In this document: positions 1-33,370 of the stretch, piece by piece
How positions within the stretch are numbered: the stretch's first letter is position 1
Layout of the letters: every line of letters begins with the position of its first letter
Translations under genes and position numbers: made by a program
Notes under the pieces: generated by a model
What the model was told of the DNA's origin: nothing
The model's input: the letters and a program-made list of their open reading frames with translations, nothing else
The model's database searches: none
DNA from: Eubacteriales bacterium
GTDB lineage: Bacteria > Bacillota > Clostridia > Saccharofermentanales > DTU023
Assembly (NCBI GenBank): GCA_030537595.1
Contig: JAUNVR010000012.1
Coordinates: 14,835 to 48,204 of the forward strand
Reading direction: 5' to 3'
DNA: 33,370 nucleotides

Positions 1-995
1 AGCTTAAAGAGCTCGGCATTATTCAGGCCACCAGCTTGACCAGCCATACCCATTCCGAGGAAGCCGGTCATCGCCCCCGACTCGTTCGCGGCGGCGCTGC
101 GCATTGCATCAGCTTGAGCAGCTGCGATATTGGCTGCGGCCAGGCTCGGATCGCGCATCATGCCGGCACGTTGTGCCTGCTTAATCAGGTTCTCGTCCTC
201 CGGCGGGATGCTGACTGAGTTGAGCGCTAAGCTGACAATCTCAATGCCCCTGAGTTCGGACCAGATTCCAGATAATTGCTGACGTAAGGCAGCGGCAATC
301 TCCGGACCCTTAGCCATCAATTGATTTGGCCTAACTTCCTGCTCCGAAATAATTGCAAAGGCCGGGGCCAGATGATGCACCAGCTCGCTTTTCATCTGGG
401 CATCAATCTCCGAGCGATAATAGGCTGAAGAAACATTGCCCGTGACATTTTTATAAAAGAGAATCGGATCGACTATGTGATAAGAATAGCTACCATTACA
501 GCGCACAGTCACATCGATATCGAGGCCGATTTTGCTGTCGACAACGCGGAAGGCAATCGGATTTTGAGTGCCGAACTTATTGTCAACAATCTCTTTTACA
601 TTGAAGTAGTAGACCCGCTGATCACGCCCAGTATCTCCACCGAAGCTAATTCTGCGACCAAAGGTCTTAAAGCTTTCCAGAATTGATTCACTTAGTTTAC
701 CTGTGAAAATAGATGGCTCAGAGGAGGCATCCCAGATAAACTCGCCTGGCTCGGCACAGACTTCAACAATCTCACCTTGCTCAACAATCAGCATGCATTG
801 CCCATCAGCCACCGCAATTGCCGAGCCGTTACTGATGATATTGTCCTGACCCTTATTTTGGGAGCGCGAGCCGGTTCTTTTTACACCCTTTGCTACCAGC
901 ACCTCTTTATCGAGTGAGTCACAGTAAAAGAACTCCTTATACTGATCTGACATCACGCCGCCAAAAGCGCCTGTAACAGCCTTAATTAAGCCCAT
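1..995 (-). CDS. SPFH-domain protein, YdjI/'virion core protein' type (3' end outside window)
   Basis: Translation from the ATG at 995 begins MGLIKAVTGAFGGVMSDQ and stays open to base 1, giving about 331 residues with the C-terminus missing. After a short N-terminal segment come an SPFH-like (stomatin/prohibitin) core and an Ala/Gln-rich helix with several AAQA-type stretches around residues 285-305, then a Gly/Met-rich tail. This resembles the bacterial family often annotated as virion core protein or YdjI, membrane-associated scaffold proteins linked to the PspA envelope-stress response in Bacillus; that role is inferred here. The start is firm: AGAAGGAGGT (1001-1010) lies 5 nt upstream of the ATG. 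It has no signal peptide, so a cytoplasmic, membrane-peripheral location is likely. It is separated from the ecf operon by a terminator and so forms its own unit. Confidence 0.8.
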   Translation of the reverse strand, partial: MGLIKAVTGAFGGVMSDQYKEFFYCDSLDKEVLVAKGVKRTGSRSQNKGQDNIISNGSAIAVADGQCMLIVEQGEIVEVCAEPGEFIWDASSEPSIFTGKLSESILESFKTFGRRISFGGDTGRDQRVYYFNVKEIVDNKFGTQNPIAFRVVDSKIGLDIDVTVRCNGSYSYHIVDPILFYKNVTGNVSSAYYRSEIDAQMKSELVHHLAPAFAIISEQEVRPNQLMAKGPEIAAALRQQLSGIWSELRGIEIVSLALNSVSIPPEDENLIKQAQRAGMMRDPSLAAANIAAAQADAMRSAAANESGAMTGFLGMGMAGQAGGLNNAELFK

Positions 996-1038
996 GGAAG
1001 ACCTCCTTCTGAGCGCCCCAAAGGACGCAGCTTAAACT

Positions 1039-1062
1039 ATTATATTTCAACTTATTGTATCA
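1039..1062 (-). promoter_or_regulatory. Candidate promoter of the SPFH gene
   Basis: On the minus strand there are two possible -10 boxes: TGATACAAT (1054-1062, extended -10 form) and a consensus TATAAT (1039-1044). Neither has a good -35 at 17 nt. Both lie about 45-65 nt upstream of the start codon. Confidence 0.4.
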
Positions 1063-1119
1063 TCTCCACAGTTTTTTGAGTAATTAAAGCTGCACTTCCT
1101 CTGCAAAGTATTTTGCCTT

Positions 1120-1151
1120 AAAAAACGCAGCAGAACTCTCGTCCTGCTGCG
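1120..1151 (-). terminator. Rho-independent terminator of the ecf operon
   Basis: Read on the minus strand, CGCAGCAG pairs with CTGCTGCG (arms 1144-1151 and 1126-1133) around a 10-nt loop and is followed directly by six T. It lies 27 nt after the stop of the S-component gene, so it ends the leftward ecf transcript. Confidence 0.88.
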
Positions 1152-1177
1152 CTAATTAAGCTTCTGATTTTCTTAAT

Positions 1178-1783
1178 TTAAGCTATTTTGCGGCGCTGAT
1201 AACGAGCTACAATTTTCCGGCTAAAATAAACCCCGACAATCGGTAAGCCAATAGTTAAGACCACCGTTAAGAGGCCAAAAAGGCCCTTTGAGTAGCGGAC
1301 GAAATCATTCATCTGCTCTAAATCTGCTGTGCCTGCTTGGATAAAGTGGGCGACAAACTTTTCCGGGAAGAACCAGGCCGGAACCAGCTGCCCACAAATC
1401 GCACCAAAGTGCACTGCGGCATAAGCTATGGCCTGGCCGCTAAAGCTCTGGTAACCGAATTTGCCTAAGGCCAGCTCACCGATGATTACACCGATTGTGT
1501 AGGTCAAAAGAAAGGGCAGGTAGAGGGCGGCCAAAGAATAAATAATAATTGGCAGCATTAACATGAAGCTAAAGACAAAGCGGCGGGGAATGCGCTCCAT
1601 CACAAAGACAAAGACGATGGCGCTGATCAGGCCGGAAAAGGCTTGGCTCATGGTATGTGCGAAAGTCCCCAGGAAGATGGAAATCAAGCTACCTAGTGAC
1701 TCGAGGATGATTAAAACTACAGTACAAACGGCAATTAAGACGATTTCTTTGGTACTGAGCTTAGGCTTTTTTGACTTTTGCAT
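1178..1783 (-). CDS. MptD-family ECF transporter S component (substrate-binding membrane subunit)
   Basis: A 201-residue, very hydrophobic protein with about five or six membrane helices, a basic N-terminus (MQKSKKPKLSTKEIV) and a basic C-terminus (ARYQRRKIA). The size, helix pattern and the stretch around SGLISAIVFVFVMERIPRR match the MptD/Trep_Strep group of putative energy-coupling-factor S components. It is the last gene of a three-gene minus-strand unit after ecfT and the tandem ATPase, 53 nt after the ATPase stop, which supports the assignment strongly. A GAGG about 8 nt before the ATG serves as ribosome-binding site. The substrate cannot be read from the protein. The DtxR-like box at the operon promoter suggests iron, haem or another metal compound (inference). 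Confidence 0.82.
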   Translation of the reverse strand: MQKSKKPKLSTKEIVLIAVCTVVLIILESLGSLISIFLGTFAHTMSQAFSGLISAIVFVFVMERIPRRFVFSFMLMLPIIIYSLAALYLPFLLTYTIGVIIGELALGKFGYQSFSGQAIAYAAVHFGAICGQLVPAWFFPEKFVAHFIQAGTADLEQMNDFVRYSKGLFGLLTVVLTIGLPIVGVYFSRKIVARYQRRKIA

Positions 1784-1836
1784 AGAAAATACCTCATTGA
1801 CTTTCTCTAATCTAAATGCTGCTTGCGCAGCAATTT

Positions 1837-3372
1837 TTAATATATTTCTGCCCAGCGCTCGCGAATTGAGTCCAATTCACTAGCCACGAGGGTCACGGCC
1901 TTAGAAATTCCTCGCTCCGTCATAAAGGCGATTTCATCTGCTGCATAACTAATGAGCTCCCGGTCGTGAGTGATTACTAAAACCGCCCTACCCTGGGCTG
2001 CCAGCTCACGGCTGAGCCGCGCAACGCGGCGCATATTCGGGTAGTCGAGCCCGGAGCTCGGCTCATCGAGAATCACGAGCTTGGCCTCAGAAAGAATCGC
2101 CAGAGCAATTACTAAACGTTGCTTTTGACCTCCGGAAAGCTCCGCCGGCAGGCGCTCTAAATCATTTAGGCTAAAGTTTAAACCGAGTGAATTCAAAAGC
2201 TCGACCTGAGCTTCCCTACTTGCTGCTTTACTGAGCAATAATTCTTCGCGAATAGTCGGTGCAAATAGTTGGTAATCGCAGTCCTGCATCACAAAGAAAA
2301 CTCCCTGCTCTTTCTGCAGGTTATAGAAGGGGCTGGCCTTGCGCTTACGTTTAGAACTCGTATTCACCCCACAGATATAGCGCGCCAATGTCGTCTTGCC
2401 AATACCGTTACGACCGACTAGGGCTGTGACGACGCCAGATTTTAACTCTAAGTCGATTGGCGGAAGCCAGTCATTTAAAATGATATTTTCGCCCTTAAAA
2501 AGGCAGTTGTGCTCCGCCTTATTTAGAGGAGCAGCCTCAGCTACATCTTTCCGGCTGGGGAGAATAAAGATTTCTTCTTCTAGACTCCGCAGCTGGTACT
2601 CCTTTATAGTCTCGGGATTTAATTCAGCCCGCCCCAATCTTTTAGCTAATTTGCCATCTTTTAGGATCAAGAGATTGTCGAGGATGTCCTTTAAGTAATA
2701 GAGCCGATGTTCAGCAATTAGAATCGTGAAGCCGAGGTCTTTGAGGCGCTTGATCTCACGCTGCAATTGGGCAATTGAACTTTGGTCTAAATTTGCCGAA
2801 GGCTCGTCTAAAATTAAAAGTCGCGGCCGGCTGACCAGGGCGCAGGCGAGGGCGACCTTCTGCCTTTCACCAGAGGAGAGGGCAAGAATTGACTTATCGA
2901 GTAGATTTTCTAAGCCGAGCAGAGTGCAAACTGCCCTGACTCTAAGCAACATTTCCGCTTTCGGATATGCTAGGTTCTCCAGCCCGAAAAATAGCTCATC
3001 CTGCACATTGCAGGTAAAAAACTGAGCTCTAGTATCCTGCTGTACATAGGCTGCCAAGTAGCATAAGTCTAAGTGCGAGTAATCCTCAATTGCTTTTGCA
3101 CAGAGCTTTAACTCCCCCTCGACTCTTGCTGGATACAGTTCCGGAATTAACTTTAAAGCTAATCTAAGTAAGCTCGACTTCCCTGAACCAGAAGGGCCGG
3201 TCACGACGTGGCATGCACCCTCAGCTAATTCCAAGTTTAAAGCGTCTAAAGCCTTAATCTTGAGAGCAGTATCAGAGCTTTCCGCCCCCAGCTCCTCTGT
3301 GCCAAAACTGTCCACCGAACTATAAGTTAAGCTTAGGTCTTTGGCTTCAAGCATTAGTCTATCCGCGCTCAT
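1837..3372 (-). CDS. ECF transporter ATPase with two fused ABC domains
   Basis: Two complete ABC ATPase domains lie in one chain. Domain 1 (about residues 5-240) has Walker A GPSGSGKSS, signature LSSGERQK and Walker B LLILDEPSANLD. Domain 2 (about 290-505) has Walker A GRNGIGKTT, signature LSGGQKQR and Walker B LVILDEPSSGLD. The fused pair replaces separate EcfA1 and EcfA2 subunits, as is usual for MptD-type ECF operons. The reading frame is open from a GTG at 3393, but the better start is the ATG at 3372 (511 residues), because GAGGAGGAG sits at the right distance and the seven extra residues (VAAEEEQ) are unconvincing. The Shine-Dalgarno overlaps the ecfT stop codon, so translation of the two genes is probably coupled. 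It energises uptake by the neighbouring membrane subunits on the cytoplasmic side. Confidence 0.9.
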   Translation of the reverse strand: MSADRLMLEAKDLSLTYSSVDSFGTEELGAESSDTALKIKALDALNLELAEGACHVVTGPSGSGKSSLLRLALKLIPELYPARVEGELKLCAKAIEDYSHLDLCYLAAYVQQDTRAQFFTCNVQDELFFGLENLAYPKAEMLLRVRAVCTLLGLENLLDKSILALSSGERQKVALACALVSRPRLLILDEPSANLDQSSIAQLQREIKRLKDLGFTILIAEHRLYYLKDILDNLLILKDGKLAKRLGRAELNPETIKEYQLRSLEEEIFILPSRKDVAEAAPLNKAEHNCLFKGENIILNDWLPPIDLELKSGVVTALVGRNGIGKTTLARYICGVNTSSKRKRKASPFYNLQKEQGVFFVMQDCDYQLFAPTIREELLLSKAASREAQVELLNSLGLNFSLNDLERLPAELSGGQKQRLVIALAILSEAKLVILDEPSSGLDYPNMRRVARLSRELAAQGRAVLVITHDRELISYAADEIAFMTERGISKAVTLVASELDSIRERWAEIY

Positions 3373-3377
3373 TTGCT

Positions 3378-3383
3378 CCTCCT
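3378..3383 (-). promoter_or_regulatory. Shine-Dalgarno deciding the ecfA start
   Basis: AGGAGG on the minus strand, 5 nt before the ATG at 3372 and touching the ecfT stop (3383-3385). It supports the ATG at 3372 over the GTG at 3393. Confidence 0.75.
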
Positions 3384-4135
3384 CAGCTGCCACTCACGGC
3401 CAAAATTATTAAAACAGTAAAGACAAAGAGCATGAAGATTAGCTCCCAGGGCTTTAGCGAATTTAAGGAATAGGAGGTCCGAGGCTGCGGATTTTCTATG
3501 CCCCGGCTAATCGCGGCGGCTGAAAGTTCTAAAGAAATTGCTTCCAAGCGTAGGAGGACAGGCATAATCAGGTAGCCCCAGGAGATTAGCGGTCGCTTTA
3601 GGCTCAGTTGAATGCCGCGAATTTTAAAGCTTTGCCGAATTAGCCGCGCTTCACTCGAATAGGTGGGTAGAAAGCGCAAAATTATCGCCAGCGCCAGGAT
3701 GAAGCGCCGTGGCAGACGCAGTTTTTGCAAAAAATAAAGGATGTCGGGAACTGGCGTATCGAGCAACACAATACTGCCTAAGGGGCCAAAGCAGAGGATC
3801 GGGAAGATTATAAAGATTGCCATTAAGGCAATCTGGGCATAATTACCCGGCTCTGCCCTTGCCTGCAAAAAAACGATTAGAGAAAGATAGCTCAAGTTGG
3901 CTACGATGAATAAGATTAATCTGCGCCAACGCCGTAGATAAGCCAGCAAGGCTAGTGAACAAATCACAAAAAACGCTATCGCCGTAGGGCTATTATAGAA
4001 AAAGAGATAAACACTAAAAAAAGCCTGGAGACTAAGGGGCAGAGCCGGGTGGATCTTAGCTCTCTGAGACCAGGGAAAAGCCGGCTGTACAGTCGCTTTA
4101 ATCAGCTCTAGATTTGCTTCTTTAGCCGCTAGCAT
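3383..4135 (-). CDS. ecfT: ECF transporter transmembrane subunit EcfT
   Basis: A 250-residue membrane protein of the EcfT/CbiQ family with about five helices. The long cytoplasmic segment carries two short Arg-Gly motifs, KIRG (about residue 175) and SRG (about residue 220, AAAISRGIENP). These correspond to the X-R-G coupling helices that contact the ATPases in known ECF complexes. A hydrophobic C-terminal helix ends the protein. It is the first gene of the ecf unit, ahead of the ATPase and the S component; an AAAGGAATT stretch upstream of the ATG is a moderate ribosome-binding site. Directly upstream are a sigma-A type promoter and a DtxR-like box, so the three genes are likely controlled together. 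Confidence 0.88.
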   Translation of the reverse strand: MLAAKEANLELIKATVQPAFPWSQRAKIHPALPLSLQAFFSVYLFFYNSPTAIAFFVICSLALLAYLRRWRRLILFIVANLSYLSLIVFLQARAEPGNYAQIALMAIFIIFPILCFGPLGSIVLLDTPVPDILYFLQKLRLPRRFILALAIILRFLPTYSSEARLIRQSFKIRGIQLSLKRPLISWGYLIMPVLLRLEAISLELSAAAISRGIENPQPRTSYSLNSLKPWELIFMLFVFTVLIILAVSGS

Positions 4136-4149
4136 AAACCCTAATTCCT

Positions 4150-4168
4150 TTCAGTTAGCCTTGCCTAA
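4150..4168 (-). promoter_or_regulatory. Candidate DtxR/IdeR-type operator of the ecf operon
   Basis: Minus strand TTAGGCAAGGCTAACTGAA matches the remembered 19-bp DtxR/IdeR consensus TTAGGTTAGSCTAACCTAA at 15 of 19 positions (7/9 in each half plus the centre). It lies just downstream of the -10 box, over the expected transcription start, a good position for repression. No DtxR-family gene is in the window. Confidence 0.55.
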
Positions 4169-4170
4169 CA

Positions 4171-4199
4171 AATATACACTCTTGACCGTTCAGAAGCAA
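4171..4199 (-). promoter_or_regulatory. Promoter of the ecf operon
   Basis: Minus strand TTGCTT (4194-4199), 17-nt spacer, TATATT (4171-4176). Start would fall near 4165, about 30 nt before the ecfT start codon. Confidence 0.6.
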
Positions 4200-4212
4200 T
4201 GCATAATTGCTT
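4194..4212 (-). repeat. Perfect 7-5-7 inverted repeat between znu and ecf units
   Basis: AAGCAAT (4194-4200) and ATTGCTT (4206-4212) are exact inverted copies around GCATA. The repeat follows the znuB stop and overlaps the -35 box of the ecf promoter. There is no T-run after it in the leftward direction, so it is not a standard terminator. Confidence 0.5.
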
Positions 4213-4224
4213 AAATTTTCTTAA

Positions 4225-5721
4225 TTAATAATGGTAGGTATAGGGGTTTTCCGGCTCTTCGAGTGGCCTCACAGAACTCGAGTTAATCCTCAGATAGAGC
4301 ATCCCATCCGGACCCTCGTAGCGCTCGAACACACCCTCGACTTCAATCCATTGATTCGAGTCCAATTCGACCCCTTCCGGCAGGGTGATTTCAAAACCGC
4401 ACATTCCTGCGTCGTTGCCACAGCAGCCTGGGCCGAAGCGGTATACGACGTAGTGATCTTCAGACCAGATTTTATAACTTTCGAACATTCCGCGAATACG
4501 CACAGTTTTGCCGAGATAGTTCTCGAGATTAGTGTAGATGTCGAGGACCCAGCCCAGGTACATTTTCTCATCGATAAAGAGCTCTTCACCCTCTTTTATC
4601 TCCGGCAGTTTCTGAGGTTCAAAGGTCTGCAGCTCAGGAGCCTCAGTCGGATTTTCGACTAAATCAATCAGCTCATCATAGCTTTGCTTTTGGCCGGAAG
4701 AATCTCCAGCTTGCTCTGCTTCTGGCTTAGCCTTTTGGTCCAGGATTGCCTGCTCGGCCTCCATCTGCCGCCGCAAGCTACTGTCTTCTCTCGCCTTGCA
4801 GGAACTGAGGAGAGGACAGAATAGGGCAGAGCTTAGGCAGACGATTAATAAAATTTTGAGACTACTACCCTTCATAATCACTTTAGTGATCTTTGGCGAT
4901 TTCAGATAGGGCAAAAGCTTCCCCGTCAGGGCAAAGATGATAAAGAAGATTAAATTGACAATCACAATCGAAGCCCCTGAGGGTGTTTTCAGAACGTAGG
5001 AGGCAATAAAACCTAGGGCAAAGGCTAAGACCGAGATAATTGAGGAGGAAATGATTACCGACTTAAAGCTTTTGAAAACTCGCATCGAAGACAGGCCCGG
5101 GAAGATAATCAGCGAAGAAATCAATAAAGCGCCCATCATGCGCATGCCAATCACAATGGTCACCGAGGTCAGGGCTGCCAAGAGCATATTATAAAAACCT
5201 GCTGGGCTCCCTGAAGCACGGGCAAAATTCTCATCAAAGGTGATCGCAAAAAGCCGCTGGTAAAAGAAAATAAAGATTACGATGACTAGGCTAGAAAGTA
5301 GGACTGTCAGTTTCACATCCTCGATTGAGGTCGCCAAGATGGTCCCGAACATGTAGTTACAGACATCAGTAGTCATGCCCCTACCCCAGGACACTGCAAT
5401 GACCCCGATTGCCAGGGCCGAGGAGGAGATCATCGCGAGCGCTGAATCGCCGCGAATACTGGACTTATCCGAGAGCCGCAAGAGTAAAAATGAGGCGAGC
5501 AAAACCAGCGGAATTGAAAAAGTCATCGGGGCCCAACCGACCGCCATAGCAAAGGCCAGGGCTCCGAAACTAACATGACTTAAACCATCACCAATCATCG
5601 CGTAGCGCTTTAAGACCAGGCTGACCCCAAGTAGGGCCGAGCAGAGGGCAATCAAGACGCCGGACACAATCGCCCGAGCCAAAAAGGGGTAGGATAAAAT
5701 CTCGCGAATTAAACTAAACAT
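4225..5721 (-). CDS. znuB: ZnuB-type metal ABC permease with in-frame lipoprotein-like and Cys-rich OB-like C-terminal extension
   Basis: Residues 1-275 are a complete ABC-3 (ZnuB/MntB/AdcB) permease: about eight membrane helices, with the usual GDGLSHVSFGALAFA motif near residues 44-58. Known members end at about this point. Here the frame continues without a stop. Residues 283-308 (MKGSSLKILLIV...LLSSC) look like a lipoprotein signal peptide with Cys308 in a lipobox. An acidic linker (about 310-380) and a domain at about 395-490 follow. That domain contains GKTVRIRGMF, the motif RFGPGCCGNDAGMCGFEI (Cys433, Cys434, Cys441) and WIEVEGVFE, and resembles the C-terminal domain of YcgQ/DUF1980/TIGR03943 proteins. 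ATG 5721 follows AGGAG and overlaps the end of znuC by 8 nt. Whether one long protein or two products are made is open: the internal ATG at 4875 has only a weak ribosome-binding site. Confidence 0.85.
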   Translation of the reverse strand: MFSLIREILSYPFLARAIVSGVLIALCSALLGVSLVLKRYAMIGDGLSHVSFGALAFAMAVGWAPMTFSIPLVLLASFLLLRLSDKSSIRGDSALAMISSSALAIGVIAVSWGRGMTTDVCNYMFGTILATSIEDVKLTVLLSSLVIVIFIFFYQRLFAITFDENFARASGSPAGFYNMLLAALTSVTIVIGMRMMGALLISSLIIFPGLSSMRVFKSFKSVIISSSIISVLAFALGFIASYVLKTPSGASIVIVNLIFFIIFALTGKLLPYLKSPKITKVIMKGSSLKILLIVCLSSALFCPLLSSCKAREDSSLRRQMEAEQAILDQKAKPEAEQAGDSSGQKQSYDELIDLVENPTEAPELQTFEPQKLPEIKEGEELFIDEKMYLGWVLDIYTNLENYLGKTVRIRGMFESYKIWSEDHYVVYRFGPGCCGNDAGMCGFEITLPEGVELDSNQWIEVEGVFERYEGPDGMLYLRINSSSVRPLEEPENPYTYHY

Positions 5722-6430
5722 TGGAAAACTCCTGATCTAGCCCGAGGAAAGACCTGCCCAAGGGACTTTCGGCATAATCTTTTGCGGACCCGAAGAACAA
5801 CTGCTTCGAGCCCAGATGTAAGACCTTGCGCGCATTGTGTAAGACCGGATGCACATCATGCGAAACCATAATAATTGTAATTCCGCTTGCATTGACCTCC
5901 GCCAAAACCCGATAAAAATCGTTGGCCACTAGGGGGTCTAAGCCGGCCAGAGGCTCGTCTAAAAGCAAGAGCTTTTTCGTGGCTAGTAAGGCCCGGGCCA
6001 AAAGCACCCTTTGCTGCTGACCTCCGGAAAGCTCACGGAAAGAACGCTTTGCCAAATCCGAAATCCCGAGCAGCTCCATAGTTTCTGCTGCCCGGCGCTT
6101 ATCTTCACGCTTATAAAAGGGCCGCCAGCCGAGGCTGTTTAGACAGCCAGATTGGACAATTTCTCTAACTGTTGCCGGGAAATCTCGCTGGACCTCGGTC
6201 TGCTGTGGCAGGTAGCCAATTTGCTTTGCACTCAAGTTTGCGCCGTAGCTAATCTTGCCCCGATAAGGAGACTTTAAGCCTAATAAACCCTTAACTAAGG
6301 TCGACTTACCCGAACCATTTTCGCCTAAAATACATAAGTAGTCCCCGCTAGACAGAGCAAAATTCACATCTTCTAGGACTAGATTCGCACCATAGGCGAA
6401 AGCTAAATTATGACATTCTATTAAATTCAC
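5714..6430 (-). CDS. znuC: Zinc/metal ABC transporter ATP-binding protein ZnuC
   Basis: A 238-residue single-domain ABC ATPase: Walker A GENGSGKST (about residues 36-44), signature LSGGQQQR (about 134-141), Walker B LLLLDEPLAGLD and the switch His in MVSHDV. The length and the FPATVREIVQSG region fit the ZnuC/MntA/AdcC group. It lies between znuA and znuB and overlaps znuB by 8 nt, suggesting coupled translation. The start is a GTG at 6430 with only a poor Shine-Dalgarno, while znuB has a good one. A stable hairpin separates it from znuA, so its level may be set lower than that of the binding protein. It acts at the inner face of the membrane. Confidence 0.92.
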   Translation of the reverse strand: MNLIECHNLAFAYGANLVLEDVNFALSSGDYLCILGENGSGKSTLVKGLLGLKSPYRGKISYGANLSAKQIGYLPQQTEVQRDFPATVREIVQSGCLNSLGWRPFYKREDKRRAAETMELLGISDLAKRSFRELSGGQQQRVLLARALLATKKLLLLDEPLAGLDPLVANDFYRVLAEVNASGITIIMVSHDVHPVLHNARKVLHLGSKQLFFGSAKDYAESPLGRSFLGLDQEFSNV

Positions 6431-6459
6431 TGCTTACTCAATTCTATAAATTCCTGAAG

Positions 6460-6486
6460 GCCGCTCCCCAGCTTGTGGAGAGCGGC
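6460..6486 (-). other. Intergenic RNA hairpin between znuA and znuC
   Basis: The transcript can fold an 11-bp stem with one mismatch and a 5-nt loop (outer arms GCCGCTC/GAGCGGC). No T-run follows, so it is not a strong terminator. A role in mRNA stability or partial attenuation inside the znu operon is inference. Confidence 0.55.
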
Positions 6487-6564
6487 TCTACAGTTCGCCA
6501 GTTCTGGACTAGGTCTGGAAAAACTGCACTTAGCTTCGCTTTCTAAGCTCGGCCAGTAGTCAAA

Positions 6565-7707
6565 TTAATCATTCAACGCGACCCGCAGATTTTCCAGATT
6601 CTGCCGCATAATATCCAGATAAGTCAGACCTGCTTCGAAGTCTTCTCTGGCAATATTATGTGCGCCGTGGAGCAACATGACCTGAGCTCCGCTCGCATCG
6701 GCAATCGATTCAGCCATCTTTTGGTTCGAGAGTTCGATATGGAAAACTACCGGAATGCCCTCTTCTTTGACTTTTTCAATTAAGAAAACGATGGTTTGCG
6801 GACTGGCATCACCCTCTGTTGAACAACCGGGGAAAGCAGCGTAGTAATCTAGGCCGTAGGCGTCAGTAAAGTAGCGGAAGGGGAAGCGATCGCCCACAAC
6901 AATAGTTTTACGCTTTGCGTTTTTAACTAAGTCTTTAAAATCTTGATCTAACTGCTCCAGCTCTTTAAGGTAAGCGGCAGCATTCTCTTTGTAAAAATCT
7001 TGATTCTCAGGGTCGAGTTCGACTAATGCCTCAGTTAAGGCCTGAACAATTTTAATTGCATTCTTAGGATCGGTCCAAACATGCTCATCTAGCTCATGCT
7101 CATGATGATGGTGGTGTTCATGTTCATGTTCATGTTCAGCATCCTCATCATCGTGGTGATGGTGGCAGCAATCTTCGTCCTCGTGTTCATGCTCGGCATC
7201 CTCATCATCGTGGTGATGGTGGCAGCAGTCCTCGTCCTCGTGGTGGTGATGGTGTTCCATGCCCTCGACAATTTCTTCCTCGACTGTCTCGACTAGGTCG
7301 ACCAGAGCCAGAGTTTTCTTGCCTTCTTCACGAGTTTTCAGTAACTCATCTACCCACTTATCACCATGGCCGCCAACATAGACGAATAAATCGCTTTCAG
7401 AAATCTCGATTAAATCCTTTGGGGTCGGCTCGAAGCTGTGGCTTTCTGCACCGGGGCTAAGTAACATGCTGAGTTCAATTTTATCTCCGCCGATTCTCCT
7501 TAAGAAATCGTACTGCGGAAAAATCGAGGCAATAACCTTCAATTTTGCCCCCGGGGCTGGCTCAGCCTCTGCATCTGCAGTACCGCTGACCTCATTATTG
7601 TTAGCTTCTGCAGCTGGCTTTGACTTGTTCAAATTCTCGCAGCCCGCAACTAGACCTAAGAGCATTAAGACTGTCACGAGTAGAGCTATAAGTTTTGAAT
7701 TTTTCAT
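6565..7707 (-). CDS. znuA: Zinc-binding lipoprotein of the ZnuA family with His/Cys-rich repeat loop
   Basis: A 380-residue solute-binding protein. The N-terminus MKNSKLIALLVTVLMLLGLV-AGC is a lipoprotein signal with lipidated Cys23. The mature protein has the ZnuA/AdcA fold signatures: GAESHSFEPTP (His90) and DEHVWTDPKNA (His209). Between them is an unusually long metal loop (about 151-209) made of His, Asp, Glu and two Cys-Cys pairs. The third classic His motif is replaced by GDRFPFRYF (Asp273), a variant I associate with a clostridial subgroup. A GAAAGGAAAG ribosome-binding site precedes the ATG, 17 nt after zur. It should capture zinc outside the membrane and hand it to ZnuBC. Other first-row metals are not excluded. 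Confidence 0.92.
   Translation of the reverse strand: MKNSKLIALLVTVLMLLGLVAGCENLNKSKPAAEANNNEVSGTADAEAEPAPGAKLKVIASIFPQYDFLRRIGGDKIELSMLLSPGAESHSFEPTPKDLIEISESDLFVYVGGHGDKWVDELLKTREEGKKTLALVDLVETVEEEIVEGMEHHHHHEDEDCCHHHHDDEDAEHEHEDEDCCHHHHDDEDAEHEHEHEHHHHHEHELDEHVWTDPKNAIKIVQALTEALVELDPENQDFYKENAAAYLKELEQLDQDFKDLVKNAKRKTIVVGDRFPFRYFTDAYGLDYYAAFPGCSTEGDASPQTIVFLIEKVKEEGIPVVFHIELSNQKMAESIADASGAQVMLLHGAHNIAREDFEAGLTYLDIMRQNLENLRVALND
7139..7252 (-). repeat. 57-bp tandem repeat coding the ZnuA metal loop
   Basis: A 57-bp unit (7139-7195) is repeated almost exactly at 7196-7252, with divergence towards the far end. In frame it codes the 19-residue unit DEDCCHHHHDDEDAEHEHE, at residues 158-176 and 177-195 of ZnuA. 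Confidence 0.88.
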
Positions 7708-7724
7708 TTATTCTCGCTTTCCTT

Positions 7725-8165
7725 TCATACATCCTTGTTCTCCCTCCCATCTGCTTCTGAACATTTCTCGCAGAGTCCATAAAACATTGTTTGCGGCTTC
7801 GAAACCTGGAAATGGTGATCGTGCTCAATATGCTCAATCAGCTCATTCAGGTGACTGCAATCCAGATTTGAACTGCGGCCACAATCCCGACACTGGAGTT
7901 TACCGTAAGGACTTTCCTCAGCACTATCTGCGACATAGCGATAGAGTGCGCCGTTACCATCTGCGGCCGGAATTTTCACCAGGGCATTTTCCGCCTCCAA
8001 TAAGTTCACCGTCCGATAGATTGTTGTTAAACCAACCTTCACCCCTGCCTTTGCCAAGCGCTCGGCAATTTCCTCAACAGTCAAAAACTCCGCCTGCCAA
8101 AGCTTTAAGTGTTTAATAATCTCCGCTCTGGGCTTACTTCTATATCTTTTTTTCTCTCTACGCAT
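7725..8165 (-). CDS. zur: Fur-family metalloregulator, probably Zur
   Basis: A 146-residue Fur-family protein. The winged-helix part (about residues 14-80) includes the recognition region VGLTTIYRTVNLLE. The dimerisation part has the HFQVSKPQTMFYGLCEKC stretch and two Cys pairs, CRDC (Cys92/95) and CEKC (Cys132/135), which form the structural zinc site. A His cluster (EHIEHDHHF) supplies sensing ligands. As first gene of a zinc ABC operon it is most likely the zinc sensor, repressing the operon and itself when zinc is sufficient. A 7-1-7 inverted repeat over its own promoter supports autoregulation. The ATG at 8165 has AAGGAAG close upstream. Fur or PerR identity is less likely from context but not excluded by sequence alone. 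Confidence 0.88.
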   Translation of the reverse strand: MRREKKRYRSKPRAEIIKHLKLWQAEFLTVEEIAERLAKAGVKVGLTTIYRTVNLLEAENALVKIPAADGNGALYRYVADSAEESPYGKLQCRDCGRSSNLDCSHLNELIEHIEHDHHFQVSKPQTMFYGLCEKCSEADGRENKDV

Positions 8166-8242
8166 TCTTCCTTACCCAACTTTCTAACTTGCCCTTTGCA
8201 TCAGAGCAAAGTCTTTTTCGCTTAATTAGTCTAAGATGGAAT

Positions 8243-8257
8243 TGAAAACCGTTTTCA
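8243..8257 (-). promoter_or_regulatory. Candidate Zur box (perfect 7-1-7 inverted repeat)
   Basis: TGAAAAC-C-GTTTTCA (plus strand) is an exact 7-1-7 palindrome, the geometry of Fur-family operators. It overlaps the end of the -10 box and the expected start of the zur-znuACB transcript. Confidence 0.65.
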
Positions 8258-8284
8258 TAATATCCGATGGCGGAGAATTGTCAA
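8257..8284 (-). promoter_or_regulatory. Promoter of the zur-znuACB operon
   Basis: Minus strand TTGACA (8279-8284), 16-nt spacer, TATTAT (8257-8262): near-consensus sigma-A promoter. Start near 8250 gives a leader of about 85 nt. Confidence 0.72.
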
Positions 8285-8291
8285 GTCAAAA

Positions 8292-8318
8292 TTAAAAAAC
8301 GGGCTGCAAAGCCCGTTT
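8292..8318 (-). terminator. Rho-independent terminator of the D,D-carboxypeptidase gene
   Basis: Minus strand AAACGGGCT-TTGC-AGCCCGTTT forms a 9-bp stem with 4-nt loop, followed by T-rich sequence. It lies 29 nt after the stop and just upstream of the zur promoter, insulating it. Confidence 0.87.
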
Positions 8319-8347
8319 CCTCAGGATCCATAAAATTAACTTCCTGC

Positions 8348-9736
8348 CTACTTCCGCTTGATTAGCGAAATGAATTCCAAAATAAAGAGCAGTAAAACGA
8401 TAGAGATTAGGCCAATTAGGCCAAAAAAGAAATACGGCAGTTTAAGTCGAGACTCGGGCTCGTTGAATTCTAAGCGCTTAATTTCAGGCTCAGCAGAGCT
8501 CTCTTCGAGACTAGACTCGCTCGAATCCTCCGCACTAGTCTCGAGACTTTCATCTACTTTACTAGACTCTGCGCTGGAGGACTCTTCTTCAGGCGAGCTA
8601 TCTTCTATGCCAGACCCGTTCTCTGAGCTTAAAGCACTGGCTTCAGGCTCAGCACTCGGCTCCTCTTCGCTCGGCTCAGCCACAGCGTAGCGTAAGTTAT
8701 CAATCTGGGCTCTTAAAGCAGCCAGATTAACTAAGTCTGCACTTGGCAGAACTATTAGTTCTTGTATTGTTGTAAGGATGTCGAGATGATCTAAAACATG
8801 CTCGCCTACACCGGCCGCACCCATCGTCACAATTAGCACTCGCCCCTCCGCGAGCTCTTGAAAGCTGGCTAGATTGTAGCCACTTTGGCTAATCCAGCCA
8901 GTTTTTCCGCCCTGGATGAGCTTTGTATTCAGGCCCAGCTGCTCAGCATAGAAGTTCATGCTGTGCTCGATCTCGCGGCCTTCAGGAAAATTCTCTAACT
9001 GAGGAAAACGATAGCGCTTATAGTGCATGATCTGGGCTAATAGGGGGCGTTCCAGGATTTTTACTAAAAGTTTAGCAATCCCTTCGGCAGTCACCAGCTG
9101 CTGTTCAGAATAAAGGCCGACGGCATCGCTAAAATGTAAGTCTAGAGCCAGCTCACGCGCAGCTTGATTCATCCGCGCAATAAAGTCCTCCTGACTGTAG
9201 CCCAGGGCAGCAATTAAGGCATTCACCGCATCTGCTCCCGAGGCAATCAAGGTTCCACAGAGCAGGTCCATCACCGTCAGTTGATCCCCGGCTAGAAAAC
9301 CACAGGCTGCAATATTGTTCTCGTAAAGCCCCGCATAGTCCTCTGCTCTAATCTCGTAGACCGTCCCTAGATCGATGCCCTCTTCACTGATGATTTGATC
9401 AGCCACAAAGATCGTCATTAACTTTGTCAGGGAAGCCGGCGGATAAAGCTCCTCCGCCCGCCTAGTGTAAATTGCCTGAAGCTCTCCACCGTAGGCTTGG
9501 TAATAAATCCCGATTAGCGGTGAAGCTAGGCGCAAGTCAGCAAGTTTCGGCTCTAGGCTCTCGAGTTTTTCAGCCTCGGTCCAAGTCAGCTCAGCAGCTA
9601 GAAGCTCAGCCTTTGGCCGGGGAAGATTGGTCCAAGTCAGGCTCATGCAGAGCAGATAAATTATTAGGAGTAAAAATACTTTAAAGCGCCTCAAGGCAGG
9701 TCTAACTGCGCTCTTTTTGGCTGTAAAACTCCGCAT
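8348..9736 (-). CDS. Serine D-alanyl-D-alanine carboxypeptidase (peptidase S11), membrane anchored
   Basis: A 462-residue exported protein. An N-terminal hydrophobic signal/anchor (about 18-35) is followed by an S11 penicillin-binding domain with SLTK (Ser102-Lys105) as the S-x-x-K motif and KTG (278-280) as the third. The second motif, usually S-G-N or S-A-N, is SGAD (166-169) here, so the Asn is replaced by Ala. Instead of the usual C-terminal beta domain and amphipathic helix there is a Ser/Glu-rich linker (about 348-425), a membrane helix (about 432-458) and a KRK tail. It trims D-Ala from peptidoglycan stem peptides outside the membrane. GGGGAGGGG upstream of the ATG is a strong ribosome-binding site. 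It is monocistronic, with its own terminator. Confidence 0.87.
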   Translation of the reverse strand: MRSFTAKKSAVRPALRRFKVFLLLIIYLLCMSLTWTNLPRPKAELLAAELTWTEAEKLESLEPKLADLRLASPLIGIYYQAYGGELQAIYTRRAEELYPPASLTKLMTIFVADQIISEEGIDLGTVYEIRAEDYAGLYENNIAACGFLAGDQLTVMDLLCGTLIASGADAVNALIAALGYSQEDFIARMNQAARELALDLHFSDAVGLYSEQQLVTAEGIAKLLVKILERPLLAQIMHYKRYRFPQLENFPEGREIEHSMNFYAEQLGLNTKLIQGGKTGWISQSGYNLASFQELAEGRVLIVTMGAAGVGEHVLDHLDILTTIQELIVLPSADLVNLAALRAQIDNLRYAVAEPSEEEPSAEPEASALSSENGSGIEDSSPEEESSSAESSKVDESLETSAEDSSESSLEESSAEPEIKRLEFNEPESRLKLPYFFFGLIGLISIVLLLFILEFISLIKRK

Positions 9737-9792
9737 CCGACCCCTCCCCCGCCACGTCAGTTCTCTTCTCTTCTCGAGAGAAATTAATTCCT

Positions 9793-9801
9793 ATCTTAGC
9801 A
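9793..9801 (-). promoter_or_regulatory. Extended -10 promoter candidate for the carboxypeptidase gene
   Basis: Minus strand TGCTAAGAT (TG-N-TAAGAT), about 60 nt before the start codon, without a recognisable -35 box. Confidence 0.4.
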
Positions 9802-9883
9802 GAATAAGCCACCGCTAATCTATGTTAAACTGAGCTATATGGATAAACGATAGTAGATTCTAATAATCTATTAATCATCTAAT

Positions 9884-9888
9884 GGAGG
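9884..9888 (+). promoter_or_regulatory. Shine-Dalgarno deciding the M16C peptidase start
   Basis: GGAGG lies 5 nt before the ATG at 9894. The upstream in-frame ATG at 9882 overlaps this GGAGG and so is unlikely to be used. Confidence 0.8.
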
Positions 9889-9893
9889 TTTAC

Positions 9894-12797
9894 ATGCATT
9901 TACCCGATAAGTTGAATGGCTTTAAGCTGCTCGAGCAGAAATATTCGAGCGAAACATCTTCCGAAGCCTATGTATACAAGCACGAAAAAACTCAGGCCAC
10001 TCTGGTCTACCTGGCCAACGACGAGGCCAACCGCACCTTTGCCGTCGGTTTCAGAACTCCCCCGGAAGATTCCAGTGGAATCGCCCATATCCTAGAGCAC
10101 TCAGTGCTATCAGGTTCAGAGAAGTTTAGGACTAAAGAACCCTTCATGGATTTAATCCAGGGCTCACTCCAGACCTTCCTCAATGCCATGACCTTTGCGG
10201 ATATGACCATCTACCCGGTCTCGAGCAAGAATCCCCAGGATTTTAGAAACCTGCTTGAAGTTTACCTCGATGCCGTCTTCTTCCCCCTCGTCCACGAGCG
10301 CCCGATGATCTTCCAGCAGGAAGGCTGGCACTACGAGTTGGAAGATCAAGACAGTCCGCTGATTTACAACGGTGTTGTCTACAATGAGATGCGCGGTGCA
10401 TATTCCTCACCCGAAGCCTATAACCTCCGCCAAGTCATTAAAACACTCTACCCCGAATCGACCTACGCCCACGAATCCGGTGGCGATCCCTGGGAGATTC
10501 CGAAGTTAAAATATGAGGACTTCCTGAACTTCCACGAGCGCCTCTACCACCCTTCGAATGCCCTCTTCTTCTTATATGGAGACTGTGATTTCGAGGACAT
10601 TACAGCCCTAATTGACCGCGATTATCTGCAGCGCTTCGAGGCCATCGATCCGCAAAGTGAGATTGTTAAAGGTCGCCCCCTCGCCGAGCCAAAGCGCGCC
10701 GAGTTCAGCTACAACGCCGAAGCCGGCCAGACTGCTGAAGGCGACTCCTACCTCTCCTATGCCGTCCCAGTTGGCCAAGCCACGGATAATAAGAGCCGCT
10801 TTATTCTCGGCCTCTTAAACCGCATCCTGCTCTACGGCGAAGATGCACCGCTCCGGAGAGCGATTATTGAATCTGGGCTCGGTGAAGACGTCGACGCCCT
10901 CAGTGTAGACATCTTTTACCTGACCTTTGGCCTGATGATTAAAAAGGCCAAAGCCAGCGATCTAGAAAAATTCAAGGAAGTCGTCGAGCGCGTACTGCGA
11001 GAAGAAGTTGAAAAAGGTCTCGACCGCGACCTCGTCCTCGCCTCCCTGAACAAGGAAGAGATGGACATGCGTGAGCTCGGCGGAGCCCAGCGTGGCGTAA
11101 TCCTCATGATTCTGACCATGTACGCTCAGCGCTACGACCTAGATCCCCTCTCCTTCATCTCCTACAACGAAGTTCTAGAAGAAGTCCGCTCAGAAATTGA
11201 CAAGGGCCTCCTCGAAGACTTTATCCAACAGAAGATCCTCGATAACCCGGCCTGCCTACTCAGCGTCCACAAGCCTGAAGAAGGACTATATGCCGCTTTC
11301 GACGCTCAGCAAAAAGCCGAGCTCGAGGCCAAAAAAGCCAGTCTCAGCGAGGCTGAGCTGGAGGAAGTCATCAGCAATACTAAGGCTCTGATGGAGTACC
11401 AGCAAAGCCCCAGTAGCCCTGAAGATAAGGCGACTATCCCCAGCTTGAAGCTCTCTGAGCTGAAAACTGTGCCGACTAAGATTGCCGAAGAAATCATCGA
11501 GGCTGACGAAATCAGCTTCCACCTCCACCCGGCCAAAGCCGGCGGCCTCTGCTATAACAGCCTCTTCTTCCCCTTACACGGGCTGAGCTTAGACGAGCTT
11601 TACGACCTCTCCTTAATGGCGCGGCTCTTAGCCTATGTTTCAGCTGGCAAGCTGAGCTACGGCAAGCTCGACACAGAACTTTCAAAATACAGCTCAGGTC
11701 TGCGCTTTGCCCCCATCTTTGCGAAGAATCCGGAAGGCAAGATCGAACGCTATCTGGGTCTAAACTTCGTGACCATCGGCAATCAGAGCCAGGCAATGCT
11801 ACCGCTTCTGCGCTCGGTCTTACTCGAAAGTGACTTTAGCGACTTAAAGCGCATTCGCGAGCTCTTCCAACAGCTGAAGCTACAAAGCGAATCCGCCTTT
11901 AACCGCTCGAGCCACGTAATCGGATTGGGCAGAGTCTTCGCCCAAGTCTCCGCGGTTGACCGCCTGGAAGATGAGTCTGGTGGCCTCGGCTTCTACTTCC
12001 GCCTCAGTGAATACCTCGCCGATGACCAGGCCCTAGCAGCCTTTGCGCAGCGACTCCCTGCTTTGGCCGCGAAGGTCTTCCAAAAATCCGGCCTTGTCAT
12101 CTCCTTAACCGCAGATGCCTCAGCCTTAGACGAACTGCGCGAGAGCTATCGTGAGCTCAGCCAAAAGCTTGACAGCAGGCCCCTCGCTGAGACCACGCTC
12201 GAACTAGAGCTCAGACCCCGCCGTGAAGCCTTCACCACCTCAACCGGGATTAACTATGTCCAGGTCGGCCAAAACTTCAAAGAGCTAGGCTACGACTACC
12301 ACCCCGGAATGGAGGTCTTAAGCAATCTTCTAAGCATCAACTACCTCCACGGCTTGGTCCGTGCACAGGGCGGTGCCTACGGTGTCGGTAACCCGATTCG
12401 GGAAGATGGAGCCATCGGCTTCTTCTCCTACCGCGATCCACAGCTGAAGCGGACCTACGAGATTTACCACACAATCCCGGAGACCATTAAAGCCCTCGAG
12501 CTCGAGCCCGCGGACTTAGAAAAAGCCATTATCGGAACGATTAATCGCTTTGACCCCGTGATTACTCCAGCCATGATTAACGGCCTAATGTTCTCCCGCA
12601 AGCTGCGCGGCAGAGACTATAGCTATAACGTCAAAATGCTAGATGAACTAGTTAAGACCGAGCTTTCTGAGCTCCACAGCTACGCTGAACTTTACAGCGA
12701 AGCCCTGAACAAAGAGGGCGTGGTCGTGATTGGCGATGAGCAGGCGATTAATGAGAATCGAGAACTCTTCGACATCATCCGCCCGCTTAAGCAATAA
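9894..12797 (+). CDS. M16C (PreP/insulinase-like) zinc metallopeptidase
   Basis: A 967-residue two-half metallopeptidase. The inverted zinc motif H-x-x-E-H is HILEH (His65, Glu68, His69), and the downstream Glu region is in NEMRGAYSSPE. The C-terminal half keeps the inactive second M16 fold, and the length fits the single-chain M16C family (presequence peptidase and bacterial relatives). There is no signal peptide, so it should act in the cytoplasm on oligopeptides. The start is placed at the ATG at 9894. Codon use is strongly biased to C-ending codons (TTC, TAC, CTC), as in pepC, suggesting high expression. The gene is flanked by a divergent carboxypeptidase and a terminator, so it is probably monocistronic. 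Confidence 0.94.
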   Translation: MHLPDKLNGFKLLEQKYSSETSSEAYVYKHEKTQATLVYLANDEANRTFAVGFRTPPEDSSGIAHILEHSVLSGSEKFRTKEPFMDLIQGSLQTFLNAMTFADMTIYPVSSKNPQDFRNLLEVYLDAVFFPLVHERPMIFQQEGWHYELEDQDSPLIYNGVVYNEMRGAYSSPEAYNLRQVIKTLYPESTYAHESGGDPWEIPKLKYEDFLNFHERLYHPSNALFFLYGDCDFEDITALIDRDYLQRFEAIDPQSEIVKGRPLAEPKRAEFSYNAEAGQTAEGDSYLSYAVPVGQATDNKSRFILGLLNRILLYGEDAPLRRAIIESGLGEDVDALSVDIFYLTFGLMIKKAKASDLEKFKEVVERVLREEVEKGLDRDLVLASLNKEEMDMRELGGAQRGVILMILTMYAQRYDLDPLSFISYNEVLEEVRSEIDKGLLEDFIQQKILDNPACLLSVHKPEEGLYAAFDAQQKAELEAKKASLSEAELEEVISNTKALMEYQQSPSSPEDKATIPSLKLSELKTVPTKIAEEIIEADEISFHLHPAKAGGLCYNSLFFPLHGLSLDELYDLSLMARLLAYVSAGKLSYGKLDTELSKYSSGLRFAPIFAKNPEGKIERYLGLNFVTIGNQSQAMLPLLRSVLLESDFSDLKRIRELFQQLKLQSESAFNRSSHVIGLGRVFAQVSAVDRLEDESGGLGFYFRLSEYLADDQALAAFAQRLPALAAKVFQKSGLVISLTADASALDELRESYRELSQKLDSRPLAETTLELELRPRREAFTTSTGINYVQVGQNFKELGYDYHPGMEVLSNLLSINYLHGLVRAQGGAYGVGNPIREDGAIGFFSYRDPQLKRTYEIYHTIPETIKALELEPADLEKAIIGTINRFDPVITPAMINGLMFSRKLRGRDYSYNVKMLDELVKTELSELHSYAELYSEALNKEGVVVIGDEQAINENRELFDIIRPLKQ

Positions 12798-12812
12798 GCA
12801 GAATCAAACCCA

Positions 12813-12842
12813 GTCCCCGGCCTCAGAACCGGGGACTTTTAT
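12813..12842 (+). terminator. Terminator after the M16C peptidase gene
   Basis: AGTCCCCGG (12813-12821) pairs with CCGGGGACT (12830-12838) around an 8-nt loop, followed by a short T-run. The next gene's ribosome-binding site begins right after it, so some read-through is possible. Confidence 0.8.
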
Positions 12843-12859
12843 GCTGAAGGGAAAATTTC

Positions 12860-13432
12860 ATGAAGCAAGAAAAGCCTACGGAAATCACTAAAGAAGAACT
12901 CACTAAGCTGAGTCAAAGCGCCGCTGAGCTCTGCCGTGAAATCTTGGCCAAAAGTGAAATCGAGGAAGCTGAGCTCTTTGTCCTCGGCCTCTCCACCTCT
13001 GAGGTCAGAGGGGCAAAAATCGGTCAGGACGGCAGTTTGGAGATCGGGCGCGCCATTGTTCGAGCCATCCATGAGGTCCTAAGTGAGGCCAAGATTGAAC
13101 TCGCCGTGCAAGGCTGCGAGCACATCAACCGCGCCCTCAGTCTCGAGCGTGCGAGCGCAAAGCGGCTGGGACTTGAAATCGTCAGCGTAAAACCCGCCCT
13201 CCATGCTGGCGGGGCAGGCTCGGTCGCGGCCTGGGAAATTTTCGAAGATCCTTGCTGTGTTGAGTTTATTAGCGCAGCAGCCGGCTTAGATATCGGAGAC
13301 ACTGCCATCGGCATGCACGTAAAGCATGTCCAAGTCCCCCTCCGCCTGAGTCAAAAGGAGCTCGGCCAGGCCCACATCACGGCCTTGCGCTCGCGGCCCA
13401 AGCTAATTGGCGGCCCCCGCGCTGAATACTAA
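12860..13432 (+). CDS. UPF0340/TIGR01440 family protein (YwlG-like)
   Basis: A 190-residue soluble protein whose full length matches the UPF0340 (DUF436, B. subtilis YwlG) family. Recognisable stretches are LSTSEVRGAKIG, VQGCEHINRAL, the PALHAGGAGSVAAWE region and DIGDTAIGMHVKHVQVP. The family has no established biochemical role that I can state. The conserved Cys-Glu-His and Asp-Thr-Ala-Ile-Gly motifs suggest a ligand or metal site, but this is only inference. AAGGG 8 nt before the ATG is the ribosome-binding site. It lies between two terminators, so it has little operon context. Confidence 0.9.
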   Translation: MKQEKPTEITKEELTKLSQSAAELCREILAKSEIEEAELFVLGLSTSEVRGAKIGQDGSLEIGRAIVRAIHEVLSEAKIELAVQGCEHINRALSLERASAKRLGLEIVSVKPALHAGGAGSVAAWEIFEDPCCVEFISAAAGLDIGDTAIGMHVKHVQVPLRLSQKELGQAHITALRSRPKLIGGPRAEY

Positions 13433-13433
13433 G

Positions 13434-13475
13434 AAAAAACCCGGTCTCCTGCTCAGGCAGGGCCGGGATTTTTTT
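13434..13475. terminator. Bidirectional terminator between UPF0340 gene and ltaE
   Basis: CCCGG (13440-13444) pairs with CCGGG (13463-13467), with an inner CCTGC/GCAGG stem. An A-run on the left and a T-run on the right let it serve both convergent genes; the last bases touch the ltaE stop. Confidence 0.85.
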
Positions 13476-14535
13476 AAAATTCCTGTGGTTCGACCTGGGT
13501 CAGTTCCGCAAGCCGATTGAGTAGGGCGGTCACCGCCTCATCACGGGTCGCCCAGGAAGTTACAAAACGCGCGACCCGTCCGTCTTCAACTTGCTGCTGG
13601 ACTTCAAAGCCGAAATCTTCTGCCAATAAGGGGATAATTTCATCGGGCAGAATTGGAAATAGCTGGTTCGTATTATTCTCAACATAAAAATCTAAACCCA
13701 GCTCTCGCATGCCTGCGCGCAGATCATCTGCCAACTGGTTGGCATAGGCGCCGAGCTCGAGATATAAATCGTCCTTAAAAAGCTCTCTAAACTGCAAGGC
13801 CAAAATCCGCCCCTTTGCCAGCAAGCCAACTCGCTGCTTCATCACCGAGCGAAAGCCGCGTAAGGGCAGGTTCTTATTCAGGACTAAAGCCTCCCCTAAG
13901 AGGGCTCCACACTTCGTTCCGCCGATGTAAAAAAGATCGCAGAACTCCTGATAATCACTCGCCTGTAACTCGCAGTCCTCAGCCTGGGCCAAAGCCATGG
14001 CTAAACGTGCACCATCCATAAAGAGGGGTAGATTATAGTCGCTGGCAACTGCCTTCAACTCGCTTAACTCCGCCCTCGTATAAAGGGTCCCGAGCTCAGT
14101 ACTTTGGGAAATATAAATCAGGCCCGGAGTGACCATATGCTCATTGGTCGGATCTTGGTAAAAGTCCTTAAGATATGCCCGCAGCTCAGAGGCCACGAGC
14201 TTTCCGTCCCGACCCGGCAAGGTCAAAACCTTATGCCCGGTCGCTTCGATCGCCCCAGCCTCATGCACAGCAATATGTCCGGTCTCGACTGCAAGCACCC
14301 CCTCAAAGGGCCTTAAAAACGCAGCCATCACCGTTAAGTTCACCGGTGTGCCGCCAGGAAAGAAATGAATCTGATGATTATTTAAGGCAAAGCGCTCGGC
14401 CAGAAGCTCACTGGCCTCTTTTGAAAAATGGTCAGTCCCGTAAGCTGAGCTTTGCTCGAGATTGGTCTCCAAAAGGGCATTCAAGATCCTCGGATGGCAA
14501 CCCTCGCTATAGTCATTGGCAAATGAATAAAACAT
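13474..14535 (-). CDS. ltaE: Threonine aldolase / beta-eliminating lyase family PLP enzyme
   Basis: From the ATG at 14535 the protein is 353 residues, starting MFYSFANDYSEGCHP, as expected for low-specificity L-threonine aldolases (threonine or allo-threonine to glycine and acetaldehyde). Seen motifs: AYGTDHFSKEA near the N-terminus, FPGGTPVNL, ETGHIAVHEAGAIE, DGARLAMAL (PLP-binding Asp and Arg) and the PLP lysine in YIGGTKCGAL. The longer frame to 14643 adds 36 unlike residues and would overlap the upstream osmC gene, whereas 14535 has GAGGTG 5 nt upstream. The gene follows osmC by 44 nt and probably shares its promoter. Other beta-eliminating lyases are possible alternatives. Confidence 0.87.
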   Translation of the reverse strand: MFYSFANDYSEGCHPRILNALLETNLEQSSAYGTDHFSKEASELLAERFALNNHQIHFFPGGTPVNLTVMAAFLRPFEGVLAVETGHIAVHEAGAIEATGHKVLTLPGRDGKLVASELRAYLKDFYQDPTNEHMVTPGLIYISQSTELGTLYTRAELSELKAVASDYNLPLFMDGARLAMALAQAEDCELQASDYQEFCDLFYIGGTKCGALLGEALVLNKNLPLRGFRSVMKQRVGLLAKGRILALQFRELFKDDLYLELGAYANQLADDLRAGMRELGLDFYVENNTNQLFPILPDEIIPLLAEDFGFEVQQQVEDGRVARFVTSWATRDEAVTALLNRLAELTQVEPQEF

Positions 14536-14540
14536 TTCAA

Positions 14541-14546
14541 CACCTC
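14541..14546 (-). promoter_or_regulatory. Shine-Dalgarno deciding the ltaE start
   Basis: GAGGTG on the minus strand, 5 nt before the ATG at 14535. It supports the shorter protein over the frame opening at 14643. Confidence 0.7.
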
Positions 14547-14579
14547 GAAATTTATCTGCTGACAAATTATGCTTATAGC

Positions 14580-14972
14580 TTAGATCAATTCGAGCTTTAA
14601 TTCCATCTTTGCGACCTGTGCAATAGTTTGATAAATTGAACAATACTTTGCCGCCAGCTCAGCAGCCCGGCTAAACTTCGGCTCTAGGCTCTTTTCAGCC
14701 CCCTTAATTTTAAGCACTAATAAGACCGATTCCAAAAAGGTCGGCGCCTCCTCCCGTTTCTTGCCAGAAAGCTCAATCTCGGCCGCTTCAAAGTCCAGTT
14801 TCTGCTTCTCGACAATCCCCAGGAAGGTCGCGTAAAAGCATGCAGCCAATGCTGCCGGCAATAGCTCATAGGGTTCGAACTCGCCGGCCTCCCGACCGAG
14901 TTTCAGACTTGCGCCACGCTCATTTTCGAAAGAGCCTTTAAACTCACGTGAAAAATCTACTTTGACCTGCAT
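14580..14972 (-). CDS. OsmC family protein (candidate thiol peroxidase)
   Basis: A 130-residue protein from the ATG at 14972 (MQVKVDFSREFKG). The fold signatures of OsmC/Ohr proteins are present: a central helix with the first Cys in LPAALAACFYATF, a strand segment ESVLLVLKIKG, and a second Cys in AAKYCSIYQTIA. In the family this Cys pair reduces organic hydroperoxides; many short OsmC proteins of this type have no defined substrate. The frame extends to 15002, but GGAGG lies 5 nt before 14972, which decides the start. It is the first gene ahead of ltaE on the minus strand. Confidence 0.87.
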   Translation of the reverse strand: MQVKVDFSREFKGSFENERGASLKLGREAGEFEPYELLPAALAACFYATFLGIVEKQKLDFEAAEIELSGKKREEAPTFLESVLLVLKIKGAEKSLEPKFSRAAELAAKYCSIYQTIAQVAKMELKLELI

Positions 14973-14977
14973 AATAA

Positions 14978-14982
14978 CCTCC
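14978..14982 (-). promoter_or_regulatory. Shine-Dalgarno deciding the osmC-like start
   Basis: GGAGG on the minus strand, 5 nt before the ATG at 14972. It supports this start over the in-frame ATGs at 15002 and 14984. Confidence 0.75.
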
Positions 14983-15075
14983 ATAAACTCAGCCTGGCTC
15001 ATAATTTTTCTTTACAGTGAAATTCAAGCTCTGACCCAGGCGCCGAGTTAAAATTAAATTCATTTGACCATAAAT

Positions 15076-15084
15076 ATTTTAGCA
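15076..15084 (-). promoter_or_regulatory. Extended -10 promoter candidate for osmC-ltaE
   Basis: Minus strand TGCTAAAAT (TG-N-TAAAAT), about 100 nt upstream of the osmC start, with no good -35. Confidence 0.45.
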
Positions 15085-15149
15085 CGCCGGCCAAAATAGC
15101 CCCTATTTCGTAGCATTTCCCGCCCAAAATTCAAGTTCAGGGCTCTAGT

Positions 15150-15178
15150 TTGGACTCCCGGCAAAATCAGGCTAAAAT
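15150..15178 (+). promoter_or_regulatory. Promoter of the pullulanase gene
   Basis: TTGGAC (15150-15155), 17-nt spacer, TAAAAT (15173-15178). Start near 15185 gives a leader of about 70 nt. Confidence 0.65.
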
Positions 15179-15241
15179 GTTAAAGGCAGATTTTGGCAGA
15201 GGATTGCCCGGATTCGGCAAATTGCCTGAAGTAAATAAAGC

Positions 15242-15248
15242 AGAGGTG
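15242..15248 (+). promoter_or_regulatory. Shine-Dalgarno deciding the pulA start
   Basis: AGAGGTG ends 5 nt before the ATG at 15254. The in-frame GTG at 15248 begins inside this region and is disfavoured. Confidence 0.7.
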
Positions 15249-15253
15249 TGAAA

Positions 15254-17356
15254 ATGATTAAAGACCCAGATTTAAGACTCTTGGACTGGAGTGAGGAGCA
15301 AGCCAAACTTTTGCCTGAGCTCCCCTCACTTGGCATTAAATACAGCTCTGAAGAAACTCGCTTTCGCCTTTATGCCCCGACTGCAGAGGCGGTTTCAGTC
15401 TTACTTTACCCCCTGCCGGAGAACATTCCTGCCCACAGTCAGGAAAGCTATCTGGCTGCGGTCCGTGAAAGCTCAGATTACCAGGCTTTTTTAGCCGAGC
15501 CGAACTGCCATAATTACCACCATCTCCTAATGCTCCTAACGGATTACTCAAGCCTTAGTCGGACGATTACCCAGGCCCAAAGGCAGCCTTTGAAAAAGCT
15601 GGACAATGGCCTCTGGGAGCTGGTTCTAGAAGGTGAGTTTTTTGGCTGGCGCTATAATTACGAACTCCGCTATGAGTCTGGGCGCCTGGTCAGGAGCCAG
15701 GATCCTTACGCGAAAATTCTCAGCACTAATGGAAGATACGGGGTTATTGCCGACGTGCTGAGCTTGGATATCCTGCCAAGTCTAAAGCTGGAAGAGCGCG
15801 GCCAAGACTCTCTAAATCAAGGCTCCGCGGCTAGCTCTAAGCTGCCGCTCGATTATAATCAGAGTCTCGAAGCTATAATCTATGAGGGCCATATCCGCGA
15901 CTTTAGTATCCGGCCGAATATCAACTTCGAATTCCCAGGCACCTACCTGGCCTGGACTGAGCGCGGTCTAAAAAACTCAGCCGGACAAGCTGTCGGCCTC
16001 GATCATCTTTTAAAACTCGGCATCACCCACCTCGAATTCTTGCCCATTTACAATATTGCTACCCTCGACGAGGAAGCTCCCAGGGGCTTTAACGAGCAAT
16101 ATAACTGGGGCTATGACCCAGCTCACTACTTTGCCGTAGAGGGGCTTTATTCAACTAAGCCGGCCGATCCCTTCCGCCGAATTCTAGAATTAAAGTTTCT
16201 TTGCTGGTCCCTCCGGCGGGCTGGAATTAAGGTCATCATGGACGTGGTCTTTAACCACGTTTATGACTACCACTCCCATCCCCTCGAGCTCTGTAGCCCG
16301 GGCTCTTGTTTCCGCCTCAACGGCGATGGCGAGCCGCATAACGGCAGCTTCTGCGGCAGCGAAACAAAGTCTGAATCTCCCTATTTTAGGCGCTATATGC
16401 TGGACTGCCTGAGCTATTGGGCTGAGAACTTTAAGCTCGGGGGCTTCCGCTTTGACCTAATGGGCCTACACGATGTGCCGAGCATGCAAATGGTGCGGGA
16501 AAAACTCGACCAAATTGACCCGGAGATTATAATCCTCGGCGAAGGTTGGATCATGGGGAATCACCCGGCGGATGTCCAGCCCTCGAATGAGCAAAACGCC
16601 TGTCTTTTACCTGGAATTGCCTTCTTTAACGATAGTTTCCGTGAGCTGATGCGAGGCAATGCACAGCAAATCGATTACAATTCTTTGCTCAGTGGCCAGG
16701 CTCCCTCAGATGTGGTCTGGAACATGTACAACTCCCTGATGGGCGGCCGCTTCGTCAAAGATTTTGGCAGCCCCAATCAGAATGTCTTATACCTCGAGTG
16801 TCACGATAATCACAGCCTCTACGACCTCCTTAAACTGAAGCTCAAAGATCTGAGTGAGAGCGAGCTGGCCGAACGCCTCGCCCTCGGCTTCTTTGTCCAA
16901 AGCTTAGGTCACGGACTGCTCTTTATTCATGCCGGCCAGGATTTTGCCAGAACTAAGCACGGCATCGATAATAGCTATAATTCTCCCGATGAGATTAATG
17001 CCATAGACTGGGAGCGCCTAGCTGAGTTTAAGGAGCTGAGCGAGAAGTTTAAGGAGCTGATCGAGTACAGAAAGCAGCGGGCAATTCTGAAACTTAGTGA
17101 CCCCTGGTTACTGGGCGAGAAAAATAAGCTTATCGTCGCTGACCACAACCGCCTAATCTACAGTGCAAAGTTTGCGCAAAAAGAGCTCTGCCTGATTAAC
17201 TTCCGGCCTGAGAGCTGGCCCTTAGTCCTGCCTCCGGCATATCGCCTGAGCATCTCCAGTCTCTTAAGTGGAGAAATAAAAGCGGTCGAGTCAAAAGACT
17301 CAACCGCCGTAGAGCTGCCGCCATTTTGCGGCGCTGTCTTTACTGCCTTGGATTAA
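15254..17356 (+). CDS. pulA: Type I pullulanase (GH13, intracellular debranching enzyme)
   Basis: A 700-residue GH13 enzyme that hydrolyses alpha-1,6 branch points of pullulan, glycogen or limit dextrins. An N-terminal CBM48-like segment (about 30-150) precedes the barrel. The type I signature YNWGYDP is at 283-289. The four GH13 regions are seen: MDVVFNH, GFRFDLMG with nucleophile Asp401, ILGEGW with acid/base Glu430, and ECHDNH with Asp518. A beta-domain closes the C-terminus. With no signal peptide it is cytoplasmic, suited to glycogen or imported maltodextrin use. The length is typical for Bacillota PulA. It has its own promoter and is convergent with the DUF1002 gene, 28 bp away, with at most a weak hairpin between them. 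No other glycogen gene is in the window. Confidence 0.94.
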   Translation: MIKDPDLRLLDWSEEQAKLLPELPSLGIKYSSEETRFRLYAPTAEAVSVLLYPLPENIPAHSQESYLAAVRESSDYQAFLAEPNCHNYHHLLMLLTDYSSLSRTITQAQRQPLKKLDNGLWELVLEGEFFGWRYNYELRYESGRLVRSQDPYAKILSTNGRYGVIADVLSLDILPSLKLEERGQDSLNQGSAASSKLPLDYNQSLEAIIYEGHIRDFSIRPNINFEFPGTYLAWTERGLKNSAGQAVGLDHLLKLGITHLEFLPIYNIATLDEEAPRGFNEQYNWGYDPAHYFAVEGLYSTKPADPFRRILELKFLCWSLRRAGIKVIMDVVFNHVYDYHSHPLELCSPGSCFRLNGDGEPHNGSFCGSETKSESPYFRRYMLDCLSYWAENFKLGGFRFDLMGLHDVPSMQMVREKLDQIDPEIIILGEGWIMGNHPADVQPSNEQNACLLPGIAFFNDSFRELMRGNAQQIDYNSLLSGQAPSDVVWNMYNSLMGGRFVKDFGSPNQNVLYLECHDNHSLYDLLKLKLKDLSESELAERLALGFFVQSLGHGLLFIHAGQDFARTKHGIDNSYNSPDEINAIDWERLAEFKELSEKFKELIEYRKQRAILKLSDPWLLGEKNKLIVADHNRLIYSAKFAQKELCLINFRPESWPLVLPPAYRLSISSLLSGEIKAVESKDSTAVELPPFCGAVFTALD

Positions 17357-17384
17357 TTTTTATGGCCTGGCTTAAGACCTACTT

Positions 17385-18521
17385 TTAATTCGAGAAAATC
17401 TTTCTCAGCGAGTTAAAGAGCTCTGTAACTAGCTGCTTCACGAAATTGCCAATCTGGCTTAAGAGCCCGGATTCTTCCGCCTGGCGATAGCCCTCTTTGG
17501 CCAATTCACCGGCTTTCTTTAAGCCCTCAATTGAAAGATCCTTAACCTTATCTAAGGAGCCGTTATCCTTCAGCTCCTGGACTAATTGGCTGCCGTAGTT
17601 AATCAGGCGGTCAGCTAAGTCCTTTAGCTGCTCCTTAATTTCATCTGACTTGGCCGCATCACTCTGCTGCCACTTGCTAAAATAATTGCTCAGTTCTGCC
17701 TGCTGCTCTGCGGAAAGAATCTGCCCGAGGTCAAAGTCTTGGAGCACCTCCTCGACCACTTTGGCAATTTCACTTGGAGAGAGTTTCAACTTCTCCTCGG
17801 CCTCAGCACTGTCCAGCTCACCGGGCTTCAAAGCCTGGCTCAGCTCCTCTGTCCGCGCCGCTAGGAGCTTTTTAATTTCAACCATGGCCTGGTCATAAGA
17901 GAGGATTGAAAAGCCCTCTTTAGCGGCATTTTCCTGGGCGATCGAGGAGACTAGCTCGAGCTCCTCCTGGGCTAGTTGCACCCTGGCTTCACTCAGTTCC
18001 TCACCCTCCTGGGCAAAGGCCTTATAGACCCCGGTTAAAGCAGAATCACCGGTGGCCTGCTTTACTGTTCCGACCACAATCCGCGCATCGGTAACCCCGG
18101 CGGTGATTGCTGAACCTGCATATTGCGCAGCCGTAATATTCGTGATCTGCTCTGGGGTCATCAGATAAACCTGAACCCCCAAACCACTATCGCGGCGCTG
18201 GACTAAGACAGATGAAAACATTCTCGCCCCAGGGTCAGCTGTCGGGTCGACATAGCGAATTCGATCCGCCGCAGAAATCGCAATCGGCTTGACCTGCGCC
18301 CAGTCCCTTATCCCAAAGAGCATCGCTGTCTCAATTAGCTCAGCCTCGGATAAATCCTGACCGTAGGCAAAGACTGGCTTACCCCAGCGCTCATCCGGCT
18401 GATCTAAGTCGATAAATTTCTGCGCCTGCATGAGCTGGCCGGCTAGCACGGGTGTAGCCGTCAGATTAAAAAATATAAGCAGCCCTAGAAAGAGGGCTGT
18501 GAGAGATTTTCGCTTAAACAT
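17385..18521 (-). CDS. Secreted DUF1002 family protein
   Basis: A 378-residue protein with a cleavable-type signal peptide (MFKRKSLTALFLGLLIFF...VLAGQ). The N-terminal half has the DUF1002 pattern: FAYGQDLSEAELIETAMLFGI, then VQVYLMTPEQITNITAAQYAGSA (shown in parts) and ARIVVGTVKQATGDSAL-like stretches. The C-terminal half (about 190-378) is mostly charged helix with likely coiled coils (long Glu/Lys/Gln/Leu runs). The family is common in clostridia and bacilli, exported, and of unknown function. GGAGG lies 4 nt before the ATG. A TAAGAT -10 candidate is at 18545-18550 on the minus strand. No partner gene is evident. Confidence 0.85.
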   Translation of the reverse strand: MFKRKSLTALFLGLLIFFNLTATPVLAGQLMQAQKFIDLDQPDERWGKPVFAYGQDLSEAELIETAMLFGIRDWAQVKPIAISAADRIRYVDPTADPGARMFSSVLVQRRDSGLGVQVYLMTPEQITNITAAQYAGSAITAGVTDARIVVGTVKQATGDSALTGVYKAFAQEGEELSEARVQLAQEELELVSSIAQENAAKEGFSILSYDQAMVEIKKLLAARTEELSQALKPGELDSAEAEEKLKLSPSEIAKVVEEVLQDFDLGQILSAEQQAELSNYFSKWQQSDAAKSDEIKEQLKDLADRLINYGSQLVQELKDNGSLDKVKDLSIEGLKKAGELAKEGYRQAEESGLLSQIGNFVKQLVTELFNSLRKIFSN

Positions 18522-18655
18522 AATTCCTCCATTGATTAGGCTCTATCTTAGAAGACTTTGCCCTGCCAGGAAAGTCTAATTACTTAATATAAATTTAAAC
18601 TTTTCTTAAAAACTATCTTTTGCTAAGCTTTGATACCCTCTTTCCCGGCTAAAAA

Positions 18656-18664
18656 TGTTAAGAT
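18656..18664 (+). promoter_or_regulatory. Extended -10 promoter candidate for the 18797 gene
   Basis: TGTTAAGAT (TG-N-TAAGAT), with no clear -35 box. It would give a leader of about 125 nt. Confidence 0.4.
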
Positions 18665-18796
18665 ATGAGCTGAAAATCGGCTTTTACCCTTAGTTTAAAA
18701 GTATCGGGGAAGGCCAAAACAGTTTTAGCTCGACCAGACTCGGGCTAGGCATTGCTTTTCTAGGCATTGCTGTCAAAGTGAAAAAAGGAGTATCTT

Positions 18797-19183
18797 ATGA
18801 AAGATTTAAGCAGAAATGGCTTTAACATCATCGGTGGCGTCATCTTTTTATTCCTAGGCTTCTTCTACATGATTGTCAGACTCTTGAAGGTCTGGGGCCT
18901 GAGCTGGTTAATCGGTGGGATTACCGGTTGGAATCTAGGTGGCTTAAGCAGCTTTTTACGTATCTTTATCTACTTAATTGCCGCTGTCTATCTGGTCATT
19001 GCGATCCTCGGCTTTGCCGCCGGTGGCTCAGATAAGAAAAGTTTGCGCCGAGTTGTCTTTTACATCGGCATCGTCTTTAGCATAATCGGACTCATCACCG
19101 TCTTCAAGTATGGTGGTTTAATGCCCTGGCTAAAAATTATCGCAGGGGTCTGCTACATCCTCTTTGGCAACTTTAGTGATTAA
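18797..19183 (+). CDS. Small four-helix membrane protein, unknown
   Basis: A 128-residue hydrophobic protein with about four membrane helices (around 10-28, 55-77, 87-104 and 108-126). It has short basic loops (SDKKSLRR) and Gly-rich turns (WLIGGITGWNLGG). I do not recognise the family. A good AAAGGAG lies 7 nt before the ATG, and the charge pattern and codon use look like those of a real gene. It precedes the DUF4190-like/lgt cluster, but that cluster has its own -10 candidate, so co-transcription is uncertain. A function in the envelope is only suggested by position. Confidence 0.75.
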   Translation: MKDLSRNGFNIIGGVIFLFLGFFYMIVRLLKVWGLSWLIGGITGWNLGGLSSFLRIFIYLIAAVYLVIAILGFAAGGSDKKSLRRVVFYIGIVFSIIGLITVFKYGGLMPWLKIIAGVCYILFGNFSD

Positions 19184-19202
19184 GCCTGATTCCTCAGCGA
19201 TA

Positions 19203-19211
19203 TGCTAAGAT
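19203..19211 (+). promoter_or_regulatory. Extended -10 promoter candidate for the DUF4190-lgt cluster
   Basis: TGCTAAGAT (TG-N-TAAGAT), about 50 nt upstream of the ATG at 19262. A small inverted repeat, CTGTCG/CGACAG (19225-19230/19242-19247), lies in the leader. Confidence 0.42.
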
Positions 19212-19261
19212 TAAAAAAATGAAACTGTCGCAAGATTTCGCCGACAGAAGTGAGGGAAAAT

Positions 19262-19852
19262 ATGCATAACGAGAACAATTTGAATCCAAATCCGAATCCA
19301 AATCCGAATCCGGAGCAGAATGAGCAGAATTTCAGCCAAACTGGAACTTCGATTCCAGAAAGTGAAGCTGCCCAGCAGCAAGATCCTTTCCGGGAGAATC
19401 AGGAAGATGCCTACCGCGATGCTCGAGAGGCCGGCTACCAAGCAGGTTATCAAGAGGCCCTAAGACAAGCCCAAAATAATCAATATAGCCAAAATGGCTA
19501 TGTCGGATCTAATCCCTCAAGCTACAGCAGCCCGGATTACAATCGCTACAAGGCAGCCGAAGCCCAGCCGAGCAATCTGACCTATGTCGCTTTAACCTTA
19601 GCGATTATCAGCTTAGTCATGCTACTCTTGCCGCAGAGCTGGTTTATCCGCCCGATTATTGCAATCGTCGCCCTGGTGATTAGCATCAATGAGAACAAGA
19701 AGCAGAAGACTAAATTGGGGCAGACAACATTTATCCTCAGCGTAGTTTCTCTGACAATTACAGCAATCTTCTTCATCGCCTGCGTCAGCTGCATCGGTTG
19801 CGGTATTGCCAGCTTCGGAAGACTTACAGATATTGAAAGATTTATTCACTAG
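19262..19852 (+). CDS. DUF4190-like membrane protein with Asn-Pro repeat N-terminus
   Basis: From the ATG at 19262 the protein is 196 residues. The N-terminus carries five NP dipeptides in a row, then a long polar, Gln/Asn/Tyr-rich stretch to about residue 100 with a repeated YRDAREAGYQAGYQ-like helix. Two hydrophobic segments (about 105-145 and 155-190) separated by a basic loop NENKKQKTK match DUF4190-type membrane domains. The arrangement suggests a soluble disordered region attached to a membrane hairpin; the function is unknown. GAGGG lies 5 nt before the ATG, and the in-frame GTG at 19250 is disfavoured. Its stop overlaps the lgt start by one base, so translation of lgt may depend on it. 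Confidence 0.75.
   Translation: MHNENNLNPNPNPNPNPEQNEQNFSQTGTSIPESEAAQQQDPFRENQEDAYRDAREAGYQAGYQEALRQAQNNQYSQNGYVGSNPSSYSSPDYNRYKAAEAQPSNLTYVALTLAIISLVMLLLPQSWFIRPIIAIVALVISINENKKQKTKLGQTTFILSVVSLTITAIFFIACVSCIGCGIASFGRLTDIERFIH
19283..19312 (+). repeat. In-frame hexanucleotide tandem repeat (Asn-Pro codons)
   Basis: Five copies of AATCCR, arranged as a 12-bp period (AATCCAAATCCG) twice plus one unit, coding (Asn-Pro)5. Gain or loss of units would keep the frame. Confidence 0.85.
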
Positions 19853-20652
19853 TGCTGCCTGAGATAAAAATCGGTCGCTATGCGCTACCGAGCTACGGGA
19901 TAGCCATCTATCTCGGCCTGCTCTGTCTGGCGCTAATTAGCTATCGCGAAGCCAAGAAACGGAAAATTAATGGCGAGGATTTGATTTATAGTCTAGTCCT
20001 CGCCTTACTCGCTGCGGGGCTTGGCGCAAAATTGCTCTACTTAATTACAGTTTTGCCCAGCATCCCCTGGTCAAAGCTTAGCGCCGCAGAAATCAATCTC
20101 GCCCTCTACGACTTGCTACGTTCAGGCTTTGTCGTTTACGGTGCTCTCTTCGCTGGATTTCTGAGTCTTTGGGCCTATGCAAAAAAGTATCGCCTGAACA
20201 GCTATAAGCTGCTTGCTAGCATTGCCGTCGGCCTGCCCTTTGCCCAGGCCTGTGGTCGAATTGGCTGCTTTTTGGCCGGCTGCTGCTATGGTTACCCCTA
20301 CTCGGGACCCCTGGCTCTAAGCTTTCCGCAAAGCTCGCTACACCCCTTACCAGTCCCGCGCTTCCCGACTCAATTAGTCTGGGCGCTCGGCAACTTTTTA
20401 TTCGGCTCTTTTCTGCTCTTTTATAGCCATCACCTGGGGCGGCGTGCGAGCTCAGCAAAGCAGGTTTTTACTGCCTATCTTTTAGGCTACAGCCTGCTGC
20501 GCTTCTGCGGTGAGTTTTTACGCGGGGACTTAATTCGCGGCGTTTATGGTCCCCTCTCCCAGGCCCAGTGGATCTCAATTTTCGTCTTTGGCTTTGGCCT
20601 AGTTTTGCTTATCACTAATAAATTCAAGAGAAAAAAGTCTAAGAAAGGCTAA
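19852..20652 (+). CDS. lgt: Prolipoprotein diacylglyceryl transferase family protein
   Basis: A 266-residue membrane protein with about seven helices. It carries the Lgt family signature in the form GRIGCFLAGCCYG, typical of clostridial members, in place of the classical GRIGNFINGE. The preceding VVYGALFAGF stretch matches the periplasm-facing Gly-rich motif, and the C-terminus has LRFCGEFLRGD. The enzyme transfers diacylglyceryl from phosphatidylglycerol to the lipobox Cys of prolipoproteins, such as ZnuA and the DUF2927-like protein here. It starts with GTG at 19852, sharing a base with the previous stop, and has only a weak ribosome-binding site (GAAAGA). The acyltransferase gene follows after 2 nt. 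The Cys-rich signature leaves open a related but distinct acyl acceptor. Confidence 0.88.
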   Translation: MLPEIKIGRYALPSYGIAIYLGLLCLALISYREAKKRKINGEDLIYSLVLALLAAGLGAKLLYLITVLPSIPWSKLSAAEINLALYDLLRSGFVVYGALFAGFLSLWAYAKKYRLNSYKLLASIAVGLPFAQACGRIGCFLAGCCYGYPYSGPLALSFPQSSLHPLPVPRFPTQLVWALGNFLFGSFLLFYSHHLGRRASSAKQVFTAYLLGYSLLRFCGEFLRGDLIRGVYGPLSQAQWISIFVFGFGLVLLITNKFKRKKSKKG

Positions 20653-20654
20653 GT

Positions 20655-22901
20655 ATGCCCCCAATCAGATTGCCGTCGCAGCGAAATTCCCATATCTACG
20701 CCTTTGATCTACTGAGAGTTATCGCTCTTTTAGGTGTTCTGCTCTACCACTTTGCCCCCCGCCAGGCTCCGCTCGGCCTACTTGGCGTGGTCGGCTTTTT
20801 CGTTTTGGCAGCCTACCTTTGCATGCTCAAGGCTATCGAGCGTCGTCCAGAACAAACAATTAGCGAGAATCTCCTGCGCCGGATTGTCAAAATCTATCCG
20901 CCCCTAGTTCTGATGCTGAGTATCGTCGGGCTGATTATGATTATCTCCTTCCCGGAGTTTTTAGATAATTTTGCCGGACAATTGCGCTCAGCCCTAGTCG
21001 GCGGAAACAATCTTTATCAGATTCTAAAAGGCGAGTCCTACTTCGAGGGTGCAGGCTATCTAAAGCCCCTAGTCCACCTCTGGGCCCTCTCTTTAGAACT
21101 TCAGTTCTACCTCTTCTTTTACTGCCTGATCTACCGCTTCTACAGTCGCCGAAACCGCGATCTCTGGCTGATTCTCTTTATCCTTTTGACCCTAATCTCC
21201 CTGATCTGGCTAAATCTTCTCTACAGCCCTGAGCTCGAGCCCAGCCGCCTCTACTACGGTTTTGACACCCGCTTTAGTGCCTTTGGCATCGGGCTGATTG
21301 CGGCGCTAATTAGGCACGAGTTTTGGCCTGTAAAAAGCCCCGCAGAGGAAAGGCTTAGCCCTGGGCAGCTAGCTGCTGAGGACAGACTGGCCCAGCAGCC
21401 GGCCGATTTCCTGACGAAAGTCCAGCACTTTCTTTTAAACTTTGCCGCCCTCGCCTTTAGCATCCTACTCTTCCTTTCTTTCTTTTATCCGCTCCCGCTA
21501 GAACTAGTCTTGCGCGCTGCCCTCTTCGTCTACGCCTTAATTTTCGCTCTAGTGATGATTTTGACCGCAAGTTCCGATAACTGGCTGGCAAGTCTCGGCC
21601 GCAGCCGTGTGATTCAATACCTCGCTGGCCAAAGCTACCTCCTCTACCTCTGGCACTACCCGATCATGCGCTTTGTGGAAAGGTATCTGGCCTTTGTCGA
21701 GCTTCCGGCCTGGGCCTATCCTCTAATTAGCCTTGCTTTAAGCTTTTTCGTGGCAGAGCTTTGCCGCCTCCTGACTAAGCTTTGTAAAAAACTCTGGCAA
21801 GAAAAGAGTAGAGAGTTCTCGAGTCATGGCTCTACAGCTCTAAGGGCTTTCTGGCAGCACCCGAGCCGGGCAATCTCCCTGGCTCTAGGCCTGCTTTTAC
21901 TCTGCCTACCCTGGCAGCAGATTTATCGCGTCAGCGGGGGCGAGGAGCTACGCCAGATGCAGGCCAGAATCGAGGCCCAGGAGAGCCTCCAAGAGCAAAA
22001 CCGCGAGGCGCGGATGGCTGAGCTTCAACGGCGCAAGGAAGCTGCCCGCTTCCGGGCTGAGCAGGAGAGCAAGCAGGAGACTCAGCCGACTGAGCAAAAG
22101 CCCACGGCAACTGGCCCAGGTGGCTGGGCCTTGAAGCATCAAATTCGCCTCCCGGAAATCCCGCAGCTGAGTAGTGAGCAGAAAAACTACTTAGAGCAGA
22201 GCCTAATTGCGCAAATTAATAATCTTAGGAGCCTAGCTGACCCGGGCTTCAAGCTCGACCTCGATGCATACTGGCGCTACCGCCATATTCCGCTGAGCAT
22301 GATTGGTGACTCGGTTTCAGTAATTGCAAGTTACCACATCGAGCCTTACCTGCCCTTCCTCTACCTCGATGCCCTCTCGAATCGTCAAATGAGTGATCTG
22401 TGGCAGATTTACTCCGAATTAAAGTCCTACGACCTAATCGGGGAAATGCTGATTGTCGCCCTCAGTACTAATGGCGATGTGGTGACTGAGCAGCTCGAAA
22501 AAGTTTGGCAGGACCTCGACGGTAAACCGATGCTGATTGTGACAATTGCCCTGCCTTACCCAGGCCAGGAAGAATACCGCAATAATGACCTGCGTAATTT
22601 TGCCGCAAAGCACGAGCAGGTCTGGCTGGTCGAGTGGGATAAAAACTCGAAGAACCACCCGGAGTTCTTTATGGATGATCTAATCCATCCCTCAGACCCT
22701 CTCGGTTGCCAAGCCTTCTGCCACCTCCTCGCTGCAAAGGTCAGCGAAATCTGTAGTCAGCACGAGGCAGCTGGCCTCCTCGAAATTACCGAGTTGGCGA
22801 ATCTAAAGCCCCTCGCCCCAAGCCAGCCTGAAAGCCCAGAGCCGAATCTACTCGAATCGGACTCTGAGCCGCAAGCTGAAACTGAGCCTAAGCAGGAATA
22901 A
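20655..22901 (+). CDS. OatA-like acyltransferase: AT3 membrane domain fused to SGNH domain
   Basis: A 748-residue protein. Residues about 10-425 form an acyltransferase-3 domain with roughly ten or eleven helices. It includes the catalytic-type His32 in LLYHFAPR, the VGFFVLAAYLC stretch and LYLWHYPI. A charged, Gln/Glu-rich helix (about 430-485) links to an extracytoplasmic SGNH domain. There, GDS (Ser553), Asn606 and D-x-x-H (Asp675/His678 in DDLIHPSD) make up the SGNH blocks. This layout is that of OatA/Adr peptidoglycan O-acetyltransferases, which acetylate MurNAc and confer lysozyme resistance. Other cell-wall glycans are possible acceptors. An acidic Pro/Ser/Glu tail ends the protein. 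It sits 2 nt after lgt and 18 nt before the CobD-like gene, in one operon. Confidence 0.9.
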   Translation: MPPIRLPSQRNSHIYAFDLLRVIALLGVLLYHFAPRQAPLGLLGVVGFFVLAAYLCMLKAIERRPEQTISENLLRRIVKIYPPLVLMLSIVGLIMIISFPEFLDNFAGQLRSALVGGNNLYQILKGESYFEGAGYLKPLVHLWALSLELQFYLFFYCLIYRFYSRRNRDLWLILFILLTLISLIWLNLLYSPELEPSRLYYGFDTRFSAFGIGLIAALIRHEFWPVKSPAEERLSPGQLAAEDRLAQQPADFLTKVQHFLLNFAALAFSILLFLSFFYPLPLELVLRAALFVYALIFALVMILTASSDNWLASLGRSRVIQYLAGQSYLLYLWHYPIMRFVERYLAFVELPAWAYPLISLALSFFVAELCRLLTKLCKKLWQEKSREFSSHGSTALRAFWQHPSRAISLALGLLLLCLPWQQIYRVSGGEELRQMQARIEAQESLQEQNREARMAELQRRKEAARFRAEQESKQETQPTEQKPTATGPGGWALKHQIRLPEIPQLSSEQKNYLEQSLIAQINNLRSLADPGFKLDLDAYWRYRHIPLSMIGDSVSVIASYHIEPYLPFLYLDALSNRQMSDLWQIYSELKSYDLIGEMLIVALSTNGDVVTEQLEKVWQDLDGKPMLIVTIALPYPGQEEYRNNDLRNFAAKHEQVWLVEWDKNSKNHPEFFMDDLIHPSDPLGCQAFCHLLAAKVSEICSQHEAAGLLEITELANLKPLAPSQPESPEPNLLESDSEPQAETEPKQE

Positions 22902-22919
22902 GCGATTTAGGAGAGCTCA

Positions 22920-24098
22920 ATGCAAGAAGTTCAAGCTGCAAAAATTAAAGCCCTAACTAAGGCCCTAGATCAGATGCCACACGGTGGAGATTTAAGGCCA
23001 CTAGCTCAGATCATAGGCTGTAAGGAGTCCGAGATTTTAGACTTTTCTGCGAATCTCAACCCCTTTGCCCCAGCCCCTGAAATCCTAGCAGCTATTCGGA
23101 CTAAGCTCGATCAGATTAGCCGCTATCCGGACCCCGAGCCCAGGGATTTAATCCAGGCCTTAGCCAGGGCCAAGCAGCTCCCTGCCGCTGAAATTTTTAT
23201 CGGCCATGGTGCCGCAGACTTAATTACTCGCCTCGCCCTGGCCCTTCGCTTAATCCGGCCACAAGGCGAAGCTGTCTGCCTCCCCCTACCCAACTTCTCA
23301 GCCTATGCGAGAGCCTTCAAGGCTGCCGAGTGGGAGCTCAAGACAGTAAATCATATCTACAGTTCAGAGCCGGTCGACCTCGCATCATGCTGGCAGGAAG
23401 AAGAGGAAGCCTTGCTCCTTTGCCATCCGAATAATCCTAGCGGTCTACTCTACGCGCCAGCAGAACTTGAAGCGCTTTTAAGGCGTGCTGTTGAGCTGCA
23501 AAAGTTCTTAATTGTCGATCAGTGCTTTTTAAACTTTCTGCCCGCTGAGCGCGCTGCTCGCTATGATATCGAAAAGCTTGCAGCAAAAATCCCAGGCGCC
23601 AGAGAGCAGCTGGTCTGCCTCTATTCTTTAACTAAGTTTTACAGTATTCCTGGCCTCCGCCTGGGTTACCTGCACTCCGCTAATTGCGAGCTAAATAAAA
23701 AACTAAGTGAATTAACTCCCCCCTGGCCACTAAATTATCCGGCTGAACTTGCCGGCTTAGCTGCGCTCAAGCTCCCCGCAGCAGAGCAGGAAGAAGAGCG
23801 CCTAAAAATCCAGGCACTTCGGCTCAGACAGAAACAGGCCCTCAAAGCCTTGAATCGCAGCTTTGGCCGGGAAATCTTTAGCCAGATTACTGGGGAGGCT
23901 AATTTCATCGCCTTTTGCTGCTCTGAAAGTAATTTAGCCGCCCGGCTCTTGGCCGCAAAAAAGCCAATTTACATCCGCCAATTAAAAACTGTTCCCGGAG
24001 CCCCCGAGAACAGTTATCGTATAGCGGTACGTGATAGTTTCGAGCAAGAGCTTCTAAACTCCGCTCTCAAAGCAGTTATTCAGGCTGCTCAGCCCTAA
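22920..24098 (+). CDS. CobD-like / histidinol-phosphate aminotransferase-like PLP enzyme
   Basis: A 392-residue fold-type I PLP enzyme. The N-terminal HGGDL plus LDFSANLNPFAPAP pattern is that of threonine-phosphate decarboxylase (CobD) and its aminotransferase relatives. Also seen: HPNNPSG (PLP ring binding, residues 169-175), Asp200 in LIVDQCF, the Schiff-base Lys239 in YSLTKFYSIPGLRLGY and a C-terminal Arg in SYRIAVRD. CobD makes aminopropanol phosphate for cobalamin, but no other cobalamin gene is present and the gene lies in an envelope cluster, so its substrate may differ. AGGAGAG precedes the ATG. Its 3' end overlaps the convergent gene at 24076 by 23 bp. Confidence 0.83.
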   Translation: MQEVQAAKIKALTKALDQMPHGGDLRPLAQIIGCKESEILDFSANLNPFAPAPEILAAIRTKLDQISRYPDPEPRDLIQALARAKQLPAAEIFIGHGAADLITRLALALRLIRPQGEAVCLPLPNFSAYARAFKAAEWELKTVNHIYSSEPVDLASCWQEEEEALLLCHPNNPSGLLYAPAELEALLRRAVELQKFLIVDQCFLNFLPAERAARYDIEKLAAKIPGAREQLVCLYSLTKFYSIPGLRLGYLHSANCELNKKLSELTPPWPLNYPAELAGLAALKLPAAEQEEERLKIQALRLRQKQALKALNRSFGREIFSQITGEANFIAFCCSESNLAARLLAAKKPIYIRQLKTVPGAPENSYRIAVRDSFEQELLNSALKAVIQAAQP

Positions 24099-25167
24099 TC
24101 TCTAAGACCATGCGGCGGCGGCCATTCAGCTCCTCCTCAAAGTAGCGCGACTTAGTTTCACGGAGGAAAATCTGCAAGTCAGCTAAGCTCTTGCGCTCAG
24201 CTTCTAAGTCCTCAGGCTGAGGGCTCTTTGCGACCCCATTGCCAAAGAGTTGAAAACGCAGTCCAGCCTCAATTGGCTTCAGTTCAAAGACTAGGCTAGG
24301 CGCTGTTTCAAAGTCGAAGTGACGGCGTAAACTGCCACTGGCAAAATCCAGAAACGGCACTAGCACACGCTGAAACTCTGCTAACTCTTCTGCGCTTTGC
24401 TCGGCCAGGATCTGCTGCACCTTGGGCCAGCTTTCTGGCGGCACATCGGGGAACAGCCGGGCGCTTAAAAAGGCCTTATATAGCTGACAGGCAGAGTCTT
24501 CAGCCAGACTCAGCCGCCTTTGGCCGAGAGCTGCTTGAAAACACTCGTCAAAATAATAAATCACGAGGAAGAGGCTCAGCATGATTAAGCTCATGCAGAT
24601 TTCCCAGGCCGGAGTATGGCAGGCATCCCAAGTTAAGCCGAGGGGGCGCAAACTGAGGTAAAGTAGCCCGACCAGGCCTGAAAGCAGGCAGAGAATCCAC
24701 AGCTGGATTGGCTCGTCCTGGAAGAAACCTTCACCCGTCAGCTCCAAGCGGCGCAGCTGCCTAGGCGTCCGGAGCGGCTTCAGGAAAAGGCAGCCGCAGA
24801 GGATTAGCAGCAGTGGCAAGGGATAAAAATTGCCGAGGACAAAGGTATTCAAAATCTGCACTAGAGCCTTTGCTAGGGCCAGGAGGGCACAGCTCAAGGG
24901 CAGGCCAAAGGCCAGACTCAGATAATTCTTGCGCTCACTAAAGGAACGCTCCAGAATCAGAATCAGAGGCAGTCCGAGGCAGATAAAGAGGATTTTTCCC
25001 TGGGCTAAAAAGAGCAGCGCAACACTCGCAGAGAGTAAAAAAGCGAGGTGTAAAAACTTACCCCAACGCCGATTGCTGTCTTCTCTAAGGATCATGCGGT
25101 AGACTCCTAGTAAAGAAAAGCAGATTAAAAAGAGTCCTTGTATGTATTCTAAAATTGTCTCACTCAT
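24076..25167 (-). CDS. Unrecognised membrane protein with soluble C-terminal domain
   Basis: A 363-residue protein I do not recognise. The first 215 residues hold about seven or eight hydrophobic helices. The last 140 form a charged soluble domain, probably cytoplasmic, with stretches such as FDFETAPSLVFELKP, LRFQLFGNG and a basic YFEEELNGRRRMVLEI near the end. The layout (multi-helix sensor region plus a C-terminal domain of this size) recalls AgrC/GHKL-type sensor kinases that have lost the phospho-accepting His and N-box, but no motif proves this. The ribosome-binding site is weak, and a TGCTATCAT extended -10 lies almost at the start codon (25175-25183). The 23-bp tail overlap with the CobD-like gene means the two transcripts are antisense at their ends. 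Confidence 0.7.
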   Translation of the reverse strand: MSETILEYIQGLFLICFSLLGVYRMILREDSNRRWGKFLHLAFLLSASVALLFLAQGKILFICLGLPLILILERSFSERKNYLSLAFGLPLSCALLALAKALVQILNTFVLGNFYPLPLLLILCGCLFLKPLRTPRQLRRLELTGEGFFQDEPIQLWILCLLSGLVGLLYLSLRPLGLTWDACHTPAWEICMSLIMLSLFLVIYYFDECFQAALGQRRLSLAEDSACQLYKAFLSARLFPDVPPESWPKVQQILAEQSAEELAEFQRVLVPFLDFASGSLRRHFDFETAPSLVFELKPIEAGLRFQLFGNGVAKSPQPEDLEAERKSLADLQIFLRETKSRYFEEELNGRRRMVLEIRAEQPE

Positions 25168-25196
25168 GCTTCATATGATAGCAGAATCTTGGCCAA

Positions 25197-25212
25197 AAAA
25201 TCTCTAGATTTT
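25197..25212. repeat. Inverted repeat in the pepC upstream region
   Basis: AAAATCT and AGATTTT form a perfect 7-2-7 inverted repeat between the divergent 24076 gene and pepC. The rest of the 222-bp gap shows only a TATATT (25367-25372 area) near pepC and nothing else I can support. Confidence 0.3.
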
Positions 25213-25389
25213 AACTGGACTAGCCAAAAAGAGAAAAAGAGTCTAAATTGAGATTAGTTAGTCGCTGCTAAGCACAAATGCGGTTCCCTCTGCTCAATCA
25301 ATTAAGCGCTTAGGAAGAAAGACTCGACTAAGACAGTTAATTTGAGCCCACCGCTGCAGCACTGAATATATTTATTTTAAGGAGCTAAT

Positions 25390-26745
25390 ATGGCTGACGT
25401 AACCCAAAAAATTACTTCGAAACAGCTTGAGCGCTACGCTAAAGCTTATGCCCAAAACCCCATTAACCAGGCCACAGAGGCCGCGATTATGGGAGTCGGC
25501 ATCGACCAAAGCACACTCAACCCGGCAACTGTAAAGCAACACACCTTCCTCTTCTCCGATGAATGTAAGCAAGGTGAGCCGACCAACCAGCGCAAGTCTG
25601 GCCGCTGCTGGTACTTCGCCGCTTTGAACAGTCTGCGGCAAATGGTGATGGAAAAATTGAATGTCGAAAGCTTCGAATTCTCTGAAACCCACCTCTACTT
25701 TTACGACAAGCTGGAAAAGGCTAACACCTTCCTCGAAAACGTAATCAAGACCGCCGACCGTGATTTGCTCGACCGCGAAACCCAGCTGATCTTCGACGCA
25801 ACTGTCTATGACGGCGGATATTGGAATTACTTCGTTCCCCTCTGCAAAAAATATGGTCTAGTCCCGAAGGCAGCAGCTCCCGAGAGCTTCCACTCCGGCG
25901 AATCCTATATGTTCACCAAGCAGATGGACTACCGGCTAAAGCGCTCGGCCATGGCAATCCGTAAGGCCAAGGCTGAGGGTGCCGAGAATAAAGAACTGCG
26001 CAAGCTTAAAGACAGCGCCCTCGAGGAAGTCTACAATATCGCAGTCAAGTCCCTCGGCCATCCTGTCACCGAGTTCAACTTTAGCTACCGTGATAAGGAT
26101 AAGAAATTCCACCGCCTGGAAAAACTGACTCCGCTGGAATTCTTTGAACAGTACATTGGCGCTGAAGAATTAGATAAAAGAATCAATCTGATCTCCGACC
26201 CCCGTGACCTCTACCCTCACGGCCGGGTACTCGAGCTGGCAGATGCCCGCTCAGTCTACGAAGCAGCCCCTGCTGGCGGTCTCAATGTGCCGATTGAAGT
26301 CTTAGCCGAAGCCGTACTCGCCTCGGTCAAAGACGGCGTCCCCGTCTGGTATGCCTGTGACGTAGGTAAGGACATTGACCGCAAGCTCGGCATCCTCGAT
26401 AAGCAGCTCTTCAACTACGACGAAGTCCTGCCGCCGATTGGTGAATTCACTAAGGCTGAGCGCTTTGCCTGCGGCTACTCTGGCGCAACCCACGCCATGA
26501 ACATTACCGGTGTCGACCTCGATGAAGCAGGCAAGCCCCTCTTCTGGAAGGTCGAAAACTCCTGGGGTGACGACCTCGGTAAAAAAGGCACCTTCTCAAT
26601 GAGCCACGAATGGTTCATCGAATATACCTTCGAGGCAATCGTCGATAAAAAGTACATCCCAGAAGAGTACCTGAAGGGCTTAGAGGAAGAAGCAATCACC
26701 ATCCCACCCTGGGATAACCTGGCCCTCTCCCTCTGCAATCACTAG
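25390..26745 (+). CDS. pepC: Aminopeptidase C (peptidase C1B, bleomycin hydrolase family)
   Basis: A 451-residue cytoplasmic cysteine aminopeptidase, the usual length for PepC. The catalytic triad is visible: Cys73 in QRKSGRCWYFAALN (with Gln67 for the oxyanion), His368 in THAMNITGVD and Asn390 in KVENSWGDD. It removes N-terminal residues from peptides in the cytosol and would work downstream of the M16C peptidase in peptide recycling. AAGGAG lies 5 nt before the ATG. Codon use is strongly C-biased, like the M16C gene, suggesting high expression. A strong terminator follows, so it is monocistronic. The family's usual C-terminal region is present, so the protein appears intact. Confidence 0.96.
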   Translation: MADVTQKITSKQLERYAKAYAQNPINQATEAAIMGVGIDQSTLNPATVKQHTFLFSDECKQGEPTNQRKSGRCWYFAALNSLRQMVMEKLNVESFEFSETHLYFYDKLEKANTFLENVIKTADRDLLDRETQLIFDATVYDGGYWNYFVPLCKKYGLVPKAAAPESFHSGESYMFTKQMDYRLKRSAMAIRKAKAEGAENKELRKLKDSALEEVYNIAVKSLGHPVTEFNFSYRDKDKKFHRLEKLTPLEFFEQYIGAEELDKRINLISDPRDLYPHGRVLELADARSVYEAAPAGGLNVPIEVLAEAVLASVKDGVPVWYACDVGKDIDRKLGILDKQLFNYDEVLPPIGEFTKAERFACGYSGATHAMNITGVDLDEAGKPLFWKVENSWGDDLGKKGTFSMSHEWFIEYTFEAIVDKKYIPEEYLKGLEEEAITIPPWDNLALSLCNH

Positions 26746-26770
26746 TTTAATCAGCTCAATTTAAAGCAAA

Positions 26771-26804
26771 TTAAAACCGAGTCCGAAAATGGACTCGGTT
26801 TTTT
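26771..26804. terminator. Bidirectional terminator between pepC and the cyclophilin gene
   Basis: AACCGAGTCC (26775-26784) and GGACTCGGTT (26791-26800) form a perfect 10-bp stem with a 6-nt loop. It has a T-run after and an A-run before, so it serves both convergent genes. Confidence 0.92.
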
Positions 26805-26825
26805 ACTTGCTTCGATAGGCCTAGC

Positions 26826-27317
26826 TTAGTCCTCGAGAAGAGTAATCTTTTCAATTACCGGAACCTCTAGAGGATAGTCGCGGGCATTGGTTTCTAAAGC
26901 TGCGAGTCGGTCTAACTCCTCGAAACCTTCGAGCATCCGGCCAAAGGCAGCATAGTCACCGTCGAGGAAAAGGGCATCAGCGTGGCAGATAAAGAACTGC
27001 GATGAAGCAGAGTTCGGATCCATCGCTCTAGCCATGGAAATTACACCCCGCTCGTGAGATAAGTCATTCGGCACGCCATTGTTGCCAAACTCACCTTTAA
27101 TCTTATCCTTAGAGCCACCGGTACCGTTACCAGACGGATCGCCGCCTTGGATCATGAAGCCGGAAATAATCCGGTGGAAGGTGAGCCCATCATAGAAGCC
27201 CTCTTCCACTAACTTGAGAAAATTCTCAACTGTAATCGGAGCCTTATCCGGCAGTAACTCTAGCAGCATTTCGCCGCCGTCTTTAATCTTAATTAAAATC
27301 TTTTTATTTTTGTTCAT
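26826..27317 (-). CDS. Cyclophilin-type peptidyl-prolyl cis-trans isomerase
   Basis: A 163-residue single-domain cyclophilin. The catalytic-site sequence FHRIISGFMIQGGDP (Arg in FHR), the NGTGG stretch, the SMARAMDPNSASSQFFI block and the GDYAAFGRMLEG segment are all present. There is no signal peptide, so it is cytoplasmic and would assist proline isomerisation during folding. The ATG at 27317 has GAGG 8 nt upstream. It has an extended -10 promoter whose -35 box overlaps that of the divergent lipoprotein gene. The length matches bacterial PpiB/PpiA-type domains with no fusion. Confidence 0.95.
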   Translation of the reverse strand: MNKNKKILIKIKDGGEMLLELLPDKAPITVENFLKLVEEGFYDGLTFHRIISGFMIQGGDPSGNGTGGSKDKIKGEFGNNGVPNDLSHERGVISMARAMDPNSASSQFFICHADALFLDGDYAAFGRMLEGFEELDRLAALETNARDYPLEVPVIEKITLLED

Positions 27318-27357
27318 CTAAATAACCTCTCTCAATTTCTCAATACAGAGCTCTACT

Positions 27358-27387
27358 ATTCTACCATGCTTCCCCTAAAGCTTTGAA
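27358..27387 (-). promoter_or_regulatory. Promoter of the cyclophilin gene
   Basis: Minus strand TTCAAA (27382-27387), 18-nt spacer, TAGAAT (27358-27363) with an extended TGG before it. Confidence 0.6.
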
Positions 27388-27412
27388 AAGAACTGTCTGG
27401 CTACGGTAAGAT
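27383..27412 (+). promoter_or_regulatory. Promoter of the DUF2927-like lipoprotein gene
   Basis: TTGAAA (27383-27388), 18-nt spacer, TAAGAT (27407-27412). Its -35 overlaps the -35 of the divergent cyclophilin promoter. Confidence 0.55.
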
Positions 27413-27477
27413 TTAAGCAGTCTGACTAAAGATTCGGATTTTTTTGATTTAATCTGAATAAATCGAGTCAGTCCTAG

Positions 27478-27482
27478 GGAGG
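27478..27482 (+). promoter_or_regulatory. Shine-Dalgarno deciding the DUF2927-like start
   Basis: GGAGG lies 8 nt before the TTG at 27491. The in-frame GTG at 27482 overlaps it and is unlikely to be used. Confidence 0.6.
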
Positions 27483-27490
27483 TGCCCACT

Positions 27491-28306
27491 TTGAATAAGC
27501 TTAGTAAGAATTTTAAAGCCCTACTCGCCCTTCTGCTCTCTTTAACAGTAGTCCTAGCGCTCGGTGGCTGTGAAGAATTAAAACTCGAGCCAAAGCAGGA
27601 AGTCGAAAATACTGAGGAGCAAGAAAGTCAGGAGCTTGAGCAAAGCTTCTACGCAAGGCGCGCTGACTTAGACAGCGAATTTCTTCAAGCAGGCATAGAG
27701 CGCTATGCCAAATTAGCACTTTACACTGAAACTGACCCTGAAACAGCGAGTCTTAAACGCTGGGAAAGTAGAAGCATCCCCATAATCTTAGAAGGAAAGT
27801 ACACACCCGAGGATCAGGCCTATCTTGAAGCCCTGATGGCAGAACTTAATGAGCTGGATAACTTTCCTCAACTAGAGCTCGCTACTGAACTTAGCCCAGA
27901 AAGTATTGAGATTCAATTTGGGGAACCCCTTGCCTTAGCCGAGATTTATGGTACAGGCGAAGCAATTGAGAACTTTCTCTGGTTTATCAATTGGAAGAGC
28001 GAGCCCAGCTTCGAACTCTTCCTGGCTAAACTGGGCGTCAATTCTGAGCAAGATCTGGCAGGCCGTAAGGCCGACCTCTGCCACGGCCTACTGCCACTTT
28101 TTGGCCTCTATAACAGTGAGTTTAGGGCAGATGACAGCGCCCTCGCCTATGCTGCTACTGAGACTGAGCTCAGTCAGCTAGACAAGCTAGTTTTAGAAAT
28201 GCATTACCGCCCTGAACTGGAGGTCGGGATGCCAGTTAAGGCAGCCGTCCAGCTGCTCCGCGAGCTCTATCTAGACGAGCAGGATCTGAGCGAGTCTGGA
28301 GACTAG
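27491..28306 (+). CDS. Lipoprotein, DUF2927-like
   Basis: A 271-residue protein if it starts at the TTG at 27491 (MNKLSKNFKALLALLL). The signal peptide ends in a lipobox, LGGC, and an acidic linker follows. The body has the order of features I associate with DUF2927: KRWESRSIPIILEG, a helix with LMAELNELDNFPQLEL, a central segment with CHGLLPLFGLYNS, and the closing SQLDKLVLEMHYRPELEVGM. No function is established for this group, and I see no clear HExxH zinc motif. It is anchored on the outer face of the membrane and would be matured by the Lgt encoded here. It is convergent with the epimerase gene, with a 9-bp gap and no terminator. Confidence 0.78.
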   Translation: MNKLSKNFKALLALLLSLTVVLALGGCEELKLEPKQEVENTEEQESQELEQSFYARRADLDSEFLQAGIERYAKLALYTETDPETASLKRWESRSIPIILEGKYTPEDQAYLEALMAELNELDNFPQLELATELSPESIEIQFGEPLALAEIYGTGEAIENFLWFINWKSEPSFELFLAKLGVNSEQDLAGRKADLCHGLLPLFGLYNSEFRADDSALAYAATETELSQLDKLVLEMHYRPELEVGMPVKAAVQLLRELYLDEQDLSESGD

Positions 28307-28315
28307 GCCAGAGCC

Positions 28316-29548
28316 TTATGCCAAGGGATCATCAAAGATTTTGAAATCAGCAGTATCTGGCCCATGACGTAAATCCTCCGGCGGCGTAAGTCGGTAGATG
28401 ATGCGCCGCTCCTGCGGCTTTTCTGGGCTGACGATATAGTCTTGTAAAAGCTCAGGATTATTCGGGCCGTCCGGGACCATCTGCGGCTCGATTGCCAGGG
28501 CACAGTAGGCCGTGACTAAGCGATTGGCATTTAAGTCCCGTGGCTTAGGCACTTCCTCATACTTCCCACAGTGTTGCCCACTGTAAACAACTACTCCCGG
28601 GGCATCACTTAAAAGCTCCAGGATTGACTGGGTGTCTGGGGCGTAAACTCTGACTTGCCGCCTCAGCTCGCCCTTCTCACTTTCTGCTTCCTGCGGCTTT
28701 GGCTGGGTAATAAAGTAGTGATCTAGGCCCGCAAACTGCGCTAGAGAAGCCCTGATCTCAGCTTGCTCTGGGCTCTCATCTGCCTGCTCAGCTGCGGGCT
28801 TTTCGCCGGCCTGACTGCGGGCATATTTTAGACTTTGCTGTAATTGCTTGCGGCACTTACTGCGCGGACAAAAGTCCAGCATTGAACCCTGTGTCGGATA
28901 GCGACACTCCCACTTTGGTAACATTCGCTCATCGGTCAAATAGATCTCCTCAGCATAGATGCGCAGCTCATGAAGATTAATATCCGGATACTTCGAGAGA
29001 TTAAAGTAAGGGTGAAAACCAATATTCGCAATCGTTTCGCGATCACTTTCACAGCGCAGATAGAGCTCGAGCTCACCGGGGCCAGTAAGGGCATAGCGCA
29101 CGGAGAAGCGCCGCTTGCCACAAAAGCCATCAGCCCCATCTTCGACCGTATATGCCAAAGTCATAGAGTTCCCACTCTGTTCAACTAAGTCCCAGAACCT
29201 GCGTGCGCCCCCCTGCTCTCCACTATGGAGTAACAGCGGCGGTAGATCGATTCCACAAAGGTAGTTCTGCACAGCCTCGCCCTCGGTGTTCAGCCGCCCC
29301 GCAAATGGGGTCAGGCAGACCCCGAGATAATCAGTCTCCGGGGCCAAATAGGCAAAGGGGTCCGCATAGGCCACAATTGCCTGCTGTCCGGAGTGAAAGA
29401 AGCTAGTCAAGGCGGCGCCGAATTCATGAACATCAATAAATGTATCAAAGGCTTCGAGGCGGTGAATCCGGATTCGATCCCGCCCATATTCTCTCAATAA
29501 ATTCCACTCAGCCTTAGTTTCTGGATAAACTTCAATTGTACTAATCAT
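28316..29548 (-). CDS. Divergent aldose 1-epimerase (GalM family)
   Basis: A 410-residue protein with the beta-sandwich signatures of galactose mutarotases in weakened form: LTPFAGRLN (for GRYANRI), LLLHSGEQG (His108), NIGFHPYFNL (His179), GVVVYSGQ and a C-terminal AIEPQMVPDGPNNPE with the expected catalytic Glu354. A family member interconverts alpha and beta anomers of hexoses. It is longer than usual (about 340), partly from a charged low-complexity insert at about 243-268. No galactose genes are adjacent, so the sugar is unknown. TAGGAG lies 7 nt before the ATG, and no overlap with neighbours exists. Confidence is high for the fold and moderate for activity. Confidence 0.82.
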   Translation of the reverse strand: MISTIEVYPETKAEWNLLREYGRDRIRIHRLEAFDTFIDVHEFGAALTSFFHSGQQAIVAYADPFAYLAPETDYLGVCLTPFAGRLNTEGEAVQNYLCGIDLPPLLLHSGEQGGARRFWDLVEQSGNSMTLAYTVEDGADGFCGKRRFSVRYALTGPGELELYLRCESDRETIANIGFHPYFNLSKYPDINLHELRIYAEEIYLTDERMLPKWECRYPTQGSMLDFCPRSKCRKQLQQSLKYARSQAGEKPAAEQADESPEQAEIRASLAQFAGLDHYFITQPKPQEAESEKGELRRQVRVYAPDTQSILELLSDAPGVVVYSGQHCGKYEEVPKPRDLNANRLVTAYCALAIEPQMVPDGPNNPELLQDYIVSPEKPQERRIIYRLTPPEDLRHGPDTADFKIFDDPLA

Positions 29549-29699
29549 TTCCGAGCTCCTAAATCTATACTGATTGCGCTTTAAATCTGCTCAAGTTTTC
29601 TCCCCATACTTTGCCACAGCTGAAAGCAGAAGAGCAAGGTTATTTGCTGCGAAAATCAGAGTTAAATCTCGTCATTTCAATAATCCCATCTGGGAGAGA

Positions 29700-29727
29700 T
29701 TGACATTAATTCATATAAAGATAAAAT
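29700..29727 (+). promoter_or_regulatory. Near-consensus promoter of the araC-nhaC pair
   Basis: TTGACA (29700-29705), 16-nt spacer, TAAAAT (29722-29727). It is the best -35/-10 pair on the plus strand of this window and lies about 270 nt upstream of the start codon. Confidence 0.65.
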
Positions 29728-29959
29728 GGATACCGTAGGGTTATACAATTTAGTCAATTCGGAAGCGAAATAATACATTAAATTGCTTAAAGTAAATTTG
29801 AAAAATTGAGAATGCATCTGGAGAAGCGCTCAATTCTATTTTCAATTTAGACTTAGGGCTTATTTCAAAATTTCGGATAAAGAATTGTAAGGAAGGGTTC
29901 TCGGCAACCCAAAGTTTAATAAAAACTAGCATTAACGACCTTTTATTTTACAAGGCCCT

Positions 29960-29977
29960 AGTTAAAAGCTTTTAACT
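29960..29977. promoter_or_regulatory. Perfect 18-bp palindrome before the araC-type gene
   Basis: AGTTAAAAGCTTTTAACT is its own reverse complement over all 18 bases. It ends 8 nt before the Shine-Dalgarno AAGGAG (29986-29991). It could be an operator for autoregulation or an RNA hairpin controlling translation. Confidence 0.6.
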
Positions 29978-29998
29978 GAACTTTGAAGGAGTGCTACT

Positions 29999-31066
29999 AT
30001 GTCTGAAAATTTGGCATTTGACTACGAACAGGACTTTGATAATTTACAAGACGAGACAAACTCTGACATCTTGGATTTTAGTCCTAGAAAAAGCATTACA
30101 AAGGTGCTTTTAGCTGAGGAAGCCGAGCGGATTGGCGAACTGGCTAATGGTTTAATTGAGGAAGGTACGAAAAGCGAGCCAATATTTTTCCGCTACGCCG
30201 TCTGCCCCGGCTTTTCAATTGAGTACATGTTCTATAAGGGTGATCGCCAAAGTAAAATCAGCAATAAGCACAATCGGAATTGGGATTTTCGGATTGACCA
30301 CTGTCTCGAGGGTTGTATTGAGTCCTACCACCACCCGAAGGCGAAGGAAAAAGAGCTTCAGGTCTCTTATTTAAACCGGGGGCAGATTGGCATCAATGAC
30401 GGCAGTAGATACTACACTCACTATAAATTCCCCCAAGGAGTCTACCGCGGCGTTTCAATCATCATCAACACTCAGGAAATGGAAGATGTGACAATTAAAA
30501 TCCTCGATCAGCTCGAGATTAATCCCGAGTCGATTAAGGAGCGCTACATTGACGAAAGTGGAATTCTGCTGACTAGCGACAACGGAGATATCGGAAAACT
30601 CCTATATAATCTCTATGAGATTGAAGTGCTGGAGGATGCAGCCTATATGCAATTAAAGGCCATGGAAATTATGCGGCTTCTAATTTGCGGCCCGAGACTC
30701 AAGCCAATTTCCCTTAAAACCTTTGCGCCTGAGGTCATTGAAGGCTTGCGAAATAAGGTCGATTCGATTATTATGGGGCGTGCTGAGGGTGATGTTACTT
30801 TGCCCAAATTAATCCAAGAAAGTGGGCTTGGAACTGGGGAGTTTTACGAGCTTTTCGAACAAGTTTATGGTCAGGCTCCGGGACGCTTTATCCGCGAGTA
30901 CAGCTTGCGCGCAGCTCATGAGCTTTTAACTGAGACTGACCTGCCGGTTAAAGATGTCGCCAGACGTTCCGGCTTTAACACCAGCTCGAAGTTCTCGACC
31001 ACTTTCAAGCGGCGCTTTGGCCTGAGCCCAAAGGATTTCCGTCAGCAACAACTGCGCAACAATTAA
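29999..31066 (+). CDS. AraC-family transcriptional regulator
   Basis: A 355-residue regulator. The last 85 residues are an AraC double helix-turn-helix: LPKLIQESGLGTGEFYELFEQ-type first HTH, then VKDVARRSGFNTSSKFSTTFKRRFG, with the usual PKDFR ending. The N-terminal ligand-type domain (about 40-240) is unassigned; it contains FFRYAVCPGFSIEYMFYKG, HCLEGCIESYHH and a GINDGSRYYTH segment, and may bind an effector. It is immediately followed by the nhaC-family gene (54 nt), which it probably controls. AAGGAG lies 7 nt before the ATG. A perfect palindrome in the leader suggests autoregulation, though AraC proteins more often use direct repeats. Confidence 0.9.
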   Translation: MSENLAFDYEQDFDNLQDETNSDILDFSPRKSITKVLLAEEAERIGELANGLIEEGTKSEPIFFRYAVCPGFSIEYMFYKGDRQSKISNKHNRNWDFRIDHCLEGCIESYHHPKAKEKELQVSYLNRGQIGINDGSRYYTHYKFPQGVYRGVSIIINTQEMEDVTIKILDQLEINPESIKERYIDESGILLTSDNGDIGKLLYNLYEIEVLEDAAYMQLKAMEIMRLLICGPRLKPISLKTFAPEVIEGLRNKVDSIIMGRAEGDVTLPKLIQESGLGTGEFYELFEQVYGQAPGRFIREYSLRAAHELLTETDLPVKDVARRSGFNTSSKFSTTFKRRFGLSPKDFRQQQLRNN

Positions 31067-31110
31067 ACTTTACAAAGCGTTAAATAAGAAGGCCTAAATA
31101 AACGCACTGA

Positions 31111-31117
31111 AGAGGTG
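31111..31117 (+). promoter_or_regulatory. Shine-Dalgarno deciding the nhaC-family start
   Basis: AGAGGTG just before the ATG at 31121. The in-frame GTG at 31115 lies inside it and is disfavoured. Confidence 0.65.
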
Positions 31118-31120
31118 CTT

Positions 31121-32677
31121 ATGCAAAAGTTTAGGAACCACCGCCTGGCACGTTGGGTGGCTAAAGATCGCCCGCGCCTTAGAGCCTTTGTGAAACTGAC
31201 ACCCGTCCTCTTTTTGGCCGGTCTAATGATGATTTCCAACATCCCGACCCTCAGTAATTACTTTGGCTTCTCATTGGATATCTTAATTATCGCTCCTCTC
31301 GCTACAATTTTTGCCTGCATCGTAGCCTGGCTAACTTGTAGAATTTCAGTCAACCGATCTATAGCTGCAGCTCTCGACAATGTCAAAGAGATGCAGCTTG
31401 TCTTTTTTATTCTGATGATGGCTTATGCCATGGCTGACGTCTTCATGGCCTCAGGAGTTGGCGCGAGTATCATCACGGTCAGCCTCAACTGGGGCCTTTC
31501 TGCCCGCACTGTAGCCCTCGTTTCCTTCTTGGTCAGCGCCCTCTTATCCCTAGCTACCGGAACTTCCTGGGGTACCTTTGCTGCGACGGCGCCGATTTTT
31601 ATCTGGCTGAGCCATATCACTGGCGGCGACGTCCACATCACCATGGCGGCGGTGGCCGGCGGCTCCTGCTTTGGCGATAACCTCGGCCTAATCTCCGATA
31701 CCACCGTGGTCAGTTCCGGTATTCATCGCGTCGACATCACCGGCAGATTGCGCAATCAGTGGGCCTGGTCGATGCTCTGCCTAGTCCTAACTTCCTGCCT
31801 TTTCTTCTGGGCCACGCGTGATTTTTCTAATGCACCGGTGGATGGCAGTGCCGCAGTCGCCTCAATTCCGAGCGAGACTTGGCAGGTTTTGGAGAGCGAG
31901 CGGCCGGCCGCAATCCAGCTTTTACAACAGGTTGAAAGCGGCGTACCCATTTATATGATTCTCCCGATTATCATTGTCATTTCGGCCGCCTTCCTCAAGG
32001 TTCCGACCCTGCTCTGCCTCTTGGCCGGAATTATTTCTGCCTATATCCTCGGCACCATTGCCGGGACAATTACCAGCACTTCAAACTTCCTCGAGCTCTT
32101 ACAAAACGGCTTCTCTTCCGCCGGCTCCTGGGTCATTATTATGATGGCTTGGGTTGGGGCCTTTGGCGGTATCATGGCCAAAATGGACGCCTTTAGACCG
32201 CTGACTAGGCTGACCTTTAAGCTTTCTAAAAAAGTTCGGCATTTAATGTTCTGGAATGGCGTTTTGAGCTTCTTTGGCAACGCTGCCCTCGCCGATGAGA
32301 TGGCCCAGATTGTGACCATCGGACCTATCGTGCGAGATATTACTGAAGAAAGCGTGGAAGGCCCAGAGGAGGCAAAGGAGAAATTACGCTTCAGAAACGC
32401 AACCTTCTCCTCTGCCCTAGGTATCTTTGGTTCCCAATTTATTCCCTGGCATGTTTTTATCCACTACTTCTTATCAGTTTCGGCAATGATTTATCCCTTG
32501 GCTGAATTTAGCTTTGCCAAAATGGTCAGGCATAACTACATGGCAATGGTTTCGGTGCTCTCCTTATTACTGCTGACACTGACCAACACCGACCGCTTCC
32601 TGCCTAACTTTGCCACACCTACTGAACCTGAGGTTAAGCTGGTGAAGCAGCTTAGTGAGAAAGAAGATTATTTGTAG
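31121..32677 (+). CDS. NhaC-family Na+/H+ antiporter-like transporter
   Basis: A 518-residue integral membrane protein with about eleven helices. The NhaC-family core is visible: SLATGTSWGTFAATAPIF (about 143-160) and AGGSCFGDNLGLISDTTVVSS (about 179-199), with the charged Asp residues typical of cation/proton exchange. A second half repeats the pattern less clearly (GNAALADEMAQIVTIGPIV). Family members exchange Na+ for H+, or carry organic cations or amino acid derivatives; the exact substrate is not readable. It follows the AraC-type regulator and probably shares its transcript. Its last 10 bp overlap the end of the minus-strand gene at 32668, with no terminator between them. Confidence 0.88.
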   Translation: MQKFRNHRLARWVAKDRPRLRAFVKLTPVLFLAGLMMISNIPTLSNYFGFSLDILIIAPLATIFACIVAWLTCRISVNRSIAAALDNVKEMQLVFFILMMAYAMADVFMASGVGASIITVSLNWGLSARTVALVSFLVSALLSLATGTSWGTFAATAPIFIWLSHITGGDVHITMAAVAGGSCFGDNLGLISDTTVVSSGIHRVDITGRLRNQWAWSMLCLVLTSCLFFWATRDFSNAPVDGSAAVASIPSETWQVLESERPAAIQLLQQVESGVPIYMILPIIIVISAAFLKVPTLLCLLAGIISAYILGTIAGTITSTSNFLELLQNGFSSAGSWVIIMMAWVGAFGGIMAKMDAFRPLTRLTFKLSKKVRHLMFWNGVLSFFGNAALADEMAQIVTIGPIVRDITEESVEGPEEAKEKLRFRNATFSSALGIFGSQFIPWHVFIHYFLSVSAMIYPLAEFSFAKMVRHNYMAMVSVLSLLLLTLTNTDRFLPNFATPTEPEVKLVKQLSEKEDYL

Positions 32678-33370
32678 TACTTCTGAGGCGCTGCCTCTTT
32701 TCTGCTTTCCCCGGCAATTAATAGTTCCCTATCAGCTAATTCTGCGCGTGGGACTTTTAGTAAAATCCGCCAGGCAGCCATGTCTGTGGTATTGAGCTGG
32801 CCTTGGCGCCCAGCCTGGTAGCCGAGGTAGAGTAAAGCCTCTTCTTCATCCTTGGGGATTATCTGCTTCGGCACAACTTTCAGCGTACCTGAACTACTAT
32901 AAGTTAAAACAATAAAGAAGCGCTCCTCAGCCCAGAGTTTCTCTAAATCCTGACCGACTAAGGCTTGAGCGCTGGCCTGATCGGATTCGAGGACACGCTC
33001 TAAGTCCTCAAGAGACTGCAGCTCTGTAATCGAAGAGCTACGCCTAGCAATCGTATTTTGCCCCTCTAGGCTATTATCTCGACTGAGGAAGGCAGTAAAG
33101 TTAATCAGCTCCCCTCCTAGCCCTTCAGAGTAGTTCTCTGGAAGCTTTCCCTGTCGTTTTAGCAATTCGATTTGCTCTTTTAGGATTGCTAATTTCTCAG
33201 CCAATTCATCATCCATTTCATCACCTTCTAAGTCAGTCCCTAAATCTAGATTCAAATCGGGTTCTATTCGCTCCCAGTCTAAATCCTCTGTCGGTTCAGC
33301 CTGAGTCGCTGAATCTTCTTGCCGATCTGGCTCTGACGCCAACGTGACTTCGCTCAGTCGATCTGCCTCT
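32668..33370 (-). CDS. Acidic hypothetical protein (5' end outside window)
   Basis: The frame is open from the window edge to a stop at 32668 (about 234 residues visible). A TTG at 33342 could be a start but has no visible Shine-Dalgarno, and the frame continues upstream, so the true start is probably beyond the edge. The N-terminal part is strongly acidic and disordered-looking (Asp/Glu/Pro), followed by a coiled-coil-like helix (DELAEKLAILKEQIELLKR) and a compact domain (about 135-215) with FFIVLTYSSSGTLKVVP and EEALLYLGYQAGRQGQ. I do not recognise the family. It has no membrane segment. Its 3' end overlaps the nhaC-family gene by 10 bp. Confidence 0.7.
   Translation of the reverse strand, partial: EADRLSEVTLASEPDRQEDSATQAEPTEDLDWERIEPDLNLDLGTDLEGDEMDDELAEKLAILKEQIELLKRQGKLPENYSEGLGGELINFTAFLSRDNSLEGQNTIARRSSSITELQSLEDLERVLESDQASAQALVGQDLEKLWAEERFFIVLTYSSSGTLKVVPKQIIPKDEEEALLYLGYQAGRQGQLNTTDMAAWRILLKVPRAELADRELLIAGESRKEAAPQKYYK

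Follow-up and report, generated by a model that had tools for sequence, protein, structure and literature searches.

Tandem Cys-Cys-His units in the His-rich loop of a ZnuA-type lipoprotein from an Eubacteriales bacterium

A tandem repeat lies inside the His-rich loop of a ZnuA-type lipoprotein encoded in a 33,370-nucleotide stretch of DNA from an Eubacteriales bacterium (the window, to whose full length all positions refer). The repeat consists of two units of 19 residues that are identical at the protein level and are encoded on the minus strand, each bringing a Cys-Cys pair followed by four histidines into the loop. The explanation that we favour, and that we consider probable, is that tandem duplication has turned the recruiting loop of an ordinary cluster A-I zinc-binding protein into a presumptive Cys/His zinc buffer.

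The znuA gene and its operon

The znuA gene (6565..7707, minus strand) encodes a zinc-type substrate-binding lipoprotein of 380 aa. Its identity as ZnuA, proposed in the preliminary description, is upheld by the Pfam ZnuA profile (PF01297, E 4.4e-79; 266 bits against a curated cut-off of 29), which is the sole domain match in the protein, and by an AlphaFold model (pLDDT 83.1, pTM 0.76) that presents the two-lobe fold of the family with both lobes at high confidence. Among the matches listed (50 of 1000 aligned chains), the model aligned with metal-binding proteins at Z 27.6-31.0 over 253-273 residues, with an rmsd of 1.9-3.3. The best-matching named records share about 42% identity with the protein, and the named NCBIfam models all score below their curated cut-offs (ZnuA 85.9 against 268, AztC 163.1 against 350 and AdcA 147.2 against 700). 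Domain match and model assign the protein to cluster A-I (ZnuA/AdcA-type), as the zinc-binding lipoprotein of a ZnuABC importer with a predicted role in zinc uptake. Identity as a COG0523 GTPase, considered on account of the CCHHHH unit common to both, was rejected, as the protein has no cobW domain and matches ZnuA only. As DNA, the gene is single-copy within its genome.

The operon runs on one strand in the order fur-like gene, znuA, znuC, znuB, with the ATPase and permease genes directly downstream of znuA. Its first gene (7725..8165, minus strand; Pfam FUR, E 2e-16) encodes a Fur-family regulator which, judging from gene context, is possibly Zur. The znuC gene (5714..6430, minus strand) encodes an ABC ATPase (ABC_tran, E 1.3e-30), and znuB (4225..5721, minus strand) a permease with a fused C-terminal DUF1980_C domain (ABC-3, E 4.9e-55; DUF1980_C, E 3.8e-20). 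Upstream of the fur-like gene, and thus of the operon, an exact-match search located a perfect 7-1-7 palindrome, TGAAAACCGTTTTCA (8243..8257), which we take to be Fur/Zur-box-like and which has no other exact occurrence in the window or the genome. When two mismatches were allowed, the genome contained fewer sites than for the reversed control pattern, so that only the exact palindrome is noteworthy.

This gene context bears on which metal the loop might bind. Because Cys-rich ligands favour soft metals, the loop could prefer Cu(I), Cd(II) or another thiophilic metal and act as a metal switch or in detoxification. However, the operon encodes a zinc-type importer together with a Fur-family regulator, and the capture loop of an importer would be a poor site for detoxification, and we regard such a function as extremely unlikely.

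Two further observations concern transport genes of this genome. The DUF1980_C part of the znuB ORF bears its own lipobox-like stretch; the fusion also occurs in the same-genus genome G001 (L260) and is absent from the permeases of five other genomes of the family (L257, L258, L259, L262, L263). Elsewhere in the window's genome, locus L264 (G000:C33:7000-16000) encodes two further ZnuA paralogs that are distantly related and have ABC genes of their own. One of them carries an inserted domain some 120 residues long, and a free-standing ZinT lies nearby.

The tandem repeat

The whole His/Asp/Glu/Cys-rich loop, modelled with low confidence, covers residues 150-206 (7090..7260, minus strand); it is 57 residues long, includes 24 His codons and precedes the motif of the second His ligand (DEHVW). 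Within it, Tandem Repeats Finder reported 7127-7242 with a period of 57, 2.0 copies and a 93% match, and the score of 204 is the highest that the program returned in the whole window. Once this result was combined with the codon register, unit 1 corresponds to residues 157-175, EDEDCCHHHHDDEDAEHEH (7183..7239, minus strand), and unit 2 to residues 176-194, with the same sequence again (7126..7182, minus strand). A tandem 57-bp repeat had been placed at 7139-7252 in the preliminary description. The repeat is real, but identity between 7139-7195 and 7196-7252 is 88%, compared with 91-93% in register, so that frame was about 13 bases off. The accompanying claim that a duplicated CC-HHHH unit gives the loop four cysteines holds: these are Cys161-Cys162 in unit 1 (codons at 7222..7227, minus strand) and Cys180-Cys181 in unit 2 (7165..7170, minus strand). 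The ORF has six cysteines in total, the other two being Cys23 in a lipobox-like stretch and Cys295 in the protein core.

Could a low-complexity tract produce such a repeat by chance? When the amino acids of the loop were shuffled 1000 times, self-match runs never exceeded 10 residues and so fell short of 21, and no exact tandem of 19 residues appeared, which rules out a chance repeat. The copy number of two is the number as assembled, because the genome is a 35-contig draft.

In codon register, the two units are identical in 52 of 57 bases and in 19 of 19 amino acids. The five differences are all third-position transitions and all synonymous, an outcome with a probability of 0.00003 to 0.004, depending on the transition bias assumed. 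With five synonymous differences and not one amino-acid change, the copies are no longer fresh and appear to be under constraint at the protein level; the idea that the duplication is recent is weakened accordingly. We argue that the residues of the unit have been preserved over time, with gene conversion between the units as an alternative account of their likeness.

Loops and metal sites of ZnuA relatives

The loop was compared across 172 distinct ZnuA-like ORFs with a minimum length of 150 residues, duplicates with the same last 120 residues having been removed. They were drawn from part of the matches of an order-level search (188 genomes, with a relative in 134 at an E value of at most 1e-20), from family and genus searches and from named records. 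The loops of relatives are repeat-like His/Asp/Glu tracts that differ greatly in length, and most have the His/Asp/Glu-rich composition that had been described as usual. Adjacent cysteines were present in the loop of the window protein only (1/172). Cysteines were flagged in the loop in 15 rows. Those of L143 and L158 belong to a ZinT domain nested there, and L039 and L040 represent other paralogs that carry a domain insertion. This leaves 11 ORFs: the window protein with four Cys, L048 with two that are separated, and nine with one each. The nearest full-length relative in a quick tree, from genome G010 (L047), is 62% identical and has a 49-residue loop without Cys. In the same-genus genome, znuA is split across two contig ends, both within the loop, and the readable parts of the loop contain no Cys, its middle being absent from the assembly. 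Conservation of the loop cysteines in relatives, on which the earlier proposal had partly been staked, was thus not found: a CC conserved across genus or family did not appear among the 172 ORFs, the same-genus gene being incomplete at the loop.

These comparisons give some room to neutral drift, in which an expanding low-complexity tract would tolerate metal-liking residues and the Cys-Cys pairs would have no special role. The wide variation of relatives' loops in length and sequence, many in one family being Glu-rich with few His, is in its favour, as are the occurrence of CC in one ORF and the Cys-free loop of the nearest full relative. Since the pair was found in one species only, it may be drift in a tolerant loop. 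But all five differences between the units are synonymous, and tandem units of the same CCHHHH-acid design are also found in unrelated GTPases (see below). On balance we see neutral drift as possible but not likely, and continue to prefer a Cys/His zinc buffer.

Some loops of the comparison set deserve mention in their own right. Several ZnuA loops of one related family are Glu-rich, with hardly any His and a single Cys (L138, L142, L145, L146, L151, L172, L179, L180). An entire ZinT domain (PF09223) is nested in the ZnuA loop of L143, L158 and L076 (genomes G115, G110 and G015), whereas in AdcA this domain is C-terminal; the nested ZinT of L076 itself bears a long EDEHAH/EDEHDH repeat array. 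A search of open-licence papers found nothing on ZinT nested in ZnuA. Genome G005, whose assembly has 6% contamination, has two contigs with near-identical znuA genes (L064, L081), one of which has an additional, clean in-frame loop unit of 12 bp (Asp-His). This difference fits slippage, although two strains or contamination may instead lie behind it. By analogy with the two G005 loop versions, variation in unit number between strains of the window's species is plausible.

The core metal site also sets the window protein apart from the canonical pattern. After removal of 3 paralogs and 8 short fragments from the 172 ORFs, 161 rows remained for this site, 118 with Cys295 and 43 without. In the window protein, Cys295 is encoded at 6823..6825 and Asp273 at 6889..6891 (both minus strand). 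Asp273 was present in all 118 Cys-core rows, always followed by Arg274, and His occupied that position in 38 of the other 43. His90 and His209 are present in the window protein and the fourth aligned position is His350, a position mostly occupied by Gln or His across rows; judged by alignment, the protein departs from the canonical His-His-His-Glu/Asp ligand set. By alignment, Cys295 and Asp273 together mark a ZnuA subfamily lacking the usual third His ligand. Loop Cys occurred in 11/118 Cys-core rows and 0/43 others (Fisher test, p 0.037), a weak result in that relatedness is ignored, some of the 43 have a gap at column 295 and one, L057, is frame-broken with Asp at 273.

Among solved structures, the top sequence matches were AdcA of Streptococcus pneumoniae (PDB 7jj8, 7jj9) and YcdH of B. 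subtilis (2o1e), with E 5.6e-44 to 1.1e-40. In the model alignment both have the same fold (Z 28.4-30.1) and, like the window protein, a flexible His-rich loop immediately ahead of the second His ligand. The AdcA loop is unlike it in being 17 residues long (120-136) and without Cys in the aligned part. AdcA coordinates zinc through His63, His140, His204 and Glu279, whereas the third and fourth positions of the window protein align as Asp273 and His350. Synechocystis ZnuA and Paracoccus AztC (PDB 1pq4, 5w57), which have long His-rich loops, belong to the same family. A search of open-licence papers found nothing on Cys-Cys loops in zinc-binding proteins. In Synechocystis ZnuA and Paracoccus AztC the loop occupies the same position as in the window protein, and we know of no Cys-Cys repeat in either. 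According to PMC7858048, cells whose AdcA has lost both its His-rich loop and its ZinT-like domain grow less well and accumulate less zinc when zinc is restricted. Deletion of the AdcA loop alone had no significant effect on growth, a point against our explanation, and the contribution of His-rich loops in zinc-binding proteins is called poorly defined in PMC7858048.

CCHHHH units beyond ZnuA and a possible zinc buffer

A search for DNA capable of encoding CCHHHH succeeded in 5 of 188 order-level genomes and in 16 of a class-level sample of 391, two sets that overlap; the reversed control gave none among the matches listed. One of the 16 class-level genomes is the window's own. In eight others (G092, G378, G403, G457, G523, G531, G535, G556) the motif is in frame in a COG0523-like protein, the cobW domain (PF02492) being confirmed by Pfam in the six that were scanned and judged by eye in L226 and L230. 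In G246 it stands at the end of a protein that, judged by eye, resembles a cation-diffusion transporter, in G492 it belongs to a small protein that also has CPAC and CPEC pairs, and in the last five no long recognisable frame contains it. Several of the CCHHHH-acid arrays of COG0523 proteins are themselves tandem. The arrays of L217, L218, L084, L225, L220 and L230 vary in unit number, with up to four exact CCHHHH per protein. The likeness to the ZnuA loop thus extends from an almost identical unit (CCHHHHDDEDEEEHGH in L217, CCHHHHDDDDEDEHEHH in L218) to tandem arrangement and variable number, although these proteins are unrelated GTPases (PF02492) and not substrate-binding proteins. In passages of PMC2770081 on His-rich stretches, such stretches are ascribed to about 40% of the COG0523 proteins analysed, and Cys-Cys units are not described there.

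How did so similar a unit come to be in two unrelated proteins? One answer is that it was copied by recombination from a COG0523 gene and did not evolve in place, as the close protein likeness of CCHHHHDDEDAEHEHE and CCHHHHDDDEDEHEHE might suggest. At the DNA level, however, identity between the window's loop and six COG0523 arrays did not exceed that of synonymously recoded controls, 9 to 69 of 100 of which reach it, in any of the six comparisons. In the window's genome there is no CCHHHH-coding match beyond znuA; the cobW domain gave two matches there, one in an ORF of 223 aa (86.7 bits) and the other weak and partial. Derivation from a COG0523 gene is therefore unsupported by the comparison with the six arrays, and we give it a very small chance; with no sign of transfer in the DNA, convergence is the likeliest origin of the CCHHHH-acid units of the two families. 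Cys/His-rich tails are also present in the cyanobacterial metal ATPase Bxa1.

The position of the cysteines raises the question of a thiol switch, in which the Cys pairs would form disulfides upon oxidation and so gate zinc recruitment. All four lie in a segment expected outside the membrane, given the lipobox-like Cys23, and the repeat is probably exposed, because model confidence there is low (pLDDT mostly under 50). Yet adjacent cysteines form strained disulfides, and the units resemble arrays of COG0523 proteins, which are cytosolic; we rate a switch of this kind as very unlikely.

The zinc buffer that we prefer could have arisen and could operate as follows. A single tandem duplication of the 19-residue unit, through slippage or unequal crossing-over within a stretch where repeats were already abundant, would have lengthened the disordered His/acid loop and created two CCHHHH clusters, while a unit of the same type would have arisen separately in COG0523 GTPases. 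Under zinc limitation, and by analogy with AdcA, the loop would act as an external buffer that recruits zinc, which would then be passed to the site in the cleft. Reduced Cys-Cys-His clusters would bind Zn(II) more strongly than a His-only loop, the doubled unit would raise zinc capacity, and an anaerobic life, which we infer from the nearest named relatives, would keep the cysteines reduced. It is also conceivable, though rather unlikely in our estimation, that CCHHHH-acid arrays are a convergent zinc buffer module of the class, tunable through copy number and used both in the extracellular ZnuA loop and in intracellular COG0523 chaperones, with the loop feeding a non-canonical cleft site in which Cys295/Asp273 take the place of the third His. 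Zinc would then be captured by a thiol-based route, unlike the textbook one, which is His-only.

The window encodes a zinc importer of ordinary type apart from its unusual loop, whose Cys version was unseen in the other ZnuA-like ORFs compared. The two identical Cys-Cys-His units, together with the near-identical unit of the GTPases, provide a natural comparison for the study of such loops as tunable zinc buffers, and the same comparison bears on whether thiols matter outside the cell.
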